64,000 bases of DNA from Candidatus Nanohalarchaeota archaeon (GTDB lineage: Archaea > Nanohalarchaeota > Nanosalinia > Nanosalinales > Nanosalinaceae), in contig JALDAJ010000001.1 of NCBI GenBank assembly GCA_022729235.1, forward strand, positions 62,001-126,000, in the 5' to 3' direction. This document shows positions 1 through 64,000 of the stretch, in pieces. The notes under the pieces are model-generated. The model was not told the origin of the DNA. It worked only from the letters and a program-made list of their open reading frames with translations, and ran no database searches. Positions within the stretch are counted from its first letter, which is position 1. Each line of letters begins with the position of its first letter. The position numbers were made by a program, and so were the translations under genes.

Positions 1-175
1 TTTTTTGCACCTCGATTGCGTCATCGGTTGCAAGCCTTAGCAGGCCTGTGTCACTGAAAGAGGATGAAACTTTTTTATATACCACGCGGACTCGGTGAGA
101 GCTACAGCTATTGAGAAACACAACCATAGTCATGCCGTTTTACTTATCCCGATAGCTCTAGCTTCATTTCTCTCC

Positions 176-781
176 ATGGACGACTACAGGCTTGTTAACG
201 CAGCTGTCGACAACGTGAAGAACTATCTCAGGGCGATAGACGCCGACCCCGCCGAAGTGGAGGTATCACTCCAACCTTATTTCGACGAGGAAGGAGATAC
301 GGTACGGATAGACTACCGCGCCTCGATCTCACAGGGAGAGATAGAGCTAGACCATAGGATTGAGAGAAGCCATGAGTTCCACAACAGCCAGGACTATGAG
401 CTGGATTATATCCTCTGGGTGGAAGAGTTCCTGCAAGAGTTCCGGGGTGCACGTATCAACTATATGTCCGCCCCTCTGACAGGAGAGATGATAGATACAT
501 CTGTGGAAAACGTGAAAAATTTTCTCCAAGTGATACGGGAGGAGCCGGAGAACATATCTATACTTGTTGAGCCCGACTATGATGATGAACTGGAGTCATG
601 GATTATAGAATATTACGTGCGGCCGACAGAACTGGATGTTACTTCCTCAATGAGTATGCAAGAACCGCTGGGAGAAACAGAAGAAGAGTTCAAAGCTGTT
701 TACACTCTATGGATAGCCCGGTTTAAAGAAGAGTTCCCTGAATCAGAGATGTTCTATCCTGAAATAGAAGACATCCTATAA
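176..781 (+). CDS. hypothetical acidic protein with two related halves
   Basis: Function not recognised. The 201-residue product consists of two diverged copies of one unit. Each opens with a helix of pattern V-x-NVKN-(Y/F)-L (residues about 10-18 and 110-118), continues with an acidic beta-rich stretch, and closes with a (Y/T)LW-(V/I)-x-x-F helix. I prefer the ATG at 176 because the first unit begins there; a GTG at 95 would add 27 unrelated residues. A TATA-like run lies at 73-80. No signal peptide or membrane segment is seen. It converges on the gene ending at 782. Confidence 0.6.
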   Translation: MDDYRLVNAAVDNVKNYLRAIDADPAEVEVSLQPYFDEEGDTVRIDYRASISQGEIELDHRIERSHEFHNSQDYELDYILWVEEFLQEFRGARINYMSAPLTGEMIDTSVENVKNFLQVIREEPENISILVEPDYDDELESWIIEYYVRPTELDVTSSMSMQEPLGETEEEFKAVYTLWIARFKEEFPESEMFYPEIEDIL

Positions 782-1009
782 CTATTGCTGTTCCGGGTCG
801 AATTCCGCCAGTTTGTCGCTTTCGATGTAGTCCAGCTCCTCTTCCAGTTCACGGATGAGAAGGTTGAGATCGTGTCTCTGGCGCTCGGTTGCGGCTTCGT
901 AACTTTCCAGTTCGTTAACCAGTTTGCTGCTCAGAAGCTCTACAAGTGCGTGTTCAGAGTTTGCATCACGGAATTCGTCGAGAACCTCCAGTACTTCTTC
1001 TCTTTCCAT
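782..1009 (-). CDS. small coiled-coil hypothetical protein
   Basis: A 75-residue, very acidic protein with heptad-like Leu/Ile spacing through most of its length (residues about 5-65), so probably a helical hairpin or coiled coil. No catalytic motif or cysteine is present. It lies just downstream of another coiled-coil gene on the same strand with a 26-bp gap, so the two may be co-transcribed. No family recognised. Confidence 0.55.
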   Translation of the reverse strand: MEREEVLEVLDEFRDANSEHALVELLSSKLVNELESYEAATERQRHDLNLLIRELEEELDYIESDKLAEFDPEQQ

Positions 1010-1035
1010 AACAAGTGATTGTAGGAGCCAGTTTT

Positions 1036-1779
1036 TTATTCTTCTCGCGGGGATATTATATCCTCGACCGCTGTCCTGTTATCCTCGAACTCCATAAGGA
1101 TCTCTCTTACATCACGCTCGATACCTTGATCCTCCTGTAAACCTGCTTCAAGATCGTTAACTGTTCTTTCCATATCATCTGCGAGGTAGAGCATATCCTC
1201 TATCATCTGTTTCGCGCGGAGAAACTTCTGCTGTCTGAGAAATAGCGGTCCCCGGTCGATTTCAGGAACATCGATTTCACGTGTCTCGGGCGGTGAAGGA
1301 ACCTCGCTACTCAGTTGGTCGACGTTTCGAGAATCCGTGAGACCTGCCTGTGTAGTCTTAGACCGTTGCTGGTTTGATGGCGGAGTATCCGATGCGGTCT
1401 CGTCAAGCTGCTGTTGCTGGGGCTCCTGTGGAGCCGGCTGTTGACTCTGCTGTCCTTCCTGCCAGGTATCTTGCTGTTCTTCACCGAACTTTTCCTCGAA
1501 CTCGTCAAGTTCCTCCTCCATTTCCCCTCCAGATCCGTTCTGGGAAACTGGGTCGAAAGAGTCTGTACCAGAATTTTCAAAACTCTGGGACTGCTGTGAT
1601 GCGCCAGTACTCTGCTCTGCTCCTTCATCAAAACCTGTTTCAAAATCCTCTCCAAGACCTGCTTCGTCCCCTACTTCTTCTCCCACGGCTTTTCCATCTT
1701 CAACCATCTCTTTTATCTGCTCCATATTCTCCCGGAGCTTCTCCTTGTCATCGTTCCCGAAATCGAACATCCTGTCCAA
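1036..1779 (-). CDS. acidic hypothetical protein with Gln-rich linker and C-terminal coiled coil
   Basis: 247 residues in three parts: an acidic N-terminal helix region (about 1-45), a low-complexity Gln/Ser/Glu/Pro linker (about 50-160), and a helical C-terminal region (about 170-245) beginning with a RGPLFLRQQKF segment and likely to form a coiled coil. The layout suggests a scaffold or adaptor with a folded C-terminal domain. No membrane segment or enzyme motif is seen and no family is recognised. Confidence 0.6.
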   Translation of the reverse strand: MDRMFDFGNDDKEKLRENMEQIKEMVEDGKAVGEEVGDEAGLGEDFETGFDEGAEQSTGASQQSQSFENSGTDSFDPVSQNGSGGEMEEELDEFEEKFGEEQQDTWQEGQQSQQPAPQEPQQQQLDETASDTPPSNQQRSKTTQAGLTDSRNVDQLSSEVPSPPETREIDVPEIDRGPLFLRQQKFLRAKQMIEDMLYLADDMERTVNDLEAGLQEDQGIERDVREILMEFEDNRTAVEDIISPREE

Positions 1780-1842
1780 GAATAGCCCGAGCTCGGGTTT
1801 AAATATTCCGGTAGTCTCAAGGCATTCCCGGCAACCAGGAAA

Positions 1843-2382
1843 TCACTGGGATTTTCCTGCATGTTCAACAGCTTCTTCCACGAAATCCTCGAAGCGCTCC
1901 TCGTAGCTCTCATCTATAAGTTCTCCCTCTTCATCGAATACATCCCGAACGTTAGATATCGGAAGATGCGGTCCCGGTTCAGCGTTCAGCGCGAGCGTGA
2001 TGTCTTGAAGATGGTCGAGAGCTCTTACACCGCCGAAGCCGCCGGCTGATACTGTCACGTACGAGAATGGCTTGTCTTCATATTCAGGATAGAGGTAGTC
2101 GAGCAGGTTCTTCAACGCGCCGGGGATCGAGTGGTTGTATTCCGGGGTAACCAGTACGACTCCATCCGATTCTTCTACTTTCTGTCCGAACTCTTCTACG
2201 TCTTCCGGCGGATCCCCAGAATCTGTATATCTACGTGTACCGAGGAACGGTATCTCTTTCTCCGCAGGATCGAAAAGTTCAGCCCCGTATCCTTTTTCAC
2301 TCAAAACCTCAACTGCTTTCCTGGCAGCATGGATACTTCTCCTCTGCTCTCTTACAGTACCTACGACAACCAAGAAATTCAT
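1843..2382 (-). CDS. NAD(P)H-dependent FMN reductase-like flavoprotein
   Basis: The 179-residue protein has the flavodoxin-like fold of the NADPH-dependent FMN reductase / quinone reductase family. It starts with a beta strand and GTVRE phosphate-binding loop (residues 7-11), has the family motif TPEYNHSIPGALKNLLDYL near residue 80-100, and a SAGGFGG segment contacting the flavin. It likely reduces quinones, FMN or azo compounds with NAD(P)H in the cytosol. The ATG at 2382 is chosen over an upstream one at 2415 because the first strand starts here and a G-rich Shine-Dalgarno run immediately precedes it. Confidence 0.85.
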   Translation of the reverse strand: MNFLVVVGTVREQRRSIHAARKAVEVLSEKGYGAELFDPAEKEIPFLGTRRYTDSGDPPEDVEEFGQKVEESDGVVLVTPEYNHSIPGALKNLLDYLYPEYEDKPFSYVTVSAGGFGGVRALDHLQDITLALNAEPGPHLPISNVRDVFDEEGELIDESYEERFEDFVEEAVEHAGKSQ

Positions 2383-2420
2383 GCTACCCCCCCTATATAA
2401 CAACCTGTTATTCAAGCCCT

Positions 2421-2663
2421 TTATTCTTCCTGTTCTTCTATGAAGTCTTTCACTCGCGTCTTTACTTCAGCCCGTGAAAAACTGTTCTCATCGATGTCGA
2501 ACACAATCTCGCTCTCTATAGAGATTCTTAAGACCCCGTCTTCGGACGGAACCAGTTCTACCTTGTCAAATTCCTCCGGGTAGTTCTCAAGGATCTCTTC
2601 AGCCGCCTCAACAGCTTTACCTAGGTGACCACAGTCCGTGCAGTAGTCTATAGTCAGTTTCAT
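2421..2663 (-). CDS. Rdx/SelW-type thioredoxin-like redox protein
   Basis: An 80-residue protein starting MKLTIDYCTDCGHLGKA, the hallmark of the SelT/SelW/SelH (Rdx) family: a beta strand followed by a CxxC redox motif at residues 8 and 11. Here both positions are cysteine, not selenocysteine. The rest alternates strands and helices as expected for the small thioredoxin-like fold. The start at 2663 lies 8 bp past the rps2 stop, so it is probably translated from the rps2 transcript. Family assignment is good; the physiological substrate is unknown. Confidence 0.75.
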   Translation of the reverse strand: MKLTIDYCTDCGHLGKAVEAAEEILENYPEEFDKVELVPSEDGVLRISIESEIVFDIDENSFSRAEVKTRVKDFIEEQEE

Positions 2664-2670
2664 CGATTGT

Positions 2671-3279
2671 TTACTCTTCTTCCTCTTCGGGTTTAAAGTC
2701 TTCGAGATCGTACTCAAGTTCTTCTCCCTTGGCGTCCGCCATCTGCCGGGCTATCAAGAAGTAAACTGTCGCGACCGCGCTACCGCTCTTGTTGTTGGCA
2801 GGGATAGCAAGGTCAACATTTTCCAGCGTGTCCGCAGAGTCAGCTATAGCTATAACAGGTATCTTGGCATCTACCGCCTCGTTAATCGCCTGCGAATCCT
2901 TCTCCGGGTCAGAAACCATCACCAGCCCAGGTTCAACGAAATCGTCTGACTGCGGGTTGGTGAGCGTTCCCGGGGTAAAGCGACCTGCGATTCTCTCAGC
3001 GCCGACAGATTCTGCAAACCTTGTGACCGGTAAAAGAGCTTCCTCGCTCCTCGCAACCACCAGGATATCCTCCGGCTCATAGTTCCTGAGGAACTGTGCC
3101 GCATCTCTTATACGCTCGTCAGTCTGTTTAAGATCAAGTACTGCGAGCTGGTTCTTCTTCACGTGAAATATGTATTTTTCCATGTCAGTGTGCTGGGACT
3201 TAGTACCGATGTGGACACCGTTTGACAGGTACTCCTCACGGTCGATTAGAAGGTCTTCCTCTGCTTGTTGTTCGGTCAT
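2671..3279 (-). CDS. rps2: 30S ribosomal protein S2 (uS2)
   Basis: A 202-residue archaeal/eukaryotic-type uS2. Visible signatures are YLSNGVHIGTKSQHTDMEKYI near residue 18, the IRDAAQFL helix, and the C-terminal IPVIAIADSADTLENVDLAIPANNKS block that defines this ribosomal family. It is a structural protein of the small subunit. In many archaea rps2 is linked to the enolase gene, and enolase is 728 bp upstream here, separated by one unrecognised gene. Confidence 0.95.
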   Translation of the reverse strand: MTEQQAEEDLLIDREEYLSNGVHIGTKSQHTDMEKYIFHVKKNQLAVLDLKQTDERIRDAAQFLRNYEPEDILVVARSEEALLPVTRFAESVGAERIAGRFTPGTLTNPQSDDFVEPGLVMVSDPEKDSQAINEAVDAKIPVIAIADSADTLENVDLAIPANNKSGSAVATVYFLIARQMADAKGEELEYDLEDFKPEEEEE

Positions 3280-3336
3280 ACGAGGGCTTTGAGGAACAAA
3301 TATTAAATAAGGTCTAGATTAGATGCTATCCTGTTA

Positions 3337-3954
3337 TCAATATCTTACCCACATCCTTCCTTTGTACCCCTCCTCTCCTGCATCCTTGTGATGTTCAAGA
3401 AGTGTATGTGGTCTTGTCTCATAAAGACCGTCAAAAAGGGTGTCAGCGACAGGTTTACCTCCTATGCTCTCACCCTCATTGTAGTGGAAAAACTCTCTGT
3501 CAGCATTGGGCTGCCACCGGGACTCTGACTTAAGGTTTAAGTAAAAATCATAGGCTACAGAACCTATTTCTTCTCCAGCTACATCGCCTCCTTCCGCGGG
3601 AAAGAACACCTCCGCGATTATCCTTGCATCCTCATCTGACTGTGACTCTTCCGGCAGGTTATAGGCTCCTCTGACCTGTGCTTCAAAATGAAAGGTTTCA
3701 AGAGATACTTCCCTCTCTTCCAGCCCCATAGAGAACAAGTTATGGAACTCTTCCTCAATTCTGTTCTCTACCGCCATTCCAGGGTGTTTATCATCTACCC
3801 ATGTCTGCGGAAGCTTAATGTTACCCCTAAAATTGCCTTTATCAGCTAGCTTGCGCTTTAGAGCGGTGTCGTACCCATTTCGCCGTATAAGTTCCTGGGA
3901 AGGACCGGAAACAACTTCAAAATTCTTCCCGCCAAAGCCATCCGGATATACCAT
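3337..3954 (-). CDS. hypothetical protein
   Basis: A 205-residue acidic soluble protein with no signal peptide or transmembrane segment. It mixes predicted strands (an EVSLETFHFEAQVRGAYNL region near residue 85 and a SVAYDFYLNL region near 135) with charged loops. No family recognised and no catalytic motif stands out. It sits between enolase and rps2 on the same strand and may be an insertion into that old pairing. Confidence 0.6.
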   Translation of the reverse strand: MVYPDGFGGKNFEVVSGPSQELIRRNGYDTALKRKLADKGNFRGNIKLPQTWVDDKHPGMAVENRIEEEFHNLFSMGLEEREVSLETFHFEAQVRGAYNLPEESQSDEDARIIAEVFFPAEGGDVAGEEIGSVAYDFYLNLKSESRWQPNADREFFHYNEGESIGGKPVADTLFDGLYETRPHTLLEHHKDAGEEGYKGRMWVRY

Positions 3955-4006
3955 GGGTGCAGGTTTCTTTACCTGCTTTTAACCGATAGTTACAGGTTAA
4001 TAGATG

Positions 4007-5128
4007 CTATAGACTGTACATCTCCACTCCATCAATTTCATCCCATAGCCGGATGAGCCTGTTGAGTTTCGCGATGCGGATGTCGGCGATACCTGCCTTT
4101 ATGAACGGGCATCCCCACTCCAGCGCCAGGTGGCTGATGGTCGAGTCACAGGTCTCCCCGCTCCTGTGAGATATGACGGGCGTGTAATCGTTCTCTTTCG
4201 CAAGTTCCACAGTTTCTTTTGCATCTGATACCGTCCCTATCTGGTTGGGCTTGACTATGAGTGAGTTGCATGCGCCGTTATCGATTCCTTCCTGCAACCT
4301 CTCTTTATTGGTGGTGAACAGGTCGTCTCCGCATACCAGCACGTCCGGGTTCTTTTTCGTGAGTTTGGCGTGCATCCGGAAGTCTTCCTGGTCGAACGGA
4401 TCTTCTACATAGAGTAAATCAAACTCATCGATAAGTTTCTGGACAAATTTAAGCATCTCTTTGGGCTCCAGGTCCTGTCTCATAGAGTCGATACGATACT
4501 TGCCATCCCTGTAGAGTTCGCCCGCGGCAATATCCAGACCGAGGCGAGCATCGTACTTGTCCGCGACCTTCTTCACTGCCTTAAGCGTCTGCTCATCATC
4601 CATGGATGTGATAAGAGCACCTTCATCGTTCATGCCCTTAACTTTCTGTGAGTAGCGCTCTTTCAGTTCCAGGTATATTTTCGTGTTGGTCTTCACGGCT
4701 TCTGGAAAACTCTCCGCATTGACCGGGACGACAAGGAACTCCTGTATCGCAGTATTACCGCCGTGCTCTCCTCCTCCAACGACATTGCTGAGCGGGTAAG
4801 GGAACTGGTTACCGTGGTCGAATCCTGCGGCGTTCTTGAAGGCGAAGCTAGAAGCAATCGATACAGCTCCTATCCTTGAAAAGTCATCAGTATCGTCCAG
4901 CTCTTTCAGTTTCCCGTCGAAATCTTCCTGTGACATGTCACGGTCCTCCAGTTTCTTCAGCAGTTCTTCTGTCGCGTCGAGGTGTTCCGGTACCGAGCAG
5001 TTGACCTCGTGCCTCCCGGTCGAGGCGCCTGACGGAGCTTTTCCCGTACACCTATTTATCTCCGCCTCTACCGTCGGTTTTGTCCTTGAATCGATGATCT
5101 CCCGTAGCTGGATTGAATCAATCTTCAT
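4007..5128 (-). CDS. eno: enolase (phosphopyruvate hydratase)
   Basis: Catalyses interconversion of 2-phosphoglycerate and phosphoenolpyruvate. Motifs in order: ASTGRHE substrate loop (about 34-40), GGGEHGGNTAIQEF, NDEGALI with a catalytic Glu, the Mg ligands in LGLDIAAGE, YVEDPF and VCGDDLFTTN, the lysine in LIVKPNQIGT, the ISHRSGET loop, and GIADIRIAKLNRL with the second active-site lysine region. I use the ATG at 5128, which begins the first strand; an upstream ATG at 5179 adds 17 odd residues. At 373 residues it is shorter than the usual 410-430, mainly through compact loops, yet every catalytic block is present. Confidence 0.95.
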   Translation of the reverse strand: MKIDSIQLREIIDSRTKPTVEAEINRCTGKAPSGASTGRHEVNCSVPEHLDATEELLKKLEDRDMSQEDFDGKLKELDDTDDFSRIGAVSIASSFAFKNAAGFDHGNQFPYPLSNVVGGGEHGGNTAIQEFLVVPVNAESFPEAVKTNTKIYLELKERYSQKVKGMNDEGALITSMDDEQTLKAVKKVADKYDARLGLDIAAGELYRDGKYRIDSMRQDLEPKEMLKFVQKLIDEFDLLYVEDPFDQEDFRMHAKLTKKNPDVLVCGDDLFTTNKERLQEGIDNGACNSLIVKPNQIGTVSDAKETVELAKENDYTPVISHRSGETCDSTISHLALEWGCPFIKAGIADIRIAKLNRLIRLWDEIDGVEMYSL

Positions 5129-5204
5129 ACCGAAAAATTGTCGGGATGGTTTAAACCATCTTGGCTCTCTTTTAGACACGTCTAAACAGGATTCACAGAA
5201 AAAC

Positions 5205-5212
5205 CTATAAAG
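5205..5212 (+). promoter_or_regulatory. TATA box for the KaiC-like gene
   Basis: CTATAAAG preceded by an A-rich stretch that could act as a BRE. Its centre is about 26 nt before the ATG at 5235, the spacing expected for a leaderless archaeal transcript. The promoter lies between divergent enolase and the KaiC-like gene. Confidence 0.6.
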
Positions 5213-5234
5213 CCTGCTTAGAACCTATTCTCGT

Positions 5235-5903
5235 ATGGTTGAAAGAGTCGGCACTGGAGTTCCAGGTCTTGATGAAAATCTGGATGGAGGTTTTCCTGAA
5301 GGCTCTGTGACTCTGATAACTGGAGGACCAGGTTCTGGTAAAACCACTTTCTGCACACAGTTCCTCGCTGAAGGGCTGCGTAACGAGGAGAGCTGTCTTT
5401 ACCTGACGACAGGACAGAGCCCGGACGAGATAAGGAGAGATGCGAAGGAGTTCGGTATCGACTTTGATAACTACTTCGAGAACCTGTCGATGGCACACAT
5501 CAATCCTTCACGGGAGCTGGAAAGCGAGATAATCGAGTACATCCAGGGAGAAGAGTTCGACAGGATAGTACTTGACTCACTCAGCGTATTCGAGATGTAC
5601 TGGGGTGAGAAAGATGGTCTCCGGAAATATCTTAACAGGATAATCGAACGCCTCAAGGATATGGATGCAACAGCAGTGGTTACTTCCGAACTTCCCGAAA
5701 ACAGGTCAGGCAAGCTTTCAAGATTCGGTATAGCCGAGTTTGTGGTTGACGGGGTTATTCGGCTTGAGGGCTTTGCTCTTGGAGATACCACCTACCGTTC
5801 TGCACAGATAGTGAAGATGAGGAGAACTAATATAGAGGGTGATTTGATGGAGGTCATAATAGATGAGAACGGTATCCGAATTGAGGAAGAAGAGAAAATA
5901 TAG
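5235..5903 (+). CDS. single-domain KaiC/RadA-superfamily ATPase
   Basis: A 222-residue RecA-fold ATPase of the archaeal KaiC-like/GvpD type. It opens with VGTGVPGLDENLDGGFPEG, the family's N-terminal signature, then Walker A GGPGSGKTT at about 30-38 and Walker B RIVLDSLS at about 110-117. One KaiC domain is present. Such proteins are common in archaea as signalling or motility-linked ATPases (established for the family); a specific role cannot be read here. The gene has its own TATA box and is probably leaderless. Confidence 0.85.
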   Translation: MVERVGTGVPGLDENLDGGFPEGSVTLITGGPGSGKTTFCTQFLAEGLRNEESCLYLTTGQSPDEIRRDAKEFGIDFDNYFENLSMAHINPSRELESEIIEYIQGEEFDRIVLDSLSVFEMYWGEKDGLRKYLNRIIERLKDMDATAVVTSELPENRSGKLSRFGIAEFVVDGVIRLEGFALGDTTYRSAQIVKMRRTNIEGDLMEVIIDENGIRIEEEEKI

Positions 5904-5946
5904 CTAAGATCAATCTTTTTACCTCATCTTCACTACAACTTCTATA

Positions 5947-6786
5947 ATGCAGGATTTCAAAAAGTTGGAGACAGAGTTCTTTCTTGATTCAGATCCTGGA
6001 GATAAACATCTGGAAGCACTTATTGAAATGGTCCAGTCCTCTTTTACCGCAGACGGTTTACCTACGAAGGAGGACATAAGAGACCATTTACTCGGGAAAG
6101 ACCTGACTCTCGTAATGACTCTAGACAACAGAGAGCCTGTAAGTTTCGGTAGCGTCCTGCGCGAGAATGACCTAATTATCCAGCATGGGGCGGCAGTAGA
6201 TAAGAATTACAGGGGCGAGAAACTCGCCAACATTCCGGTGGATCTAGCCACGCTACTGGAAGCTGAAGAAGATGAGTTCATGGTCGGAGGACGACACCAG
6301 TCAACTTATTACCCAGAATATCTTGAAAAAAGGGCTGAGTACTACCCTCAACCTGGAGAGCCTTTTCCAGACAAATTTGAAGAATACTTGAAAACGCTCT
6401 GGAAGTTCTATTCTCCGGATGCAGAGCTCGAAGACCAGGTTATGAAGGAATCACACACTCCTCTTTATGCGGATAAACACCTTAGACGATACGAAAAATC
6501 GCTTTCAAAGTACGTGGATGTTGAACTAGATCTTTTCCAGGGTGACGCAATTCTTACAGTAGGAGAGACAAGCATCTGGAGGCTTCTAAAGGCGCTCGGT
6601 GAAGATCTGGATGACTCCTCATACTTCCCTGAAATCTCTTTAGTTGACAGAGAATTACGGCATACCAAGACAGGTCCTGATGAAATACTCGCTCTTTTTG
6701 GCGGAGAAGAACCAGAATACTCGAGAAAATCTGGAGATTATGAAGAAGATATGGAACGCCTAATATCGATGTTGGATTCAAGGTGA
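5947..6786 (+). CDS. putative GNAT-like N-acetyltransferase domain protein
   Basis: A 279-residue soluble protein. Residues about 50-105 resemble a GNAT core: a strand with VSFGSVLRENDLII, then HGAAVDKNYRGEKLAN, where the basic glycine-containing loop recalls the acetyl-CoA pyrophosphate loop. The remaining two thirds are helical and acidic with no match I recognise. It follows the KaiC-like gene by 43 bp on the same strand. The GNAT assignment is tentative. Confidence 0.45.
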   Translation: MQDFKKLETEFFLDSDPGDKHLEALIEMVQSSFTADGLPTKEDIRDHLLGKDLTLVMTLDNREPVSFGSVLRENDLIIQHGAAVDKNYRGEKLANIPVDLATLLEAEEDEFMVGGRHQSTYYPEYLEKRAEYYPQPGEPFPDKFEEYLKTLWKFYSPDAELEDQVMKESHTPLYADKHLRRYEKSLSKYVDVELDLFQGDAILTVGETSIWRLLKALGEDLDDSSYFPEISLVDRELRHTKTGPDEILALFGGEEPEYSRKSGDYEEDMERLISMLDSR

Positions 6787-6845
6787 CCGAAAAACCAGAC
6801 CATACCAGAAATCCTAATTATACCTATTATACATCTTGTAAGACC

Positions 6846-6853
6846 TTATAAAA
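6846..6853 (+). promoter_or_regulatory. TATA box for the V4R-like gene
   Basis: TTATAAAA lies 86-93 nt upstream of the ATG at 6939. A start about 25 nt downstream would give a leader of roughly 60 nt, and a GGTAGGA Shine-Dalgarno-like run sits just before the ATG, so this gene is probably not leaderless. Confidence 0.5.
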
Positions 6854-6938
6854 TACTCTAGAAGAAAATTATAGACACATGAGAATTCATCAACTACATA
6901 AATGTTAGAAGATTAAGAACAGGTAAAAAGGTAGGAAA

Positions 6939-7475
6939 ATGGCTCTGGGAGAATTAATAAAAGATTTAATCCGTTCCAACACCCTCACATATGAAGAAGG
7001 TCACATAGAAATACTGGACATACCAGGAGTCATGCTGCCCGCATCCACCTATTTTGACTTACTGGAGGAAGTAGCGCGGAGGACAGATGAAGATGTTCTT
7101 GATATACTATTTGAAGTCGGTCTAAGACACGGCGAAGTAGCAGTCGAAGATGTAGGTCGGAAAAACAACACGAGCAAAAGACAGTTTATAGAAACCATAA
7201 AAACAGGGAACGTCATGGGAATGGGAAAAATTACGGTAGAATACCACAACCTAGAAGAAGAAGTCCTGGTAACCAGTATAAAAGGATCTCCCCTGAACTC
7301 GCTGTTCAGAGAATCGGATGTCCTCAACCCCAACGGTCCTGTACATCATTTCTTCCGCGGAGTAATGCACACTATTAGCGAGGAGATGTTCAATGCAGAA
7401 GTAGAGTCGGAAGAGGAGCAATGCGAGTACCTTGGAGACGATAAATGCGTAATAAGATGTGAAACTATTCGGTAG
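6939..7475 (+). CDS. V4R-domain-like sensory or ligand-binding protein
   Basis: 178 residues ending in EQCEYLGDDKCVIRCET, which matches the C-terminal cysteine signature of V4R (4-vinyl reductase-like) domains. These small-molecule-binding domains are related to heme NO-binding proteins. The three cysteines (near residues 162, 169 and 173) could bind metal or a ligand. The N-terminal half is helical and includes an ILFEVGLRHGE segment. No DNA-binding or kinase domain is attached. It converges on a methyltransferase gene 8 bp away. Confidence 0.6.
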   Translation: MALGELIKDLIRSNTLTYEEGHIEILDIPGVMLPASTYFDLLEEVARRTDEDVLDILFEVGLRHGEVAVEDVGRKNNTSKRQFIETIKTGNVMGMGKITVEYHNLEEEVLVTSIKGSPLNSLFRESDVLNPNGPVHHFFRGVMHTISEEMFNAEVESEEEQCEYLGDDKCVIRCETIR

Positions 7476-7483
7476 ACTCTGCA

Positions 7484-8305
7484 TTAGCCTAGTGCTTGCT
7501 TCTGGGCTCTGATGAACTCCATTTTAGGATCGTCTACTGTCTCTCTAGTGATCTCTTCATCTGAAGCCTCCAGAATAGCCTCTATCTGGCCTACTCCTTC
7601 ACCATACACCTCTAGTCGGTCTTCGTGTCGAACGGAGTATGAAGCGTTCTCTAGCATAGCCGCAACGCACTCTTTGGACCAGTAGTACTGTCTAAGAGGT
7701 TCTATCTCCTTACCCTCCAGGAAACCATTGTAACCGTCCAGACCGGCATCCATCCATACCTCGTGGTCTATAGGGACTTCGATATAATCTACTTTCCTGT
7801 CCTCATCATAACCTGTGCTTAACGGAGCGTTTTCCCCGGGCCACGTTATCCACAGTTCGCCGTCCTGTCTCAGAGCATCTCTTACTGGATTCTGAATAAC
7901 ACTCTCAAAATCTTCCAGTTCCTGGAAAGAGTTTATCGCCATCACTACATCCACACTCCCTTCTTTTCCATTCAATACGTCACGGCCATCCCCCTGTTCA
8001 ACATTGAAGTTATCTATCCCTGATGCATTCCCTTCAGCTTTTTCAGCCATAAAAGAAGATAACTCTATCCCCAGGAACATGTAGTCTCCGCCGAGACGGT
8101 CAGCCAGCTCATAGGACGTATAACCATCTCCGCATCCCCAATCAATAACTGTCAATCCCTCTTCTTCCCCGTAAAGTTTATCACGTAAATCCTCAAGCTG
8201 ACTGGTAAACATGTCTAGGTTATCATCTACTCTGCCCGGGGAGCTAGGGTATATACCTGCATTGTAGAGCGCATCCCACCCCGTTTCTATATCTGGATCG
8301 GTCAT
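7484..8305 (-). CDS. class I SAM-dependent methyltransferase
   Basis: A 273-residue protein with SAM-binding motif I DWGCGDGYTSYEL near residues 60-72, an acidic motif II (FLGIELS) and VDVVMAINSFQEL as the post-motif strand. It is a Rossmann-fold methyltransferase of unknown substrate. The region after about residue 165 has aromatic-rich inserts that probably shape the acceptor site. Not assignable to a named pathway. Confidence 0.85.
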   Translation of the reverse strand: MTDPDIETGWDALYNAGIYPSSPGRVDDNLDMFTSQLEDLRDKLYGEEEGLTVIDWGCGDGYTSYELADRLGGDYMFLGIELSSFMAEKAEGNASGIDNFNVEQGDGRDVLNGKEGSVDVVMAINSFQELEDFESVIQNPVRDALRQDGELWITWPGENAPLSTGYDEDRKVDYIEVPIDHEVWMDAGLDGYNGFLEGKEIEPLRQYYWSKECVAAMLENASYSVRHEDRLEVYGEGVGQIEAILEASDEEITRETVDDPKMEFIRAQKQALG

Positions 8306-8347
8306 AATACACTTATAGAATACAAAAAATAAGTAGGATGAGAAATG

Positions 8348-8536
8348 TTATTTTTTCACTGTGATAGGCAGCTTTCCTTCCTCGAGTTCCTTCTTCGCGA
8401 TGTCTCTCGGCTCCTGTGCGTCTGTATCAACGAAAACCGGTGCCCCCATCGCAATCTGCAGTGAGCGGGCGCCTATCATCCGTGCCCTTTCGTAACGTGT
8501 GTGTTCCGTCATAGTATCAAGCATCGTTGTCATCAT
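8348..8536 (-). CDS. rpoK: DNA-directed RNA polymerase subunit K (Rpo6)
   Basis: A 62-residue Rpb6/omega-type subunit with the canonical block TRYERARMIGARSLQIAMGAP, then RDIAKKELEEGKLPITVKK. It helps assemble and stabilise the polymerase clamp. The ATG at 8536 overlaps the stop of the upstream PAC2 gene (GGATGATG), suggesting translational coupling; an internal ATG at 8512 directly before the conserved block is an alternative start. Confidence 0.93.
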   Translation of the reverse strand: MMTTMLDTMTEHTRYERARMIGARSLQIAMGAPVFVDTDAQEPRDIAKKELEEGKLPITVKK

Positions 8537-9297
8537 CCTATGTATCCGAGGTCCTGTTGACCCTGGTCCTGGTCCTGACCCTGTTGTTGCTGAAGATTCT
8601 GAAGTTTTTTAAGTACTTCCTGTGCTTCTTCGACCTTGTTGTCAAGCTCTGTGTAGTCCAGGTCGAGGTCCAGAATATCTTCTACCACTTCAAGGACAGC
8701 CTCTGTCGCCTTTGGGTCGCTCAGCAGGAAGCCTGGAGTCTCGCCGAGCAGGCAGATACCGTCGTACCCTCTCTCTTCTCCTAGACCTAGTAGAAGACCT
8801 GAGGCGCCGACTATCTGACCTACCTCGTGGTCAAAGTTTATGCCGTTATCAGAGTATTTTTCCCTAACCTCAGTCGAGCTTACCGCTCCGAAGACCTGTG
8901 GATCCTCTACGACGTCACCGGTACCGTAGCCGCCGATAGTTATTATCTCCGAAACGTTGTTTTCATCGACAAAGTCCAGGATTCTCTCTGCCACCTGGAA
9001 ATGCCCCTCTGGCGTGGATGCCTGCGCATTACCTTCTATTATCAATAGGTCTCGTCCGTCGTCGCGCTTTAACTGGTAGATATCGTTTTTGAGAAGGTTG
9101 ACGGTCTTATCGTCGTGGATTATTGTATAAGGCGGGAAATGGTGAGAGTAGAGTTCACCTATCTTCTCTGCGTCCAGGTGGTCCGCGAGGTACGAGACGC
9201 AGGTCTTTCCTATGTGACCGATACCTGCAAGTCCTTCGATAAAAACAGGGTTTTCTACGTCTGGTTCTTTGTCAAGTTCGATTCTAGTTGCTTCCAT
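8533..9297 (-). CDS. PAC2-family protein (proteasome assembly chaperone-like)
   Basis: 254 residues with the PAC2 signatures NPVFIEGLAGIGHIGKTCVSYL near the start and GLLLGLGEERGYDGICLLGETPG in the middle. The C-terminus adds a coiled-coil and a Gln/Asp-rich tail. In archaea this family is encoded beside nop10 and aIF2-alpha, exactly as here. ATG 9297 overlaps the nop10 end by 14 bp; a longer reading from 9387 would simply translate nop10 DNA in another frame. Biochemical role in archaea is unsettled. Confidence 0.9.
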   Translation of the reverse strand: MEATRIELDKEPDVENPVFIEGLAGIGHIGKTCVSYLADHLDAEKIGELYSHHFPPYTIIHDDKTVNLLKNDIYQLKRDDGRDLLIIEGNAQASTPEGHFQVAERILDFVDENNVSEIITIGGYGTGDVVEDPQVFGAVSSTEVREKYSDNGINFDHEVGQIVGASGLLLGLGEERGYDGICLLGETPGFLLSDPKATEAVLEVVEDILDLDLDYTELDNKVEEAQEVLKKLQNLQQQQGQDQDQGQQDLGYIG

Positions 9298-9442
9298 CTT
9301 CTTCCACCTCTTTTTTGGTCCTGCGCCGGTATTTCCCGTATCTATCCGGGAATGAGAATTTCGGCGGTCTCGCCGGTACTGTTTCAACGCAGTGCTCGTC
9401 TTTCAACGTGTAAGAGTTACATTCTGGACACTTTTTAATCAT
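9284..9442 (-). CDS. nop10: Nop10, H/ACA RNP component
   Basis: A 52-residue protein starting MIKKCPECNSYTLKDEHC and ending with PPKFSFPDRYGKYRRRTKK, the archaeal Nop10 signature. A CxxC pair plus one later Cys and His form the zinc-ribbon region. It is part of the H/ACA pseudouridine synthase complex with Cbf5, Gar1 and L7Ae. It starts 2 bp after the aIF2-alpha stop and overlaps the PAC2 start, as in many archaeal operons. Confidence 0.93.
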   Translation of the reverse strand: MIKKCPECNSYTLKDEHCVETVPARPPKFSFPDRYGKYRRRTKKEVEEDGSN

Positions 9443-9444
9443 TG

Positions 9445-10200
9445 TCACGCACGCGAGAACTCGAACTCTCCCTCGAGCCCTTCTACCTGTTCCCGGATGT
9501 TTTCAACCGCGTCATCCATCCTCTTCTTCGCAAGTCTTGAGTTCCTGCCCCACGCGGTTATCGAGTAAGTTGGGGCTGAAACGTATTCCACATCTATCCC
9601 CTCTCCGAGATTGCCGAAGGAGTCTCTTATCTTTTCCACGCCGTTACCCTGACTGAAACTAATCTCGAGTTCGCCTTCGAGCTTTTCCTGCCTGAGGTTG
9701 ATGTTCTCCTTCGCGACTTCCTGTATCGCCTCGACAGTTTCCCCGTCGAAAAGCTCTGTCAGTTTCTCTTCCTCGCCGACCGCGATTTCGAATCCGGTGA
9801 ATGATGACCCGAACTCTCTCTGCATCGGGAAAACCACGTCCTCGTAGAGGTCTTCCTTATCTTCACCTAGCTCTTCAGCCAGGTCTTCGACAAACTCTTC
9901 GGCCTTCTGCTCCTTGTTCCACCGCGACATGGTATCCTTTTTCTGTTTCTCGTTGACACGCTTGAGCGACAGGTCTACTGTGTCGTCTCCCGCGTCAACT
10001 ACCTGTGCCACAGTTTTCTCGCCTTCATCGATTTCCTTGGATACATCCTGCACCCAGGAACGCGAAACCTCGGATATGTGTATAAGCCCTGTAACATCCT
10101 CGTACTCGTCCAGATCGGCGTATGCCGAGTTCTTGTCCGCGTCAGTTATCGTCACGACGACAAAGTCGCCTTCCTCAGGTCTGTCTTTATACCAGCGCAT
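9445..10200 (-). CDS. eif2a: translation initiation factor aIF2 subunit alpha
   Basis: 251 residues from the ATG at 10200 (MRWYKDRPEEGDFVVV); a second ATG two codons upstream is possible. The N-terminal S1 domain contains GLIHISEVS, the VAQVV strand and VDLSLKRV, followed by the helical domain and the C-terminal alpha-beta domain that contacts the gamma subunit. It delivers initiator tRNA as part of aIF2. It sits in the classic rpl44e-rps27e-aIF2alpha-nop10-PAC2 order, with one membrane protein inserted. Confidence 0.95.
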   Translation of the reverse strand: MRWYKDRPEEGDFVVVTITDADKNSAYADLDEYEDVTGLIHISEVSRSWVQDVSKEIDEGEKTVAQVVDAGDDTVDLSLKRVNEKQKKDTMSRWNKEQKAEEFVEDLAEELGEDKEDLYEDVVFPMQREFGSSFTGFEIAVGEEEKLTELFDGETVEAIQEVAKENINLRQEKLEGELEISFSQGNGVEKIRDSFGNLGEGIDVEYVSAPTYSITAWGRNSRLAKKRMDDAVENIREQVEGLEGEFEFSRA

Positions 10201-10240
10201 AGTCACTGCTTGAAAAGTGACTTTTAAAAGCAGAACGATG

Positions 10241-10795
10241 CTACACCATCAGTTCAAGCATCAATGGTGCAAAGTAGTAGAACAGTACGAGGTTGAACCC
10301 GGTATTGGTGACCGCGTACGGTAGGTACCTGTCAAGACTGCCGAGGCTCGTGACCGAGGAGAGCAGGGCGAAAACCACCTGCATCCCGACTGTTAACGCG
10401 GCTCCTAGCACGAATATATCTCTCCCGGAGAAAAATCCTGCGGCAAACCCTGCCACGGCATAGGACGGGATAACCCATATTATGTATCCGCCAGTGTACT
10501 GCCCCGCAATCACCTGTAACAGTATCAAACCAAACCCGGCAACCGCACCTATAAACGGACCGTAGACAGCTCCTATCAAAACCGTTGATAGCGTGGTGAG
10601 TTCAATTCCGACAGTTTTGATACCCAGCTGGTTCACCGTCCACGCCGTCAACGCCACACCCGCCACCAGTAAAGCGGCTGCAACGTATTCCGTGAAAAAG
10701 AAAACTCCTGCCGCCACCATACCGATTATCCCGGCAGTCCAGTAAATCCTTGGGTTCTTAGAATACTCTGTTAGGTGCTCAAATCCTTCAAGCAT
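10241..10795 (-). CDS. polytopic membrane protein, possibly ECF transporter S-component-like
   Basis: 184 residues with about five to six hydrophobic segments. The middle part (GAVYGPFIGAVAGFGLILLQ) resembles the substrate-binding S components of energy-coupling factor vitamin transporters. No ECF ATPase or T component lies in the window. It is inserted between rps27e and aIF2-alpha on the same strand. Family assignment is by pattern only. Confidence 0.45.
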   Translation of the reverse strand: MLEGFEHLTEYSKNPRIYWTAGIIGMVAAGVFFFTEYVAAALLVAGVALTAWTVNQLGIKTVGIELTTLSTVLIGAVYGPFIGAVAGFGLILLQVIAGQYTGGYIIWVIPSYAVAGFAAGFFSGRDIFVLGAALTVGMQVVFALLSSVTSLGSLDRYLPYAVTNTGFNLVLFYYFAPLMLELMV

Positions 10796-10825
10796 GCATA
10801 AAATCTGGTTTAAACACCTAAAAAC

Positions 10826-10999
10826 TTATTCCGGGCTAAGTACTTCAGCAATATCTGCCTCGACCTCTGCCTTACCACCTGAAGGACTTACAAGCACTTC
10901 TCCACAAACCAGGCATTCAACCTCTGTAGAGGCGTGCGAGAAGACGTTCTGCTCGTTTCCACATTCCGGACACTCTACCCTGTAAAATTCTTGAGTCAT
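10826..10999 (-). CDS. rps27e: 30S ribosomal protein S27e (eS27)
   Basis: A 57-residue zinc-ribbon ribosomal protein starting MTQEFYRVECPECGNEQNVF with a second CLVCGEVL knuckle, giving the CxxC-x18-CxxC arrangement of eS27. The typical GGKA motif follows the second knuckle. It starts 6 bp after the rpl44e stop, the usual archaeal pairing. Confidence 0.93.
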   Translation of the reverse strand: MTQEFYRVECPECGNEQNVFSHASTEVECLVCGEVLVSPSGGKAEVEADIAEVLSPE

Positions 11000-11005
11000 G
11001 ATTAT

Positions 11006-11308
11006 CTACCTCTCTATCTCCAGTTTAGCAGTTCTTAAAGGTTCACTGGGTTTCCAGGACTTTCCGCATTCCTTACACGTGAACTGCATGTCCTTCTTCT
11101 CCGAAGTCGGATTCTTCCTACCACGAGCACGGATAGCCGGGTTCTCGAACGGGAAAGACCCGTAACCTTTGTCGACCTTTCTCTGCCTCTTCCTGTGCTT
11201 CTTCTTGAAAGGTGAAGCCGAGCGGTTGGTAACTTCCTTTACAGTTTGCTCTGTGTGCTCGTCACAGTTCGGGCAGTAACGGTTCTGCTCTTTTGGGATC
11301 TTGACCAT
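11006..11308 (-). CDS. rpl44e: 50S ribosomal protein L44e (eL42)
   Basis: A 100-residue basic protein, unlike the acidic neighbours, with RYCPNCDEHTEQTV and FTCKECGKSW zinc knuckles separated by a lysine/arginine-rich stretch (KKKHRKRQRKVDKGYG). It is located near the ribosomal E site. It begins a ribosomal/translation operon with rps27e immediately downstream. Confidence 0.95.
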   Translation of the reverse strand: MVKIPKEQNRYCPNCDEHTEQTVKEVTNRSASPFKKKHRKRQRKVDKGYGSFPFENPAIRARGRKNPTSEKKDMQFTCKECGKSWKPSEPLRTAKLEIER

Positions 11309-11340
11309 ATCAACCCGTCCGAAGTTAAACTTTAAAAGTA

Positions 11341-11970
11341 CTACTCGACATCCGTCCCTTCAGCGTTTTCAGGATCAGCCAGGTTCTCCAGGGTTCCCTC
11401 GAAGATTCTTGTCGGAATGTTTGAACGCCTGATTATCTTGACCGCTGTCTCATCGATCAGTTCGTAGCTTCCCGGCTCGTAGTCATCACCTACTATTTCC
11501 AGAAGTTCGTCCGGCGTCACCTCATCAAGTTTCTCCGCACCGTCTTCATCCGGGTGTTTATCGTGCACCCCGTTAACCGTAGTTGCGATGTAGAGCTCCG
11601 CATCCAGCATCTCGGCAGCGATAGCTGCGGTAGCATCAGTTGAGTATCCAGGCGTAAGCCCCCCCATCACGACATCCTTTCCGGAAGCGGCTGCTACCTT
11701 GATCTCTTCAGGTCTTTCAGGTATCGAAGGATAAGCATCCATCACGGTCAGCAGAGTCTGCGCGTTCAGCCGCGTTGCCTTGATACCGACAAGGTCCTGC
11801 TCGCCGTTATTTGCAATGCCTTTGACAGCTTTCTGGTGCTTATTGAGGTCGCCTGCACCGGTAACAACCAGCACTTGCTCATCTCTTTCCAGCGCGTCCG
11901 CCAGCTCTTCTATCCTGTCAAGGTTTTCCCGTACAATCGAACCTCCTATCGAAAATACATAATCTACCAT
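11341..11970 (-). CDS. pyrH: uridylate kinase (UMP kinase)
   Basis: A 209-residue archaeal-type UMP kinase of the amino-acid-kinase superfamily. N-terminal FSIGGSIV replaces the lysine phosphate loop (lysine to serine at the usual KxGGS position), VVTGAGDL forms the second glycine loop, and GGLTPGYSTDATAAIAAEML near residue 102 and TTVNGVHDKHP are the UMP/ATP-binding signatures. It makes UDP from UMP. Start and GINS stop overlap, so it is coupled to GINS. Confidence 0.88.
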   Translation of the reverse strand: MVDYVFSIGGSIVRENLDRIEELADALERDEQVLVVTGAGDLNKHQKAVKGIANNGEQDLVGIKATRLNAQTLLTVMDAYPSIPERPEEIKVAAASGKDVVMGGLTPGYSTDATAAIAAEMLDAELYIATTVNGVHDKHPDEDGAEKLDEVTPDELLEIVGDDYEPGSYELIDETAVKIIRRSNIPTRIFEGTLENLADPENAEGTDVE

Positions 11971-12551
11971 TATTCCATCCTCTCCGCACTCCCGCGGTTA
12001 ACCAGTATCTCTGCGTTTTCCTCCGGGACCTCGACCTCATCTCCCTCGTCAAGAGGTCCGTAGCTTTCCAGGTCGGTTCCCATAAACTCAGGTACGTGAG
12101 ACGTCACTTTTATGACCTCGTATCCCTCTTCAGCACTGTCTTCGTCTTCCGCCTCTAAATCATCTTCGAATTCTTCATCCTCCTCTACCTCTCCGAGGTC
12201 GACATCCAGGTCGCCGTTCACCTCGCCGTCGATACGGTCGCGGTGCTCCTCGAAAATGCTCTTTAATTCCCGGAAAAGCTTCTTCTCTCTCGGCAGGAGA
12301 TTCAAACTTGAAGCGTTCACATCAGATTTCACCGCGAGCCGCGCGTTCTTCACTATCTTGTCCTCTCTCAGAGAAATTATCTTGTCAAACACACGTTTCG
12401 AGTTCCGGTGCTCGCGCTCATCAACATCTTTCTTTCCATCCAGGAAACTACCAACACGCAGGAGGAACTTCTCACCGAGATCAGTCAGATCATCTTGGCG
12501 AGCCTCGCTCTTCTGCATCTTCCGCAACTCCTGAAACGTTAACTCCTCCAT
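11970..12551 (-). CDS. GINS complex subunit (Gins15/51 type)
   Basis: 193 residues. The N-terminal helical A domain covers about 1-105, with a LRxAVKSDVN segment and LLPREKKLFREL helix. An acidic linker (about 110-140) leads to the C-terminal B domain with FMGTDLESYGPLDEGDEVEVPEENAEILVNRG, the pattern of archaeal Sld5/Psf1-like GINS proteins. It is a scaffold of the CMG-like replicative helicase with MCM and GAN/RecJ. In many archaea GINS is adjacent to the primase and PCNA genes; here 3.8 kb of other genes intervenes. Confidence 0.88.
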   Translation of the reverse strand: MEELTFQELRKMQKSEARQDDLTDLGEKFLLRVGSFLDGKKDVDEREHRNSKRVFDKIISLREDKIVKNARLAVKSDVNASSLNLLPREKKLFRELKSIFEEHRDRIDGEVNGDLDVDLGEVEEDEEFEDDLEAEDEDSAEEGYEVIKVTSHVPEFMGTDLESYGPLDEGDEVEVPEENAEILVNRGSAERME

Positions 12552-12612
12552 GAGCCGTGGTTTAGTTGAAAGATTTTTATCTGGGTCGCTTTAGGATAGC
12601 CAAAAGTTAAAA

Positions 12613-12636
12613 AGTATAAGCAATAATATAGTATTG
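12613..12636 (+). promoter_or_regulatory. TATA box and operator-like repeat of first toxin-antitoxin operon
   Basis: AGTATAAG at 12613-12620 lies about 25 nt before the ATG at 12642, so the transcript is probably leaderless. It is followed by an interrupted inverted repeat, CAATA at 12621-12625 and TATTG at 12632-12636, a plausible site for autorepression by the ribbon-helix-helix antitoxin. Confidence 0.5.
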
Positions 12637-12641
12637 GAAGT

Positions 12642-12863
12642 ATGACAACAACTGTCGATCTACCGAGCGAAATCGAGAAGGCTATAGAAGAGAAGATCGA
12701 GGGAGGAGAGTACACCAGCAAGTCAGATTTCGTGAAGGAGGCGGTGAGGACGCACCTAGACAAGATACTTCTAATCCCTGAAGATGTATCCAGGAGAGCT
12801 GAAGAAGTTAGGAAAGGTGAAGCTGAAACAGTTGAATGGGAAGAAGTCAGGGAAGACATGTAG
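12642..12863 (+). CDS. ribbon-helix-helix antitoxin (ParD/CopG-like)
   Basis: 73 residues: MTTTVDLPSEIEKAIEE forms the DNA-binding beta strand and first helix of a ribbon-helix-helix dimer, and SKSDFVKEAVRTHL is the second helix. The acidic C-terminal tail should bind the toxin encoded 3 bp downstream. Likely a transcriptional autorepressor. It shares its N-terminal design with the antitoxin at 30592. Confidence 0.82.
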   Translation: MTTTVDLPSEIEKAIEEKIEGGEYTSKSDFVKEAVRTHLDKILLIPEDVSRRAEEVRKGEAETVEWEEVREDM

Positions 12864-12865
12864 AC

Positions 12866-13171
12866 ATGGAGTTCGAAGTTCACTCTAAAGCGGTTGAAGA
12901 ATTTCTGGAGCTCCCTGGAGAAGACCGCGAGAAAGTGAAGGAGAACATCGACTCCCGGCAGAGAAGAGAGAACAGCATCCTCAATCAGCGAGGCACAGGC
13001 ATCAGCTACGACAACCACGGAGAACCTGTCCACTACTTCAAGGCGGAAGGAGAAAACCAGAACTACAGGGTTTTCTTCGACATCCAAGACGACACAGTAA
13101 TCCTGCTAGGCGTCAGACCACGAGACGACGATACCTACCTCAACCTCCGAGAATACACCAAGAGAACCTGA
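12866..13171 (+). CDS. RelE/ParE-type toxin
   Basis: 101 residues from the ATG at 12866, directly after the antitoxin stop. MEFEVHSKAVEEFLELPGED is a typical N-terminal strand and helix of the RelE/ParE fold. HYFKAEGENQNYRVFFDIQDD and the VILLGVRPRDDDTY end form the antiparallel sheet. Expected to act on ribosome-bound mRNA or gyrase; the residues visible do not settle which. Operon arrangement supports the pair call. Confidence 0.75.
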   Translation: MEFEVHSKAVEEFLELPGEDREKVKENIDSRQRRENSILNQRGTGISYDNHGEPVHYFKAEGENQNYRVFFDIQDDTVILLGVRPRDDDTYLNLREYTKRT

Positions 13172-13225
13172 AAACACCTTTTACCCAGGTCAATTCCTTT
13201 CTCCGGTGCAGGAGAGACTTGAACC

Positions 13226-13278
13226 CTTATCACGGTTAATTTACTAAACCAGCCACGAATTGCCGGTTTAATAAACGG
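13226..13278 (+). repeat. 53-bp direct repeat, copy 1
   Basis: Matches the copy at 14654-14706 without gaps. The first 24 bases and the last 13 are identical; the central 16 differ at roughly half the positions. Each copy contains an internal inverted repeat (TTTACTAAAC and GTTTAATAAA arms). The two copies bracket the JAMM-like and transglutaminase-like genes. Could be attachment sites, operators or terminators. Confidence 0.8.
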
Positions 13279-13372
13279 CTGATGGTTGTGAAATACGGTT
13301 TTTCAGCCTTTAATTCTTGATTTTTAGGTTATAACCATTAAACTTTTAAGTTGTGAGGAGTAAGTAACAAAT

Positions 13373-14023
13373 ATGACTGAATTGTCTAAGACAACAGTTT
13401 ATATTCCTGAAAAAATCCATAGTTATCTGAAGTTTGAAACTCAGCAGGATGCTGAGAATCAAGGAGTTTTAGTTTACAGAGAACATCCAGGAGCAGATAA
13501 TGAAGACGATATTTTCATCGAATACAAGCTACCTACAGGCAGAGGTACTCCGGGAAGAGTGGAACCACAGCAGGAGAAGTTAGATGTTTTACATCAATTC
13601 ATGGAAGATAATCCTGAATACAGAGGAATTGTATACCATACTCACTCGGAAGGAACTCTTGAGGAGTTCGGAGAAATTTACGGTCATAACTTTTCGCCAG
13701 GAGATATGCCTCAGATTAGTAGTGAGAAGCCTTCAGGTTATGAAGATTGGGAACTTTTGGTTACTCCGGATTGGATTTTATCTTCGGAGGAATGGCAAGA
13801 ACTAAGTGGTTCCTATAATGGAAGACACAATTTCATCAGTGAGGAAGAACTCGAAAGGGCGCACGAGGAAGGAAGAGGAAAGCCAGAAGTTGTTATATCT
13901 GATTGGAGCATGGATGACGGAACACCATTCATGCCTGAAAATCCTGGAACAGATGAATCAGTCTGGGGAGATGTCAGGTCAAAACTAGGTCAAGCAAGAA
14001 AAAAAGCTACAGAAGGAGTATAG
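13373..14023 (+). CDS. JAMM/JAB-like metalloprotease domain protein
   Basis: 216 residues. An N-terminal DAENQGVLVYRE strand carries a candidate catalytic Glu28. GIVYHTHSEGT supplies the HxH zinc ligands (His89, His91), and SPGD (Ser108 to Asp111) supplies the SxxD part. This is the JAMM motif, but the gap between HxH and SxxD is 16 residues rather than about 7. JAMM proteins cleave isopeptide or C-terminal ubiquitin-like tails, or act as plain peptidases. The gene begins after a GAGGAG ribosome-binding site and is followed 10 bp later by a putative cysteine protease. More AT-rich than its neighbours. Confidence 0.6.
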   Translation: MTELSKTTVYIPEKIHSYLKFETQQDAENQGVLVYREHPGADNEDDIFIEYKLPTGRGTPGRVEPQQEKLDVLHQFMEDNPEYRGIVYHTHSEGTLEEFGEIYGHNFSPGDMPQISSEKPSGYEDWELLVTPDWILSSEEWQELSGSYNGRHNFISEEELERAHEEGRGKPEVVISDWSMDDGTPFMPENPGTDESVWGDVRSKLGQARKKATEGV

Positions 14024-14033
14024 AGGGATTATT

Positions 14034-14618
14034 ATGTCGGGAGATTTTGGAGACTCACTCAAAGAATTCTCTTTTATTGAACATGATATTGAGCCGGGTA
14101 AAACGCTTTCCGGCGGGTTAGGAGCTGAAATAAGGTATGATGAGAGAAGTCCTGATGTAGTCGAAGAACATTTCGATACTGATACAGAACCCGGGGATGA
14201 AATATTTAATCACTTCACAAACGATAGAGGAAATTACCATAGTATTGAGGAACAGGGAATCTCAACTGACAAAGACGGGAACCCGCTCTTTTCGGAATTA
14301 GTTGAAGAAGAGGTTGGCGAGTGCCTTGAGATGGCCTTAGTAGGATTAAACTATGTACAAGATGACTTTGATGAAGTATATCTGGTAAACGGTTCCTTAC
14401 CTGATACTGACCAACTTAATTACAAAGTTCCAGAACACGCATACCTGATTTTAGAGGATGAAAAAGGTTATGAAGTATTCGACCCGGCAAGACTGATTGG
14501 TAATGAGCCAGTTCGGGGCAGAATAGTAGGAATAGGCGACTCCAATACTCTAGAACTTGAAAGCGATGTACAGGAAGATTTTGAATCTGCATTTGGACAA
14601 AAATATTCGCTTCAATAA
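14034..14618 (+). CDS. transglutaminase-like cysteine protease fold protein
   Basis: 194 residues. GECLEMALVGLNYVQ contains Cys97 at the start of a helix, PEHAYLIL contains His135 on a strand, and YEVFDPARL contains Asp150. Cys-His-Asp in this order and setting is the transglutaminase/papain-like triad. The N-terminal 60 residues are acidic and unrecognised. It follows the JAMM-like gene by 10 bp, and the two form an isolated bicistron between the 53-bp repeats. Substrate unknown. Confidence 0.58.
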   Translation: MSGDFGDSLKEFSFIEHDIEPGKTLSGGLGAEIRYDERSPDVVEEHFDTDTEPGDEIFNHFTNDRGNYHSIEEQGISTDKDGNPLFSELVEEEVGECLEMALVGLNYVQDDFDEVYLVNGSLPDTDQLNYKVPEHAYLILEDEKGYEVFDPARLIGNEPVRGRIVGIGDSNTLELESDVQEDFESAFGQKYSLQ

Positions 14619-14653
14619 ATTAATTGGTTCTATGGGCTTCGGTGTGCGGAACG

Positions 14654-14706
14654 CTTATCACGGTTAATTTACTAAACTAGTCGTGATTTGACAGTTTAAT
14701 AAACGG
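14654..14706 (+). repeat. 53-bp direct repeat, copy 2
   Basis: Second copy of the repeat at 13226-13278, in the same orientation and directly after the protease bicistron. It retains the internal inverted repeat, with a different central spacer. It lies at the 3' end of the minus-strand gene starting at 15344. Confidence 0.8.
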
Positions 14707-14708
14707 TT

Positions 14709-15344
14709 CTATGATGATTTTTGTGGCTGTTCAGCGCCTAAAAGTTGATTCCACAGATTAGACAGGCGGGTTGTGATAGTCTTCCAAATATCATGTCTTC
14801 GTTTGTATAATTCTGCCAGTTGTTCTACTACATTGATTTCGAATTTTATCTTGATGGCTGTAAATGAAATAGGAATCAGAACTAAAATTGAGATGACTAT
14901 TGATATAGACAGGTAAACTATGTTTACAGACCTTTGAATTACTGGAACCACAATATCATATTCGCGAATATTTCTGACTGACAATGTTCTTTCAACTTCA
15001 TCTTCTAACTCCTCGATTTCTTGCTCCTGATTTTCTATCAGTTCCGACTGGTTCTCACTTTTTTCTTCATAATAATCCGCTTGTTCTCGTAAGTCACTTC
15101 TGTTATCGCTGTAGTTACTGGCGACTGCTTGGTAATGTTCTTTTTCAGACTGCAGTTGCGATATTGTACTTTCAAGTTCATTTATTTCAGCTTCTAAACT
15201 TGATATGTCCTCCTCGTACACCTCTTCATCTACTGTATCGGCGTTTATTTGTTGAAACATGGAAGGTACTACGGAGAGTATCCCTACAACAAGTATAGCT
15301 ACTGCTATACCTGTACACGCAGTTACTATATCGTCTTCTGTCAC
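14709..15344 (-). CDS. membrane protein with coiled coil between two transmembrane segments
   Basis: 211 residues. A transmembrane helix at about 10-30 (IAVAILVVGILSVVPSMF) is followed by a long coiled coil (about 45-120, Leu/Ile heptads with many Glu and Gln), a second hydrophobic segment at about 140-170, and a basic C-terminal tail. This topology suits a sensor or tether spanning the membrane. No family recognised. It belongs to the AT-richer island. Confidence 0.6.
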   Translation of the reverse strand: MTEDDIVTACTGIAVAILVVGILSVVPSMFQQINADTVDEEVYEEDISSLEAEINELESTISQLQSEKEHYQAVASNYSDNRSDLREQADYYEEKSENQSELIENQEQEIEELEDEVERTLSVRNIREYDIVVPVIQRSVNIVYLSISIVISILVLIPISFTAIKIKFEINVVEQLAELYKRRHDIWKTITTRLSNLWNQLLGAEQPQKSS

Positions 15345-15375
15345 ATAGAATTTCTGGGTCGCAAATATTATCTGT

Positions 15376-15657
15376 TTAATCTAATTCGGATTGGAAATAC
15401 TCTTCGTAACCCAGATTCGCTATTAATCCTTCTAAATTCAGGTCTAAATCTTCAATATTGTTTTCGGGATTAATTTTGTCTTCTTCAATTTCTTCTTCCG
15501 TTAAAAATGCGGTATTGTCTATTTCGGCTATATTGGTTGCTAGTTCTTGTCTATCTACTTCTTTTTCGGGTATTTCTTCAATGATATTCTGATATAGTTC
15601 GGTCTTTCTGGTTGCTATTAGCCCAATCATGTTGAGCGCCTGTTCTTCTTTCTCCAT
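15376..15657 (-). CDS. hypothetical acidic protein
   Basis: 93 residues, helical and acidic, no cysteines, no membrane segment. The end of the upstream gene at 15657 shares one base with its ATG, so translation is probably coupled. No family recognised. Its functional partner is likely the Cys-motif protein encoded directly upstream. Confidence 0.5.
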   Translation of the reverse strand: MEKEEQALNMIGLIATRKTELYQNIIEEIPEKEVDRQELATNIAEIDNTAFLTEEEIEEDKINPENNIEDLDLNLEGLIANLGYEEYFQSELD

Positions 15658-16202
15658 TATGCCACCTCAAGCGCCGTTTTACTTACTTCGGCAGAACCAG
15701 TCGTTAAGGCTTCTTTAGTACTCCCTTCAAGCATTTCTCCAAATACTTCTTCATCTACTGTATCGTTGGTAGTGTCTGCTAGATATTCAAGTCCGCCAGA
15801 ATCTTCTACGCTATTCCTCAAGTCTTCTGCAATTTCGCCCGCCTCTTTTTCTGTGATTTTACTCGCTTGAAATGCGACACCTTGTTGTTTTGTTTCTTCT
15901 ACTAAATTGCTGAATCTATCAGAGGAATCTGAGTCACTCCATGCGTCATACATTCTTTTTCCGGCTTTTCCAGTAGTGTAAGCAGTGTATGCTGTAGCAA
16001 GATGAGGATTAGTAGAAGCCACTCCGCCTAAAACCATTGCTTTACCGACTGTTTTAGCTGAATCCTTTACATCTTCCTCCGAAATACTATCTTCGGAACC
16101 AGAAAACCCTGCATCTTCCGGATGTAGTGCGCCGTTACAGCTACATTGACACTGACTGGCTGGCATTTTTACAGCATTCTCACAACGAGGACTGTGCGAC
16201 AT
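15657..16202 (-). CDS. hypothetical protein with N-terminal Cys/His cluster
   Basis: 181 residues from the ATG at 16202 (MSHSPRCENAV). Residues about 7-27 contain Cys-x8-10-Cys-x-Cys-x-Cys-x5-His (PASQCQCSCNGALH), which looks like a compact metal-binding knuckle. A glycine/alanine-rich region around 60-90 (GKAMVLGGVASTNPHLATAY) could insert in or cross a membrane, and the remainder is amphipathic helix. Not assigned to a family. First gene of a three-gene minus-strand unit in the island. Confidence 0.55.
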   Translation of the reverse strand: MSHSPRCENAVKMPASQCQCSCNGALHPEDAGFSGSEDSISEEDVKDSAKTVGKAMVLGGVASTNPHLATAYTAYTTGKAGKRMYDAWSDSDSSDRFSNLVEETKQQGVAFQASKITEKEAGEIAEDLRNSVEDSGGLEYLADTTNDTVDEEVFGEMLEGSTKEALTTGSAEVSKTALEVA

Positions 16203-16295
16203 AGAACCCCCTCCCAATAAATTGAATATTAGAAGGAATATCTAATGTATTTTTTCCTATTCAAAATTTCTCAAGAGTTCCGACAAAATTACTAT

Positions 16296-16379
16296 TTATC
16301 TCAACGCTTCCTTGATATGCTCCTGTTTAACCGTCTTGTACCCGTTTTCTTGTGCGATTGCCCGGGCTTCCTCCACGAT
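16296..16379 (-). pseudogene. histone-fold-like in-frame fragment after the primase stop
   Basis: Directly after the primase TGA, the same frame stays open for 27 codons to a TAA. The translation contains VEEARAIAQENGYKTVK followed by QEHIKEALR. This closely follows the second half of archaeal histones: end of helix 2, a KTV loop, and a D/E-x-I-x-x-A-(L/V)-(K/R) helix 3. AAA+ lid domains of LonB type are a weaker alternative. There is no upstream histone half in any frame. It is either a truncated gene or a C-terminal extension reached by stop readthrough. Confidence 0.45.
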
Positions 16380-17795
16380 TCAACCAAAACATTTCTGGAC
16401 GTGTTTCTTGTAGTAGTGTTCCATCTGGTATTCTTTGCCGCAGTACGGGCATTCAAAGACCTCGTCTTCCTCGTCGTCTCCAGATTCTCCGTCTGAGGAG
16501 TTGCCGATGTCGAGGCTGTCGTCGCCTTTGGCTTTGCGGAAGGCGTAGGAGACGGGGTTGGGGACGCGTTCTTCCAGGCTGTCGCCTTCGTAGACCTGCA
16601 TGTCTTTGTAGTAGCCTTTCGCGTCGTAGTTCGGTGGCGGGACGTCCTCTTCCCTGTCGCGGTGCCAGTTGAGCTGTCCCCTGACATATGATTCGCGGAG
16701 CGCCTGGTCGTTCTCCTCGTTCCACTCCCAGATACGTGATTCGATTTCCTCCCAGCTGTAGCCTACTGTTCTCAGGAAGTTGATGAGTATGAACAGTCCG
16801 CGCTTTCTGCCGTCTTCCAGCCCGTCGAGTATGTTGTGGATGGTAGGAGGCCAGTGCTCCTCCGGTATCGCGTCGTCGGGTCTGTCAAAGTCTTTCTCAG
16901 CCCGCTCCTTTCTCCTCGCCTGTTTCTTCCTCTCCTCCTCCGCAACGTTTTCCGCCGCCTGCAGTAGAAGGTTGGTGGCTTCTCCCTCCTCGTATTCTTC
17001 CAGGAACGTCGTCTCGAAGTCTATGCTGTCCATCTGCGCGTCGCTTTTCTCGAAGTCCTGGATCTGCGAGGGTTGGATGGGCAGGGATACTAGCCAGCTC
17101 CCGTCGTGCAGTGAGTAGGGCATGCGGAAGAGGTGGCGCTGTCCCCAGTCGTTTTCTATGTCGGCGACCTGGTACGGGTCCCAGCCGGTGTCGACTTTCA
17201 TATCCTCCTCGAAGCCGTATTCGCGGACGAGGTCTTTCATCTCGTTTTCGAGGTTGTCCCGTATGTATTCGATTATTCCTCTCGGGAGTTTTGGATACAG
17301 CGAGGCAACGTTTTCCCCGCGGAATATCTCCGGGACATCCTCGCCTTCGAGCGTGTCGGGAAACGCCTCCCACCGCACTCCTATGTGGAAGCCTCTGTTG
17401 CCGGAGAACTTGACACTGACGTTTTCTATACCGTGCTCACGCAGTTCTCTCACGACGAGTTCCGCGGTGTCTTTCGCGAGTTCAAACGAGTGGTCACAGT
17501 CGATGTCGATGACGAAGTCCCAGCCCTCGCGCAGGTCGTCAAGGTTGTTGACGTTGTCGATGAGTAGCGGGTTCTTCCAGCGCTCGACCGACGAGTGTAA
17601 CGCGACCGCGCCGTCCTCGACTAACTGTGAGAAGTCCCCCGGAAAGTTGATAGCGTCCGGCCGTTTCCCATAACCGTTCGGATATGTCGGCGCTATCTCC
17701 CTATACTCCGCGACAGAAGTGATGTGTTCGGAGACCTCTTCCTGCTGGTAGTACTGTCTTATCTTCCAGTCCTGCGGCTTTTCCCCTTCTCCCAT
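16380..17795 (-). CDS. archaeal DNA primase, PriS-PriL-like fusion with C-terminal zinc finger
   Basis: 471 residues. Residues about 1-260 are PriS: the metal-binding FVIDIDCDHSFE (near 93-104) and KFSGNRGFHIGV are the catalytic signatures. Residues about 310-420 resemble the PriL C-terminal domain (PPTIHNILDGLEDGRKRGLF, then a helix and a Y-x-RGQLNWH block). The four Fe-S cysteines expected there are absent. The last 25 residues form a C2HC-like finger, ECPYCGKEYQMEHYYKKH plus a terminal Cys. Single-chain primases are known in several DPANN archaea (established). It synthesises replication primers and shares an operon with PCNA. Confidence 0.88.
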   Translation of the reverse strand: MGEGEKPQDWKIRQYYQQEEVSEHITSVAEYREIAPTYPNGYGKRPDAINFPGDFSQLVEDGAVALHSSVERWKNPLLIDNVNNLDDLREGWDFVIDIDCDHSFELAKDTAELVVRELREHGIENVSVKFSGNRGFHIGVRWEAFPDTLEGEDVPEIFRGENVASLYPKLPRGIIEYIRDNLENEMKDLVREYGFEEDMKVDTGWDPYQVADIENDWGQRHLFRMPYSLHDGSWLVSLPIQPSQIQDFEKSDAQMDSIDFETTFLEEYEEGEATNLLLQAAENVAEEERKKQARRKERAEKDFDRPDDAIPEEHWPPTIHNILDGLEDGRKRGLFILINFLRTVGYSWEEIESRIWEWNEENDQALRESYVRGQLNWHRDREEDVPPPNYDAKGYYKDMQVYEGDSLEERVPNPVSYAFRKAKGDDSLDIGNSSDGESGDDEEDEVFECPYCGKEYQMEHYYKKHVQKCFG

Positions 17796-17834
17796 ATAGA
17801 GAAGTTAATGAGAAAAGAGGTAAAAGATATGAGG

Positions 17835-18185
17835 TCAGTAACTTGTATCTGAAGCTGATTTATATCCTCCACTAACTGTAGAACCATCCGCTTGCCTCTC
17901 TACAGATTCTCTAACTTCCCTAATTATCTCTCCGCAAGAGCGATTATCCGAGAGCGCCCAGTATACAGTTCCGTCCTCGAAATCAAATTCATCTTCAACA
18001 TACCCCAGACTGGATAGCCCTCTAGCTGCTTTAGTCACACAGTGGTCAGGATAATGACTTACGCTCGACATCAGTTCTGTTGAAGAGGTTCTTCCATTTT
18101 CATCCAAGTGCCTTACTACACCCTCAAGACGCTCATCCTTCAAGGCATCCAAGATTTTCTCGTCAAGTTCTTCTACAGACATCAC
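17835..18185 (-). CDS. winged-helix DNA-binding protein
   Basis: 116 residues with a winged-helix pattern: a first helix VEELDEKILDALKD, helix-turn-helix TSSTELMSSVSHYPDHCVTKAARGLSSLG (20-residue core about 35-60), and a wing VEDEFDFEDGTVYWAL. Similar to ArsR/MarR-like transcriptional regulators. Its start overlaps the PCNA stop (ATGA), so it is co-translated with pcn. Role in replication-gene control is inference. Confidence 0.65.
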   Translation of the reverse strand: MMSVEELDEKILDALKDERLEGVVRHLDENGRTSSTELMSSVSHYPDHCVTKAARGLSSLGYVEDEFDFEDGTVYWALSDNRSCGEIIREVRESVERQADGSTVSGGYKSASDTSY

Positions 18186-18934
18186 TCTTCCTCAATCCGT
18201 GGCGCGAGTACGAAGCTGAGGTTCGCTTTGTCAGGCACTGTGAACTCCATTTTCATCGGGAAGTCTTCGCCGAGCCTGAGTGTTAAAGTATCGGCGAGTT
18301 TCTTGGCGCCGATCATGTTGTCGAGGTAGTCGAGGGAGAACATCGAGTTCGCCTCATCTCCTTCAAGTTCGAGGACTCCGTCTGCACCGCTGTCGATATG
18401 GAAGTTAGCGTTGCTCTGGTCTCCTTCTGCTTCTATGTTGATGCCGTCTTCGTCCGCGGAAATCCTTACTGAGTCGCCAACGACCATGGCGTCGCCGATA
18501 GCGTCTTCGATGACACCGGTTTCAAGTTCCGCTTCCACAGTAAAGTCGAGGTTTCTCGTGTCTGGTATGTCGTCCTCTGAAAGGTTGAGGATCGGTAGGG
18601 AGAAGTTTCTCGTTGATCTGCCTTCCATCCTTATGTAGAACTTGGAGTCGTCTTCTTTGACCTCGAAGACGATAGTATCGCTTGAGTTTGCACGTCTGAG
18701 AATCGAGTAAAGGTTCTCAAGATTGAGACCTACCTTTGTCTCTTCTTCAAGCTCATAGTCTTCAAAAACGTCTTCTTCCAGCTGGAAATCGACAAGCGCG
18801 ACCATCGCAGGGTCTGCCGCGATAAGCTCTACCCCGTCTTCGTTTAACTGGAAAATCCCTTCTGATATGAGATCTGAAATGGTTTTCATTGAATCCTGGA
18901 TAAGGCTAACGTCTTCTAGTTCTGCTTTAAACAC
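18182..18934 (-). CDS. pcn: PCNA sliding clamp
   Basis: A 250-residue archaeal PCNA. Landmarks: N-terminal MFKAELEDVSLIQDSMKTIS, AADPAMVALVDFQL in the first domain, a VGLNLENLYSILRRAN loop, and the C-terminal FTVPDKANLSFVLAPRIEE that carries the PIP-binding surface. It forms the trimeric ring for polymerases, FEN1 and ligase. Lies in the replication operon pcn - winged helix - primase. Confidence 0.96.
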   Translation of the reverse strand: MFKAELEDVSLIQDSMKTISDLISEGIFQLNEDGVELIAADPAMVALVDFQLEEDVFEDYELEEETKVGLNLENLYSILRRANSSDTIVFEVKEDDSKFYIRMEGRSTRNFSLPILNLSEDDIPDTRNLDFTVEAELETGVIEDAIGDAMVVGDSVRISADEDGINIEAEGDQSNANFHIDSGADGVLELEGDEANSMFSLDYLDNMIGAKKLADTLTLRLGEDFPMKMEFTVPDKANLSFVLAPRIEEE

Positions 18935-18952
18935 TCCTCTCCCACCTTTGTG

Positions 18953-19282
18953 TTATTCAGAAGTGTTGACAACTTTTTTAACCCTGTCGTAGACATCTGG
19001 ATCGACGTCCTCGAAGTCCTGGGCTATCTCGCCCTGTATTTCGAACGAGTCAGGAGTTGGAAGTACTCTTCCAAGGACGCGGATACGCTGTCCTTCTTCC
19101 ACATCTTCTATATCGTCTTCTTCAAGAAACACTTCCACTGTACCCGTCCCATCGTCAAGCGCTACTGAACTGTCATCCTTCGATATCAATGTACCTACTA
19201 CGCGGACGCGTATGTCGTCCCTGGGTTCGATTTCTTCGATATTCTTTGGTACTGCGGGTGCTCTTCTCTGGTTCTCCGGCAT
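18953..19282 (-). CDS. OB-fold nucleic-acid-binding protein
   Basis: 109 residues with a single OB-fold: IRVRVVGTLISKDDSSVALDD and GTGTVEVFLEEDDIEDVEEG, then IRVLGRVLPTPDSFEIQGE. The strand pattern and 'dDGTGtveV' element match RPA-type/RecG-wedge OB folds. It lies 18 bp upstream of pcn on the same strand, so it probably acts with the replication machinery, perhaps as an RPA accessory subunit. Confidence 0.7.
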   Translation of the reverse strand: MPENQRRAPAVPKNIEEIEPRDDIRVRVVGTLISKDDSSVALDDGTGTVEVFLEEDDIEDVEEGQRIRVLGRVLPTPDSFEIQGEIAQDFEDVDPDVYDRVKKVVNTSE

Positions 19283-19362
19283 ATCTTATGCGAGGGGTTA
19301 AACTGTTTTAACTATATTGATTCCCGGGAGGTTTCAAATACAGCCGCGTAAAAACACTGTTT

Positions 19363-19953
19363 ATGGACCCTCTGGGGAAGAAAGGTGAGCAGGCGCTTGA
19401 AGGCGTCCAAAACGTATCGCAGAGACTGGAGCAGCTTGAATCGCACCTACAGGCGGTTGACAGCGCGCTTCAGGACTTTATGCAGGATTCACGTGACATC
19501 CTCCAGGAGGAGCACGACATCGAACAGCGGGAGCTGGAGCAGATAGGGAAGCTGGCGGATAAAACTCCTGATGAGAAAACTGTTGAAGAGCTGGAAGAGA
19601 AAGTTGAAGACCTTGAGCACCGGCAAAAGAAGACGGAGCGGAAGATAAAAGAGGTACTTGACAGCGAGTTGATGGGCGCGGTCTCAAGAGTTACAGATAC
19701 TATAAAAAAAGTTAACCGATCTTCGAGGGGCCTCCGAGAAGATTTACAGGGATTGGAAGACCGTGTCGGCGAGCTGGAGAACAACTTCATCCTCGAGGAG
19801 AACAAGCGGGACTACGACTTCCAGCAGAAACTGGACAAGTCCGAGTTCGAAGCCGAACGTGTGGAGATGCTGGACGAAATCAGGAAGCTGCGCGCCTCAG
19901 TCAATGTCCTCGCGGACGAACTGGACAAGAAAGACGAGATAGAGGTTGAGTAG
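19363..19953 (+). CDS. coiled-coil hypothetical protein
   Basis: 196 residues, almost entirely heptad-patterned helix from about residue 10 to 190, rich in Glu, Lys and Leu, with no globular domain visible. It resembles archaeal structural or tether-type coiled-coil proteins in composition only. It diverges from the OB-fold gene across an 80-bp gap. No family recognised. Confidence 0.55.
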   Translation: MDPLGKKGEQALEGVQNVSQRLEQLESHLQAVDSALQDFMQDSRDILQEEHDIEQRELEQIGKLADKTPDEKTVEELEEKVEDLEHRQKKTERKIKEVLDSELMGAVSRVTDTIKKVNRSSRGLREDLQGLEDRVGELENNFILEENKRDYDFQQKLDKSEFEAERVEMLDEIRKLRASVNVLADELDKKDEIEVE

Positions 19954-20112
19954 TCGTTTGTGAAGTTTTCGATGCGCCAGAAGACAGCAAGTCCTGTATC
20001 ACCGACTAAATATCGCTTAATTCGTATACCTTAGAAATCGAGATTTAAACCAGATGGTTCTTCGGGAACTTCTAGTTTATACTTAAGCTTTACTCTGAAA
20101 CCAGTTTTTAGG

Positions 20113-20421
20113 ATGAACGAGTCACAGGATCATGAAAATTCGGAGTCCTTAAACCTTGTGTACGACGGAAACATATTCAATGAGTCTGCTAATCTAGGAG
20201 GTCCTAAATTCGTGGATGCGAGAGAATACGAATCTGCTCTTTACTCTTTAAACCAGATTGAAGCCGATGGCACTGTTGTAGATATCTATCATCATGATAA
20301 AACATCCCGGTCTGAACCAGCCAGATTCCCTGCAGAGCTATGGGTAGAGACTACAGATCCTGAGCACCTCAGGGAGCTCCTTAAACAAGACCCCGCTATT
20401 AACTATCTGCCGGCTGAGTAA
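20113..20421 (+). CDS. hypothetical protein
   Basis: A 102-residue acidic soluble protein. It has a strand-helix pattern with DIYHHDKTSRSEPARFPAEL (about 56-76) and ends next to the TFS gene, which runs toward it with adjacent stop codons. A TATA-like TTTATACTTAAG lies 30-45 bp upstream. No family or motif recognised. Confidence 0.5.
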   Translation: MNESQDHENSESLNLVYDGNIFNESANLGGPKFVDAREYESALYSLNQIEADGTVVDIYHHDKTSRSEPARFPAELWVETTDPEHLRELLKQDPAINYLPAE

Positions 20422-20757
20422 TCAGTCATACTCTTTGTGAACGTTTCCGCACTCCTTGCATTCGTAGAACCGTGTTGGTGGTTCGTCGCTAGCTCTTGTC
20501 TGTTCCATCCACCATTCGTGTTCTGTTTCTTCCCCACAGCTTGGGCATTCTTTCGTCGTGACTGGCCTGGTAGATGCCTCGTCGTCTTCCGAGGAGACGT
20601 TTAACCGATCCATAGGGTCTTCTTCCTTCTCCTCTGTCACTGTGTAGTCGCCGCCTTCTACGTCCTGTAAATGCCCGCAGTTACGGCATTTCATGACTGT
20701 TTCACCATTTTTCTTCTCGGATACTAGCATTCCTCCGCATTCGTCACAAAATTCCAT
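20422..20757 (-). CDS. tfs: transcription factor S (TFIIS-like cleavage factor)
   Basis: 111 residues: an N-terminal zinc ribbon (FCDECGGML to MKCRNCGHL) and a C-terminal zinc ribbon (KECPSCGEETEHEWW to FYECKECGNVH). The loop QTRASDEPPTRF carries the Asp-Glu pair that enters the polymerase active site to stimulate RNA cleavage. It rescues backtracked RNA polymerase. The acidic linker is longer than usual. Confidence 0.92.
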   Translation of the reverse strand: MEFCDECGGMLVSEKKNGETVMKCRNCGHLQDVEGGDYTVTEEKEEDPMDRLNVSSEDDEASTRPVTTKECPSCGEETEHEWWMEQTRASDEPPTRFYECKECGNVHKEYD

Positions 20758-20827
20758 ACTTGAGCATTTTACCTAAGTTACCTTTAAATGGGTATCGTCA
20801 GGCAGAAGACGGGAAACATCTGCACAA

Positions 20828-21346
20828 CTATAACTCTCTACCGGCGCAGGAGTAGATGTTGTTGATGCTGAGCGGATTGTTAGAACCTTCTACATTCGAC
20901 TCTCCTATCCCGGTTATATCCATCGCCAGAAGCTTCAGGTTTCCTGCAAGAGGAATCCTGAAAAGTACCTGTCCGTGTATCTGTTCCGGACGTATATCTC
21001 GTTCCCACTCGTTTTGACCCCGCGTGTTATCTCCTCTTGTCTCCAGGTACCCGTCGTGCGTATCCACTACCCTGTGGACGACCGGTATCTCTACTTCCGG
21101 TGTTGAAAACACTATTATGTCACCCTCCTCTATTTCTTCGAACTCCATCCCGCTAACCAGGAGGATATCTCCTACGTCAAGCTCCGGGTACATCGAACAA
21201 GAGACAACAGAAACAACAGGTCTGTCCGTATCCATGACTGTTCCAGCAGTTTGCAGGGTTCCAAAGGCTAGTATAAGTGCAACTGCCAGGAAGTAGAACT
21301 CCCTGAAACTTCTTGAATCTCTTACGTTTTCCCATCTCTTGCTCAT
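20828..21346 (-). CDS. archaeal signal peptidase I (S26B, Sec11-like)
   Basis: 172 residues from the ATG at 21346 (an earlier one at 21376 adds 10 residues). One N-terminal membrane anchor (about 18-36, FYFLAVALILAFGT) precedes VVSVVSCSMYPELDVGD with the catalytic serine, then GDIIVF, VVHRVV with the catalytic histidine, and TRGDNTR with an active-site aspartate. Ser-His-Asp without lysine is the archaeal/eukaryotic ER form. It removes signal peptides from Sec-exported proteins such as those encoded at 36-40 kb. Confidence 0.9.
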   Translation of the reverse strand: MSKRWENVRDSRSFREFYFLAVALILAFGTLQTAGTVMDTDRPVVSVVSCSMYPELDVGDILLVSGMEFEEIEEGDIIVFSTPEVEIPVVHRVVDTHDGYLETRGDNTRGQNEWERDIRPEQIHGQVLFRIPLAGNLKLLAMDITGIGESNVEGSNNPLSINNIYSCAGREL

Positions 21347-21376
21347 AGAGTATCTTGCCCCAGTCTTCTTTTTCAA

Positions 21377-21916
21377 TCAATCGAAAGCACGACCCATCAT
21401 GTGCGCAACGCGTATAGGTTCAGGTGTGAGCCCATGGATTATCGAGCTTTCAACGATGCTTTTCGCTCTTTCAAAGTCCGTTCCCGCATACTGTATGTAG
21501 GTTTTGCCATCCTTCAGCTCGATTTCTTCTGCATCCCCTAACCGGTCAAAGACTTCATCGTAGTTACCTGTCTTCTCCATAGTGTCCTTAAACCGGTCAC
21601 GGTCCGGCTTGTTGGAGGTTACCACTATAACAGGTCTTTCTATCTCCTCCGAGACCTTTTCGAAGTCGACAATATTGAAACCTGCAAAACTTATACCGTC
21701 CAGCATCACAGCCTTTATCTGGGTCGTGTTATTGCAACGGTTGAAAAGCTCCACCACTTTTTCAGTCGCGTCACCGCCATCTACCTCGATATCGGTGGTA
21801 ACGATATCTTCTATGAACTCTGTACCGCGGTAAACAACACCGGTCAGAAACGTTTCCTCATCCTCGAATTCAAAGGCAGCATCGTCTATACCAAGGACTC
21901 TGATACCTTGTTTCAT
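21377..21916 (-). CDS. DUF99 family protein (endonuclease V-like fold)
   Basis: 179 residues with DUF99 signatures: VLGIDDAAFEFEDE at the start, LTGVVYRGTEFIEDI, KAVMLDGISFAGFNIVDF in the middle and RPVIVVTSNKPD. The family has an RNase H-like/endonuclease V-like core and is almost universal in archaea, with no settled function. It shares a minus-strand run with signal peptidase and rpoL. Confidence 0.88.
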   Translation of the reverse strand: MKQGIRVLGIDDAAFEFEDEETFLTGVVYRGTEFIEDIVTTDIEVDGGDATEKVVELFNRCNNTTQIKAVMLDGISFAGFNIVDFEKVSEEIERPVIVVTSNKPDRDRFKDTMEKTGNYDEVFDRLGDAEEIELKDGKTYIQYAGTDFERAKSIVESSIIHGLTPEPIRVAHMMGRAFD

Positions 21917-21942
21917 AAAGAGAATATTACTGATGAAGAAAT

Positions 21943-22185
21943 TTACAGTTGATCCTCTATCTCATCCATCCACTCTCTCGCAGTCTCGATCGCGTCCTCA
22001 AGGATCTCTTTCTGATCGTCACCTTCGATTATTAGCTGTGACTCATCGCCTAGAGGGTGACCTTTGTCGTAGGCTGCCTGTCCGCTTTTCTCCCATACAG
22101 CCTTCCGGATAAGATTTGCGATACCGTGGTTCTGTTGCATGTCGATGATAAGTCTATCGTCTTTCTCAACTGTCTCAAGTTCCAT
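21943..22185 (-). CDS. rpoL: DNA-directed RNA polymerase subunit L (Rpo11)
   Basis: 80 residues with the Rpb11/Rpo11 pattern: a first strand, then HGIANLIRKAVWE (usual form ExHTLxNlLR), GHPLGDESQLIIEG and a long C-terminal helix. It dimerises with Rpo3 to nucleate polymerase assembly. The histidine-glycine-isoleucine version of the DHTL motif is a small deviation. Overlaps the METTL5-like gene stop by 11 bp. Confidence 0.88.
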   Translation of the reverse strand: MELETVEKDDRLIIDMQQNHGIANLIRKAVWEKSGQAAYDKGHPLGDESQLIIEGDDQKEILEDAIETAREWMDEIEDQL

Positions 22186-22786
22186 TGTCGTCTATCCTCC
22201 TTGTTATGATAACATCAACGGGTGTTTCCCGTGACTCTTCGGTGTGGAAACCATAGCTCGGACCGAGCGCTATAGTATACTCCTCGACTCCGAGCACTTC
22301 ATGTCCGTATTCCTCCGATAACTCTTTTATACGTTCCCGCACACCTCTCGGAGCCACGCTGTAAACCGCATCAGCGATGGAGAAAGCTTTCCGGAAGAAC
22401 TTAAGCCCTGTATCAGAGTGTACAGAGAACGGCGGGTTCATGACACAGGTATCGAACTTGCTGTTAACTCCTGTCGCATCTCGTTCCACTAACTCAATCG
22501 CGTCAACAGCATCCAGCTTCTCGGCGTTCTCCCTCGCGATCTCCAGCGCCCCGGCATCCTTCTCTACCGCGGTAACTCTTGCTCCTGCTAAAGCCGAACC
22601 GATAGCGAGAATTCCTGTACCTGTGCCGAGATCGACAACCTCGCAGTTTTCGATGTCACCCTGCATGTACGCGGTATGGATAATATCGGCTGCCAGCTCC
22701 GGCGGGGTCATATACTGCTCCAGCTCGATATCCGGCTGGGAGAAGCTGTCGAGCTGAGAAAGTTTACGCACAAGCTCTGTCTTCAT
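22175..22786 (-). CDS. METTL5-like RNA N6-adenine methyltransferase
   Basis: 203 residues. An N-terminal LEQYMTPPELAADI segment, SAM motif I VVDLGTGTGILAIGSAL, and catalytic motif NPPFSVHSDTGLKFFRKAF are the archaeal METTL5 pattern. The NPPF tetrad marks exocyclic amine methylation. Eukaryotic METTL5 modifies 18S rRNA with TRMT112 (established); rRNA is the likely target here. Overlaps rpoL, so the two are co-translated. Confidence 0.88.
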   Translation of the reverse strand: MKTELVRKLSQLDSFSQPDIELEQYMTPPELAADIIHTAYMQGDIENCEVVDLGTGTGILAIGSALAGARVTAVEKDAGALEIARENAEKLDAVDAIELVERDATGVNSKFDTCVMNPPFSVHSDTGLKFFRKAFSIADAVYSVAPRGVRERIKELSEEYGHEVLGVEEYTIALGPSYGFHTEESRETPVDVIITRRIDDNGT

Positions 22787-22838
22787 GTTCTCAGGTCAGA
22801 CGTGAAGGATTTAAGATTAACGCTCCATCACGTAGGGC

Positions 22839-24470
22839 ATGCCCGAGGCAACTGAAGAATTCGAAGACCTTTCACGTGAAGAGCTTGTAGAGAAAATCAA
22901 GAAGATGCAGGAGGATAAAGTGGTTTTCTTTGAACCACAGCGAGAGATAATAGTTTCGAATCCTTCTGAGGAAACGCTTAATGAGATATCAGAAATCGCG
23001 CACATGGCAACCTCCTCGGGCGAACACTACAAGTTCGAAGTACGGGAGATGGATATCTGGAACTCTGAGCTATCTCTTGAAGAAATGAGAGAGAAATACA
23101 CGAGGATACTGGGATCGTATCCCCGGTTCATAGAATGGCTGGAGAGAACCTATGAAAAGCAGGAGATGTTCTCGATAGAACATGAAGGTACCTATCACGC
23201 CCTGGTAGCGGAAGACGAGGAACGCATGGAGTGGGCGCGCAGTATCGAGGGGGTACGGGACAACCTCGCTGTTGACCTTACAGACAACAAGTCCCGTATC
23301 GCGATGGGAGCCAAATCCCGCGCAAAAATCAAGGAGGCTCTGCTGAAGAAAGGCTACCCGGTAGAGGACAACTCCAAGTTCCGGGAGGTCGACGAGAAAA
23401 TCGGTGCTGACCTGAAAATCGACCTGAGGGATTACCAGGAAGAGTACGTCGCGAGAGCTTACGATGAAAAGGCAGCAGTACTGGCGAACCCTGCCGGCTC
23501 AGGTAAAACAGTTACTTCTATCGGCCTCATGGCCAGGATAGATGCGCCAACACTGGTGCTCGTACCACAGCGCTCGCTGGTGAACCAGTGGAAGCGCGAG
23601 ATACTTGACAAGACAACTATCACCGAGGACCAGATAGGCGAGTTCCACGGCGGTGACAAGGAGATGAACGATGTGACCATCGCGACATACCACATGGCGG
23701 GAGAGAAGACCTCGCTGTTCCGGAAGGACTGGGGTCTGATAATCTTCGATGAAGTCCACCACATCCCCTCACAGCTTTTCAGGAGAACCGCATCGCTACA
23801 GTCAACGCGCAGGATAGGTTTAAGCGCGTCACCTGTCAGGGAGGATTCAAAAGAAAGGGAGATATTCGCGCTTATAGGTCCTGAAATCGGCGGTGACTGG
23901 GCTCGTTTCTTCCAGCAGGACTTCGTCCTCAAGCCAGACGTGAAGATACAGTTCGCGGAGTGGGAGAGCGATGCCTACCGCCACAAGTACAACCAGGCAT
24001 CCGGAATCAAGAAGGCTATAATCGCCTCTAAAAACCCGGCGAAAAAGCAGCAACTGGAGAACCTCCTCGATGAACACAGCGATGACAAGACCATCATCTT
24101 CTGTGACTGGATAGACCAGGGAGAAGAACTGGAAGAAGAATACGATATACCTTTCATCTCCGGCGAAACAGATTACGAGGAACGGGAAAAATACTTCCAG
24201 AAGTTCCGTGACAACGAACTTGACACCCTCATCGTGTCCCGTATCGGCGACGAAGGTCTCGACCTGCCCGACGCAGAGATAGGTATCATCATGTCCGGAC
24301 AGGGAGGCTCAAGGAGACAGGCAACCCAGAGAGCAGGAAGAGTCATGCGCCCGTTCGGCGACGCCAAGGTCTACATGATAGCGACCAAGGGCAGCAACGA
24401 GGAAGACTTCGCCAAACACCAGGTAGAACTCCTGAAAGAGAAAGGAGTTCCTGTAACGGTGGAAGGGTGA
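22839..24470 (+). CDS. XPB/Rad25-like superfamily 2 helicase
   Basis: 543 residues. An N-terminal damage-recognition-like region (about 1-195) is followed by LRDYQEEYVARAYDEKAA, Walker A ANPAGSGKTVTS, LVPQRSLVNQW, ATYHM, the DEVH box IIFDEVHH, GLSASP, and in the second RecA domain TIIFCDW, VSRIGDEGLDLPDA and QRAGRVMRPFG. This matches archaeal XPB. It translocates on DNA, probably in repair with a Bax1-type nuclease, which is not seen here. Confidence 0.92.
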   Translation: MPEATEEFEDLSREELVEKIKKMQEDKVVFFEPQREIIVSNPSEETLNEISEIAHMATSSGEHYKFEVREMDIWNSELSLEEMREKYTRILGSYPRFIEWLERTYEKQEMFSIEHEGTYHALVAEDEERMEWARSIEGVRDNLAVDLTDNKSRIAMGAKSRAKIKEALLKKGYPVEDNSKFREVDEKIGADLKIDLRDYQEEYVARAYDEKAAVLANPAGSGKTVTSIGLMARIDAPTLVLVPQRSLVNQWKREILDKTTITEDQIGEFHGGDKEMNDVTIATYHMAGEKTSLFRKDWGLIIFDEVHHIPSQLFRRTASLQSTRRIGLSASPVREDSKEREIFALIGPEIGGDWARFFQQDFVLKPDVKIQFAEWESDAYRHKYNQASGIKKAIIASKNPAKKQQLENLLDEHSDDKTIIFCDWIDQGEELEEEYDIPFISGETDYEEREKYFQKFRDNELDTLIVSRIGDEGLDLPDAEIGIIMSGQGGSRRQATQRAGRVMRPFGDAKVYMIATKGSNEEDFAKHQVELLKEKGVPVTVEG

Positions 24471-24474
24471 AGAG

Positions 24475-24822
24475 ATGACTGAAGTAATCTATTTAGCCGA
24501 CAGAAAAGACGGAGAAGAACTTCGTGCCGTAGAACTTCATGAAATAGAAAGAGAACTCGAGGAAGAAAGCGATGGATGGTCGATAGATAATAAACTAGAA
24601 GATATCCCACAAGAAATCAGAGAACACGCCGAGCAAATAAGAAATGAGAAAGAAAACTCTGACCGGTTCTACGAAAACGTAGTAAGATATGAAATAGAGG
24701 GAGAAGGAGAAGCATACTTATTCAGAACTGAAAAGGGATACGTAATCGCCTCCGAAGAAGGTCTACCCGACGCCCTCCCCAATGAGGATAGTCCTGACGA
24801 ATTATACTTCGACCCTCAGTGA
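24475..24822 (+). CDS. hypothetical acidic protein
   Basis: 115 residues, strongly acidic, no cysteine, no membrane segment. Two strand pairs (EVIYLADRKDG and EAYLFRTEKGYVIASEEG) suggest a small alpha-beta fold. It begins 4 bp after the XPB-like helicase stop and is probably co-transcribed with it. No family recognised. Confidence 0.5.
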   Translation: MTEVIYLADRKDGEELRAVELHEIERELEEESDGWSIDNKLEDIPQEIREHAEQIRNEKENSDRFYENVVRYEIEGEGEAYLFRTEKGYVIASEEGLPDALPNEDSPDELYFDPQ

Positions 24823-24857
24823 GGAGAATTATTAACTTACTGTTCTTAATCAACCGT

Positions 24858-24929
24858 ATGCCTATAATCGAAGCAGAGAACCTGTCGAAGACGTTCAGGA
24901 ATAAATTTTCTGGACTCTTCACAGAATAG
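24858..24929 (+). pseudogene. 5' fragment of an ABC ATPase gene
   Basis: An ATG-started frame reads MPIIEAENLSKTFRNK and stops after 23 codons. Its first 14 residues match the start of the complete ABC ATPase at 25574 (MPIIKAENLSKTFR) except for one substitution. The DNA differs at many third positions, so the duplication is old or came from a paralogue. Homology ends near 24899, where it abuts and overlaps the 3' end of the minus-strand peptidase gene. Confidence 0.7.
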
Positions 24930-25488
24930 TGGAAAAGAGTGCAAACTCAACGACAACAACAGTAATTGCAAGCAGCAGTATCGTATATATAGCGTCAAAC
25001 CAGAAGAAACGTAGTTTATCACCTACATAAATTAGCGCCGCTACAGGCATGCCCAGAGTCGCAAACAGCGATCTTCTCCATTCTCTTTTAGAATGATGCC
25101 AAATATTCTTGGCGTCCGTTGAGCTTGGTATAGCATGCATACCTGTACTAAAACCTATCCAGGCAATGAATAGAGCTATCAAATTTAAAACCAAATTATT
25201 CTCGTTGATAGCCTGAACCTCAGTTGCAACAACAGCCAAGAGGGCGAGAGGTATGAACAACATAATTGCCAAAAATGTATTTATCAGGAAAGGAGCTCCT
25301 GAAATCGCAAATGTATCTGCAAAATTGTTAGTTCGTTCATGCTTAACATACCCTGCAGGATTGCCTATACGGAAATAACACACTTCAAAAACACGTACAT
25401 CTCTTCTATTACACATTCTCTCATGAGCATATTCGTGAATAATCACGCCTGGAAAAGTCAATATAGATATAAGCCAGCCCGGTATCAC
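24919..25488 (-). CDS. M50-like membrane metallopeptidase
   Basis: 189 residues with a GVIIHEYAHERMC zinc motif (HExxH at about 18-22) inside the first hydrophobic segment, followed by three or more membrane segments (about 65-90, 100-120, 165-185). This is the layout of short site-2-protease-like M50 peptidases; a second metal ligand may be in the DAK/NIWHH region near residue 128. It lies inverted between an ABC gene fragment and the complete ABC gene, suggesting it came with a rearrangement. Confidence 0.65.
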   Translation of the reverse strand: MIPGWLISILTFPGVIIHEYAHERMCNRRDVRVFEVCYFRIGNPAGYVKHERTNNFADTFAISGAPFLINTFLAIMLFIPLALLAVVATEVQAINENNLVLNLIALFIAWIGFSTGMHAIPSSTDAKNIWHHSKREWRRSLFATLGMPVAALIYVGDKLRFFWFDAIYTILLLAITVVVVEFALFSTIL

Positions 25489-25573
25489 GATTATAACTAT
25501 TAATTAAGCCCTATATAGAAGTTTTCCCGTTTAAACCTCATAAATTAAAACTATACTCGCTCTTCAAAATAAT

Positions 25574-26551
25574 ATGCCCATAATCAAGGCTGAAAACCTT
25601 TCCAAGACATTCAGAATTTACCAGCGAGAGGAAGGTATAACCGGATATCTAAAGGGCTTTCTTACCCGCGACTATCGGGAGGTCGACGCCGTTGAAGACC
25701 TTGACCTTGAAATCGAGAGAGGTGAGATGATAGGGTACATCGGTGCGAACGGCGCCGGTAAATCCACGACTGTGAAGATGCTGACCGGTATCCTCGAACC
25801 CTCGGGCGGCAGAATCGAGGTTGACGGGAGGAATCCTCACAGGGAGAGGAAAAAGAACGCGATGAACATCGGGGTCGTGTTTGGACAAAAAACGCAGCTC
25901 TGGTGGGACCTGCCGGTGCGGGAGTCCTTCAAGCTCCTGAGACAGATCTACGAGGTCGATGAAGACGATTTCGAGGAGCGTATCGAAGAGTTCGACGAGG
26001 TCCTGCAGCTGAAAGAGTTCTGGGAACAGCCCGTCAGGAAGCTTTCACTCGGACAAAAGATGCGCTGTGAGCTAGCCGCTGCATTTTTACACCACCCGCC
26101 GATAGTCTACCTGGACGAACCAACTATCGGTCTAGATGTCGCCGTGAAAGAACGGATACGTGACTTCATCCGGAAGATGAACCGGGAGAACAATATTACG
26201 GTAATGCTGACCACGCACGATATCGGCGATATAGAGGATTTATGTGATAGGATAGTGGTGTTGGACGAGGGCCGGAAGATATACGACGGCGAACTCGACA
26301 CGCTCGTCAACAGGTTCACGTCCCGGCGACTGATACTTGACCTGAAGTCGGAGCCCAACTTCCACCTGGAAAAAGAAGGTGTTGATGAAATCGATATCGA
26401 CGGGAGGACGGAGATAGTTTTCAACCGCGAGAAGATCTCCGCGTCGGATCTTATGAAGCGCGTCCTGGAGCGATATGACGTTATCGACTTCGAGCTGCGG
26501 GAGCCGAACATCGAGCAGGTTGTCAAGAAGATATACAACGAGGGTCTGTGA
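25574..26551 (+). CDS. ABC-2 type exporter ATP-binding protein
   Basis: 325 residues. Walker A GYIGANGAGKSTTVKML at about 55-70, Q-loop VFGQKTQLWWDLPV, signature LSLGQKMRCELAA, Walker B PIVYLDEPTIGLD and switch HDIGDIEDLCDR. The N-terminal extension before the core and the C-terminal tail after residue 230 match ABC-2 systems whose permeases are of the DUF990 type. It powers export with the two permeases encoded immediately downstream (start 1 bp after this stop). Confidence 0.92.
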   Translation: MPIIKAENLSKTFRIYQREEGITGYLKGFLTRDYREVDAVEDLDLEIERGEMIGYIGANGAGKSTTVKMLTGILEPSGGRIEVDGRNPHRERKKNAMNIGVVFGQKTQLWWDLPVRESFKLLRQIYEVDEDDFEERIEEFDEVLQLKEFWEQPVRKLSLGQKMRCELAAAFLHHPPIVYLDEPTIGLDVAVKERIRDFIRKMNRENNITVMLTTHDIGDIEDLCDRIVVLDEGRKIYDGELDTLVNRFTSRRLILDLKSEPNFHLEKEGVDEIDIDGRTEIVFNREKISASDLMKRVLERYDVIDFELREPNIEQVVKKIYNEGL

Positions 26552-27238
26552 ATGCACCTGAGAAAGTACCTTGAGTTCACGCGTATCGGTATCAGGGAGG
26601 GCTCAGCCTACAGGTTCAACGCAGTCATGGCGCTCGGAACCTCGATACTCTACCTACTGCTGTACTTCTTCATCTGGAGCGCTATCGACGAGGCAGGGTC
26701 TATACAGGGAGGGCTGGGACAAGTCATGGCCTACCTTGTCATCGGGCAGCTGGTGTCTAACACAGTATTTATGAACACGGAGGAGTTCTTCGGCGAGAGG
26801 ATACGTAGAGGTACTATCGTAAACGAGCTGAAGCGCCCGATGTCCCTGCGTTTGCAGACCTATTTCTACGAAATCGGTTGGGCGTGCTTCAGGTTTGTGA
26901 CAAGAGGGTTACCGGTGTTCATTTTCGGCATGCTGTTTTTCGATGTCAGCCTTCCCGGTCTCTCCACGCTCGCGTTGTTCGGAGTGAGCATGTTCCTCAG
27001 CCTTAACCTAGTCTTCTCCTTCGCATACATCACCTCGATGCTGGTGTTCTGGACCAAAATAGACTGGAGCGTCAGGATGGCAAGGAACGTCATCCAGAAC
27101 CTGTTCTCGGGAGTTATGTTTCCCCTCTACCTGCTTCCCGGGACGCTTGAGACCGTTTTCAACGCACTGCCGTTCCAATCCATGGCTGACGGTCCGATTT
27201 CGATATACCTGATGCAGCAAACCGGCGAGAGGCACTGA
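26552..27238 (+). CDS. ABC-2 permease subunit 1, truncated by frameshift
   Basis: 228 residues with about five membrane segments, typical of DUF990/ABC2_membrane_6 permeases. The reading frame stops at TGA 27236-27238 after ISIYLMQQTGERH. The missing last helix and the conserved C-terminal QGG end are encoded in the next frame (27238-27339). The stop and next ATG overlap as TGATG. The gene is therefore split by a one-base shift, a sequencing error, or a stop-start reinitiation. Confidence 0.8.
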   Translation: MHLRKYLEFTRIGIREGSAYRFNAVMALGTSILYLLLYFFIWSAIDEAGSIQGGLGQVMAYLVIGQLVSNTVFMNTEEFFGERIRRGTIVNELKRPMSLRLQTYFYEIGWACFRFVTRGLPVFIFGMLFFDVSLPGLSTLALFGVSMFLSLNLVFSFAYITSMLVFWTKIDWSVRMARNVIQNLFSGVMFPLYLLPGTLETVFNALPFQSMADGPISIYLMQQTGERH

Positions 27239-27339
27239 TGGTTCTGGTCCAGCAGCTGGGCTGGATACTGTTCTTCCTCCTCGCGGGGGAACTGTTCTGG
27301 AGAAAAGCCCGGAAAAAACTGACGGTTCAGGGGGGATAG
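27238..27339 (+). CDS. ABC-2 permease subunit 1, C-terminal piece
   Basis: A 33-codon frame starting at the ATG that overlaps the preceding TGA. It reads MVLVQQLGWILFFLLAGELF then a basic stretch ending LTVQGG, which is the last transmembrane helix and characteristic C-terminus of DUF990 permeases. Together with the preceding frame it restores the normal length of about 260 residues. It ends 1 bp before the second permease ATG. Confidence 0.65.
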   Translation: MVLVQQLGWILFFLLAGELFWRKARKKLTVQGG

Positions 27340-27340
27340 T

Positions 27341-28141
27341 ATGGACGCGAGGAAGCACCTGAAAATCTACTGGTACTACTTCAAGCAGTACTGGAAGTCC
27401 CGGCTTGTCTACAAGAAAGACTTCCTCCTCGGGTTCACCAGCCAGATGATCAACCTAGCGGTGTCGATAGCTTTCATCGGTCTCCTGTTCACGCAGGTCG
27501 ACGCCATCCAGGGCTGGACCTTCAACGAGATGCTCTTCCTCGCGGGACTGAGCGGTTTCATAATGAATCTGCACCACATCTTCATGTTCAACATATACCG
27601 GCTCGGAGACAACTACGTCGTCAGCGGTGACTTCGACCGTTTCCTGGTGCGACCGCTCAACCCACTGTTTCAGGTGTACGCGGACGACGTCGGAGACAAT
27701 AACCTGTCGAAGTTCCTCGCCAACATCTTCCTGATAGCGTATGCCTCCAGCCAGATAGGTCTCGAACTCCTGACTCTTAGCAACCTGACCTATGGAGTTT
27801 TCGCTGTACTGAGCGGGGTACTGGTGTTCGCATCGATGTACCTCTGGTTCGCGACCACCGCGTTCTGGACTGGTAGGAGCCGGGCCGCGATATGGCTGAT
27901 CTTCCGGCTCAGCGACTTCAGGAAGTACCCTTACAGCATCTACAGCTTCGGTATACAGATCATACTGATAACCATCGTCCCTATCGCGTTCGCCTCGTTC
28001 TTCCCCGCTACCTACTTCCTCGGGAAGGAGGGCTGGGCGTTCTGGCAGTACCTGACAATATTCGTAGGACCATTGTTCTTCCTCGTTGCCTACGGGTTCT
28101 GGAAGATAGGGCTGAAGAACTACTCAAGTACCGGGAGCTAG
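27341..28141 (+). CDS. ABC-2 permease subunit 2
   Basis: 266 residues, six predicted membrane segments (about 30-50, 60-80, 115-140, 145-170, 200-225, 235-255), with the intact architecture of the DUF990-type permease. It pairs with subunit 1 to form the export pore driven by the ATPase at 25574. Such systems export drugs, lipids or glycans in bacteria; the substrate here is unknown. Confidence 0.85.
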   Translation: MDARKHLKIYWYYFKQYWKSRLVYKKDFLLGFTSQMINLAVSIAFIGLLFTQVDAIQGWTFNEMLFLAGLSGFIMNLHHIFMFNIYRLGDNYVVSGDFDRFLVRPLNPLFQVYADDVGDNNLSKFLANIFLIAYASSQIGLELLTLSNLTYGVFAVLSGVLVFASMYLWFATTAFWTGRSRAAIWLIFRLSDFRKYPYSIYSFGIQIILITIVPIAFASFFPATYFLGKEGWAFWQYLTIFVGPLFFLVAYGFWKIGLKNYSSTGS

Positions 28142-28189
28142 AAAAAAGTAATAAGTTATACCATTTGGGAGGAAAAACACGATTAGATA

Positions 28190-28981
28190 ATGTTTACTAG
28201 AGAAAAAAGAAGTGCTGAAGAAATTTATAGGTTCTCAAATAAGTCGAGAGGTTATATCCAATCAGCCTTTGAAAACGGTTATGAGAAGGACGTGCTCAGT
28301 TTTTTATCAGAAATTTATATTCCTCTGGTTGAAAGATATCTTAGTCTCGATCCAGATTTAAGAACACATGATGATTTTCCGGAAGACATAGATTACTGGG
28401 AAACGAGACTTGAAGGATTTGAAGGCGATTTCGATTATACTCCTCTTGAGGTCCCTGATCTTTACAGAGGGTTCTATGAAGAAGTGTATAATCTATGGGA
28501 CGATACCGATTTTGATAAAGTAATAGGTATCGCCACCAGCGGACTTCCTTTTGCAGCCATAGTCGCAAACCTTACAAACACACCGTTTGAAATGGTGAAA
28601 TACTCTCACTGGGATGGGAACGATGAAAGAGTAGTAGATAGATGGATAGGAGACAGTCTACAGGGGAAAAAAGTTGTACTTGTAGATGATACTATATCTA
28701 CAGGAGAAACCGTAGAGAACGTAACTAATTACCTTAATAACCAGGGCGTCTCAAGTATTCACGGTGCATTTCTAAAAGCCAATTCCAGATGTGCAAGTAG
28801 AATCGAGGAGAACTATGAGGAGTTGCTGATTATTAGAAAAACAGGAATAGAGCCTCTAATTCGACAGAACCTAGAAGAAGATATCAAAAAACTTCAATAT
28901 TTAAATCCTGAAGTCTCTCACCAAGAAGAGAGGTTAAAAAGTAGAAAACCTAAAACAGACCTGCCTCTACCTCTAATGTGA
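28190..28981 (+). CDS. type I phosphoribosyltransferase domain protein
   Basis: 263 residues. The PRPP-binding motif KVVLVDDTISTGETV (about 165-179) is preceded by a VIGIATSGLPFAAIVAN loop, as in orotate or xanthine-type PRTases. The N-terminal 95 residues and the C-terminal 50 residues do not match a known enzyme, so base specificity cannot be assigned. AT-richer than the ABC genes before it. Confidence 0.75.
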   Translation: MFTREKRSAEEIYRFSNKSRGYIQSAFENGYEKDVLSFLSEIYIPLVERYLSLDPDLRTHDDFPEDIDYWETRLEGFEGDFDYTPLEVPDLYRGFYEEVYNLWDDTDFDKVIGIATSGLPFAAIVANLTNTPFEMVKYSHWDGNDERVVDRWIGDSLQGKKVVLVDDTISTGETVENVTNYLNNQGVSSIHGAFLKANSRCASRIEENYEELLIIRKTGIEPLIRQNLEEDIKKLQYLNPEVSHQEERLKSRKPKTDLPLPLM

Positions 28982-29027
28982 ACACGGTATTTAAAGAAAC
29001 GTCGGGTATGAAGGTGCTAGGTGCGAC

Positions 29028-29567
29028 CTACTCAAACTCTTCCCTGTAGAGCTCCTGCGACCTTTCAATTGCTTCCTTCGCTTCTTCGACATCTCCCCAG
29101 CCCTCGATCTCGACTTCTTTCTTGGGCTCCAGGTTCTTGTAGGTCTTGAAGAACTCCGAGATCTCTTTTCTCGTGTGTTCTTCGATGTCGTCAAGGTCTT
29201 CGACATCGTTCCACCGCGGGTCTTCTGTCGGTACCGCGATGATGTTGTCGTCCTGTTCACCGCCATCGTCCATGTAGAGGATTCCGACTGGTCGGCACTC
29301 GATCACGCATCCTGGGAATGTTGCTTGCGTTGTCAGCACAAGGATGTCCATCGGGTCGCCGTCCTCGTAGTATGCCTGCGGGATGAAACCGTAGTCTCCC
29401 GGGTAGTGAACCGCGCTGTGAAGAACTCTATCTAGAACAACACTCTCCATGTCTTTGTCGTACTCGTACTTGTTCTTGGTTCCCTGAGGGTTTTCGATTA
29501 CTGCATAAATCGTGTCCGGCGCCTCGCCGTCCGGTCCTGTCGGATAGTCCTGCCACTTGTTAACCAT
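29028..29567 (-). CDS. ppa: inorganic pyrophosphatase (family I)
   Basis: 179 residues. Landmarks: NKYEYDKDMESVVLDRVL near the N-terminus, HYPGDYGFIPQAYYEDGDPMDILVL, which carries the family Asp metal ligands, and VPTEDPRWNDVEDLDDI. It hydrolyses PPi to drive biosynthesis. Length and order are normal for archaeal family I enzymes. Confidence 0.95.
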   Translation of the reverse strand: MVNKWQDYPTGPDGEAPDTIYAVIENPQGTKNKYEYDKDMESVVLDRVLHSAVHYPGDYGFIPQAYYEDGDPMDILVLTTQATFPGCVIECRPVGILYMDDGGEQDDNIIAVPTEDPRWNDVEDLDDIEEHTRKEISEFFKTYKNLEPKKEVEIEGWGDVEEAKEAIERSQELYREEFE

Positions 29568-29607
29568 TCTGTATCACGTAGAAAGGATAGAGGAGAGACT
29601 TTTATTC

Positions 29608-29763
29608 TTACTCCCGCTTCTGTGTCGTGGCGGAAAGCCTTACCATAGAAACATTCTTGATGGCTCCGCACCTGGAGCATACAACTTTGACCCAGTCAAC
29701 GTTGGGTTTCTCTACAGGATTCACGTGCAAATCTCGATCACATTCGTCGCAGGTAGCGGGCAT
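29608..29763 (-). CDS. small zinc-ribbon protein
   Basis: A 51-residue frame, MPATCDECDRDLHVNPVEKP then VKVVCSRCGAIKNVSM, with two CxxC knuckles spaced like a zinc ribbon. It lies upstream of ppa on the same strand with a 40-bp gap. Coding is supported by the paired knuckles and the length conservation typical of small archaeal zinc ribbons. Function unknown. Confidence 0.6.
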   Translation of the reverse strand: MPATCDECDRDLHVNPVEKPNVDWVKVVCSRCGAIKNVSMVRLSATTQKRE

Positions 29764-29899
29764 CTAACTTCCTCCTCTACGAACTACTTCTCCATCGAAC
29801 TATTTAAGCATAACTTTGAGACAGTCAAGGGAGTGATAGGGAATAAAAAAGATTACACAGAACAGGGAATATACAAAGCCAAACAAGACCAAAAAGCCT

Positions 29900-29952
29900 G
29901 AAGTGCGTTCGTCTTACGAACGTGCTATGTTGATGAAACTGACAGCAGTTTC
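29900..29952 (+). repeat. structured RNA element, copy A (before tRNA-Val)
   Basis: Two consecutive hairpins: 29903-29911 pairs with 29917-29925, and 29935-29940 with 29947-29952. The element aligns without gaps to 30234-30286, with 42 of 53 positions the same. Three base pairs differ by compensating changes in both partners (29912/29916, 29935/29952, 29936/29951). It ends exactly one base before the tRNA-Val gene. Confidence 0.75.
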
Positions 29953-30027
29953 GGGTTCGTAGTCTAGCTTGGTTATGACACCGCCTTGACATGGCGGAGA
30001 TCCCCAGTTCAAATCTGGGCGAACCCA
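29953..30027 (+). tRNA. tRNA-Val (GAC)
   Basis: A complete cloverleaf: acceptor GGGTTCG pairs with CGAACCC, anticodon stem CCGCC/GGCGG holds loop TTGACAT (anticodon GAC), and T arm CCCAG-TTCAAAT-CTGGG. Discriminator A at 30027. CCA is not encoded. No intron. It is preceded directly by a structured element related to part of the next tRNA's intron. Confidence 0.93.
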
Positions 30028-30089
30028 TACGGGCGATGATATGAGTCCAACGGGAAGGTAGCTCAGGTGGTAAGAGCGCTGCGCTCATA

Positions 30090-30292
30090 ACAACTTTATG
30101 AGCGATGAGGGTCACTGTCTCGCCATGCGTGACAGTTCGAGAAGATCACATCGTTCTTTAAAGAACGATGTTCAAACACCGTTTCCCGAAAACGGTGTGT
30201 CTCTGATCTTCGACCCGATGATTAAAACATCTTGAAGTGCGTTCGCTTTGCGAACGTGCTATGGTGATCGAACTTCCAGAAGTTCGTGAGAT
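30090..30292 (+). other. large structured tRNA intron
   Basis: 203 nt. The intron start pairs with the anticodon loop (30084-30090 with 30096-30102). A helix (30137-30148 with 30204-30213, two-base bulge) encloses a perfect 22-bp palindrome at 30149-30170 and a 9-bp hairpin (30076-type arms at 30176-30184 and 30190-30198). The 3' part is the copy B hairpin element. GTGAG at 30286-30290 can pair with CTCAT of the anticodon loop, consistent with a bulge-helix-bulge splice substrate. Confidence 0.75.
30234..30286 (+). repeat. structured RNA element, copy B (3' part of tRNA intron)
   Basis: Second copy of the element at 29900-29952, at a constant offset of 334 bases. Hairpin arms are 30237-30246 with 30250-30259, and 30269-30275 with 30280-30286. 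It ends six bases before the 3' exon of the CAT tRNA. Confidence 0.75.
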
Positions 30293-30334
30293 ACGCAGAG
30301 GTCGCGGGTTCGAGTCCCGCCCTTCCCATTTCTG

Positions 30335-30422
30335 CTTCCGAAATATTCGGAAGGAGATAGAGAAAATCTTTGATTTTCGAATGTATAGTCAGCGTGGTCG
30401 AGAAGCATCCGGGTTCGGATGC
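30335..30422 (+). other. three-hairpin region after the tRNA
   Basis: Three perfect hairpins follow the tRNA: 30335-30342/30346-30353 (8 bp), 30362-30368/30372-30378 (7 bp) and 30405-30411/30416-30422 (7 bp). The last two thirds resemble a D arm joined to a T arm with no anticodon arm, so this could be a tRNA remnant, an sRNA or part of the processed tRNA precursor. No protein-coding frame is convincing. Confidence 0.4.
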
Positions 30423-30427
30423 GTTCG

Positions 30428-30444
30428 TTCCCAACCTATAAACC
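30428..30444 (+). repeat. 17-bp direct repeat, left copy
   Basis: TTCCCAACCTATAAACC, identical to 31167-31183. The two copies bracket the second toxin-antitoxin module, 739 bp apart. The core CCTATAAA is also a good TATA box. Confidence 0.7.
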
Positions 30445-30561
30445 ATTCAGTTTGTAATCCAGTCCGCCCTTTCACCTGTTTTTCAAGAGATAACCTCTTC
30501 AGACTTATACAATATCCGGAAAATTCTTGAGCGCGCCATTTCTCGCTAAGTACAAATAATG

Positions 30562-30584
30562 TTATTAAATATTGGTATCCAATA
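30562..30584 (+). promoter_or_regulatory. TATA box and palindromic operator of second toxin-antitoxin operon
   Basis: TTATTAAATA at 30562-30571 is about 25 nt before the ATG at 30592, giving a leaderless transcript. It overlaps a perfect palindrome TATTGG-TAT-CCAATA at 30570-30584, well placed for antitoxin binding at the transcription start. Confidence 0.55.
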
Positions 30585-30591
30585 AACCATC

Positions 30592-30822
30592 ATGGGAACG
30601 ACTACTGTTGATATTCCTGAGGCACTGGAGAATGGTATCGAAAGAGAACTTGAGAGAGGTAAGTATGCTTCCAAGTCCGAGCTTATCAGGGCGGCTATAA
30701 GAGCGTTTCTAGAGCAGGAGGATATGATTGTTGAGAGAACTCTTTCAGAAAAAGCAAAGGCTAGAATTGAAGAGGCTAGAGAACAGGACGACAGTGTTTC
30801 ACACAGAGAAGTATTCAGTTGA
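30592..30822 (+). CDS. ribbon-helix-helix antitoxin
   Basis: 76 residues: TTTVDIPEALENGIERELER is the ribbon and first helix, and ASKSELIRAAIRAFLEQ the second helix. The acidic tail should wrap the toxin. It resembles the antitoxin at 12642 in the first 40 residues, so the two are paralogous or share a family. The toxin begins 8 bp downstream. Confidence 0.82.
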   Translation: MGTTTVDIPEALENGIERELERGKYASKSELIRAAIRAFLEQEDMIVERTLSEKAKARIEEAREQDDSVSHREVFS

Positions 30823-30829
30823 TTAGAGA

Positions 30830-31102
30830 ATGATACCTATAGAGTATAAACCTGTAGCACAGTCAAGCATCCAAGATTTGGATGAAGAAGTCAGAGAAAT
30901 TATAGAAGAGAAGATAAAGGAAGTAAGAGAGAACGGAATCTTCAAGCACAGGAATGTTGGCATAGTTCACGATGAAGAATGGGGAGAAATATGGAGGATT
31001 AAAGCGAAGAACGCCATCGCTAACCATAGAGTGTTCTTCGATATACAGGATAACAAGATGGTCGTACTTGATGTTCTGCACAGAGATATCGCATATGACT
31101 AA
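30830..31102 (+). CDS. RelE-type toxin
   Basis: 90 residues with a RelE/ParE fold pattern: N-terminal YKPVAQSSIQDLDEEVREII helices, then GEIWRIKAKNAIANHRVFFD and KMVVLDVLHRDIAYD strands. The conserved arginine in the WRIK strand and the C-terminal HRD resemble RelE mRNA-interferase residues. It lies in one operon with the antitoxin. Confidence 0.78.
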   Translation: MIPIEYKPVAQSSIQDLDEEVREIIEEKIKEVRENGIFKHRNVGIVHDEEWGEIWRIKAKNAIANHRVFFDIQDNKMVVLDVLHRDIAYD

Positions 31103-31166
31103 ATGACAGAATTTCGTTACAACATTTACCATCTGAAGAAATCATGTCTTTTGTTTAGTAGCTCTC

Positions 31167-31183
31167 TTCCCAACCTATAAACC
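31167..31183 (+). repeat. 17-bp direct repeat, right copy
   Basis: Identical to 30428-30444, same orientation. It abuts the stop codon of the small zinc-finger gene at 31184-31300. Confidence 0.7.
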
Positions 31184-31300
31184 TTAGAGAATACAGCTTT
31201 GATGACAGTACCCTTCACGGGTCTTCAGGTAGTTCTCATCAGTATGGACTCTGGAGCCGCATACTGCACAGAATCCTAGTCTCTGAGTTGTATCAGACAC
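31184..31300 (-). CDS. small Cys-rich zinc-finger protein
   Basis: A 38-residue frame with a GTG start at 31300, containing LGFCAVCGSRVHTDENYLK and a GYCHQSC end. CxxC plus CxxxC with an adjacent His is a credible zinc-binding set. A purine-rich GGGGAGGGAAG run lies just upstream of the GTG. Short frames can arise by chance, but the cysteine spacing favours a real gene. No function known. Confidence 0.5.
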   Translation of the reverse strand: MSDTTQRLGFCAVCGSRVHTDENYLKTREGYCHQSCIL

Positions 31301-31400
31301 GTATTATCTTCCCTCCCCTCGAGACATAAACTATCTGGATGTCTACTTAAACAACTCTACAGTCTGTACAATGAGTAACTTTCAGTAGCCGGACTGTTAT

Positions 31401-33074
31401 TCAAGAATGAGTGTAGTAGAACCTGTTCTCGTCCTCATACCTGACAAATCCGAAGCGTTCGAACTGTACAACCTCGTCTTCCTCTATATTGTTCGGTTCA
31501 ATCACACCCTCTACTTCCGAGGCATCAGGCATTACTACAGTTGCTTCCTCTGAACTTGTAGGCGTCCAGTGGATGATAGGCGCGTCTTCCTCGACCGCAA
31601 CAGTGTGGTCTCCCTCTACGTACTCCGCTGATTCTCCTTCAAGCTCGATATTGCATAACCCCTTGAGCCTCATGAGTCCATCCTGCAGGTCTTCCCTGTT
31701 GATAAGAACTTTGACCTTGCCGTCTTCACGGGCGAGTCCAGGAGTTCTCTCTCCTCTTTCAGGATAGTCAGGATGTAAAGGGATTTCAGGCTCCAGACTC
31801 TCCGGAACACCGCTTATCTCTATCTCTACAGGGTCGGCGACGAAGAAGTATCTATTGGACTTTTCTTCGACTATGTCACGGTTGTGGGCTTCTAGGGTAT
31901 CAACAGATGCCTCGATATCTTTCTCGTTGACACCCATCTCTATGAAGAACTCCTGTATTGCTTCAGGTCTAAACCCTCTTTTCCTTAACCCTGCGATTGT
32001 GGGTGCGCGGGGATCGTCCCATCTCTCTAGCTCTCCGTCGTCTATCATCTCTTTCAGCGTTGAACCGCTTACTGGTGCGTTGAAACCAGATATCTTGACG
32101 TTGCCCCAGTACCTTACCTCTGGATACTCCCATCCAAGATAGTCGTAGATATATTTCTGTCTCTTAGTTGATGCCCGCAAATCCTTACCGCGGACGATGT
32201 GAGTGGTCTCGGTGTAGTGATCCTCTATCGCCCCAGCGAAATCTAGCAGAGGCCAGACTCTGTAATCGTTTCCTGTCACCGGGTGGTCCGCGTCTTCGAT
32301 TATCCTGAATGCGACGAAGTCTCTTACCGCCGGGTTCTTATGGTCCAGATCAGTCTTGATTTTGAGAGTTGCACCACCCTCTGCAATATCTCCGTTCCTC
32401 ATCTCTTTCCAGTCTTCCATGTTTTCCTCCACGCTCTGACGGCGGTGGGGGCATGCTTCCCCCCTGGAACGGTATTCCTGACCTTCCTCAGGCTCACATT
32501 TACAGACATACGCCTTTTCCATCTTGATAAGCTCCTCTGCATGCTCGATGTACTTGTCGAACTGTTTCGAGCTGTAAACTATCTCATCCGGCTCGTATCC
32601 TAGCCACTCGTAGTCTTTCGGGTACATCTCATATGCATCAGCTTCTTCGGTCTTAAGCGGTCGCTTATTCCTTGGATCAGTATCGTCAAAACGTAGAACC
32701 AGCCTTCCGTCATACTTATCCCTTAGCTCGCCGTTGATCACCATTCCCCTGGCATGTCCGATGTGCGGAGGTCCGTTAGGGTTAGGCGCGAAACGTACTA
32801 CGACCTCGTCTTCTTCCGCTCCCGGCAGGTCAGGTATCGGGTCGTGCTCGTGTTCTTCTTCCTCGAACTCGTACTCTTCCAGCGCCTCTTCCTGTTCTCC
32901 GGGTGAAAGCTGGTTGACCTCAGAACATACTCTACCCGCGACTTCCTGGACTTCTTCCGGTTCGGCATCTTCCTCACTCATAATCTTTCCGATAACCGCT
33001 CCAGGGTTGCATTCTCCGCCGTACTCTACCGCGTTCTTCAGCGCGTACTTCCGGGCGAGTTCTTCAAGTTCCAT
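31401..33074 (-). CDS. gltX: glutamyl-tRNA synthetase (archaeal type)
   Basis: 557 residues from ATG 33074 (MELEELARKYALKNAVEYGG, the usual archaeal start); an upstream ATG at 33119 is possible. The N-terminal helical domain precedes RFAPNPNGPPHIGHARGM with the HIGH signature, a zinc-binding-like CKCEPEEGQEYRSRGEACPH insert, and VSGSTLKEMIDDGELERWDD in the KMSKS position. The C-terminal beta-barrel anticodon domain is of the archaeal/GlnRS type. It charges tRNA-Glu and probably tRNA-Gln. Confidence 0.96.
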   Translation of the reverse strand: MELEELARKYALKNAVEYGGECNPGAVIGKIMSEEDAEPEEVQEVAGRVCSEVNQLSPGEQEEALEEYEFEEEEHEHDPIPDLPGAEEDEVVVRFAPNPNGPPHIGHARGMVINGELRDKYDGRLVLRFDDTDPRNKRPLKTEEADAYEMYPKDYEWLGYEPDEIVYSSKQFDKYIEHAEELIKMEKAYVCKCEPEEGQEYRSRGEACPHRRQSVEENMEDWKEMRNGDIAEGGATLKIKTDLDHKNPAVRDFVAFRIIEDADHPVTGNDYRVWPLLDFAGAIEDHYTETTHIVRGKDLRASTKRQKYIYDYLGWEYPEVRYWGNVKISGFNAPVSGSTLKEMIDDGELERWDDPRAPTIAGLRKRGFRPEAIQEFFIEMGVNEKDIEASVDTLEAHNRDIVEEKSNRYFFVADPVEIEISGVPESLEPEIPLHPDYPERGERTPGLAREDGKVKVLINREDLQDGLMRLKGLCNIELEGESAEYVEGDHTVAVEEDAPIIHWTPTSSEEATVVMPDASEVEGVIEPNNIEEDEVVQFERFGFVRYEDENRFYYTHS

Positions 33075-33159
33075 GTTCAAGAAGTCGTGCAGAAATTCTT
33101 TATAACGAACGGATTCCAAGAACCAGTCTTCATAACAGCAGCTATCTACTAGCTCCCAG

Positions 33160-33198
33160 ATAACTTGCCGAGAACAAGCTCGAAAGCAGGCAAGTTAT
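33160..33198. repeat. intergenic stem-loop with 10-bp arms
   Basis: ATAACTTGCC at 33160-33169 is the exact reverse complement of GGCAAGTTAT at 33189-33198, and the loop has a smaller GAG/CTC pairing. It lies between gltX and the vapB promoter. It could be a regulator-binding site or an RNA hairpin in the gltX leader. Confidence 0.6.
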
Positions 33199-33226
33199 GG
33201 CGAAGTATATCAAATACTCATAATCG

Positions 33227-33248
33227 ATATAAGTATTGGTACATGTAC
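33227..33248 (+). promoter_or_regulatory. TATA box and palindrome of vapBC
   Basis: ATATAAG at 33227-33233 is about 25 nt before the ATG at 33256 (leaderless). A perfect palindrome GTACATGTAC at 33239-33248 falls between TATA and start, where a VapBC complex would repress. Confidence 0.55.
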
Positions 33249-33255
33249 ACAGATT

Positions 33256-33483
33256 ATGGCTTCGAAAACAATATCTCTCAAAGAAGAAGCATATGAAAGG
33301 CTCAAAGCCCTGAAAACCAGCGATAAGAGCTTTTCCGACGTGGTGCTGGAGCTGACAGAGGACAAGAAAAAAGGCCTGGAAAAGCTCAGAGATGTCAAAA
33401 CAGACTACACTGTAGAAGAACTTATCGAAGACCGTGAAGAGGAGGAGTTCTCAGATGAAAGAAGAGAAGATTTACTTCGCTGA
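33256..33483 (+). CDS. vapB: VapB-type antitoxin
   Basis: 75 residues starting MASKTISLKEEAYERLKALK, the pattern of archaeal VapB/RelB-like (UPF0330) antitoxins: an N-terminal strand, then helices and a charged tail (DFSDVV-like helix then EEL to EEEF). It overlaps the vapC start by 29 bp, so the two are coupled. Confidence 0.82.
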   Translation: MASKTISLKEEAYERLKALKTSDKSFSDVVLELTEDKKKGLEKLRDVKTDYTVEELIEDREEEEFSDERREDLLR

Positions 33484-33826
33484 CACCAGTTTCCTTATAG
33501 ATATGATCCATGAAAGAGAAGAAACCATAGAATTGATTGAGACTGCTGAAAAAGTAATCACAAGCGCTCTATGCGCCTACGAACTTAACAAAAAGATAAG
33601 ATTTGACTTCAGCTCGATAGATGAGGCATTCATCAGACCCTTCAGAGTTGAAGATGCAGAGGAAGCCTCCAGACTTTCCAGGAAAATGGAAAGAAAAGGA
33701 GAGAAGATAAACGAGATAGACTACCTGATAGCAGCACAGGCACGAAACACAGGCATACCTGTACTAACCGCTGACCAGGACTTCAAAAAGATAGATGGTC
33801 TGGAAACCATCTTCTACAGGGACTAG
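33455..33826 (+). CDS. vapC: VapC PIN-domain toxin
   Basis: 123 residues from ATG 33455 (MKEEKIYFADTSFLIDMI). The PIN acidic residues are visible: FADTSFLID, CAYELNKK, NEIDYLIAAQA and LTADQDFKKI. It is an Mg-dependent ribonuclease usually cutting tRNA or rRNA. It ends convergently, overlapping the RNase J stop by 4 bp. Confidence 0.88.
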   Translation: MKEEKIYFADTSFLIDMIHEREETIELIETAEKVITSALCAYELNKKIRFDFSSIDEAFIRPFRVEDAEEASRLSRKMERKGEKINEIDYLIAAQARNTGIPVLTADQDFKKIDGLETIFYRD

Positions 33827-35133
33827 CCTATCTCAATGGTGCGCCCGTTCTCGCCTATGAAGACGTTCTCTTCTAGGCTGTATCCTTCCTCTCTCGCGAG
33901 CTCAACGTAGTCGCCGAGCTTCTGGATGGTTCCGTGTGAAGGTACGATATTCTCCGGGTCAAGGTACCGGATGAAGTCTCGGTGATCCTCCTTGTGGGCG
34001 TGACCTGTCGTGTGGACATCCATGTAGAGCCGGACACCTTTCTCCTTCAGCTTCTTCTCAAGGCTGTACCGGTTCGCCTCAGTGAGAGGTGTCGGGATAG
34101 TCCTTGATGAGAAGATGACATGGTCATCCTTTGAAAGCTCGAACGGGTAAGTTCCAGATGCTAACTTGTCGAGCTGTGCGCCCGGTTCTCCCTGGTTACC
34201 TGTGGCAACGACAAGCCATTCCTCTTTCTCGTTGTCAACACGGTTCATCAGCTGTTCGACCTCATCGAAGTATGAGACAACTTCAACATCTGAGAGGTCG
34301 ATGAGCCCTAAATCTGCAGCGGCTTCAGTGTACTCCTTCAGCGAGCGACCGACGAACGCGACCTTCCTGCGACCATCGTTTGCCCTGAGCAGGGAATTAA
34401 GCCTTGATATCTGGGATGAGAACGTGGTCACGATGACCGCGCCTCCCGCCTCGTAGCACGAGTTCAGGACTCCACGGAGTTCGACTTCCACTGATTCCTC
34501 TGAACGTGCTCTACCCGGCGAACTTACCCTAGTAGTTCCCGGAATCATCAGTTTGACATTGTTGCTTCCTGCCTCTTTCAGCCGTTCTATATCGGTCGTC
34601 TCCTCGATAACCGGTGAGAAATCGATTTTCATGTCGTTCCCGTAAACCACTTTTCCTTCAGGCGTGTCGAGAAGAGACAGTGTCGCCTGCGGAATCGAGT
34701 GGTTAACGTGCATGAATTCGAGAGTGAGGTCGTCGTTAATCGCGTACTCATCTCCTTTCTCGACCGCGATAACGTCATTCTTGATGTTCTTCCGGTCGTC
34801 CTCCAGGATACCCTGGATAACTCTCTTTGTGTACGGTGTACACAGAATCGGTGCATCGTACGCGCCCGCGAGTTTTGGAATCGCTCCGACGTGGTCAAGG
34901 TGTCCGTGTCCTATGACGATCGCTTTGACATCTTTGTCCATTATCTGCTCGTCGAGAGGGATAGCCCCAGTCTCTAATGCATCATTGGTGGTCATCTCGT
35001 TGACTTCGCCATCAGCGTTGATGACCTCCTCCATTTCGAAACCCATGTCAAAAATAACTGTCTGATTTTGAACTTCAACTGCTGTCATGTTGCGGCCTAC
35101 TTCCTCGTAGCCGCCTAACGTATGTACTTTCAT
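33823..35133 (-). CDS. rnj: archaeal RNase J (metallo-beta-lactamase/beta-CASP)
   Basis: 436 residues. Motifs: VIFDMGF, HGHLDHVGAIPKL (the HxHxDH zinc site), HSIPQATL and YGNDMKI in the lactamase part; TTFSSQISR and VVATGNQGEPG in beta-CASP; then SSRTIP, TGHAHKEDHRDF and VPSHGT as the C-terminal histidine loops. It is a 5'-3' exonuclease that matures or degrades RNA. Length and order fit euryarchaeal RNase J. Confidence 0.94.
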   Translation of the reverse strand: MKVHTLGGYEEVGRNMTAVEVQNQTVIFDMGFEMEEVINADGEVNEMTTNDALETGAIPLDEQIMDKDVKAIVIGHGHLDHVGAIPKLAGAYDAPILCTPYTKRVIQGILEDDRKNIKNDVIAVEKGDEYAINDDLTLEFMHVNHSIPQATLSLLDTPEGKVVYGNDMKIDFSPVIEETTDIERLKEAGSNNVKLMIPGTTRVSSPGRARSEESVEVELRGVLNSCYEAGGAVIVTTFSSQISRLNSLLRANDGRRKVAFVGRSLKEYTEAAADLGLIDLSDVEVVSYFDEVEQLMNRVDNEKEEWLVVATGNQGEPGAQLDKLASGTYPFELSKDDHVIFSSRTIPTPLTEANRYSLEKKLKEKGVRLYMDVHTTGHAHKEDHRDFIRYLDPENIVPSHGTIQKLGDYVELAREEGYSLEENVFIGENGRTIEIG

Positions 35134-35197
35134 CTATTTTATCACGTTTCATACTTCTAGTTCAAAACAGGAACTCTTTTAAATAGAGAAGTCCGAT

Positions 35198-36118
35198 TTA
35201 GTAGACTTCCTGTATAAAGTTGTTAAACCGGTCGTAAGAGCCCGAACCCATAAATTCCCGGTATTCTCCGGTCTCCGTGTTGTAAATCAGGAATCCAGGA
35301 GTTCCTCTAACAAAGTCAGGGTTTCCTGGGTAATCAAAGGATTCCGCCTCCGCCTGGTCCTCTTCTACACTGTCAATGGTCTCCTGGTTGTCTATACAGC
35401 TCATAAGTTCCTCTGTATCCAGACCTGTTTGATCCGAGTACTGCTCTATCTCTGAACGGATAACTGCCGAGTTAAGCTCTCCCTGGTTCTGGTATATCCA
35501 GTTCTTCATATCCCAGAAAGCATCAGTGTCCTGTCTTAGAGCACACTGAACAGCTATATCCCCAGTGTCGCTGAGGGTGTGCATGGTGTTGAAGTGCTTG
35601 TAGAAGTACTGTACATCTCCTTCAGCCGCATACTCCTCGACTATCTTGTAGAAGTTCCCTGTGTTGTGTTCACCACAGAACCCGCAGTCAAAGTCTTCGT
35701 AAGTTACGATAACTATATCTGCTTCCTCGGAACCTATGTAAGGTTTACCCTGTAAACTCACGTCTCCGCCCGGCCATTCAAAGCTTCCTTCTCCCAGACC
35801 GGTGTTAAATTCTGATGCGTCGAACTCGTATTCTTCAGCAGGGGCGCCGTCAATCATCAGTTCATCGTCTTCTGTACCTGCGGTCGGTCGGTCCTGAGTT
35901 TGTTCTTCCTGCTGAGGCTGTTGTTCGGAATCTCCGGTTGGCGCAGCGTCACCTCCATCTTCTAGAGGGTTTTCTCCGAACTGGACGTATGTAGGCGGTT
36001 CATCATCTACAAAAACCGAGATAGCTACAGCACCTGCCAAGAAACCTGCCGCAAAAACCAGTACAAGCGCATTCCTGACAGTTAAAGTGATACTGACTGC
36101 ATTACCCTCTGTATCCAT
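35198..36118 (-). CDS. membrane-anchored DsbA-like thiol-disulfide oxidoreductase
   Basis: 306 residues. One transmembrane anchor at about 17-36, an acidic Gln/Pro/Asp-rich linker (about 45-100), and a thioredoxin-fold domain with CGFC at 145-148, a helical insertion, and the cis-proline loop GTPGFLIYN near residue 275. It should introduce or shuffle disulfides outside the cell. It is the last gene of a minus-strand set of cysteine-rich exported proteins, its likely substrates. Confidence 0.88.
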   Translation of the reverse strand: MDTEGNAVSITLTVRNALVLVFAAGFLAGAVAISVFVDDEPPTYVQFGENPLEDGGDAAPTGDSEQQPQQEEQTQDRPTAGTEDDELMIDGAPAEEYEFDASEFNTGLGEGSFEWPGGDVSLQGKPYIGSEEADIVIVTYEDFDCGFCGEHNTGNFYKIVEEYAAEGDVQYFYKHFNTMHTLSDTGDIAVQCALRQDTDAFWDMKNWIYQNQGELNSAVIRSEIEQYSDQTGLDTEELMSCIDNQETIDSVEEDQAEAESFDYPGNPDFVRGTPGFLIYNTETGEYREFMGSGSYDRFNNFIQEVY

Positions 36119-36187
36119 ACCCGCAACTTGGAATCATACGCTTTTGTATCCTTCGAACTCGCCACAGAAAGACCTCTCAAGCATCTT

Positions 36188-37798
36188 TTACTGGAGCACT
36201 CTTTCATCCCCGAACTCGTCTACATAGTGAACATTTCCGTCGATCCAGGCTGTCCCGGTATTCGCCGATGGACTGCTTCCAGTGGCTGCTCCATGATATC
36301 TTCTCTTATCTCCGTTCTGGTCTATCCAGTAGAAGTATTCTCCATCTATCCATGCGTGACCCTTACTACCGGTGTGACCTGAAGACTCCACATTGTTCTC
36401 GTTTATTATCCAGTACTCGGTGCTTCCATCCGTCCAGTGGAACGCATCTCCTTCAATCCATGCCATCCCCGGATCAGCCTCGCTGTTGGATTTAGTATCA
36501 CGCTGCATGCATGGACAGTCGTTCGTTTCACATGGTTCAGACTCAGTATCTGTGTACGTGTCAGAGTCACAGCTACCGCCGCTGCAACCCTTATAATCAG
36601 TACACTCCCCGTCCCTAGACATGGAGCCGTCATCATCACAGTACCAGTCACCCCAGTCATCACACTCCTCATCGGTACGGCAGGTCTCTACTGTATAAGT
36701 GTTCGTTCCTGTACAGCTTGTCGAAGTACAATCACCACCGTCACACCCTGTGTAATCAGTGCCTGTGTTCTCCTCATCCTGGACAACATCATCACCATCA
36801 CAGTAAGGATCACCAGTATCCTCCCAACTACACGTATCACCAGTAGAACACGAAGAACCATCATCAACCCAACGAGTCTCAGTAGAAGTATCTTCCTGGC
36901 ATGACCCGCCGCTACAACCCTCATAATCAGTACAACTACGCTCCTGCTCCTTTATCGGCTGATCACCGTCACAACTTGTCGCACCCGTATCACTCCAGGA
37001 ACCACAGTCCTCACCTGTAGGACACGACTCTACAGTGATCGTCCTACTACCACTGCAGCTTGTCCAAGTACAACTACCGCCGCTGCAGCCCGTGTAATCA
37101 GTGCCTGACTCCTCTTGATCCTGGACAACATCATTACCATCACAGTACTCGCTACCATCATCCTCCCAACTACACGTATCACCAGTAGAACACGAAGAAC
37201 CATCATCAACCCAACGAGTCCCGCTGCAGCTTGTTGAAGTACAGCTACCGCTACTACAACCAGTGTAATCAGTACCTTCATACGACTGCTCCTTCTGAGG
37301 CTGATCACCGTCACACCTCGTCGCACCTGTATCCTCCCAACTACAAGTATCACCAGTAGGACATGACTCGCTGCTGTAATCGCAGTAGCCGCCGCTCGAA
37401 GAACAGCTCCAGTCCCCGTTATACAGCCGTGTATCTCCATCACACGTGTCATCACAGCTCTGATAGTCATCCGAACTACCCCATTCACAGGTCCAGCCGC
37501 TCGAGGTACAGTCAGCCGAGCCATCATAATAACAGGTACCCATACCATCCATCTGATAGTCGCAGTCAGGATAATCACTGTCCTGACCGCTGTAATCACA
37601 TTGCTCTTCCATCTGATTACAGACACCGTCGTAGTAACAGGTCATCGAACCATCGACGTAAGTATCACAATCATAATCTGAACCACAAGTATTACCCCAG
37701 CCTGCAGAAACACCGGAAACCAGAGATAGTACCAATAGAGACAGAAGTATTGCAGATATAAGTAGTCCGCCAGGCAACCTGGTTTTCACGGCTGCCAA
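36188..37798 (-). CDS. secreted Cys-rich repeat protein
   Basis: 536 residues. A signal peptide (about 1-32) leads to a small Cys-rich region (about 38-140), then five tandem repeats of about 56 residues (about 145-425) with a TGDTCSWEDTG, CDGDD, GTDYTGC and GSCTSTSC pattern in two alternating subtypes, and a C-terminal part with three beta-hairpin units such as AWIDGEYFYWID. Very rich in Cys, Asp, Ser and Gly, and almost free of Lys. Likely a disulfide-locked surface stalk or adhesin. Overlaps the upstream gene by 13 bp. Confidence 0.85.
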   Translation of the reverse strand: MAAVKTRLPGGLLISAILLSLLVLSLVSGVSAGWGNTCGSDYDCDTYVDGSMTCYYDGVCNQMEEQCDYSGQDSDYPDCDYQMDGMGTCYYDGSADCTSSGWTCEWGSSDDYQSCDDTCDGDTRLYNGDWSCSSSGGYCDYSSESCPTGDTCSWEDTGATRCDGDQPQKEQSYEGTDYTGCSSGSCTSTSCSGTRWVDDGSSCSTGDTCSWEDDGSEYCDGNDVVQDQEESGTDYTGCSGGSCTWTSCSGSRTITVESCPTGEDCGSWSDTGATSCDGDQPIKEQERSCTDYEGCSGGSCQEDTSTETRWVDDGSSCSTGDTCSWEDTGDPYCDGDDVVQDEENTGTDYTGCDGGDCTSTSCTGTNTYTVETCRTDEECDDWGDWYCDDDGSMSRDGECTDYKGCSGGSCDSDTYTDTESEPCETNDCPCMQRDTKSNSEADPGMAWIEGDAFHWTDGSTEYWIINENNVESSGHTGSKGHAWIDGEYFYWIDQNGDKRRYHGAATGSSPSANTGTAWIDGNVHYVDEFGDERVLQ

Positions 37799-38448
37799 CC
37801 ACCTCCTTCAAAGGAAGCTACGCTCTCCTGCCCTGATGGGAACTCAAGCACCATGTGTTTATCCATGTTTTTACAGTCGTAACGAACATAGAACTCTCTC
37901 TCAGTCTTATTACATTCTTCCCCTAAATAAGAACTCACCAAATCAACTGCCTCGTTCCGGGACATATTATCAGGCAAAGCCAAGTGTACAAACCTATCGT
38001 TATATACTCCAATTTCAATTCCTTCCTCACAGTCACAGGAACTACCACCGCACTCACAGTCTAAAGCTTTTGAAACTCCTCTAGTGTAGTATGCGAACTT
38101 GGTGTTGTTAGAATACTCGCCCTCAAGAAACTTCGATCCAGAAGGATTGAACTTTGTTCCCGCCGTCCTGTTAACCTCAGCGTATCCGAAACACGCTGTC
38201 TGCTCACCGCATGGGAAACACGCGGTGTCAGTTCCGTTCATCTCGTCGAAGTAGAACTCTTCGCCTTCACAGCCGATAGCTGTCAGGCTCGAGTTGACTC
38301 TTTCATCCATGTACTCCGTTGAATTAGCATAGAACTCACTGCTATCCATCAAATCATCCTGTTCAGAGAGTAAAAGGTAAGAAGAGACGGCAGTTACCGA
38401 AATAATCACTACTAACAGGACTGCCAGCAAACCTTTTCTAGTTATCAT
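37786..38448 (-). CDS. membrane-anchored extracellular Cys-rich protein
   Basis: 220 residues from ATG 38448 (MITRKGLLAVLLVVIISVTA). One N-terminal hydrophobic segment is followed by an extracytoplasmic region with paired cysteines (CFPCGEQTAC, CECGGSSCDCEE) and several N-x-S/T sequons (for example NSS, NRT, NKT), so it may be N-glycosylated. The C-terminus is acidic with a final FEGGGWQP. Part of the exported-protein operon; no family recognised. Confidence 0.7.
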   Translation of the reverse strand: MITRKGLLAVLLVVIISVTAVSSYLLLSEQDDLMDSSEFYANSTEYMDERVNSSLTAIGCEGEEFYFDEMNGTDTACFPCGEQTACFGYAEVNRTAGTKFNPSGSKFLEGEYSNNTKFAYYTRGVSKALDCECGGSSCDCEEGIEIGVYNDRFVHLALPDNMSRNEAVDLVSSYLGEECNKTEREFYVRYDCKNMDKHMVLEFPSGQESVASFEGGGWQP

Positions 38449-38475
38449 ATTATCGAGCCTCAATCCAGCACCACG

Positions 38476-39582
38476 TCAGTACATGTTCGCTCCTACAGGG
38501 AATCGGAAGGTTTGTGAAGCCGATATGTCGTCCGCATTCACCTGTTCAGCGTTGTCTATGCTGTTACCGTTCATATCCACATCGCTGGCAGGGTCAAGGT
38601 TACCACTGCCGTCTAAATCATTCGCTCCGCTCCAGTCGTCGATATTCCCGCTAGAGTCAAAGTCATTTGCGGAACCAAGAACAGAGCCCTCATCAACGTT
38701 CAAAGTCGTGGACTCACCGAGAGAAACAGAGCCGCCACCAGTTAAATGGCTGCCAGAACTAACTGTGATGTCATCGTTAACTAGTTCGCTACTTCCTATA
38801 CTATTGGAAGCGACCGCAACATTATCACTGCTAATCGTTAAGGCATTACCTGTATTCACATCCAGCTCCTCGTTGGTTCCATCCCAGGAGAGACCTGAAC
38901 CACCCATCGATGACTGCGCGATATTCTCAACACTACCCAAACCAACATCTGAGGCAGAAACATCCGACTCATCAATATCAAGATTACCCCAGCTCAAATC
39001 ATACGTATCCGTCTCATCCAACTCAGAAGAAGAAACCGCGTTAGAAGCAATATTACCTGTGTTAACTATACCATCACCTCCAAGATTCCCAATATTAATG
39101 ATATCGTTTTCATGCATGTTGATGTCAGCATCCTCAGTGATATGCAAGGTACCAGTCATCGAATCACCATCAATGCTAACGTAGTCACCGGAAACCTCTC
39201 CTGATACATCCCTGCAGTTGTACGTACCGTCATCATCTACACCCGCAACCACCTCTCCCGGATCACAGTCAGCAGCAAAAAAGTTCTCAATACTCTGACC
39301 ACTCATATCCAGGTCCGAAAACATCCTTAACTCGAAAACATCCGGGTCATACATCATAATCTCCTGACCTGTCGCATCCCGTAGAGTTATGCTGCCCGGG
39401 TCCGGTCGGGCGGTGATGTTAGTCAGCTCCGCGTCTGACAGGTCCTGGATGCTATAACCTTCAAAGTTCAGGTCTTCATCAGCAGGTCCTATCTCGGAGA
39501 ACGGGTGGTGCTGCATCTGTGCAGCTGCTACCCCTATCAGCGCTATCACTGTAAGTATCAAGAATACCTTTCTGGTTTTCAC
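38476..39582 (-). CDS. secreted fibre-like repetitive protein
   Basis: 368 residues with a signal peptide (about 1-21). The body has repeated Asn/Asp/Gly/Ser units such as MHENDIINIGNLGGDGIVN and FDSSGNIDDWSGANDLDGSG, spaced about 20-25, typical of beta-helical fibre proteins such as phage tail fibres. One short Cys pair lies in the middle (about 105-118). The final FRFPVGANMY may be a folding or anchoring cap. First gene of the minus-strand exported block. Function inferred as surface or attachment fibre. Confidence 0.65.
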   Translation of the reverse strand: MKTRKVFLILTVIALIGVAAAQMQHHPFSEIGPADEDLNFEGYSIQDLSDAELTNITARPDPGSITLRDATGQEIMMYDPDVFELRMFSDLDMSGQSIENFFAADCDPGEVVAGVDDDGTYNCRDVSGEVSGDYVSIDGDSMTGTLHITEDADINMHENDIINIGNLGGDGIVNTGNIASNAVSSSELDETDTYDLSWGNLDIDESDVSASDVGLGSVENIAQSSMGGSGLSWDGTNEELDVNTGNALTISSDNVAVASNSIGSSELVNDDITVSSGSHLTGGGSVSLGESTTLNVDEGSVLGSANDFDSSGNIDDWSGANDLDGSGNLDPASDVDMNGNSIDNAEQVNADDISASQTFRFPVGANMY

Positions 39583-39667
39583 GGCTTAAGCCCCTGACTT
39601 AATCCATAAGTTGTAGAGCTGGAATATAAAACCAGGTTTTTATTCTAGCGTCCGCAAATTCTGGGCA

Positions 39668-40606
39668 ATGAAGCGAGGAGTAGCTGCCATACTGTTTATC
39701 CTTGTGATGGCGTATTCCGCTCAGGCGATATCCGCTGATATCAAGGATGTAGGAGAAAGCTGCGACCCAGAGCAGGAGGCGTCACTAGTGTCGATAAACG
39801 ATACTGATGGCGGACACGTTGCAGAGCCCGGGTATTACGGACACGAGGTCTGTGTAGAAGGCGAGATAGAATACAACGTAAGGGAGAGCTGTACGGGCGG
39901 AGAGACACACGTTTTCTCTCTATTTGACAGGACTAACTCCCACCTGAGCATGTATTCAACATACAATTACGATGTGTGTTCACGGCAGACACGGGCATGG
40001 GTTGACAGCACTTGTAGCGAAAACGGTACAGCTGTCCTGTCAGTCGAATCGGATAACAATACTCACGTGGCAGAACCAAACCATGAAGATTTCTCCCAGC
40101 AGATTTGCATGTCATTTATAGAACCGGAAAACGTCACCGTGGAGCTTTCAGGTCTTTCCGGCGACGATTTCTACGTTGACGATCACGAGGAGACTGTCGA
40201 GCCGAGAGAGGAGTCCTGGAGACTTCTCGAGTACCCATACGTCGTTGCTGAAGAGAACAACCACGTCACAGGTCTTGTAAGCCAGGGTGACTTTGTCAAG
40301 CTATCCCATCCCGACGAGACCGTGATGTCCATGACTGTAAGCGAAGGAAGTATACTGGTACCTCACACAGAAGGCGGTGTAGAGAACATTGAGAGAAGGC
40401 AGGATATGGTGCTGGACAACGTGTTCCTGCGGCAGTTGAGCCCGAGCTTCGCATTCTTCATACCAGACCAGCCAACAGTGAGAGTGGTACTCCAGCCCGA
40501 TCAGGAAGTTGAGGGCTTCTCCAGCGTCCTCCGGCGCGATATCACGATCGGGGTAAGTAACGAGGGACTGCGAGACGGAGAGCTTGTGATAAATATAGAA
40601 GGTTGA
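39668..40606 (+). CDS. secreted protein with three Cys repeats
   Basis: 312 residues with a signal peptide (about 1-20). Residues about 30-150 contain three diverged repeats of a strand-rich unit, each with two cysteines and an N/H-rich core such as DTDGGHVAEPGYYGHEVC. The C-terminal half (about 160-312) is strand-rich without cysteines. Divergent from the fibre-like gene with an 85-bp gap, so they may share regulation. No family recognised. Confidence 0.65.
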   Translation: MKRGVAAILFILVMAYSAQAISADIKDVGESCDPEQEASLVSINDTDGGHVAEPGYYGHEVCVEGEIEYNVRESCTGGETHVFSLFDRTNSHLSMYSTYNYDVCSRQTRAWVDSTCSENGTAVLSVESDNNTHVAEPNHEDFSQQICMSFIEPENVTVELSGLSGDDFYVDDHEETVEPREESWRLLEYPYVVAEENNHVTGLVSQGDFVKLSHPDETVMSMTVSEGSILVPHTEGGVENIERRQDMVLDNVFLRQLSPSFAFFIPDQPTVRVVLQPDQEVEGFSSVLRRDITIGVSNEGLRDGELVINIEG

Positions 40607-40645
40607 AAGAAAAGCTGTTATTATTTTAGATAAGAACGCAGTACT

Positions 40646-41401
40646 ATGGAAGAATTCTCGGTTGTCATCCCAACGCTGAACGAAGAAGATAATATTGGAG
40701 AGGTTATCGACGCGATAAAAGGTATCAGCGACCCTGAGATAATAGTTATGGATGACGATTCCAGGGATAATACCAGAGATGAAGCCAGAAAGAGAGACGT
40801 CAAGGTCATCCACAGGAAGGAGAAAAGAGACCTGAGCAAGTCAGTGGTTGAGGGGTTGAAAGCCGCATCTTATGATAGAGTCGTGGTCATGGACGGCGAC
40901 GGCCAGCATCCGCCAAAGAAAGTACCTGAGATAGCTGAGAAGCTTGAAGAAGACGGACTAGTTATCGGCTGCCGTGAAGAAGTAATAGGCAACTGGGGGC
41001 TACACCGCCGATTGATGTCTCTTGGGGCAGAGCTACTGGTCAAGACGCTTTTCAAGAGCTGCAGAAGAACGAGAGACCCTTTATCAGGATTCTTCGGAAT
41101 CGATAGAGATGCTCTAGACCTAGGCAAGATGAGCCCAAGAGGTTACAAGATACTGGCAGAAATACTGGTTCTCACCGGCATCAGACCTCAAGAAGTCGCT
41201 TACAGTTTCCATCAGCGCCAGAGAGGGAGGTCATCAATCGGTATTTCTTCAATCGCAGATTTCCTTACTCACGTGCTAGAGCTAAAATATAGGCAACTAG
41301 GTAGCAGCCCTCAATACGCGTCCCTCCAGGAGTCACTGATAGATCCGGTTGACCGCCGTAGTACTTCACGGTCTCTAGCGTGTAACCCCCCTGAAACGTA
41401 G
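40646..41401 (+). CDS. GT2 glycosyltransferase (DPM1-like)
   Basis: 251 residues. FSVVIPTLNEEDNIGEVI begins the GT-A fold, VVMDGDGQHPPKKVPE carries the DxD metal site, and RDPLSGFFGIDRDAL is the acceptor-side motif of dolichyl-phosphate sugar synthases. No membrane segment is seen, so it is a soluble or peripheral enzyme. The last 91 bp overlap the flippase gene on the other strand; an earlier end would be normal, and the tail after ELKYRQLG looks unconserved. Confidence 0.85.
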   Translation: MEEFSVVIPTLNEEDNIGEVIDAIKGISDPEIIVMDDDSRDNTRDEARKRDVKVIHRKEKRDLSKSVVEGLKAASYDRVVVMDGDGQHPPKKVPEIAEKLEEDGLVIGCREEVIGNWGLHRRLMSLGAELLVKTLFKSCRRTRDPLSGFFGIDRDALDLGKMSPRGYKILAEILVLTGIRPQEVAYSFHQRQRGRSSIGISSIADFLTHVLELKYRQLGSSPQYASLQESLIDPVDRRSTSRSLACNPPET

Positions 41402-42822
41402 AGTAGTCCTGCATAAAGAACTGTGAGAAACGCCCCGAGAAATGCGCTTTCTAGCGGACTAGGAGCTAAAAAGACCTTCAGACCGTAAACTACTCCCGAG
41501 GACAGCATTATAGCCGGAATTGCTTTCAGGTATTTACGGTTATACGGCAAACCACCGACCTCTCTCCTGGCAAATATCAGGAGTAAAGTATCGCCCAGGA
41601 AAAAGCCTATCGTGGTAGATATAGCTGCCCCCATTATACCGTAAACCGGTATCAGAAGGAGATTAAGCAGAACCGTGAACGTTGTTATAACCCCTATACC
41701 TAACATCTGTAGACGTGTTTTACCTGTCGAAAGAAGTATCATGCCTGCCGGTCCCTTGACAGCGTTGTAGAAAAAACCTATCGAAAGGACTGCCAGAGCG
41801 ACAGACCCTTCAACGTACGAAGACCCGAAAAGCAAGTGTATTATCTCTTCAGGGAAAATCAGCATCCCTGCCAGGAGCGGGAGTGTTAATGTAAATATCC
41901 AGCGAGTGGAAGTGCTATATACCTCCAGAATTCCGGACATATCCCTTTTTCCGTATAGCTCAGACACCACCGGCATGAACATGTAGCTCAGGGAGCTCAG
42001 CATGAAACCCATTATGCCCGCGATCGCATATGAGACATCGTAAATACCTGCCTGCGATGAGTCTATGAGCCACCCTAACATCAGGACGTCCACCCACCTG
42101 TTAACGATGAGCAGTATCGAGATCACGAACAGCGGCCAGGAGAAAGATATCAGACGCCTCACCGGAAAATCCGGATTAGAGAAAAGTCTGCCCTCAGACA
42201 CTTTCCTGCAGAAGTAGTACCCTGCAACCACTGCTATTGATGTCGCAATTATATACGCGTAGACCGCGCCCGTTACCCCGTAACCTGCCGATATGAAACT
42301 CGCTACTAACAGAAGTACCCCTCCTGACCATATAAAATCATCCATGTATATTTTGTGCTTGGCATCCTGCATACCTCTCAAGAGCGATTTGGCGAGTTTA
42401 AACAAAACCAGAGGAGTTATAGCAAGAGAAAACAATTTCAAAGGTTCTTCAAGAGCCGGTTCATCGAAAACCGAGACAGAGATCCATCCTGACAGGTAGA
42501 AGATGATCGCTGAGACCAGCAGTGATGAGGGAATGATAAGATACAGAGAGGTAGAAACTATACTGCCTGTAAGCTGTTCATCCTCACTGCCCGTGTAGAA
42601 AGACATGAAACGCGGTATGCTCATTGACAGACCAAGCAGAGATATCATGGCAGCAGCCTGGGCTATACCCATTCCTTGGACAAAAACACCGTAAGCCTCG
42701 GGACCGAGAAAACGTGCGAGAATGACCTTGACCAGATAGTAGAAAAAAGCCCCTACAAAAAAACCGGTTATGACTATAGCAGACCCAATACCCACCTTTG
42801 TGAGAGCTTCCTCTCCATCCAT
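41311..42822 (-). CDS. oligosaccharide flippase (MATE/Wzx type)
   Basis: 503 residues from ATG 42822, with about 12-14 membrane segments spread over the whole length. The N-terminal region GSAIVITGFFVGAFFYYLVK and RFLGPEAYGVFVQGMGIAQA are the polysaccharide-transporter signature. It likely moves lipid-linked glycans across the membrane. Its C-terminal coding end overlaps the opposing GT2 gene. Confidence 0.88.
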   Translation of the reverse strand: MDGEEALTKVGIGSAIVITGFFVGAFFYYLVKVILARFLGPEAYGVFVQGMGIAQAAAMISLLGLSMSIPRFMSFYTGSEDEQLTGSIVSTSLYLIIPSSLLVSAIIFYLSGWISVSVFDEPALEEPLKLFSLAITPLVLFKLAKSLLRGMQDAKHKIYMDDFIWSGGVLLLVASFISAGYGVTGAVYAYIIATSIAVVAGYYFCRKVSEGRLFSNPDFPVRRLISFSWPLFVISILLIVNRWVDVLMLGWLIDSSQAGIYDVSYAIAGIMGFMLSSLSYMFMPVVSELYGKRDMSGILEVYSTSTRWIFTLTLPLLAGMLIFPEEIIHLLFGSSYVEGSVALAVLSIGFFYNAVKGPAGMILLSTGKTRLQMLGIGVITTFTVLLNLLLIPVYGIMGAAISTTIGFFLGDTLLLIFARREVGGLPYNRKYLKAIPAIMLSSGVVYGLKVFLAPSPLESAFLGAFLTVLYAGLLYVSGGLHARDREVLRRSTGSISDSWRDAY

Positions 42823-42913
42823 ACCAGAAAGTGTCGCACACCAATTTAAAACGGTATTCAACAGAGGTATAGGTACATACTATGGCTCAGAAAACCTTGC
42901 TCAGGAAGACAGT

Positions 42914-43612
42914 TCATCCTACCTTACGTAACCTCTGAAACATATCCTCCGTCAGGAGAAAGGTAAGTAGAACAATATTATCGAGTAAGTCCCCAAGAGA
43001 ATACTTTGAATTCCCGGACCTCCTTGGTAGGAACTCTATCGGAACCCCTACTACATCACAGTCCAGACTCATAAGAGATGCAGGAAGGAAGTGAAAGCCA
43101 TCCGGAAGATCATTTTCAAGTAATTTCAGAGCAACCTCCCTCTTATATGCTCTAAAACCACTTGTAATATCCTGGACTGGAGAACCAAGAAGATGAACGT
43201 ACAGATACACTCCTACAAGAGCCTGTACTCTCCTGTATAATGGATCTTTCCTTTTTCCATTATCAACGTATCTAGATCCTATTGCTATATCATGACCTTC
43301 ATTTATTGCATCAACAAGTTCCGGTATCTTTTCTACAGGATGAGAAAAATCAGCATCTAAATGAACTATGATCTCGCCTTTTGCAGCCGAGAAACCTTCC
43401 TTGTAAGCCGAACCTATACCTTTCCTGCTCTGTCTTTCGATCACCTTCAGGCTGTCCAGTCCCGTACTCCTTGCCTCTTCAACTGTTCTATCCTCAGAGT
43501 CGTCATCGATAACCAGTGCTTCGTACTCCTCCTCGATTATAGAGTCTATACGCTCAAGAAGCGGAGCAATGTTTCCCGCCTCATTATAGGTAGGGATAAT
43601 TACAGAAATCAT
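42914..43612 (-). CDS. dolichyl-phosphate mannosyltransferase-like GT2
   Basis: 232 residues. ISVIIPTYNEAGNIAPLLER, VIDDDSEDRT, VHLDADFSHPVEKIPE and the acceptor motif DITSGFRAYKREVALKLL match DPM1-type synthases almost throughout. It makes a polyprenyl-phosphate sugar donor for the surface glycan. Soluble enzyme, no C-terminal membrane domain. Shares the strand with the flippase. Confidence 0.9.
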   Translation of the reverse strand: MISVIIPTYNEAGNIAPLLERIDSIIEEEYEALVIDDDSEDRTVEEARSTGLDSLKVIERQSRKGIGSAYKEGFSAAKGEIIVHLDADFSHPVEKIPELVDAINEGHDIAIGSRYVDNGKRKDPLYRRVQALVGVYLYVHLLGSPVQDITSGFRAYKREVALKLLENDLPDGFHFLPASLMSLDCDVVGVPIEFLPRRSGNSKYSLGDLLDNIVLLTFLLTEDMFQRLRKVG

Positions 43613-43696
43613 TCTTCTGCTCTATAAAGTGAAACTCAAAGATATTATTAAAACATGCGGAAAAGCAAAAAAGAGTACCCCTTAAAGTATAGATAG

Positions 43697-44662
43697 ATGC
43701 CTAAGACAGCGCTCATAACAGGGATCACTGGTCAGGACGGTTCTTACCTCGCCGAACTTCTGCTTGAGAAGAACTACGAAGTTTACGGGATGCTCAGAAG
43801 AACTTCCTCTCCTACTGATTGGAGGATAAAACACATCTCGGATGAGATAAACTTCGTGAACGGGAACCTCCGAGACCAGTACAGCCTTATCAGAACGCTG
43901 AAGGAGTCTGAACCAGACGAGATATACAATTTAGCGGCGCAGAGTGACGTGAGCGTTTCATGGGACATACCTCTGCAGACAGCGCAAATTACAGGAATGG
44001 GAACACTTAGAATTCTGGAGGCTTACAGAGAATTCGCTCCGGGTGCGAAGTTCTATCAGGCTTCCTCGAGCGAGATGTTCGGCAATATTGGCGAGGAGAC
44101 TAGAAACGAGAATACGAAGTTCAGACCACGGAGCCCTTACGCCTTCTCAAAGGTATTCGCTCACAACGCCGCGGTGAATTACCGTGAAAGCTTCGAACTG
44201 GATATCTCATGCGGTATTATGTTTAACCATGAATCGCCGAGGCGAGGAAAGGACTTTGTTACCCGAAAAGTGACTGACGCAGTTGCCCAGATACATCTCG
44301 GAAAGAAAGAGAAACTGACGCTCGGGAACATGGAGCCGGAGCGGGACTGGGGCTACGCACCGGACTACGTCAAGTCCATGTGGAGGATGCTCCAGCAGGA
44401 AAAAATGGATGACTACGTGATCTCAACCGGGGAAACTCACTCTGTCAGGGAGTTGGTCGAAACCGCTTTCTCTGTAGTAGGTATCGATAACTGGAAAGAG
44501 TATGTGGAGCAGGACCCGAAATACATGAGACCTGCCGATATCCAGAAACTGAAGGGAGACTACTCGAAGGCAAAAGAAGAACTAGACTGGGAGCCAGAGA
44601 CAGAATTCGAGGAGATGATAGAAGAGATGGTCAAAAAAGATATAGATCGACATAAAAGCTGA
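43697..44662 (+). CDS. gmd: GDP-mannose 4,6-dehydratase
   Basis: 321 residues. TALITGITGQDGSYLAELLL is the dinucleotide-binding start, SSSEMFG holds the catalytic Ser and Glu, YAFSK the Tyr-Lys pair, and NHESPRRGKDFVTRKVT the GMD-specific block. It makes GDP-4-keto-6-deoxymannose for rhamnose- or fucose-type sugars. Downstream reductase is not in the window. Confidence 0.93.
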   Translation: MPKTALITGITGQDGSYLAELLLEKNYEVYGMLRRTSSPTDWRIKHISDEINFVNGNLRDQYSLIRTLKESEPDEIYNLAAQSDVSVSWDIPLQTAQITGMGTLRILEAYREFAPGAKFYQASSSEMFGNIGEETRNENTKFRPRSPYAFSKVFAHNAAVNYRESFELDISCGIMFNHESPRRGKDFVTRKVTDAVAQIHLGKKEKLTLGNMEPERDWGYAPDYVKSMWRMLQQEKMDDYVISTGETHSVRELVETAFSVVGIDNWKEYVEQDPKYMRPADIQKLKGDYSKAKEELDWEPETEFEEMIEEMVKKDIDRHKS

Positions 44663-44733
44663 ATTTAGAAAGATTCTTTCCTCAATATTTTAACAGACCC
44701 TATTGTTTTTACTGTAGAGACCAATCCATCTAC

Positions 44734-46113
44734 ATGGAAGCCAACCGCAAATCTCTATACCTAGCTATCTTTCTCCTCGCAATTCTTTCTGGCGTCTTAG
44801 CTTCCGGTCTAGACCTTCATTCTGCAACATTGGAAAAAGGTGAAAATCTAGTTGAGAGATCTATTTTTTCAGTCTCGAGCCAAGAGGCAGAGACACCGGT
44901 TTTCCTAGTAACTATTGAGACACTGAGAGCTGACCATTTAGGACCGTGCTACGGCTATGAACGGGAAACCGCACCGAACATGTGCGAATTCGCGGAAGAC
45001 AGTATCAAGTTCAAAAACGCATACGCACCCGCATCCAATACGCACTCCACTATTCCCGCAATGTTTACCTCTACCCCTCCGAATGCGTTCGGAATAAATT
45101 TTGATGAAACTGTTGATCAGAAAGCCCCGGTGATGACCGAAACACTCAGGGAAGAAGGATACTATACTTCAGCGTATTCAGACACCCCAGAACTAAATGA
45201 AGAACACGGATTTCTACAAGGGTTTCAAGAGGTTCAAGAGACCAGTTACGCAGAAGACAAGAGCATGATCTTTAGACTTAGAGATATAGAAGAGAATCAT
45301 TTCTCTTTCATATTTTTCAGACACCAAGCGCACGCGCCATACGAACCTGAACCGGATTACGTGAAATGGGGAGACCCTCCCGAACAAGGAGTAGAGATAG
45401 ATCCCTTTGAAGACACCATCGAAACCCCGAACGCCACTCTTCAAGACGCTATCGATGCTTATGACGCCGAGATACGTCAAGCCGATTCACGCGTGGGGAA
45501 AGTGCTGACACATCTGAAAGAAGAGTCGCTATATGAAGAGTCACTGATAATCATCACTTCAGACCATGGAGAGGGGTTCATGGAGCGCGGTGAACTGAGT
45601 CACTCCACAACCCCCTACGAGGAACAAATCCGTGTTCCTCTGTTTGTAAAACCTCCTAACAACAAACATAGTGGAAAAGTAGTTGAAGACCCTGTAAGCC
45701 TCATAGATATCCCTCCAACTATCTATGGGATAACAGATACGGAACCCGAATCAGAGCAATACGGTGAATCTCTTCTTCCCGTAGAGAGGAAGTCTGAAGG
45801 TTTGGTTTACGCCACAGACCCTACCCACAGTGAATGGTCTATACGCAATAACTCGATGAAATACATGCTCCTGAATACAGGGAGGTACTGCACCCAGGAA
45901 AACGTCAACCCCCGGGAACGAATGTACGATTTGAAATACGACCCAAGCGAGACAGAGAACATGATTTACGAACATCCGGAGAAAGCCGGGAAGTTAAGAG
46001 AGGGTCTATGCAAGATATATCTGGATGGTAGAGACCTAGCGGCTCAGCCTGACGAAGCAGAACTGACGAACGAAATGGAAGAAAAACTACGTGAGCTAGG
46101 ATATATCGAATAA
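44734..46113 (+). CDS. alkaline-phosphatase/sulfatase-fold exported enzyme
   Basis: 459 residues with an N-terminal membrane anchor or signal (about 8-25). VTIETLRADHLGPCYGY carries an acidic metal site, SNTHSTIPAMFTSTPP is the nucleophile region, RHQAHAPYEP and IITSDHGEGFMERGELSH carry the metal His/Asp. The canonical sulfatase C/S-x-P-x-R is not visible, so it could be a phosphatase or phosphotransferase (for example a glycan phosphoethanolamine or phosphoglycerol type). Lies within the glycan region. Confidence 0.75.
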   Translation: MEANRKSLYLAIFLLAILSGVLASGLDLHSATLEKGENLVERSIFSVSSQEAETPVFLVTIETLRADHLGPCYGYERETAPNMCEFAEDSIKFKNAYAPASNTHSTIPAMFTSTPPNAFGINFDETVDQKAPVMTETLREEGYYTSAYSDTPELNEEHGFLQGFQEVQETSYAEDKSMIFRLRDIEENHFSFIFFRHQAHAPYEPEPDYVKWGDPPEQGVEIDPFEDTIETPNATLQDAIDAYDAEIRQADSRVGKVLTHLKEESLYEESLIIITSDHGEGFMERGELSHSTTPYEEQIRVPLFVKPPNNKHSGKVVEDPVSLIDIPPTIYGITDTEPESEQYGESLLPVERKSEGLVYATDPTHSEWSIRNNSMKYMLLNTGRYCTQENVNPRERMYDLKYDPSETENMIYEHPEKAGKLREGLCKIYLDGRDLAAQPDEAELTNEMEEKLRELGYIE

Positions 46114-46259
46114 TCTGTTACATAAACAAGAAGTAACGGAGAACGATATTTACCCTGTGATACACTATTCCCCTCCTTTCTGATAGTAACATCTAGGACA
46201 TCTCAAGTCCGTATTCGAACCCTGTAAAATAAAAAAATAAGAATTAAACACAAGCAAGC

Positions 46260-47621
46260 ATGGAGAAGCTGTTTTTATTCGCTGTTCTAGTATTGTCTAT
46301 CGCTACAGGGCTTACAATTGGTAATTCCTCCTCTGTCAATGATTTAATCTCTACAACTTTGGAAGAGATCAACAAAATGGATAAGGCGCCTATTATAGAC
46401 TGTCAGGGACAATATTTTACCTGCAATGAAGGAGCAATCGAAGAGCGTCCAGAATCCTGTAATCCATGGAGTCATTGGGAACCCGAAAGCAAACTGGAAT
46501 GTAATTATACATCAGAAAGTATTGAATCAATTTCGCTAGTTACAGACCCTGGGAACTATGTTAATATTCCTAAAAAAGATGATTCCTATAGAGTTAACAA
46601 ACCGATATCAGATACAGGAAGATCTCCGTGGGATATAGAATTTCTTCCCTCCGGTAAACCTATTTGGACTACGATTAGCGGAGAGCTGAGAAAATATCAG
46701 AACAATACCAAGGTAGCAGAACTGGAGGTAGTCCAAGTGACCAATACAGGTCTCCTAGGTCTAGCTATCGATCCTGACTATAGTGAAAACAATCTTGTTT
46801 ACATGTATTATACCTTTGAAGAGACCGCTAAAACAAATGACACGGAAGAACCTGTTTACTTGAATAGGATTTCAAGGTTCAAGTATGACGAAGGTCTAGA
46901 GAATGAAAAGGTTTTAGTGGATGAGATACCAGGAGGTAAACACCATTCCGGTGGGCGTCTGGACTTTGGTCCGGACGGAAAACTTTATGCGACCACAGGA
47001 GACGCAAATATACCTCATAAAGCCCAAAATCGCTCCTCCTTGGCTGGCAAAGTTCTGAGAATAAATACTAATGGAACTGTTCCTGATGATAACCCGTTTG
47101 AAGACAGTTATATATACTCACATGGACACCGGAATCCGCAAGGTCTAGACTGGCATCCTGATACAGAAGAGATGTTCATATCAGAACACGGAGAATACAA
47201 ACACGATGAAATTAACCGTATAAAACCTGGCGAGAACTATGGTTGGCCTGGTTATGAATGTGACAAAGAAAGAGAACCTCTAGAGCACCTGATCAGTAAA
47301 TATAGAGAATTATCGGAAAATTTTCAGGGTAATACTCTTCCCGTATACTGCTTCAAGGACTGGACTATAGCTCCTTCAGGAGCCACTTTTGTTGATGATT
47401 CCGATCATCCCTGGCATGGCGACATGTTCGTCGCGGGTCTAAGGGGCAAACAGATTTTCCGGCTTCAGTTCGATGATGGCGAACCCTCTACAGCAGAAGT
47501 TTTCTACGTTTCGAAAGACGAGCCTGAGATCAGTCTGAGACTCAGAGAAGTAGAATATCATGACGGCGCCTTATACGCGATCGGAGACCTTAAAGGATCA
47601 GTCAAGATTAAACCGGAGTAG
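46260..47621 (+). CDS. PQQ-dependent sugar dehydrogenase-like exported beta-propeller
   Basis: 453 residues with a signal peptide (about 1-22). The propeller begins near residue 105: PWDIEFLPSGKPIW, GLLGLAIDPDYSENN, HHSGGRLDFGPDGKLYATTGD, YSHGHRNPQGLDWHP and EHGEYKHDEINRIKPGENYG are the glucose/sorbosone dehydrogenase motifs, including PQQ and Ca ligands. It oxidises sugars outside the cell. A Cys-rich N-terminal part (about 45-90) is unusual. The catalytic histidine region is kept. Confidence 0.88.
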   Translation: MEKLFLFAVLVLSIATGLTIGNSSSVNDLISTTLEEINKMDKAPIIDCQGQYFTCNEGAIEERPESCNPWSHWEPESKLECNYTSESIESISLVTDPGNYVNIPKKDDSYRVNKPISDTGRSPWDIEFLPSGKPIWTTISGELRKYQNNTKVAELEVVQVTNTGLLGLAIDPDYSENNLVYMYYTFEETAKTNDTEEPVYLNRISRFKYDEGLENEKVLVDEIPGGKHHSGGRLDFGPDGKLYATTGDANIPHKAQNRSSLAGKVLRINTNGTVPDDNPFEDSYIYSHGHRNPQGLDWHPDTEEMFISEHGEYKHDEINRIKPGENYGWPGYECDKEREPLEHLISKYRELSENFQGNTLPVYCFKDWTIAPSGATFVDDSDHPWHGDMFVAGLRGKQIFRLQFDDGEPSTAEVFYVSKDEPEISLRLREVEYHDGALYAIGDLKGSVKIKPE

Positions 47622-47686
47622 CGATCTCAACTTAACCAGAAAATCATGAAGATTTTGAAACTATTCTTCCAAAGAAAGCTTATCAG

Positions 47687-48832
47687 ATGAAATTAGCAAT
47701 AGTTTCCACGTTTCCGCCAGAAGATGAGAGACATCCTGTAGGCAGTTATGGCGCATCTAGTTATACGAAAAATCTTGTTGATAATCTTTCTCAGAAAGCG
47801 GATGATTTAGAAGTGTTCTCGAACTGTGAATCTTACAGCACAGAAAATTATGACGTTATAGAAGCCTGGAACAAGGGGGTTCTGTATCCGTTGACTGTCC
47901 TAATATCTCTTAGAAAAAAAGAAGAAGTTGATACAGTTCATATCCAGCATGAGATGTTCCTCTACGGCGGAATACTGTCTGCTCTAGTTTTCCCGATTCT
48001 ACCTTTCTTATTGAAAGCTCAGGGCAAAAAAGTTGTTATAACACTGCATACAGTTCCTCAGAACATCGATGCAGGCTTCTGTGAAATCCACAGTCTTCCA
48101 AAACTGACCTCTATATGGAAAATCGGAGCAAAACTATATTTCAGGGTTATTTCCTTTACCTGCCACAAGATGATTGTACACGAAGAAATATTCAGGAAAA
48201 CCCTTTCCCACAACTACAACCTGAAGGAAGAGAAAATCGAGGTCATATCTCATGGTGTCGAGGAAAAGGAAAACACTGACAAAACGGAGAAAGAGAAGAA
48301 CACGATACTTTTCTTCGGATTTGTAGCGCCCTACAAAGGTGTAGAGAAACTGATTGACATAGAGGATGAGCTAAATTTCAGACACGAGACAGTTATTGCA
48401 GGAGGGAAACATCCTAGAACAGAGAAAGACGATATCTACGATATATACTATCAGAAGATCAAGGAAAGAGCATCAGAGTTCCCGGACATAGAAACCACTG
48501 GCTGGGTAGAGGAGGACGATATGCCCTACTATTTCAGAAAGGCAGATGTTCTCGTCCTGCCGTATAAAGATGTCTTCTCCGCTTCAGGACCTCTTCATCT
48601 AGCTCTTGCATACAGGACACACATCCTCGCCTCCCGACACTTCGACTGCAGTCTACCTCAGGAGCTAGTTTTCAAAGACAACGCGGAACTAATAGAGAAA
48701 CTGAATCGATTATTCGATAATCAGAAATCAGAAGAAATATTTAATCAGTATCTGGAACCTATAAGAGAAAAGCGGTTATGGTCAAAAGTCTCAGAGGAAA
48801 CTTACCATCTCTATGAAGAGTTACACAGTTAG
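47687..48832 (+). CDS. GT4 family glycosyltransferase
   Basis: 381 residues. A GT-B fold: the N-terminal domain has KLAIVSTFPPEDERHPVG, the linker includes VISHGVEEKE, and the C-terminal domain has TILFFGFVAPYKGVEKLI and ADVLVLPYKDVFSASGPLHLALAY, where the nucleotide-sugar binding E/D position is weak. It transfers a sugar in surface glycan assembly. No transmembrane segment. Confidence 0.88.
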   Translation: MKLAIVSTFPPEDERHPVGSYGASSYTKNLVDNLSQKADDLEVFSNCESYSTENYDVIEAWNKGVLYPLTVLISLRKKEEVDTVHIQHEMFLYGGILSALVFPILPFLLKAQGKKVVITLHTVPQNIDAGFCEIHSLPKLTSIWKIGAKLYFRVISFTCHKMIVHEEIFRKTLSHNYNLKEEKIEVISHGVEEKENTDKTEKEKNTILFFGFVAPYKGVEKLIDIEDELNFRHETVIAGGKHPRTEKDDIYDIYYQKIKERASEFPDIETTGWVEEDDMPYYFRKADVLVLPYKDVFSASGPLHLALAYRTHILASRHFDCSLPQELVFKDNAELIEKLNRLFDNQKSEEIFNQYLEPIREKRLWSKVSEETYHLYEELHS

Positions 48833-48874
48833 ACTGCGAAGAGAATTTAACTTCGTCCTTCATAATCGACTTAC

Positions 48875-51800
48875 GTGAATAAAGAGATTTGGAGAGGAAA
48901 TAGAAAGTATAAGATTGCTGGTCTGGGCATATTTTTAGCCTATGTTCTGCTTCATATAGTCTTCCAGCGCCACGAACTACTCGCTTATGACGTTTACACT
49001 TACATCTCATTTGCCGACCACTATTCGGAAAACTGGTTCTATACAATAATTCCTGAACAGGCTCACGGTCTGGAGATTGTGAGTTATCCGCCTCTGTTCT
49101 TCCAGGTATCCGCGCTACTATCCTTTCTACCTTTCATCAATGAAACTCTACTTTCTATCCTAGTAGCTAGCGCTGGCGCTACAGCGTTCTCCTTCGCATT
49201 TTTCTACCTATTCAAAACAATTTCAGGGATAGAGACAGACCATGACCTACTTATCATTCTCTTCATCGCGTTCTCACCTGGTTTACTGAGATTTATCCTC
49301 GTGCACGGACAGCTTACCCTGATATTCGGGACCACCTTTGGACTTCTAAGCACAACCTACTTCTACAAAATAATAAATGGCGAGGATTACGGAGTCTACC
49401 TGATAATAACGCTTATCATTACCGCCTTTATCCACCATTTCAGCTTCCTTATAACAGCCCTCATGTTTGCAATTATCTCTTTAGTTCAATTCCGAAAAGT
49501 CGTTTCGAGAATAGATTATCTTGTTCCCGTGTTTTCAGTATCTGGACTCATCGTTCTCCTTGGTATGTTCCCGATGGTTTATGAGATGCTTTTCGGAGTC
49601 ATCCAGGACGAAATCTACCACGGCTCAAGATATCCTCTCGAACATCACCTTGCATTTAATTCGTACATTACTAGTCTCTACGGAGCAAGTATCCTCGGAA
49701 TAGTGTTCGTCTTCAGGGACAAGATAAACCACATAGAACGACCGAACTCACTTACAATCAACCTGTTGACACTGATATTCTTGATACTGGGTCTGGGGCT
49801 AACCACGCCTCTACCCGAAGTACTGTTCGGAGATACCGCAACTAAGCTTGTCTATGATCGTTTCTCTCTTCTAGCATCACTGTTCCTGACCTCTCTCGTA
49901 GGCGTTTACGCAGCAACCTATCAAGGCTCGCTTTCCCGAAAAATACCGCTCAAAACAGTCCTTCTCACAGTTTTTGTGGTTCTCTCGCTTGGAGCAGCTT
50001 TCTGGACAAACAGCCTTCATCATGGCTCATACGTAGGTTACGGACATGAAAATCTAGGCTCTTACAATCAAACTCAGGCGCAAACGGCTTTGGACTTTCT
50101 TAACGAGGAGGCTTCAGAAGACTATCTCTACATGACCCACGGTCACGGTCTTCCGATCGGCGAAATCGAAAGGAACACTGAAATACCTACTCTAGATACA
50201 GGTTATTTCACAGGCAGAAAGATAGAGTTCGCCAGCTCTTATGACAAATTAGATAGGACAACTAGGTCAGAACTGGAAAACATAATACATCACGCCTCCA
50301 ACGTATCACTTAAATACGTACTTACGTTCGATGACCAGTCAGCATCCTGGATGAACGACACCGGATGGGATGAAGAAGAACTGGGAAATGATGTGAAAGT
50401 ATGGACTAATCCAGATCCTGGTTCAGAATATGAGCGAGACCTCGGTGAAAGACGTATTCTATTCGGAATTATACCTCCGATATTCCTAGTGATATCATTC
50501 GCATTTGTCTTATCAGAACGCCTCAGATCAAGAGCAGAAAAGGGAATAAAAACATCTCAACAGTTCTTAAACAGTTTTCTGAACTTATCAAGAGACTCTC
50601 TTAGTGGCTACAGCGCTTACGGCATAATACTTTTGCTACCGTTTTTAGCTGCCGCTCCTGCATTTCTAACATCAGGACTTCCTGCAGGAGTAGACTCGCC
50701 CTTACCATTATTCCGGGCTGAGCTCATGACCTCTTTAATAGAAGAGTACGGTCAGATATACTACTGGACTGATTTATGGTACAATGGATCTCCTCTCTTG
50801 GCGGTTTACTCACCTCTAGGAACCTATCTCCTGTATTATACCAACGTTCTTTTCCAAGATATCACCCTGTCATACAACACCCTCCGTCTTTTAACGCTGG
50901 TTCTGACAGCATCAGCAGTTTACACCATTTCAAGGGAGATTTCTGAAGATAAGAGAGTAAGACTATTTTCCGTTGTCCTAGTCACATTTTCCTATCCGCT
51001 ATACAGCAACTTGTTCACTGTTGGACGTTTCAGCTCGGCCTTAGCAGTTCCAGTATATCTTTTCCTGATCACACTCCTAGTTAGAGACGATTTATTTCAG
51101 CAAAGTATTTCTTCTACACATGTCCTTCTCGGATTAGGATCCGGAATTCTGTTTCTAATGCATACCATGATGGCGTATCTCTTCCTGTTCACAGGCACTA
51201 TATTCTTTTTAGTATACAGAGACAACCTGAGAGAACTCGGACTGGCTCCAATAGCAGCAATACTTTTCATACCTCTGCTTTTGGGAGCACCATATTTGAC
51301 CCGTTTTATCCAGCATATGAACGTACTAGGACCTGCCTGGAACGTTGCGCCTCTGGACTTCAGCCTAGTATCACATATAGACCGTAATTTTGCCGTCCAG
51401 CCCCCTCCATTACACATGGGATGGATCCATGCAGTACTTCTAGCGGTCGGAGTCATGAGCTATAGGCGTATGAAAAACAAGTTTCTGCAATTTTCCTTAC
51501 TGAATCTCTTACTCTTCTATATACTGTTCTGGTCCCGGAACTACGGTCTCAAAATAATACCCTTCATGAACCAATTTGACCTAGCGCGATTCGAGATTCT
51601 CTTCGCAACCTTCGGGGTTTTTATAGCAGTATATGGTCTAGATCACCTTCTAGAAAATAAGCTTTTAGGAATAGACCATTCAAAAATAACCTTATTCTTG
51701 ATTATTCTATCAGGACTGGTGATTCTGGATACAAGTCCGATGCTTACCCAGTCAGCCAACTGGAGCCCTGAATTCGAAGAGGAACTCAGCGAGTTGCCTC

Positions 51801-52585
51801 TAGATGATAACTACCGAGGTATGGGTATAGGTATGCGACACTGGGATGCCTACCTCCTTTGGGATGCTGGAGTTCCGAATGTATTCGGATGGTTCCCTCA
51901 AGCTAACCCTAACGAGGAATTCACAGAATTACTGCAAAAAACAGGAGGAAGGTGGTACGCAACAGATCTTTCAGAAAGAGAAGATGATCCAGAACTCCGT
52001 AAAAATCTAATGCACATCTCTAATACAAGATACATTATCTCACCTAAAGGACAATGGCTACCTTCTCACTACGAAACACAAACTATAGGACTGGAATCTA
52101 CTATACACCCTAGTGATAGACAGCTCAGAAATGAAACATTCCTAGACGAAGAGTTCAAACGAATACACTCATCAGAACACCTTGACGTGTATGAGCTTGA
52201 GCGGGAAATGTCTTACTGCGAGAGGATAGAGCCTGTCTGGATAGAGAACAACTATGCGGATACGGCGAAGGATTTCTTCAGAGAGGGTCAGCCTCTTCCC
52301 AAATTCCCTGTCGAGGGTACTCCTGCAGAAAAACCTGAAGGAGGCGATATCGAAGTCAGGTGTGATAAGAAAGATCCTTACACTATCTCTCTAGATGTTG
52401 ATGGTTCAGGATGGGTTCTGGTGAAGGAGTCATACTATCCGTTCTGGGAGCGGGTTGACGGCGGCGAGATCCACAACGGATTCGGGTTCATGGTTGTTTA
52501 CGTGGAAGAAGGCACGGAGCTTAAATATCAGCCTCGAGATTTATCCACATTCTCAATTGACGACCTGATAACATTTATTTCGTGA
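48875..52585 (+). CDS. giant GT-C-like membrane protein, two fused modules
   Basis: 1236 residues with a GTG start. Two homologous halves, each with a large polytopic domain: residues about 10-560 and about 575-1236. Both halves begin with an early acidic loop (AYDVYTYISFADHY; GVDSPLPLFRAEL) and a Pro-rich YPPL or YSPL loop, as in PF10131/PTPS-related and GT-C glycosyltransferases. The second half ends in an extracytoplasmic beta-rich domain. Probably uses polyprenyl-linked sugars on the outer face. A single fused protein of this kind is unusual. Confidence 0.7.
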   Translation: MNKEIWRGNRKYKIAGLGIFLAYVLLHIVFQRHELLAYDVYTYISFADHYSENWFYTIIPEQAHGLEIVSYPPLFFQVSALLSFLPFINETLLSILVASAGATAFSFAFFYLFKTISGIETDHDLLIILFIAFSPGLLRFILVHGQLTLIFGTTFGLLSTTYFYKIINGEDYGVYLIITLIITAFIHHFSFLITALMFAIISLVQFRKVVSRIDYLVPVFSVSGLIVLLGMFPMVYEMLFGVIQDEIYHGSRYPLEHHLAFNSYITSLYGASILGIVFVFRDKINHIERPNSLTINLLTLIFLILGLGLTTPLPEVLFGDTATKLVYDRFSLLASLFLTSLVGVYAATYQGSLSRKIPLKTVLLTVFVVLSLGAAFWTNSLHHGSYVGYGHENLGSYNQTQAQTALDFLNEEASEDYLYMTHGHGLPIGEIERNTEIPTLDTGYFTGRKIEFASSYDKLDRTTRSELENIIHHASNVSLKYVLTFDDQSASWMNDTGWDEEELGNDVKVWTNPDPGSEYERDLGERRILFGIIPPIFLVISFAFVLSERLRSRAEKGIKTSQQFLNSFLNLSRDSLSGYSAYGIILLLPFLAAAPAFLTSGLPAGVDSPLPLFRAELMTSLIEEYGQIYYWTDLWYNGSPLLAVYSPLGTYLLYYTNVLFQDITLSYNTLRLLTLVLTASAVYTISREISEDKRVRLFSVVLVTFSYPLYSNLFTVGRFSSALAVPVYLFLITLLVRDDLFQQSISSTHVLLGLGSGILFLMHTMMAYLFLFTGTIFFLVYRDNLRELGLAPIAAILFIPLLLGAPYLTRFIQHMNVLGPAWNVAPLDFSLVSHIDRNFAVQPPPLHMGWIHAVLLAVGVMSYRRMKNKFLQFSLLNLLLFYILFWSRNYGLKIIPFMNQFDLARFEILFATFGVFIAVYGLDHLLENKLLGIDHSKITLFLIILSGLVILDTSPMLTQSANWSPEFEEELSELPLDDNYRGMGIGMRHWDAYLLWDAGVPNVFGWFPQANPNEEFTELLQKTGGRWYATDLSEREDDPELRKNLMHISNTRYIISPKGQWLPSHYETQTIGLESTIHPSDRQLRNETFLDEEFKRIHSSEHLDVYELEREMSYCERIEPVWIENNYADTAKDFFREGQPLPKFPVEGTPAEKPEGGDIEVRCDKKDPYTISLDVDGSGWVLVKESYYPFWERVDGGEIHNGFGFMVVYVEEGTELKYQPRDLSTFSIDDLITFIS

Positions 52586-55500
52586 AAGGACTCTTATGAG
52601 TCTCAAGGTCGAGAAACGTACGGTCATCGAATTCTAACGAGTTAATCATAAAGCTGAGGCACCGATTATCTTCGGATTCTGCCTCCTCCCTGACGGGCGC
52701 CTTGCATCCCTTTACACTCTCAAGTTCCAGAATGTTTACTCCTTCTTCCAAATGACTTCCGACACCGAAACTTCTGGTAAATCGCTCATCTGATTCAACT
52801 TTTTCCAGTATCTCCCCATTCAAAGACAGCTTCAGAACAGGATTATCAAGTTTGCTGTATGGTGTCGCCTGTAGAAACATTGAAGTATCCTCATTTCCAG
52901 ATAAGACCACTTTTGTCTCATTCGCCATCCATCTTCCGTCTTCCTCTTTTTCATACCAGCCCCCCAGGTACTTCTTCTCTTCTAAGCTTTCCACCAGTTC
53001 GTGTTCAACTTTGAAGCTCAGGCATCGTTCATCCGTCGAGTCTTCCTCATATTCTGCCGGAGTTATACATCCCTCCCTGCTCCTAAAGCGGACATAGTTG
53101 ATATCTCTGCCTGTCACAGGGACGAGGTGATGGTTATCTTCTCTTTCAGGAGTTATCGTCTCATGTTCTTCGCCGTTGACGTAGATTGTAAGCTCCGAGT
53201 CCTCGACGCCATGATAAGGTCTAGCCGTTACATTGAGGAGAGCTGAACGAGAACCGAGCATGACTTCTGATTCGTCTTCCATCCATCTGCCATCACTTTC
53301 TTTCCCGTGCCATCCCTTACCTAGAGTTTTCTCCGGCAGTTCATCCTTTGAGAATGTTGAGAAGCTTTCCAGAAGATAGCTGAGACAGCGCTCATCATCG
53401 GAGTCCTCTTTTTCTGCAGGTACGACACATCGATCAGCCTCAAGCTGTAACTCGTTCCATCCGCTATCCGGGACACTAGCATAAATCAAGGAGTCGGATG
53501 GCTCAAAGGTTTCCGCCCTTTCTCCGTTTAGGCTGACTTCAATATCGCTGTCTTCAAGATAGCCTGCTTCAGTCATGTTAAGCCGGACAAACTGGTCGCT
53601 ACCGTCCGAGTAGAACGCCAGTCCTGCCTCCTCCCGCATCCAGCCACCTTCTTCAGAAAGTGTACCCGAGTCATGCCATCCCTGAAGAAGAACAGGACCG
53701 TCTATCTCCTCTGGAGACCTCAGGGACATGTTTTCTATTCCGAAGGATAGACACCTTGTATCCGATGAGTTGCCGTGGAGCGCAGGTACCTGACAATCCC
53801 GGGATTCAAGCTTGATCTCATTTCTTCCCTCGCTCACAGATGGGAAGTAAAGCTCTTCGGAACCCCGGACCTCGTAAGTCCTTTGATTATTTCCGTTGAC
53901 AGCGACGTTCAATTCCAGTATTTCGTTCTGAGATACATCAAAGACCTCAATATGCGGTACCTCTCTCTCATCGGCGTAAAAGATAGTGGTCACGCTCCCG
54001 TTTACGCTGTCAAAGTACTCTCCGCTCGATCTGTATGTCTCCCCTGCAGCGTAAATGCTGGAAGTGCTTATCGAAGCAAGAATTAACAAGACTATTGCGC
54101 CTATACCTACAAACCGTAGTTTCTCAAGTTCCCTCCATAACAGACCTGTCAGGATAGCTACCGCCAGCATCACCGGCACGAGATTTGTCGAGAATAAAAG
54201 AGCTTCGTCACCTATAGCTCCCAGTTCAACGAACTCAGGTCCGTAAGGTGCTTCACGGGTGATGTCCATACCCTTGTAGCGACCAGTCAAGCTCATCATA
54301 ACTTCTGACTGAGGTCCGTACTCTTTGAACTCGCTCACAAGATGCGGGTAGAATTCGGGTTGAACAGCCGAAAAGCTGTGGAAGTTATCGCTATATTCAT
54401 CCTGATCCATGTCGATACTATGCCAGGCGTTAAATCCTAGCAGCATGCCGAATACAGAGAAAAGAAAAGTCAGTAGGACGAAAATCTGGATAGTACGTCC
54501 TTTCTCCATCATCTTTTCAAGCCCTAAAGCAACCGGCAGAATCAGGAAGGGAAGCCCGACTACGGTATAACGAGGTCCAAAGCTGACTCCTGCAAGCCAG
54601 TTCAGTTGAGATGCCTGGAAGAGCAGGAAAAGCAGGAATACTCCTGGGAACAGGATAAGAAGCTTTTTGTTCCTCTTGTAAAGCTCGTAGGTTCCCGGGA
54701 TTGCGAGCAGCAGGATGGGTGCGTAGAAGAACAACCCTCTAGTAGGGAAAAAGAGAAGACGAAATGCTGCATTTAAAGCCCTCACAGGGTCCGCAATAAA
54801 GAAAGCATTAATTCTTGAGTCAAGACTATAACACTCCACGTAAACTGCACACTCGGCTTCTAAAGGTCCTAGAAACATATCCGCAGCGAGTAACGGAGGT
54901 TTTAGAGGATTACCTGTAGTAAACCAGTTATAAAGGAGCAAAGGGATAGACCCTATTAGAACGCCTCCGATGAACCTCTTAACATCTTTCTTCTCTCCAG
55001 AGGCAAATAAGTATAAGATGAAAGGAACCAGAAGTAGACTGGCGTAGTACTCAGTAGCAAATGCTAAGGCAGATAATATACCTGAAACGTACATTAACAA
55101 TGAAGCCCCCGTGTTTATCGACCTCTGAAGCACAATATACGCTAAAAAACCGAAAAACGCTGCAGTTATGACTCCGAAAAAGCTTGTCGAATATACCATC
55201 AGAGGCGTTGAAATACCAGCTAAAACCGCAGTGTAAAGAGCTGCTCTCACATCAACATAATCTTGCAGATATCGATAGACAAGCACCAGAAGCAAGGCTC
55301 CCGGAAGAACGGAGAGAGCGAATACCATAAGAAACTGTCTGAATACCGTCTGGAAAGAAAGTTCTACAGGGGAATCAGAAGACTCGCTCTCCATCCACCT
55401 ATCTGCACCTTCATCGAAAAAGCCTCCTAGGATGTAAGCCGGTACAGCTAGAAAAGAAGACATAGGCGCTTTATCCGTATAAATCACTGAGGCATTCTCA

Positions 55501-55781
55501 AAGGATTGAAGCCTTAATCTCCTTACCATCTCTTCTCTCTTACCAGGAGGACCTTCCTCATAAATCTCCCAGTATTCAGATTCGTTGATTTCACCCCAAT
55601 GCACCTCAGGGCTTATCTTGTCCATCGTGTTATGCGAATACTCAGATATTTCAAGAGACCGATCTTCTACCATAGCTTGGGCAAGATTGTATCGAGACCA
55701 GGCGTTATCTCCGCCCCAACTGATGAACATCGTGAAGAGGAATAGGAACACGAGAAACAGCTTGATCTCGGTCCGGTCCAT
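52575..55781 (-). CDS. GT-C-like membrane protein with four extracellular repeats
   Basis: 1068 residues from ATG 55781 (MDRTEIKLFLVFLFLF). About 11-13 membrane segments occupy 1-600, with an early WGGDNAWSRYNLAQAM loop like a GT39/GT-C acidic site. The C-terminal 450 residues carry four repeats of about 115 residues, each with a GWH/GWY strand, NGE turn and a Cys-x2-P-to-DxRCLSF pair that could form a disulfide. The repeats may bind glycan or protein. Its 3' end overlaps the opposing gene by 11 bp. Confidence 0.72.
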   Translation of the reverse strand: MDRTEIKLFLVFLFLFTMFISWGGDNAWSRYNLAQAMVEDRSLEISEYSHNTMDKISPEVHWGEINESEYWEIYEEGPPGKREEMVRRLRLQSFENASVIYTDKAPMSSFLAVPAYILGGFFDEGADRWMESESSDSPVELSFQTVFRQFLMVFALSVLPGALLLVLVYRYLQDYVDVRAALYTAVLAGISTPLMVYSTSFFGVITAAFFGFLAYIVLQRSINTGASLLMYVSGILSALAFATEYYASLLLVPFILYLFASGEKKDVKRFIGGVLIGSIPLLLYNWFTTGNPLKPPLLAADMFLGPLEAECAVYVECYSLDSRINAFFIADPVRALNAAFRLLFFPTRGLFFYAPILLLAIPGTYELYKRNKKLLILFPGVFLLFLLFQASQLNWLAGVSFGPRYTVVGLPFLILPVALGLEKMMEKGRTIQIFVLLTFLFSVFGMLLGFNAWHSIDMDQDEYSDNFHSFSAVQPEFYPHLVSEFKEYGPQSEVMMSLTGRYKGMDITREAPYGPEFVELGAIGDEALLFSTNLVPVMLAVAILTGLLWRELEKLRFVGIGAIVLLILASISTSSIYAAGETYRSSGEYFDSVNGSVTTIFYADEREVPHIEVFDVSQNEILELNVAVNGNNQRTYEVRGSEELYFPSVSEGRNEIKLESRDCQVPALHGNSSDTRCLSFGIENMSLRSPEEIDGPVLLQGWHDSGTLSEEGGWMREEAGLAFYSDGSDQFVRLNMTEAGYLEDSDIEVSLNGERAETFEPSDSLIYASVPDSGWNELQLEADRCVVPAEKEDSDDERCLSYLLESFSTFSKDELPEKTLGKGWHGKESDGRWMEDESEVMLGSRSALLNVTARPYHGVEDSELTIYVNGEEHETITPEREDNHHLVPVTGRDINYVRFRSREGCITPAEYEEDSTDERCLSFKVEHELVESLEEKKYLGGWYEKEEDGRWMANETKVVLSGNEDTSMFLQATPYSKLDNPVLKLSLNGEILEKVESDERFTRSFGVGSHLEEGVNILELESVKGCKAPVREEAESEDNRCLSFMINSLEFDDRTFLDLETHKSPFTK

Positions 55782-55867
55782 TTGAAACGGAATCTGCATA
55801 TGCTATCTCTGCTATCAGAAACTTTTATCAGTTCTCACAGGGTAAAAAAGAGCCGGTTTAGTACCGC

Positions 55868-57562
55868 TTATTTCTCTATAATAAAGTTCTCTAAAACCAA
55901 GATGTCCATACCTGTACCGTAGAAAGTTTTTATCGCCTCCTCCGGTCTATTAACTATAGGCTCTCCACGTATATTGAGCGAAGTATTGAGAGATGCCGGG
56001 ATGCCCGTTCTCTCTTTGAACCTCTTTATAACTCTATAAAGGCGGGGGTTAGTTTCCTCCGATACTGTCTGCGGTCTTACTGATCCATCGATATGCATTG
56101 CAGCAGGAATGTTCTCTTTTTTCTCAGATCTGACATCGAACGTTTGAACCATGTTAGGCGCTTCTGCAGCATCATACACATACTCCTCAAAATCTTCAAG
56201 AAGTATGACCGGAGCAAAAGGTCGAAATTCCTCGCGGAACTTAATTCTTCTATTAATCACATCCTTCATCCGTGCATCACGTGGATCTGCTAGAATCGAT
56301 CTGTTCCCAAGAGCACGCGGACCCATTTCCATCCTTCCACTAAAGTGCCCTACAATCTTCCTCTCTGAAAGCTCTTCGGCTATTATCTCCTCGACATTGT
56401 CGGCTCTAGTGTAATCTATCTTGTTTCTATTAAGCACGTCTTCTATATGCCCATCCGAATATTCTCTCCCTAGGTAAACACTTTCATAACCAGCCCTCCC
56501 TTGAAATTCCAGCATGCCTGCTCCTATCGAAGTTCCGGCATCGCTCGCAACGGGAAACGGATAAAAATCCTCTGTCTCGTCCATCCCTCTAAGTCTCTGA
56601 TTCATCTTACAATTAAGAGCTATACCTCCAGCGACTGCTAAATTTTCGTGTCCAAGTTCATCCAGGTACTTTCTAGCAATCGAGACAACAGTATCCTCAA
56701 GAAACTTCTGAACTTCAAAAGCCAAATCTTTGTGCCAATCTGTTATATCCTCTTCTCTTCTTCCTCTACCAAAAATCTCTTCCAGAATTTTGTATCTCTC
56801 TCCCAGACTTTGGTAAGTCAGCTTCTCAACATTATAATCTGATCCTCTCTTAAAATACTCATCTAATACGGATCTGATCTCTTTATTCGGACCTCCATAG
56901 GCTGCTAACCCCATCAACTTGCCTTCTCCATTTAATCTTCTGAAACCCAGGTACTCGGTAAAGACAGAGTAGAAATTTCCTAGACTATTTGGAAAACTAT
57001 AAGTTCTGACTCTCTCAAGCCCGTCTTCTGTTCCTTTCCAAACAACTGTAGAGTCATGTTCTCCCACCCAATCCATAGTCAAGACTATCGATGAATCAAA
57101 TTCAGATGAGTAAAAAGCGGTTGCAGCATGACACCGGTGGTGAGAGAACATCTTCACCTCCGGTACCTCACCAAACTTTTTCAACTCCTTAATTATTTCC
57201 CTATACGGCCAGTTTTTAGTGATCAGATATTTCTCTATAGCTCTTTCACACCTAAATATAAGCTGAGGTACACTGCAAGAACTCCTGAAAGCATTTTTCA
57301 GCTCAACTCCTGCCAAATGTCTAACTCGGGAAATATCGAAGGGAATTAAGATACGTTCTAACTCCTCAAACTCTATATCACAGAAATCCAGACACGCTTT
57401 GACAGAGTTCTCAGGAAACTGATCAAAAGCATGTTTATCACGCGTCAAACGCTCCTCCTCTACCCCGAAAACCAGTTCTCCATCCTGATAAATAACCGCG
57501 CTTAAGTCATTATAACCAGAATTATTTGTAGCAGGTACAACAGATAGAACGTACTGAGACAT
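55868..57562 (-). CDS. carbamoyltransferase (NodU/TobZ family)
   Basis: 564 residues. The N-terminal Kae1-like domain has AVIYQDGELVFGVEEERLTR and HHRCHAATAFYSSEFD with the metal histidines, AGGIALNCKMNQRL and GRMEMGPRALGNRSILADPR mark the nucleotide and carbamoyl sites, and a YrdC-like C-terminal region follows (IKFREEFRPFAPVIL). It makes O-carbamoylated sugars from carbamoyl phosphate and ATP. Fits the glycan region. Confidence 0.92.
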   Translation of the reverse strand: MSQYVLSVVPATNNSGYNDLSAVIYQDGELVFGVEEERLTRDKHAFDQFPENSVKACLDFCDIEFEELERILIPFDISRVRHLAGVELKNAFRSSCSVPQLIFRCERAIEKYLITKNWPYREIIKELKKFGEVPEVKMFSHHRCHAATAFYSSEFDSSIVLTMDWVGEHDSTVVWKGTEDGLERVRTYSFPNSLGNFYSVFTEYLGFRRLNGEGKLMGLAAYGGPNKEIRSVLDEYFKRGSDYNVEKLTYQSLGERYKILEEIFGRGRREEDITDWHKDLAFEVQKFLEDTVVSIARKYLDELGHENLAVAGGIALNCKMNQRLRGMDETEDFYPFPVASDAGTSIGAGMLEFQGRAGYESVYLGREYSDGHIEDVLNRNKIDYTRADNVEEIIAEELSERKIVGHFSGRMEMGPRALGNRSILADPRDARMKDVINRRIKFREEFRPFAPVILLEDFEEYVYDAAEAPNMVQTFDVRSEKKENIPAAMHIDGSVRPQTVSEETNPRLYRVIKRFKERTGIPASLNTSLNIRGEPIVNRPEEAIKTFYGTGMDILVLENFIIEK

Positions 57563-57626
57563 ATCCCGTATATACGCTCTAATCTATTTAATCTTTAATT
57601 CAAAGAGTTCAACAGAGTTCTAAATC

Positions 57627-58712
57627 ATGAAAAGGCAGCCTCAGAGGAAAATCAGAAGCACTCGTTACCCGATTTACAAGTCGCAACCTCTCTCAAGACA
57701 CAAACCTCTTTTCTTCGTAGAAGAAAAATCTTCCTCCTATATAGAGCTCCATGGACACAGCAGGTACGGTCTGAGGCGAGCCATAGAAATATTGGGGCTG
57801 GAGGAAGGTTCTGAAGTACTTTTACCCTCATATCTGTGCAGAGAGGCGGTAGAGGTATTTCAGGAGAAACATATTGACATAGAGTTTTATCAGGTAGAAA
57901 ACGATCTCGATCCTCGAATACCCGACCTAGTAGAGAAGATAAACGAGAAAACAGCCGCAATACTTGTGGTTAACCAGTTCGGGTTTCAACCAAATAACTT
58001 TGAACAAGTGGAAAAAATCGCCGATGAATATGATCTCTTTCTAATAGATGACTGTGCCCACTCTGCTTTGAGCACAAAGAAAGGTAAAATACTGGGTAGT
58101 TTCGGTGACATCGGTATTACAGGCCTTTACAAGTCTCTTCCTCTAACTGACGGATCTGTCCTCCATGTCGGTAAAGAAATTGACGTAGATTTGGAAGGGA
58201 TAGATACAAAATTCAAACCCCGAGATATTCTAAAAATAATGGGAGAGATCCTATCGAGAATAGAGCCGTACCATCCCGTCGCTGTACAGAAGATAAGGGA
58301 AGAATTCGGAGGAAACACAAGACGTCACAAGGGAGACCAAAAAATGTCTTCCATATCTTTTCTAAGAGCGACAACGCTGAATGTTGAAGATCTTAAAGCT
58401 GATAGGAGGGAAAAATTTCAAAAGTGGAAAGACATCTTCCCTCCCAAAAAGAAACTGGAGAAAGGAGTTTATCCTCTCTGCTATCCAACTTTTGTAGAAC
58501 AGCCTTCAAAGACAAAATCAATTCTGGAGAAAGAAGGTTTATACGGTGTTCAGACCTGGAACGATCTCCTTGCAGACGAGGTCACAGGCAATCCTGAGTT
58601 CAAGAATGCAAACAAGTATATCAAACATTTTATCGGATTGCCCGTCCACAGCGGAACACGGATCGAAACAGAGTATCTCAAAGAAGCCTTTTCCAGGGAT
58701 AGGATAACCTGA
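57627..58712 (+). CDS. DegT/DnrJ/StrS aminotransferase-like enzyme
   Basis: 361 residues. LLPSYLCREAVEVF, AAILVVNQFGFQPN and LIDDCAHSALSTKKG (PLP-pocket Asp) and GDIGITGLYKSLPLTDGSVL with the PLP lysine place it in the DegT/StrS family. The usual GG after the Schiff-base lysine is replaced by DGS. It transaminates nucleotide-keto-sugars, consistent with its glycan neighbours. An N-terminal basic extension of about 30 residues is unusual. Confidence 0.75.
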   Translation: MKRQPQRKIRSTRYPIYKSQPLSRHKPLFFVEEKSSSYIELHGHSRYGLRRAIEILGLEEGSEVLLPSYLCREAVEVFQEKHIDIEFYQVENDLDPRIPDLVEKINEKTAAILVVNQFGFQPNNFEQVEKIADEYDLFLIDDCAHSALSTKKGKILGSFGDIGITGLYKSLPLTDGSVLHVGKEIDVDLEGIDTKFKPRDILKIMGEILSRIEPYHPVAVQKIREEFGGNTRRHKGDQKMSSISFLRATTLNVEDLKADRREKFQKWKDIFPPKKKLEKGVYPLCYPTFVEQPSKTKSILEKEGLYGVQTWNDLLADEVTGNPEFKNANKYIKHFIGLPVHSGTRIETEYLKEAFSRDRIT

Positions 58713-58768
58713 GCGACCGCAGTATAGACCCCCCCAATCTCTATAAAGAGATAAGAGAACACATATAC

Positions 58769-59491
58769 GTGAAACCAAAAAGTTTAGGCATAATAATCGC
58801 GCTAGGATTAATTACCGGATTTAGCTTCTCAGTACTTTACAGCCACAATCAGCTTCCTGATGATTTTAAGACGGATAACCATGAACTTGTTCTTGATGAT
58901 GCAGACTATTTTAACAGGTTTGAAAGAGAAATGGGCAGCGAGAATAAAACTGTTTATAGAGGGAGATTTAGCGGCGAGTTAAACGGTTGGCAGGGTTCTG
59001 GTTTTTACCTAAGTCATGGTTACTCTCAAGATGTTCCGCGTAATCATACCGCTGAAATATTCGAAAACGGAGAAAAAAGGACTACAGAAGGCTTTAATAC
59101 TAGTACCTATGACAGAGGATTAGTTTTCCTACTTGGATCTGATAGTGAACTAAAAAGGCAAGAGAAAATCCCTAATATAAACCTTGACTTGCAGATAGAA
59201 GCAGTCAACATGTATAGAGACGCCCTCCATCATGCAGGAGAAGTTGAGAACATATGCTTCGATCAGCCGATAGGCATCTTCAGAAACGGTAATCTCATCG
59301 CTGAGAAAAACATTACAAACACCAGAAACTACGAAAAAATCGTCGTTGAAGACTTTACCGACCCTTCAATCCTATCTCAGATAGTTAAACCGGAAAAATC
59401 TGCGGAGTTCAGTGTAGCAATGCTAGACGCTCCTTGGTGTGAAGAGAAAATAACGACCGTGGCTATCAAAGAGTTCTATATTAGCTCGTAA
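58769..59491 (+). CDS. membrane-anchored hypothetical protein
   Basis: 240 residues with a GTG start and one N-terminal hydrophobic segment (about 6-24, GIIIALGLITGFSFSVLYS). The rest is extracytoplasmic, strand-rich and acidic, with two cysteines near residues 155 and 230. No family recognised. It follows the DegT-like gene by 56 bp on the same strand. Confidence 0.55.
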   Translation: MKPKSLGIIIALGLITGFSFSVLYSHNQLPDDFKTDNHELVLDDADYFNRFEREMGSENKTVYRGRFSGELNGWQGSGFYLSHGYSQDVPRNHTAEIFENGEKRTTEGFNTSTYDRGLVFLLGSDSELKRQEKIPNINLDLQIEAVNMYRDALHHAGEVENICFDQPIGIFRNGNLIAEKNITNTRNYEKIVVEDFTDPSILSQIVKPEKSAEFSVAMLDAPWCEEKITTVAIKEFYISS

Positions 59492-59545
59492 ACCATATTG
59501 TATCTTTCAGGAACAGGCATAACTCTCAGAAAATAAAACATCCCG

Positions 59546-60262
59546 TCAAATTAACATCGCCGCAGTTTTCTTGTAAGTTTCTACCTCATGTTTCTGCAGA
59601 GGTTTTTCAAGACCATAGATGTCTCCCGCAACTACTTCTTTCTCCTCTCTTATTATCTCTATCAGGTCTTCAAGCTCATTCAAGTCAAGTACACCCTGAC
59701 CAAAACTTGTCTCCATAAGTGACTTGTCCAGTATATCAAGATCTATAGATACGTAGACTTTATCGGGGAAATCATCCAGTTTCTCCCGCAAAATCTCTCT
59801 CCAGTCTTCTTTCTCCATCACCTCATCAGATATACAGTCCAGACTGTGGTAGTATGCTCCTATCAATAAGATACTAGATACACTGTCAAGAGAACCTATA
59901 TCAGATACAAAGCTTGAGAACAGGAGGTTTTCCTCTCCTTTCTCCCGTAGATTAGCTGCGTCGTGATGGTTATCGATATGAATGTAACCTATATCCTCTT
60001 CTTCAACACCTTTGACAAGACCATAGGTGAGGTGGTGGTAGGTGTTCTCAGTGAGGAGTACCAGACTTCTATCAGGTAAATCAGCTTCCGCAACTAACTT
60101 TTCAACATCATCCTTCGATGCTTTTGCCTTATATTTGTGAAATAACTGGTTTACTATCAGAGAAGGTAACCCTGGTCTGACCAGGTTCCCGGGCATAGTC
60201 TCTCCCATATCCTTGGATAAGAAAAAGTCGATTTGAAACACGCATGGCTCAAGTTCTCGCAT
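59546..60262 (-). CDS. arginase-fold (ureohydrolase superfamily) protein
   Basis: 238 residues. YIHIDNHHDAANL near 94-105 corresponds to the DAHxD metal motif, with DNHHD here, and VYVSIDLDILDKSLMETSFG to the SxDxDxxDP motif, with the Pro missing. The GGDHS loop is replaced by TENTYHHLTYG. The Mn-binding residues are mostly kept, so a hydrolase acting on an amidine or guanidine is likely, but not arginase itself. Next to the HisA-like gene on the same strand, 18 bp apart. Confidence 0.65.
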   Translation of the reverse strand: MRELEPCVFQIDFFLSKDMGETMPGNLVRPGLPSLIVNQLFHKYKAKASKDDVEKLVAEADLPDRSLVLLTENTYHHLTYGLVKGVEEEDIGYIHIDNHHDAANLREKGEENLLFSSFVSDIGSLDSVSSILLIGAYYHSLDCISDEVMEKEDWREILREKLDDFPDKVYVSIDLDILDKSLMETSFGQGVLDLNELEDLIEIIREEKEVVAGDIYGLEKPLQKHEVETYKKTAAMLI

Positions 60263-60280
60263 TTTTCATCCCTCTACAAA

Positions 60281-60991
60281 TCATCCTGGAGAATAATCTT
60301 TCAGATAACCTCTGTGCAGAGCGGTTGAGACCAGAACTCCTGATATATTATGCTTTTCCAGTTTTTCGACATCATTAACATTCCTGACTCCTCCACCGGT
60401 TATGAACTCCTCCTCTCCATACTCATCAGCTTTTTCCAGTAAGTGTTCAGCCACACCTGACGCCGTTCCAACGTTACCGATATCCAGCAGAATAATCTCT
60501 TCTACATCCAAATCCTCTACATACTCCAACAACTCAGAAGCCGAGTCAAAATGCCCTATATCACCAGCCAGCTCTCCGTTATACATGTCTACGCTGAACA
60601 CAGCTCTTGAACCGAGACATTCCATGATATTTTCCATGTCGCCTACCGACCTCACTGTTTCAGACGCCACTATCACCTTGTCAGTTCTCTCAACGACCCT
60701 GCTTTCAAGACCTTCAGCGGTTTTTATTCCCCTATCCAAGTAGAACTGTAGGTCGAAAGTATCGAACAACTCTATTATACAGTCATCGTTGTCCCCGTTG
60801 TCCTCTAGAGAATCGATATCTGCTATATACACCTTCTTGAGCTCAAAATCGTCTTTTAAAGCCTCAAGAACGTCCACCGGTTCCGCAGAGTCAGTCAGAC
60901 AGGATTCGACAGGTTTGTAGGAGTCCCTGTCCCCTTCCACCCCTCGGACAACCTTACCTTCCTTTATGTCAAGTACAGGTATCAGCTCCAC
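60281..60991 (-). CDS. HisA/HisF-related TIM-barrel protein of the methanogen type
   Basis: 236 residues. MELIPVLDIKEGKVVRGVEG with Asp8, then RDSYKPVESCL, resembles the archaeal HisAF-related family (RDxYxPVxS), not true HisA. FSVDMYNGEL carries the second Asp, and FITGGGVRNVNDVEKL is the phosphate-binding glycine loop. In methanogens and methylotrophic bacteria this family occurs with methanofuran or methanopterin genes (family knowledge). Divergent from mfnE with a 53-bp gap. Confidence 0.8.
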   Translation of the reverse strand: MELIPVLDIKEGKVVRGVEGDRDSYKPVESCLTDSAEPVDVLEALKDDFELKKVYIADIDSLEDNGDNDDCIIELFDTFDLQFYLDRGIKTAEGLESRVVERTDKVIVASETVRSVGDMENIMECLGSRAVFSVDMYNGELAGDIGHFDSASELLEYVEDLDVEEIILLDIGNVGTASGVAEHLLEKADEYGEEEFITGGGVRNVNDVEKLEKHNISGVLVSTALHRGYLKDYSPG

Positions 60992-61021
60992 AAAAGAATG
61001 TTTGCACCTTCAAAGGTAAAA

Positions 61022-61035
61022 AGTATTGTAATACT
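61022..61035. promoter_or_regulatory. palindrome in the divergent hisAF-like/mfnE promoter
   Basis: AGTATT-GT-AATACT is a perfect inverted repeat 9 bp upstream of the mfnE ATG and within the 53-bp divergent region. It is a candidate operator controlling both arms of the cluster. Confidence 0.45.
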
Positions 61036-61044
61036 GTTCAGTCT

Positions 61045-61689
61045 ATGGAGACCGTTGTCAAGGTGGGCGGTTCAACAATCCGCGACCGAGAACGTTGTCG
61101 AAAAGTAGTTAACGCGTTAGAGGACATAGAAAGCAATATCTCAGTAATCGCAGGCGGCGGCGAGGCAGCGGACGTTGTCAGGGAACTAGATGAACGTTTC
61201 TCTATTTCAGATGAAGCTGCTCACTGGGCAGCCATAAAGGCGATGGATGTCAATGCCCACGTGCTATCCGGTATGTCGCCTGTATTCCAGTACGCAGAGG
61301 ATGAAGATGAAATCAGAGAAACAATGAGTAAAGACCATATACCAGTAACAGGCGTATACCAGCTACTCAGAAAAGACGATTCGCTGGATAAATCATGGGA
61401 TGTCACGTCTGACAGCATCACCGCACACCTAGGTAAAAAATTCGGCGTAGAAAAGATAGTGCTGGTAAAATCCGTTTCAGGGATCAAAGATGACGAAGGA
61501 AAACTCCATCAAGAGATAACTGCGGAGGAAGCCAAGAAATCAGCAGGCGAGGTAATAGATCCAATTCTACCTGAGATACTCCAGCAACACCAGCTATCCT
61601 GCACACTCGTCCACGGTGAATACCCGGAAAGAGTAAAATCGGCTATAGAAGGAGAGAGAACAACTGCGACCCAGATCTTGTCTAAGTAA
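61045..61689 (+). CDS. mfnE: MfnE-like aminomethylfuran phosphate kinase
   Basis: 214 residues of the amino-acid-kinase fold. METVVKVGGSTI is the first phosphate loop, VIAGGGEAADVVRELDE the second, AAHWAAIKAMDVNA, SWDVTSDSITAHLGK and VHGEYPERVKSAIEG follow the MfnE family from methanogens. MfnE phosphorylates 5-(aminomethyl)furan-3-methanol phosphate to the diphosphate in methanofuran synthesis. Gene neighbours MfnB and HisAF support the call. Confidence 0.82.
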   Translation: METVVKVGGSTIRDRERCRKVVNALEDIESNISVIAGGGEAADVVRELDERFSISDEAAHWAAIKAMDVNAHVLSGMSPVFQYAEDEDEIRETMSKDHIPVTGVYQLLRKDDSLDKSWDVTSDSITAHLGKKFGVEKIVLVKSVSGIKDDEGKLHQEITAEEAKKSAGEVIDPILPEILQQHQLSCTLVHGEYPERVKSAIEGERTTATQILSK

Positions 61690-61740
61690 TCAGGAGATCT
61701 CTACACCTCTATAAAAAGCCACAAATAGTAAGAGCATACT

Positions 61741-62574
61741 GTGAACCCTGTCAAGTTTTACAGGCTAGATACCTGGTACAAGAACATGGGGATGGCGCTG
61801 ATAGGAGTCTTCAGCGCCGGAGTTTCGCTGGACAACGCATTTGCAGCCGCGATAGGCTTTCTACAAGTATTTCTTGTTCAGCTGCACTCATTCAGCATGA
61901 ATGATTATTATGATCATCTAAGATGGGGTGAAGAGACCTACGTTGGAAAGCTTCTCTCTGAAGGATGGGATCTCTGGCAACTCCGGTTTCTTATGTTGGC
62001 GCCGCTTGCGTTAGCATTGATGTTTTATCCTGTTTCGCAAGAGTTCACCCTACTTCTTGTGCTTTACAGTCTTCTCTTCTACCTTTACCAGGGACCGATG
62101 CGTTTAAAACGGCATTGGGCGTTCTCCATACCCCTAAACGCGATCCCTCTCGGTCTTATAATCTACCTACATCCTTACCTAGTAACCGCAGGATCACTTG
62201 GAGCTACCGGATTATTCTTTTCTATACTTTTCACGTTCTATCTGGCGTTTTACGAGATAGCGCACCAGATCGAGCATCAGGAAGAGGAACGGGAAGTATT
62301 TTCGCTCATTGACCAAATAGGAGTCAAAAACAGTTTAATCGTCGCCACGCTTTTCCTAATAGTCCCTGTTGTAACAGGGATCTTCCTTGCTTGGTCAACC
62401 GGTGTTTGGCAACTGTATCTTATACCCGCATTCTTCTTTATAATTCGAGTTTTGCAGCTTCATAGAATAGAGGACTACGGGAGGATAAGAAAAAGTCGGC
62501 ACAAGTTCTACGCAGCACATGAAGGCATTTATTACTTAATTATACTCTCTCTAATTAGTGCAGGAATGCTATGA
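61741..62574 (+). CDS. UbiA-type prenyltransferase-like membrane protein
   Basis: 277 residues with a GTG start and about eight membrane segments. SMNDYYDHLRWGEE matches the first Asp-rich motif (NDxxD), and a loop EIAHQIEHQEEEREVFSLID can serve as the second. A QGPMRLKRHWAFSIPLNA segment resembles the UbiA region after the first motif. It would attach an isoprenoid to an acceptor. It overlaps the mfnB start by 4 bp, so translation is coupled to mfnB. Confidence 0.65.
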   Translation: MNPVKFYRLDTWYKNMGMALIGVFSAGVSLDNAFAAAIGFLQVFLVQLHSFSMNDYYDHLRWGEETYVGKLLSEGWDLWQLRFLMLAPLALALMFYPVSQEFTLLLVLYSLLFYLYQGPMRLKRHWAFSIPLNAIPLGLIIYLHPYLVTAGSLGATGLFFSILFTFYLAFYEIAHQIEHQEEEREVFSLIDQIGVKNSLIVATLFLIVPVVTGIFLAWSTGVWQLYLIPAFFFIIRVLQLHRIEDYGRIRKSRHKFYAAHEGIYYLIILSLISAGML

Positions 62575-63287
62575 AATCACTGATAACGGTAACAGATGCG
62601 GACGAGGCAGAGGTTGTTTCTGATCAAAGACCTGAGATAGTGGACATCAAGAATCCTTCCGAAGGATCTCTCGGTGCTTCAAGACCCAGTAGAATAGAAG
62701 AGATCTGCGATGAAATAGCTGGCGACTCCGAAATCAGCATAGCAATCGGGGACTGCCCTCAACTTCCCGGAACCATAGGTCTGGCTGTGGAAGGCGCTCT
62801 GCGCTTTGATCCTGATTACATCAAGATAGGTCTGAAAGAGGCTGAAACAATTGAAGAAGGTGTAGAAATCATAAGGACAGCGGTGAAGACAGTAGATAGA
62901 AATAATACGGACACCAGCGTGGTCGTGGCAGGATACGGGGATTATAAAGCCTCTGGAACCCTTGAACCGAAAAATATCGTCGAAGTAGGTTCGAGAGCGG
63001 GCGCAGACACAGTTATGCTTGATACGTTATCCAAAGATAAGGGAAATCTGTTGGACATATTACCACGGAGCGAACTGGAAGGATTCACTAGATACGCCAG
63101 ACAGAACGGTATGGATGTGGCGCTCGCCGGCTCCCTCACGACAGAAGACATTAAGAAGGTGGACAACATAGGAGCGGACATAGCAGGCTTCAGAGGCGCT
63201 GTGTGCGAACAAGGGAGAGAGTCAAGTATAAACAGCGAAAAAGTCGAGAACATAGTCAAGAACTGCAAACTGAGGGAAAAACAATGA
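62571..63287 (+). CDS. mfnB: MfnB, (5-formylfuran-3-yl)methyl phosphate synthase
   Basis: 238 residues. It matches the DUF556/MfnB family end to end: VDIKNPSEGSLGA, AIGDCPQLPGT, YIKIGL, VVAGYGDYKASG, VMLDTLSKDKG and ALAGSLTTEDI. Asp25, Lys27, Lys85, Asp151 and Lys155 fall on the same numbers as the catalytic residues known in the Methanocaldococcus enzyme. It condenses two glyceraldehyde-3-phosphates into the furan core. Its start overlaps the UbiA-like gene and its stop overlaps the next gene. Confidence 0.9.
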   Translation: MKSLITVTDADEAEVVSDQRPEIVDIKNPSEGSLGASRPSRIEEICDEIAGDSEISIAIGDCPQLPGTIGLAVEGALRFDPDYIKIGLKEAETIEEGVEIIRTAVKTVDRNNTDTSVVVAGYGDYKASGTLEPKNIVEVGSRAGADTVMLDTLSKDKGNLLDILPRSELEGFTRYARQNGMDVALAGSLTTEDIKKVDNIGADIAGFRGAVCEQGRESSINSEKVENIVKNCKLREKQ

Positions 63288-64000
63288 TGCTCAGGAAAGG
63301 GTTCTATCTTCATAGTTCATTCAAACATCTCGAACAAAGTCTGCCTCATATAAAAAAAACTCAAGAGGAACGACTAAGAGAAATCCTAGAGGAGGCATAC
63401 AAAAGACCTTTCTACTCTGATAAATGGTCTAAACACGGTTTCCATCCAAACCAGTTCGACAAGCTAGAGGATATAAAGAAAATCCCTATCATCGATCCGG
63501 ACAGAAACCAGATGGGAGATGTCAAGAAAAGTATAGACAAGGGCGGAAGTCTGTTAAGCTCAGGGTCTTCGGGAAGGCAGAGACTTAAAGTCAATTTCGG
63601 GAACCAGCCCTGGGACTGGGTCGAGGCAGTGTACCTCAGAAACCTGATTATCCAAGGCTACCGACCGTTCAGGAAACAGCATAATTACTGGTATGAGAAA
63701 AGGAAGAATAAAATCAGAAGAAACATTTTCGTTCCGAAAGAAAATATCCTGTATGAACGATCTTTCGAAGAACAACTGGAAGAGCTTGAAAGCACCTCCC
63801 ATGACTACATAATATACTACCCTATTGTTCTCTTCACGCTAGCCAAGAAAGCCTTGCAATCAGACAGGAATTACGACATCAGTCCTAAAGCAATATTCAC
63901 GCAGGGGGAGGTACTCACTCCTACCATGAGAGAAACTATCCAGGAAGCCTTCAAAGCACCCGTCCACGATAACTATGGTTGTACGGAGTTTCACCGGATA
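63284..64000 (+). CDS. adenylate-forming ligase, CapK/PaaK-like (partial)
   Basis: 239 residues up to the window end, continuing beyond. SLLSSGSSGRQ corresponds to the AMP-binding P-loop, and VHDNYGCTEF to the YGxTE motif. The N-terminal REILEEAYKRPFYSDKW and central segments match the CapK/phenylacetate-CoA ligase-like family. It would activate a carboxylate as the acyl-AMP. ATG 63284 overlaps the mfnB stop (ATGA). Confidence 0.75.
   Translation, partial: MMLRKGFYLHSSFKHLEQSLPHIKKTQEERLREILEEAYKRPFYSDKWSKHGFHPNQFDKLEDIKKIPIIDPDRNQMGDVKKSIDKGGSLLSSGSSGRQRLKVNFGNQPWDWVEAVYLRNLIIQGYRPFRKQHNYWYEKRKNKIRRNIFVPKENILYERSFEEQLEELESTSHDYIIYYPIVLFTLAKKALQSDRNYDISPKAIFTQGEVLTPTMRETIQEAFKAPVHDNYGCTEFHRI

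What the first reader, a model, noticed from the sequence alone, without database searches (positions are those of the whole stretch)
13226..14706. JAMM-like and transglutaminase-like protease pair between 53-bp direct repeats
A candidate zinc isopeptidase (HxH...SxxD) and a candidate cysteine protease (Cys97-His135-Asp150) form an isolated two-gene unit bracketed by near-identical repeats. JAMM and papain-like proteases are known partners in prokaryotic ubiquitin-like and phage-related systems. No ubiquitin-like, E1 or E2 gene is next to it. This may be an undescribed mobile protease cassette, perhaps defensive.
Basis: partly seen in the sequence, partly recalled or inferred. Interest (0 to 1): 0.75.

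Follow-up and report, generated by a model that had tools for sequence, protein, structure and literature searches.

The report
Mobile two-hydrolase gene cassette in archaeon
A small archaeal genome carries a foreign, repeat-bounded pair of genes for two probable protein-cutting enzymes, inserted between two core replication genes, and the repeats look like the scars left when mobile DNA integrates at transfer-RNA genes.

Summary
The two ORFs and flanking direct repeats exist (repeats 58 bp, 86% identical). The first protein is a real, divergent JAMM: relatives in three same-family genomes keep E, HxH, S and D, and their joint profile matches bona fide Prok-JAB proteins (hhalign 83%, E 9e-6). 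The second protein has no relative found; its Cys-His-Asp order and spacing fit transglutaminase-like hydrolases, but profile and fold tests were inconclusive. The pair is not isolated: it lies in a low-GC 3.8-kb island (RHH-ParE pair, cassette, three unknown ORFs, histone-gene remnant) between PriS and GINS, which abut in 15 of 16 same-family genomes examined. The repeat recurs at one other locus, bracketing different cargo, and there ends in the exact 3'-terminal 23 nt of the neighbouring tRNA-Pro; the window copy ends in the only tRNA T-loop (GGTTCAANTC) of 64 kb. I read the repeats as tRNA-type attachment scars of small non-autonomous integrated cassettes. In relatives the JAMM is the variable C-terminal domain of coiled-coil proteins sharing an N-terminus with a phosphoesterase, an effector-like architecture. 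No ubiquitin-like, E1 or integrase gene was recognised in the island. Conflict or effector function is the best guess, not shown.

The parts
12552..16379 (.). Low-GC island between GINS (11970-12551, -) and PriS (16380-17795, -)
   Evidence: PriS and GINS are 52-92 bp apart (aligned ends) in 15 of 16 same-family genomes with both on the locus, 635 bp in the 16th; GC 0.39-0.41 for JAMM, TG and m1-m3 against 0.51 and 0.56 for GINS and PriS
12642..13171 (+). RHH antitoxin-like (12642-12863) plus ParE-like toxin (start taken at 12863)
   Evidence: Pfam RHH_1 1.8e-5; ParE_toxin 0.0051, below its cut-off
13203..13226 (-). tRNA 3'-end-like tail of repeat copy A
   Evidence: Holds the only GGTTCAANTC (tRNA T-loop/box B) of the 64-kb window, both strands; no resident tRNA matches it exactly
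13221..13278 (.). Direct repeat copy A
   Evidence: 86% to copy C elsewhere in the genome
13373..14023 (+). JAMM/JAB-like metalloenzyme, 216 aa; E28, H89, H91, S108, D111
14034..14618 (+). Probable transglutaminase-like cysteine hydrolase, 194 aa; C97, H135, D150; no relative found
   Evidence: triad spacing C-H 38, H-D 15, inside the 34-46 and 14-16 seen in 19 archaeal Transglut_core domains; no relative
14649..14706 (.). Direct repeat copy B (lacks an intact T-loop tail; flanked by a 9-bp GGTTCTATG repeat)
14709..16217 (-). Three ORFs of unknown function, called m1-m3 (211, 93, 186 aa), within the island, outside the A-B unit
16299..16379 (-). 27-codon histone-fold C-terminal remnant, in frame after the PriS stop
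   Evidence: Pfam CBFD_NFYB_HMF 2.2e-4 and LonB lid 3.8e-5; 59% identical to a stretch elsewhere in this genome

Best explanation
A horizontally acquired, non-autonomous integrative cassette. Its boundary repeats are decayed attachment sites of an element family that recombines at the T-loop/3' end of tRNA genes: the same repeat, abutting tRNA 3' ends, brackets different cargo at a tRNA-Pro locus of this genome. The cargo is a two-gene operon for a JAMM-fold metalloenzyme and a probable transglutaminase-like cysteine hydrolase. Most likely they are accessory conflict enzymes: stand-alone versions of effector-type catalytic domains that cut or modify proteins (the JAMM possibly nucleic acid) during competition, host-symbiont interaction or defence. 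Shown: foreign island, repeat family, tRNA scar at copy D, JAMM membership through relatives, JAMM as variable C-terminal domain in relatives. Inferred: site-specific recombination, transglutaminase-like chemistry, joint action, conflict role.
For: PriS-GINS spacing in relatives and low GC. Repeat family at a second locus around two small ORFs; copy D equals the last 23 nt of tRNA-Pro(GGG) about 0.85 kb away on the same strand. Copies A and C also run into GGGTTCAANTC. JAMM: relatives with E/HxH/S/D; hhalign of the 4-sequence alignment against 28 Prok-JAB proteins prob 83, E 8.9e-6, score 40 against at most 16.6 in 60 column shuffles. JAMM proteins in G001/G017 share an N-terminal region with a neighbouring phosphoesterase-type protein (30% over 143 aa, 8e-10). 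TG triad spacing.
Against: The window JAMM alone does not match Prok-JAB above shuffles. TG: hhalign 1%, 18 of 2000 shuffles score at least as well against an HMM, poor model (pLDDT 38.5), no transglutaminase fold in Foldseek or VIA rows. No tRNA lies at this locus, copy B lacks the T-loop, no integrase was recognised in the island, and the repeat was not found in 59 other genomes. No immunity gene recognised. No defence-library match.
Confidence: 0.5

Rival explanations
1. The repeats are short dispersed elements (MITE-like or regulatory, two 11-bp near-palindromes GTTTAnTAAAC 27 bp apart) that happen to flank the operon; the pair is ordinary foreign cargo and A-B is not a mobile unit.
For: Copy B carries a 9-bp flanking direct repeat like a target duplication and no T-loop tail; only three full copies and one partial copy in the genome.
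Against: A 9-bp match in such flanks arises in 368 of 20000 random placements. Copies A, C and D all end in a tRNA T-loop, D in an exact 23-nt tRNA end.
Confidence: 0.25
2. Remnant of an archaeal virus or plasmid: JAMM plus papain-like enzyme act in particle or tail assembly, as the JAB and NlpC/P60 domains of phage tail proteins do.
For: That phage fusion is described in PMC1779556 (passages read).
Against: No match in 50,697 phage and 72,556 plasmid records or in viral-contig scans; no structural virus gene recognised in the island.
Confidence: 0.12
3. Ubiquitin-like deconjugation pair: JAMM removes and the cysteine protease matures a Ubl encoded elsewhere.
For: JAMM and papain-like enzymes are known Ubl-directed peptidases (PMC1779556, passages).
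Against: No Ubl, E1 or E2 recognised in the island and none named by Pfam, NCBIfam or PADLOC for the scanned neighbours of the relatives' JAMMs. Genome-wide beta-grasp search not run.
Confidence: 0.08

Closest known systems
JAMM/MPN+ (Prok-JAB, PF14464) metallopeptidases
   Same: E-x-x-G, HxH, S-x-x-D; profile-profile match of the 4-member family
   Different: Window sequence alone has no Pfam hit; 26-27% identical to its nearest relatives over the alignment
Tox-JAB-2 / DUF4329 (PF14220), JAB toxin domains of polymorphic toxins
   Same: E, H[ST]H, S, D as described in PMC3482391 (passages); relative in G001 hits DUF4329 weakly, 0.0034, below cut-off; variable C-terminal position in relatives
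   Different: Window copy is stand-alone, paired with a cysteine hydrolase; no immunity gene recognised; the paper's listed taxa for this clade name no archaea in the passages I read
Transglutaminase-like hydrolases (Transglut_core, PF01841)
   Same: C-(38)-H-(15)-D, GxCxExA and HAY...FDP
   Different: No significant profile match
Non-autonomous tRNA-integrated elements (tRNA 3'-fragment scars; the general kind is recalled knowledge)
   Same: 23-nt tRNA-Pro 3' end at copy D, repeat-bounded cargo
   Different: No tRNA at the window locus; no integrase recognised in the island
Lambda-type tail protein K (JAB + NlpC/P60)
   Same: JAB plus papain-like pairing (PMC1779556, passages)
   Different: Separate genes, transglutaminase-like rather than NlpC/P60 motif, no tail genes recognised

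Membership tests
JAMM/JAB superfamily | Glu, HxH, Ser, Asp motif in order | tested here: met
   motif in 6 of 200000 shuffles of the protein
JAMM/JAB superfamily | Profile similarity to known members | tested here: met
   4-sequence alignment against 28 of 30 fetched Prok-JAB loci (2 dropped as short): prob 83, E 8.9e-6; window sequence alone not above shuffles
JAMM/JAB superfamily | Deaminase-like JAMM fold | tested here: inconclusive
   single-sequence model pLDDT 32
JAMM/JAB superfamily | Zn-dependent isopeptidase activity | not testable with these tools
   needs protein
Transglutaminase-like | Cys-His-Asp triad with family spacing | tested here: met
   C-H 38, H-D 15; loose motif in 198 of 200000 shuffles and in 2 of 603 ORFs, one of them itself
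Transglutaminase-like | Profile similarity | tested here: inconclusive
   hhalign prob 1%, though it places C97 on the catalytic Cys; 18 of 2000 shuffles reach its HMM score
Transglutaminase-like | Papain-like fold | tested here: inconclusive
   pLDDT 38.5; model too poor for the searches to count
tRNA-integrated element | Boundary copy of a tRNA 3' end | tested here: met
   copy D, 23 nt identical to tRNA-Pro; at the window copy A only a T-loop-like tail
tRNA-integrated element | Intact target tRNA beside this island | tested here: not met
   only ARAGORN tRNA of the window is tRNA-Val at 29953; no Rfam tRNA in 12500-15500
Autonomous integrative element | Own integrase | tested here: not met
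   no recombinase among the seven island ORFs scanned against Pfam; elsewhere in the genome not searched
Polymorphic toxin (Tox-JAB-2/DUF4329) | E, H[ST]H, S, D | tested here: met
   definition from PMC3482391
Polymorphic toxin (Tox-JAB-2/DUF4329) | DUF4329 profile at cut-off | tested here: inconclusive
   window 0 hits; G001 relative 17.8 bits against 28.6
Polymorphic toxin (Tox-JAB-2/DUF4329) | Shared N-terminus with variable C-terminal domains | tested here: not met
   seen in relatives G001/G017, but the window protein is a stand-alone domain
Polymorphic toxin (Tox-JAB-2/DUF4329) | Adjacent immunity gene | tested here: inconclusive
   none recognised; most immunity families are absent in archaea according to PMC3482391
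Prokaryotic Ubl systems | Ubl/E1 gene next to JAB | tested here: not met
   (island only)

The most novel reading that the evidence does not exclude
A small-genome archaeal lineage uses an integron-like cassette system: exchangeable one- or two-gene units bounded by a common recombination site derived from tRNA 3' ends, shuttling conflict genes, among them a new JAMM plus transglutaminase-like two-enzyme effector or defence module.
Probability: 0.12. Interest if true: 0.75.

Novelty: new variant of a known kind. Interest (0 to 1): 0.42.

Why it matters
It would link divergent archaeal JAMM domains, whose role outside ubiquitin-like systems is open, to mobile conflict genes in a reduced-genome archaeal lineage, and it gives two defined repeat-bounded units (A-B and C-D) on which cassette excision can be tested directly.

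Tried and rejected
Pfam, PHROGs, NCBIfam and PADLOC gave no hit for either protein; PDB sequence searches gave none, and the JAMM profile found only an unrelated ribosomal protein at E 0.55. Scans of viral contigs, genome contigs, phages and plasmids found no relatives. AlphaFold single-sequence models were too poor to use; Foldseek and VIA-align on the second protein's model listed no transglutaminase or papain fold and nothing of note. Rfam found no RNA family at the repeats. I considered that the repeats are split-tRNA 3' halves or regulatory sites; the T-stem does not pair in copies C and D (by eye), so a functional tRNA half is unlikely. The 27-codon histone remnant is not a copy of a gene held elsewhere in this genome at DNA level. 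Literature: full-text searches for JAMM with Nanohaloarchaea, JAMM with DPANN, nanohaloarchae- with transglutaminase and nanohaloarchae- with polymorphic toxin showed, in listings and the passages read, no description of this pair; most subscription papers are not held, and the mBio 2019 paper on archaeal polymorphic toxins could not be read.

Full report
Setting. The window is bases 62001-126000 of a single-contig 1.03-Mb genome. Replication genes (PriS, GINS, by sequence family knowledge), intron-rich tRNAs and acidic proteins (D+E above K+R) suggest an archaeal halophile with a reduced genome, probably nanohaloarchaeal; the name is my inference.

Observation. The two ORFs (13373-14023 and 14034-14618, +) and the repeats (13221-13278, 14649-14706; 58 columns, 86%) exist. 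A 23-bp exact core occurs twice in the window and never in 100 shuffles. The reading frames score best by codon usage of neighbouring core genes (JAMM -4.14 against -4.20 for the next frame, TG -4.06 against -4.34), GC3 is about 0.31 against 0.53-0.64 in four core genes, and acidic residues outnumber basic ones as in those genes.

The island. GINS (11970-12551, -) and PriS (16380-17795, -) are separated by 3.8 kb here. One search covered 28 genomes and found GINS in 26, own included. Among 16 same-family relatives with GINS, PriS lies beside it in all 16: 52-92 bp between aligned ends in 15, 635 bp in one (G010, with an 88-aa ORF). Of 9 further genomes, 4 have the two adjacent and 5 show no PriS in the stretch held. 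GC is 0.39-0.41 in JAMM, TG and the three ORFs m1-m3 against 0.51 (GINS) and 0.56 (PriS); the RHH-ParE pair is 0.49. The island holds that pair, the A-B unit, the three unknown ORFs and a 27-codon histone-fold remnant after the PriS stop. It is an insertion, and the site has taken an insert at least once more.

The repeats. Besides A and B, the genome holds copy C (553829-553893) and a partial copy D (554785-554807); the pattern CGTGATAAGNGTTC matches exactly at these four places only. C and D bracket two small ORFs (73 and 93 aa; the second is DUF4870). On the minus strand the order is AGCCGT, 45 bp, GATAA, then in A, C and D GGGTTCAANTC. D lacks the 45 bp between two CCGT words. D continues into GGGTTCAAATCCCAGCCCTGCCA, the exact last 23 nt of tRNA-Pro(GGG), which lies on the same strand about 0.85 kb away with an RHH-ParE pair between. 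A continues into a T-loop-like tail, the only GGTTCAANTC in 64 kb; no resident tRNA matches A or C tails exactly. B has no T-loop. This is the layout left by elements that recombine at tRNA 3' ends, here as tandem units with different cargo. Against it: no tRNA at the window locus, no integrase recognised in the island, and a 9-bp repeat around B, which chance gives in 368 of 20000 placements. The repeat was not found in 59 other genomes; three partial matches of at most 20 bp looked like chance.

JAMM. By sequence, 5 of 149 genomes searched (own included) have a match; one of the four others (G086) is weak at E 0.005 and probably chance. With the alignment, 5 of 394 genomes searched (own included) match: the three clear relatives (G001, G007, G017, the last with a second, partly N-masked copy) and one weak hit with stops (G045). 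All four aligned members keep E28, G31, H89, H91, S108 and D111. Profile-profile comparison of these four with 28 Prok-JAB proteins from relatives gives probability 83, E 8.9e-6, score 40.1 against at most 16.6 in 60 column shuffles, aligning the Glu and the HxH to the catalytic ones. The window sequence alone does not do this (score 18.3, best shuffle 18.5; 122 of 2000 shuffles reach its HMM score), so membership rests on its link to G001 (33% over 100 aa, 1e-10), whose JAMM ranks first of all sequences in the HMM test at 5.8e-4.

Second protein. No relative in 149 genomes, phages, plasmids, viral or genome contigs. GECLEMA...EHAYLILEDEKGYEVFDP gives C97, H135, D150 with spacings 38 and 15; 19 of 29 archaeal Transglut_core domains match the same loose pattern, with spacings 34-46 and 14-16 (one of 30 loci was dropped as short). 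The pattern occurs in 198 of 200000 shuffles and in one unrelated ORF of about 600. hhalign was not significant (1%; the best of 60 shuffles scored higher) though it puts C97 on the catalytic Cys. The model is unreliable; its helix carrying C97 followed by strands carrying H135 and D150 is the expected order, no more. I put transglutaminase-like at about 0.75 (judgement).

Function. In G001 and G017 the JAMM is the C-terminal domain of proteins whose N-terminal part is shared with a neighbouring protein that, in G001, has a weak calcineurin-like phosphoesterase match further on (30% over 143 aa, 8e-10; 0.0023, below cut-off), beside a conserved membrane protein (46%). Shared N-termini with exchanged C-terminal enzymes are the hallmark of polymorphic toxins, in which JAB (Tox-JAB-2, DUF4329; motif E, H[ST]H, S, D) and transglutaminase domains are both described (PMC3482391, passages). 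The authors suggest such JABs may act as nucleases. The N-termini are coiled-coil rich, so part of that similarity may be compositional. The window pair would be a stand-alone cassette version. In G007 the JAMM is also stand-alone. No TG-like motif ORF was found in the fetched stretches around the relatives' JAMMs. Conflict role: my best guess, about 0.45 (judgement); not shown.

Novelty. Known ingredients, new combination and setting. The paper searches named in Tried and rejected showed no description of the pair. Hence new variant of a known kind.

Noticed in passing
window 16299-16379 (-): 27 codons in frame after the PriS stop encode a histone-fold C-terminus: debris of a truncated histone-like gene, not seen between PriS and GINS in the relatives displayed.
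   Followed up: partly
window 12642-13171, about 30592-31103, and L015 9872-10414: Three RHH-ParE pairs in this genome, one beside repeat A, two beside tRNA genes; ParE of the first and second 40% identical over 73 aa.
   Followed up: partly
window 29891-29950 and 30225-30284: 80% direct repeat; one copy directly before tRNA-Val, the other, by eye, inside the long intron of a tRNA gene at about 30054-30329 that ARAGORN missed.
   Followed up: partly
L084 (G010), about 2130-2748: A different insert of about 0.6 kb with an 88-aa membrane-like ORF at the same PriS-GINS site.
   Followed up: partly
L016 1481-5044, L017 9163-12030, L172 8692-9657: Effector-like loci: shared coiled N-terminus, exchanged C-terminal domains (JAMM, calcineurin-like; a RamC_N match inside one JAMM protein), conserved membrane protein, tRNA-Thr nearby in two.
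   Followed up: partly
window 36648-37366: Repeats with 171-bp spacing (57 codons).
   Followed up: no
tRNA genes of the genome (L028-L048): Many tRNA genes span 105-191 bases, suggesting frequent long introns.
   Followed up: no

Follow-up and report, generated by a model that had tools for sequence, protein, structure and literature searches.

A covarying two-hairpin module set against tRNA genes and tRNA introns of Nanohaloarchaea, most likely part of a short mobile DNA element

Intron transposition between tRNAs (PMC4090602) and the disruption of a tRNA gene by an inserted element (PMC3293823) are both already known. Work from 2010 described similar sequences spread among the introns of different tRNAs, and the review that discusses it calls the mechanism of this transposition unknown (PMC4090602). 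The elements described here likewise place related sequences in introns of different tRNAs, but the nanohaloarchaeal unit has defined hairpin ends, is also found at leader and trailer sites and occurs on both strands. The disrupted tRNA-Thr gene of Caldiarchaeum is similar in that its insertion is bounded by a tRNA fragment and is tied to intron gain, although that insert is 1.9 kb long and carries a putative recombinase (PMC3293823), whereas the nanohaloarchaeal elements span about 55–150 bp and are non-coding. Nanoarchaeum equitans has mobile C/D box sRNAs and tRNA-sRNA dicistrons, in which structured RNA units likewise lie at tRNA-Val and in a tRNA-Met intron (PMC3491384); the unit reported here lacks consistent C/D boxes, has another structure and is found on both strands.

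Two further systems share parts of the anatomy. REP/RAYT palindromes are dispersed and non-coding and have a conserved tetranucleotide beside a hairpin (PMC8266576, PMC3733652), but the nanohaloarchaeal element has linker-loop pairing and tRNA targeting, and no Y1 transposase was found in the eight element-bearing genomes searched. Eukaryotic Introners are mobile elements that possibly turn into introns; these introns are spliceosomal (PMC9860276), whereas the nanohaloarchaeal element, if it creates introns, would do so with a bulge-helix-bulge motif. Group I introns reported from Nanohaloarchaeota sit in rRNA only (PMC6125680). Text searches of the literature, which took in few subscription papers, returned no description of the present elements.

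The window analysed here is a stretch of 64,000 nucleotides, part of a 1.03-Mb single-contig archaeal genome, and contains two copies of a 53-nt module on the forward strand. Read towards the tRNA, the module consists of hairpin 1, a linker UGX-UGAU and a 7-bp second hairpin (the cap, or hairpin 2), with UGX pairing with the first three bases of the cap loop. Copy 1 (29900..29952) lies in the leader of tRNA-Val(GAC) (29953..30027, forward strand) and adjoins its first base, a gapless junction at 29953 that had been correctly read as a spacing of zero. Folding gives it a hairpin 1 of 11 bp with a 3-nt loop (29902..29926), followed by the linker (29928..29934), in which UGU pairs with ACA of the hairpin-2 loop and is followed by UGAU, and by the cap GAAACUG-ACAG-CAGUUUC (29935..29952). 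Copy 2 (30234..30286) lies in a tRNA-Met intron, where it interrupts the stretch from box C' to the 3' splice site. Its hairpin 1 (30236..30260) again folds with 11 bp and a 3-nt loop, its linker (30262..30268) has UGG pairing with CCA of the loop and then UGAU, and its cap (30269..30286) directly meets the UGAG strand of the bulge-helix-bulge.

The tRNA-Met(CAU) gene, also on the forward strand, has its 5' exon at 30052..30089 and its 3' exon at 30293..30328, as placed by reading the sequence beside the Met introns of relatives (11 for the 5' exon). The intron of 203 nt (30090..30292) has splice sites predicted from the bulge-helix-bulge motif, whose helix pairs CUCA (30084-30087) with UGAG (30287-30290). 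Copy 2 had been taken for the very 3' end of the intron; the splice site falls after 30292, six bases further on. The intron also contains a putative guide, UUAUGAG, with a box D' (30096..30108; AUGA at 30105-30108) and a box C'-like AUGAUUA (30218..30224), all three largely conserved across 12 genomes. By the N+5 rule the predicted target of the guide, for 2'-O-methylation, is C34 of its own tRNA, and the boxes depart from their consensus (D' C>A, C' G>U) in a way that would leave a base pair between them intact. The three-way-junction part of the intron (30135-30212) is 84% identical to part of a tRNA-Asn intron of the same genome (L025, G000:C1:285385-285462), a structured piece common to tRNA introns. 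A long-range pairing is possible in the Met introns of five relatives (G001, G007, G009, G014 and G023; L038, L043, L041, L056 and L053), where the D'-C' hairpin has a TTCTGGAA-like apical loop that complements a TTCCAGAA-like sequence directly ahead of the 3' splice motif.

The two copies align without gaps and differ at 11 sites in 53 nt, as the original prediction stated; the 'constant spacing' that it also claimed is meaningless with two copies only. Each copy folds into the 11-bp and 7-bp hairpins with energies of -20.2 and -21.2 kcal/mol (z -3.2 and -3.7). Three compensated pairs had been noticed and are correct, namely 36:53 (GC>CG), 37:52 (AU>GC) and 42:47 (GC>UA) of hairpin 2, but two more had been missed: the pair closing hairpin 1 (13:17, UA>CG) and a pseudoknot-like pair between the linker and the hairpin-2 loop (31:43, UA>GC). 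Ten of the 11 differences thus make up five compensated base pairs. With 11 random substitutions the probability of at least three such pairs is about 0.0008, and at least five arose in 0 of 200,000 trials.

A covariance-model (CM) search of this genome and its relatives, the check originally proposed, found further copies with the structure retained and did not refute the prediction. The model of linker and hairpin 2 has four matches in the genome of the window, at tRNA-Val (G000:C1:91925-91952), in the tRNA-Met intron (G000:C1:92259-92286), at tRNA-Gly and at tRNA-Ser, and about 50 matches in 12 of the 28 genomes of the phylum. Exact matches to the linker and hairpin-2 pattern come from several genera of the family; nearly all lie at tRNA genes and almost all have hairpin 1 in front. 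A reversed pattern gave 0–1 matches per genome and strand. Among 84,980 species the exact pattern matched 23 stretches, comprising 13 from Nanohaloarchaea, one from a MAG labelled Euryarchaeota (L150), which follows the linker-loop rule, and scattered bacterial stretches, whose number is by estimate about that expected by chance and several of which violate the rule. A viral origin was considered and rejected, the single match in viral contigs also violating the pairing rule. In Rfam only tRNA reaches the gathering score; no family, group I introns and guide RNAs included, matches the module above it. As far as the searches reach, the module forms a family restricted to Nanohaloarchaea, and because its structure is constrained throughout that family the description of a duplicated two-hairpin element supported by covariation holds. 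The observation is confirmed as real, structured, family-wide and unusual.

The structural rule is strict. Of 31 distinct copies, 30 have a perfect 7-bp stem in hairpin 2, whose outer two pairs come in six combinations, and the linker base X is complementary to the first loop base in 30 of 31, in the combinations U-A, A-U and G-C. In an alignment of 29 sequences 99% of cells pair, compared with 80.6% in shuffles, and the covariation score is 0.436 against 0.106 in shuffled alignments (reached in 0 of 500); sliding the partner abolishes the signal. No G-U occurs among the hairpin-2 and linker-loop pairs of the aligned copies. We also used a sequence-free descriptor, consisting of a 3-nt linker, a 4-nt spacer, a 7-bp Watson-Crick stem and a 4-nt loop complementary to the linker. 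In the window it finds just the two copies (0.4 expected) and in the loci it has 36 matches, some of them with unrelated sequence (GAT/ATC before tRNA-Met, GCG/CGC, ACG/CGT and TTG/CAA) and these too at tRNA 5' ends or at the edges of tRNAs or introns. Linker-loop pairing with new sequences is seen in L044, L058, L112 and L148, of which L058 is a candidate from outside the phylum. Allowing one mismatch added mostly chance matches. The rule is looser in one genome, G021.

In nearly all copies hairpin 2 points at an exon or at the end of a tRNA, with almost no gap between them. Copies at 5' ends share the strand of the tRNA, those at 3' ends have the reverse orientation, and those beside intron splice motifs occur both ways round. 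The opposite-strand copies retain the same DNA sequence, so that UGAU appears as AUCA in the transcript. At several tRNA 3' ends (L042, L084, L086 and L088) the outer pairs of the cap, as read from the sequence, include the last two bases of the tRNA itself. Some copies lie away from tRNAs, for example two in G021 (L228 and L229) and one (L072) against a start codon; this last copy (G005:C1:38730-38757) adjoins the ATG of an apparent dnaJ-like gene. Only one of 12 tRNA-Met introns, that of the window, has a full copy, ahead of the 3' splice motif, while the 11 others lack it, several having a short TTCCAGAA-like remnant or parallel at that site. The same module is found in the same place in tRNA-Trp introns of two relatives. 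None of the tRNA-Val loci of relatives that were inspected has copy 1.

The edges of the element are clearest in G021, which has seven similar copies. Identity between the dispersed copies is about 0.8–1.0 inside the element. In the five that align without gaps it is 0.92–1.0, and it falls to the background level at precisely the base pair that ends hairpin 2. Their flanks are unrelated, being tRNA-Arg, another tRNA-like sequence, a 3' fragment of tRNA-Leu and two sites with no detected tRNA. The near-identical copies differ in hairpin 2, which nevertheless remains paired. Occurrence on either strand, the lack of G-U pairs, the sharp DNA boundary and a cap that differs yet stays paired therefore point to a dispersed DNA element. 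The family is short, non-coding, dispersed and sharp-ended, as MITEs are, with four copies in its own genome and seven in G021. We consider it probable, though well short of certain, that the 53-nt unit forms the end module of a MITE-like mobile DNA element of Nanohaloarchaea that is short, non-coding and built of hairpins.

A second type of cap stands at the same sites as the UGAU cap and is a hairpin with the loop GTTACGCT and ACGCA after it. Its 8-nt loop is invariant and its stem covaries (L160-L187), and in genomes of the phylum it often lies directly 3' of the 5' exons of tRNAs with introns. Six spacers (L171, L134, L077, L120, L165 and L163) have inward-facing caps at both ends, of the two types and with divergent sequences; no other end of the element is recognisable in the window. 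A model with left and right transposon ends, in which the GTTACGCT hairpin was the fixed other end, was revised because behind either type of cap the hairpin-1 module has the same orientation.

Some elements are flanked by direct repeats of tRNA fragments of 13–23 bp, for example GGCGGGATGGTGT at tRNA-Pro and the 3' end of about 23 nt at tRNA-Asp, which are absent or unrecognisable at most elements, the window copies included. Repeats of the 3' or 5' part of a tRNA that resemble att sites occur at several tRNAs, each with a different sequence, and at neither window copy. Direct duplicates of the first 12–16 tRNA bases were seen in L010, L013, L032, L102, L107, L113, L123 and L134, beginning exactly at the first base of the tRNA and lying 52–148 bp upstream. 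In tRNA-Leu leaders such a duplicate can pair with a nearby complement, and the leader is found in another family as well (L187). Duplicates of tRNA 3' ends lie downstream in L011, L014, L016, L017, L020, L021, L026, L030, L035, L113 and L117; they usually run from the T-loop to the last base, with hairpins in between. Tyrosine integrases are present in six of the eight element-bearing genomes, sometimes near element-bearing tRNAs, and none was matched to the element; the other two genomes, one of them only 77% complete, have none. One integrase gene (G000:C1:862694-863212) lies downstream of a tRNA-Thr at a distance of about 700 bp, and the intron of that tRNA begins with a GTTACGCT cap; G002 has the same layout. 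Searches for Y1 transposases and tyrosine integrases yielded no autonomous partner or enzyme for the element.

The main rival is an RNA function, in which the pseudoknotted pair of hairpins would stack on the acceptor stem or splice helix of the pre-tRNA and aid or time its processing, or would become a stable sRNA once RNase P, RNase Z or splicing had freed it. All copies in the genome of the window are at tRNA genes, and pairing is kept at tRNA or intron edges even where the sequence has changed completely. G-U pairs are present in hairpin 1 of each window copy, which an RNA would be expected to have and which speaks against a DNA reading, and this hairpin is more stable on the transcript strand in both. 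N. equitans, with sRNAs adjoining tRNA-Val and within a tRNA-Met intron, offers a precedent (PMC3491384). Strand preference is a weak test, hairpin 1 being more stable on the element strand in 10 of 15 forward and 7 of 11 inverted copies, but in the latter it is not tied to the transcript strand, and those copies keep the DNA sequence rather than the RNA sequence. The absence of G-U from the conserved pairs, the copies distant from tRNAs and the lack of a copy at most tRNA-Val genes of relatives also count against a dedicated RNA. A processing guide or free sRNA, as originally suggested, is possible, and on this evidence we hold an RNA function to be rather unlikely. The compensated changes had been called direct evidence that the RNA structure is under selection, a conclusion that is not warranted given copies on both strands, pairs without G-U and DNA copies that end at hairpin 2.

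It is improbable that the module is a palindromic DNA repeat whose symmetry arises by template switching during replication, the arms correcting each other with no selection on structure. The stem pairs are all Watson-Crick with the outer two freely variable, and the near-identical G021 copies differ chiefly in the cap, as such correction would give, but it leaves unexplained the complementarity of linker and loop, which covaries over three base combinations and recurs with new sequences at four loci, and the placement against tRNAs. An element of REP/RAYT or IS200/IS605 type, in which a Y1 (HUH) transposase would read a tetranucleotide and hairpin, is more improbable still. The UGAU at the foot of the hairpin does resemble REP anatomy (PMC8266576, PMC3733652), but the search that found no Y1_Tnp match in the eight element-bearing genomes did give matches in five control genomes. 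A mobile box C/D or H/ACA guide RNA is the least probable reading: some linkers read RUGAUGA, CUGA precedes some copies of hairpin 1 and copy 2 shares its intron with the conserved D'/C' guide, but of 37 copies only 10 have RUGAUGA and just one has both boxes, and no Rfam guide family scores above threshold. A K-turn or box C/D reading of CUGA-hairpin-UGAUGA was rejected, since the box changes in its third base together with the loop of hairpin 2 and since a single copy in 37 has the two boxes. We know of no tie between REP elements and tRNA ends, which also counts against the REP/RAYT reading.

The likeliest reading of the module is thus that of a mobile DNA element, ahead of a dedicated RNA. 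We infer that it moves as DNA by means of an enzyme, and that its ends, which would need to pair as single strands (ssDNA or RNA), do so at the mobile stage. The last base pair of the cap would be the edge of the element. Insertions would survive where the host transcript can discard them, namely flush with a tRNA 5' end, at a tRNA 3' end on the opposite strand, or in a tRNA intron beside the splice motif. The element would be transcribed together with the pre-tRNA, and RNase P, RNase Z or the splicing endonuclease would presumably cut it away. Against a MITE-like reading, most copies have no clear target duplication, and transposons do not usually sit exactly flush with tRNA ends, a placement that selection or mechanism would have to explain. 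A bolder and distinctly tentative version makes the element an archaeal counterpart of Introners, a hairpin DNA element with a pseudoknotted cap fitted to its target, which would insert flush with tRNAs and, in the anticodon loop, form a bulge-helix-bulge intron; on our reading of the sequence, the outer pairs of the cap at tRNA 3' ends take in C72-A73 of the tRNA itself.

A palindrome near tRNAs can show compensated changes without having an RNA function. A dispersed element with defined ends is present at tRNA leaders, trailers and intron edges in many genera. It offers concrete sequences, predicted boundaries and strains for testing the origin of archaeal tRNA introns and inserts, and it may help to explain how archaeal tRNAs gain introns.

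Follow-up and report, generated by a model that had tools for sequence, protein, structure and literature searches.

The aminomethylfuran core of methanofuran is the product of MfnB and MfnE in methanogens and methylotrophs. MfnB family enzymes join two molecules of glyceraldehyde-3-phosphate to give 4-HFC-P, and MfnF couples F1-PP to glutamyltyramine. Methanogens make methanofuran through MfnA-F, and the methylofuran cluster of methylotrophs includes Orf22, Orf21, Orf9, and Orf17. Orf17 is needed for methylofuran, at a step that has no assignment (PMC8141765). Streptomyces operons combine MfnB with an aldehyde dehydrogenase, an alcohol dehydrogenase, and a methyltransferase, where MfnB apparently functions outside C1 metabolism.

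The window analyzed here is a stretch of 64,000 nucleotides from the genome of a Candidatus Nanohalarchaeota archaeon (G000; a single contig of 1.03 Mb), a member of the small archaeal phylum Nanohaloarchaeota. It contains a cassette of furan-type genes with a UbiA-fold protein, flanked by surface-glycan genes identified in profile searches (52575-59491):

52575-55799, minus strand: LA_3751/PMT-type glycosyltransferase (flank)
55868-57562, minus strand: NodU-type carbamoyltransferase (flank)
57627-58712, plus strand: DegT-type aminotransferase (flank)
58769-59491, plus strand: 240 aa protein with no assigned family (flank)
59546-60262, minus strand: arginase-fold metallohydrolase, downstream of the HisA-like gene (PF00491, metal motifs); this cassette only
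60281-60991, minus strand: HisA/HisF-related barrel of TIGR00734, Orf17 type, divergent from MfnE (TIGR00734 score); core gene in four of five cassettes
61045-61689, plus strand: MfnE-like kinase of the amino-acid-kinase fold, predicted to convert F1-P to the furfuryl diphosphate F1-PP (NF040622); core gene
61741-62574, plus strand: UbiA-fold membrane transferase (PF01040, motif alignment, AF2, Foldseek); core gene
62571-63287, plus strand: MfnB homolog (4-HFC-P synthase, furan ring former; PF04476, catalytic residues, 4rc1, tree); core gene
63284-64000 in the window, plus strand, ending near 64534 outside it: PaaK-like AMP-forming acyl/aryl ligase (NF045666); accessory gene

Two diverging gene runs are separated by a 53-base spacer, and ATGA overlaps occur at both the UbiA/MfnB and MfnB/ligase junctions. 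An earlier note, made from the sequence alone, had described a divergent cluster with coupled starts at 59546-64000, comprising MfnB, MfnE, a HisA/F barrel, and UbiA-like, arginase-like, and acyl-adenylate ligase genes; all six are present there in that arrangement.

The cassette shares MfnB (with all catalytic residues), MfnE, and probably the HisA/HisF-related barrel family with the methanogen pathway, but cassettes are without MfnF and Ftr, and UbiA takes the place after MfnE. Unlike methanogens, the cassette hosts are host-dependent DPANN archaea and an Omnitrophota bacterium, and no C1 genes were seen. MfnB, MfnE, and probably the Orf17-type barrel are also common to the methylofuran cluster, whereas its MyfA/MyfB glutamate ligases and C1 enzymes were not seen in the cassettes, and its MfnB branches apart. 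The Streptomyces operon stretch examined differs in having no MfnE, UbiA, or HisA-like gene, and its MfnB forms a separate branch. The literature searched contained no report of MfnB paired with UbiA or of a furan lipid of this kind, and furan goes unmentioned in the two Nanohaloarchaeota genome papers covering G007 and G008.

Distribution of the cassette

Three of the 28 Nanohaloarchaeota genomes, from three families, have MfnB, MfnE, and this UbiA; none of these genes occurs in any other genome of the phylum. Models from two of these genomes recovered the third (G007), in which MfnE adjoins UbiA beside a divergent HisA-like gene. A scan of 84,980 species genomes with UbiA only gave four loci, two of them outside the phylum (L020 and L021), in an Aenigmatarchaeote and in the Omnitrophota bacterium Saelkia. 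Both have MfnB, MfnE, and a HisA-like gene close by, and the background of MfnB is low, at 1 in 156 Aenigmatarchaeota genomes and 3 in 384 Omnitrophota genomes. MfnE lies immediately before UbiA in four of the five cassettes, and co-occurrence is without exception across 184 genomes of two DPANN phyla. Viral contigs contained no UbiA or MfnB relative.

The earlier note had proposed a check of synteny in related genomes. All five cassettes keep the UbiA link, and a sixth genome offers an independent parallel. This genome (G256, another Omnitrophota) has an MfnB-MfnE-UbiA tandem, and its UbiA keeps the canonical Asp-rich motifs and has no significant pairwise similarity to the cassette UbiA; this UbiA was apparently recruited separately. 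In the MfnB tree, the proteins of the five cassettes group in one clade (support 97/95), so the cassette has probably moved between domains. Contamination was rejected because the genome that contains the window is a single contig and the cassette of Saelkia lies between bacterial genes (tsaE, tsaB-like, and alanine racemase). A sister UbiA in Aenigmatarchaeote G452 (84 bits, HQxxH signature) was discounted, as it has no MfnB or MfnE nearby.

The UbiA-fold protein and its donor

UbiA enzymes use allylic diphosphates as substrates. The window protein scores 47.8 bits against PF01040 (cut-off 34.2), and its predicted structure (AF2 pLDDT 84.6) has AfUbiA (4tq4) as its best Foldseek match (TM 0.72, E 1.1e-05). 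It shares the fold (TM 0.64-0.73), membrane helices, and NxxxD with AfUbiA, DGGGP synthase, and membrane phosphoribosyl transferase, but identity is 14-18%, motif 1 has lost its third Asp, motif 2 has other residues at its first two Asp positions, and the protein is partnered with a furan pathway. In the alignment of the five cassette copies, motif 1 retains N54xxxD58, and motif 2 has Q176xxH179 where DxxD is expected, with E172 and H175 invariant. The window UbiA does not carry the two Asp-rich motifs of the superfamily (NDxxDxxxD and DxxDxxxD), and with QxxH in place of DxxD the magnesium-diphosphate binding of UbiA is not assured.

On balance, the cassette probably produces an aminomethylfuran in activated form and joins it to a membrane acceptor, with F1-PP as the donor for a UbiA that replaces MfnF. 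Searches for MfnF (TIGR03123), with positive controls, found no copy in any of the 28 genomes of the phylum or in any of the five cassette genomes, so without this UbiA step no known enzyme would use F1-PP. MfnB would first convert two glyceraldehyde-3-phosphates to 4-HFC-P, as judged from its residues and from the activity of its family, and an aminotransferase would then give F1-P. The MfnE-like kinase, by analogy with its family, would produce F1-PP, a furfuryl and allylic-like diphosphate, and UbiA may move the furfuryl group onto a membrane-bound acceptor, such as a lipid. That the furan genes travel with a UbiA-family membrane enzyme suggests attachment of the furan to an undescribed lipid-like molecule. 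More speculatively, the PaaK-like ligase, or an AsnB-like enzyme without Cys at position 2, might acylate the amine. A cultured relative is reported to be without lipid biosynthesis genes (PMC11035636), whereas F1-PP requires only a glycolytic intermediate.

A conventional UbiA would instead take a prenyl diphosphate and prenylate the furan, forming a quinone-like furan lipid. The top structural matches (4tq3 and 4tq4) were indeed solved with GPP/DMAPP, and the unrelated UbiA of G256 has canonical motifs. However, the type-I UbiA motifs are altered in the cassette copies, and the conserved MfnE, the maker of furan diphosphate and the usual neighbor of UbiA, would be left without a purpose; we therefore regard this explanation as unlikely. 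The phosphoribosyl transferase 8j8j is also among the structural neighbors and is a precedent for a non-prenyl donor. If the furfuryl donor is correct, UbiA enzymes take a new kind of donor.

MfnB, MfnE, and C1 metabolism

The window MfnB scores 219 bits against PF04476 (gathering score 22.4) and 217.5 bits against the NCBIfam equivalog model NF002575, which is below its cut-off of 304, so the protein is proposed to work like MfnB and is not a certified equivalog. Its nearest solved structure is MJ1099 (4rc1, E 5.8e-39). Asp25, Lys27, Lys85, Asp151, and Lys155 are all in place, as the earlier note had observed, and are invariant in the five cassette homologs; Lys27 is the Schiff-base residue (PMC6604932). 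The top NCBIfam model for the MfnE-like protein is MfnE (NF040622), at 131.7 bits against a curated cut-off of 300, and the runner-up is UMP kinase (36.7 bits), which agrees with the note's call of an MfnE homolog. Resolution in the MfnE tree is poor, and the tree was given no weight.

Scores of both proteins below the curated cut-offs mean that their substrates may be altered. MfnB and MfnE could have drifted to other substrates, with MfnB acting perhaps as an aldolase and MfnE as a kinase in the making of an unusual surface sugar, and no furan produced; the surface-glycan flanks would fit such a role. This seems improbable to us, since the five catalytic residues of MfnB are invariant, the HisA-like partner probably falls in the family needed for methylofuran (PMC8141765), and two distinct UbiA subfamilies pair with the same MfnB-MfnE couple. 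Placement in a non-furan paralogous family had been named as grounds for abandoning the furan reading; the cassette MfnBs instead group with 4-HFC-P synthases whose catalytic residues are intact, and the methylotroph branch is separate from them.

A furan product could also be a membrane-anchored, methanofuran-like C1 carrier served by unrecognized C1 enzymes, because MfnB, MfnE, and an Orf17-type barrel are parts that make methanofuran and methylofuran (PMC8141765). This is quite doubtful given that Ftr (PF01913, formylmethanofuran:H4MPT formyltransferase), like MfnF, is missing from all five cassette genomes, including the source genome, with positive controls. The absence of Ftr also makes Fwd/Fmd unlikely. 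The earlier proposal that furan-core genes here serve a new lipid or cofactor outside C1 metabolism thus gains support from the absence of MfnF and Ftr, the intact MfnB, and the conserved UbiA.

The HisA-like protein of the window matches TIGR00734 best (160.5 bits; cut-off 179.85), well above HisA (93 bits), consistent with the C1-cofactor-linked family to which it had been assigned. HisA-like homologs lie beside other cassettes, in four of five overall; TIGR00734 is the best model each time (146-161 bits, under the same cut-off) and HisA is second (93-122 bits). None was found in G008, a genome that is 78% complete. A role in histidine synthesis was rejected because the one other match to the model in G000 is short and weak. 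A probable member of the Orf17 family thus lies next to MfnB and MfnE in genomes that have neither MfnF nor Ftr. This suggests a role of the family in furan formation and argues that the Orf17 step belongs to the furan branch, not to the glutamate side chain or tetrahydromethanopterin. The cassette barrel would then be active in the furan branch, and the cassette renders the Orf17 step in methylofuran synthesis directly testable (PMC8141765).

Accessory genes and the cell surface

The ATG start of the ligase overlaps the MfnB stop, and its long reading frame matches NF045666 (119 bits); G008 and the Aenigmatarchaeote likewise have ligases close to MfnB. The arginase-fold protein (PF00491, 40.2 bits; metal motifs DNHHD and DLDILD) was not seen in other cassettes and therefore lies outside the conserved core. 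Of the three partners set apart from methanofuran genes in the earlier note, only UbiA is thus kept in all five cassettes; the ligase is partly conserved. The G008 cassette includes a class III aminotransferase, with none obvious in the other cassettes and none conserved across them.

Glycosyltransferases, flippases, and carbamoyl- and aminotransferases are abundant around the cassette. The genes could have gathered by chance in an island of surface-glycan genes that picks up transferred genes, with UbiA devoted to some unrelated lipid. This reading would draw on the neighborhood but is most improbable in view of the exceptionless co-occurrence, the set kept across two domains, and the similar second pairing in G256. 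Under the furfuryl transfer that we favor, the position among glycosyltransferase and flippase genes suggests the cell surface as the probable destination of the product.

A broader and more tentative proposal, which we hold to be possible rather than probable, is a new class of cell-surface lipid whose head is an aminomethylfuran, produced by a UbiA that uses furfuryl and not prenyl diphosphate. The cassette would have spread among archaea that depend on hosts and to at least one bacterium of the Omnitrophota, and would let organisms that may have no isoprenoid synthesis decorate acquired lipids. If so, membranes or surface glycoconjugates are a second destination for an ancient C1-cofactor building block, and the lipid could be a marker for symbionts that are hard to see. 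The flanking glycosyltransferase has counterparts (26-30% identity) beside the G007 and G008 cassettes.

Gene content of the putative furan cassette

The Nanohalarchaeota genome is a single contig of 1,027,595 bases with an estimated completeness of 95%, of which the window covers bases 62001-126000; the other genomes compared, including those of the 28-genome phylum sample, are draft assemblies. Two gene runs lie in divergent orientation at 59546-64000, separated by 53 bases:

59546-64000, left run: HisA-like barrel protein, arginase-fold protein
59546-64000, right run: MfnE-like kinase, UbiA-fold membrane protein, MfnB, PaaK-like ligase

ATGA overlaps join UbiA to MfnB and MfnB to the ligase. 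G+C of the cassette genes (0.42-0.48) is inside the window spread (0.465, s.d. 0.041). A surface-glycan island at 52575-58712 encodes an LA_3751-type glycosyltransferase, a NodU-type carbamoyltransferase and a DegT-type aminotransferase. Directly after the ligase is a radical SAM protein (L005:8870-10387, about 64870-66387 in window numbering) resembling B12-dependent methyltransferases.

MfnB is clearly predicted by Pfam to be a 4-HFC-P synthase (219 bits against the family model). It has D25, K27, K85, D151 and K155, and its closest solved structure is MJ1099. The top matches of the MfnE-like and HisA-like proteins are the MfnE model and TIGR00734, respectively; scores for these two and for MfnB are all below the curated NCBIfam cut-offs. 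TIGR00734 is taken to be the family of Orf17, since Orf17 is a PF00977 HisA/F relative from the methylotroph cluster; the Phyllobacterium C1 cluster (L070) likewise has an annotated HisA/F-related barrel, and the cassette HisA-like model matches there. Deletion of orf17 in Methylorubrum extorquens abolishes methylofuran and glutamylated intermediates are absent, while methenyl-dH4MPT remains detectable; the Orf17 step in methylofuran synthesis is unassigned (PMC8141765).

Co-occurrence of MfnB, MfnE, and UbiA

MfnB (PF04476) occurs in 3 of the 28 phylum genomes: that of the window, Nanoanaerosalina NHA24, and QJJ-7_bin.66. UbiA and MfnE models built from the window genome and QJJ-7_bin.66 only also matched NHA24 (174 and 134 bits, respectively), and beyond these three genomes the 28-genome search returned only weak kinase matches (22-25 bits). 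In NHA24, MfnE adjoins UbiA with a divergent HisA-like gene beside them, as in the window. This contig probably joins the NHA24 MfnB contig, because one ends and the other begins within the same glycosyltransferase.

An alignment-based scan for the cassette UbiA across 84,980 species genomes found four loci, in NHA24, QJJ-7_bin.66, an Aenigmatarchaeote (L020), and the Omnitrophota bacterium Candidatus Saelkia tenebricola (L021). The last two each carry MfnB, MfnE, and a HisA-like gene. The Saelkia genes lie on one strand in the order MfnE, UbiA, HisA-like, MfnB, and AsnB-like; MfnE overlaps UbiA, and UbiA overlaps the HisA-like gene. The stretch is bordered by tsaE at one end and by genes for a TsaB-like protein and alanine racemase at the other. 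True UbiA members (>400 bits) were found in 1 of 156 Aenigmatarchaeota and 1 of 384 Omnitrophota, where the next-best scores were 84 and 30 bits, respectively; MfnB was found in one and three genomes of these two sets. Among 184 DPANN genomes, four have MfnB with the cassette UbiA and none has either alone. Because the UbiA profile was derived from cassette members, the informative tests are the out-of-sample NHA24, Aenigmatarchaeote, and Saelkia loci.

In a modestly sampled MfnB tree (15 rows), the cassette proteins of the three Nanohaloarchaeota, the Aenigmatarchaeote, and Saelkia group in a single clade (97/95). Outside it fall the MfnBs of the other Omnitrophota (100/100), of Streptomyces, and of methylotrophs, as well as MJ1099. 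This single clade fits movement of the cassette between domains. Branching in the MfnE tree was not resolved.

Another Aenigmatarchaeote, G452, has a sister UbiA (L071:9268-10080) that shares the HQxxH signature. MfnB and MfnE were not found nearby; LA_3751-type glycosyltransferase, radical SAM, and sulfatase-like genes surround it.

A possible role for UbiA in furan transfer

UbiA family enzymes use allylic diphosphates as donors of an alkyl group, and F1-PP, the predicted product of the MfnE-like kinase, is a furfuryl diphosphate. In methanogens, MfnF couples the furan intermediate to glutamyltyramine (PMC11365854, PMC8141765). Both MfnF and the formyltransferase Ftr are absent from all five cassette genomes. 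Given this chemistry and the missing MfnF, UbiA would be the natural user of F1-PP, taking it as donor. If UbiA took a prenyl donor instead, the conserved MfnE would be left idle. One cultured nanohaloarchaeon has been reported without lipid biosynthesis genes (PMC11035636). Retention of the HisA-like gene in four of the five cassettes despite the missing MfnF argues that this barrel acts in the furan branch.

The AlphaFold2 model of the window UbiA (mean pLDDT 84.6) best matches Archaeoglobus UbiA with DMAPP and magnesium (TM 0.72), followed by DGGGP synthase, Aeropyrum UbiA, and a membrane phosphoribosyl transferase. N54 and D58 of motif 1 are retained. The sequence of motif 2 is E172-x-x-H175-Q176-x-x-H179; Q176 and H179 occupy positions held by Asp in canonical enzymes, a change that could reflect an altered metal site or an altered donor.

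Near all three Nanohaloarchaeota cassettes are glycosyltransferases of the LA_3751 type (25-30% identity to one another) and flippases (27-31% identity), so the product is likely at the cell surface. PaaK-like ligases (24-31% identity) are close to MfnB in the window, QJJ-7_bin.66, and the Aenigmatarchaeote. AsnB-like proteins adjoin the furan core in Saelkia (L021:12376-14172) and the Aenigmatarchaeote (L020:8192-9964) and are 38% identical across bacterium and archaeon. Neither has the glutaminase Cys expected at N-terminal position 2, which suggests an amide ligase rather than a glutaminase.

Beside the Aenigmatarchaeote HisA-like gene is a triosephosphate isomerase (L020:6112-6915, minus strand) that appears circularly permuted: its N-terminal strand region (NFKAY...APPYTD) is at the C-terminus, and its PF00121 match extends from 55-243 (86 bits) as encoded to 2-243 (99 bits) when rotated in silico.

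Other pairings and uses of MfnB

Omnitrophota genome G256 encodes MfnB, MfnE, and a 342-residue UbiA-family protein (PF01040, 50.8 bits) in tandem (L066:9809-12259). Pairwise comparison of this UbiA with that of the window gave no significant similarity (E 0.75), and its Asp-rich motifs are canonical. Judged by sequence, this is a second, independent pairing, and the operon is a predicted second furan pathway. A methyltransferase gene is upstream, and a B12 radical SAM gene is farther upstream. UbiA is in the same cassette at all six assessable MfnB loci of the three phyla; the third Omnitrophota MfnB (G332) was left out as it sits at a contig end, where any upstream partner would be hidden from view. 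On Streptomyces plasmids (L069:11932-16194 and L078:5911-10368), MfnB precedes genes for an aldehyde dehydrogenase, an alcohol dehydrogenase, and a methyltransferase, an apparent third use of MfnB outside C1 metabolism.
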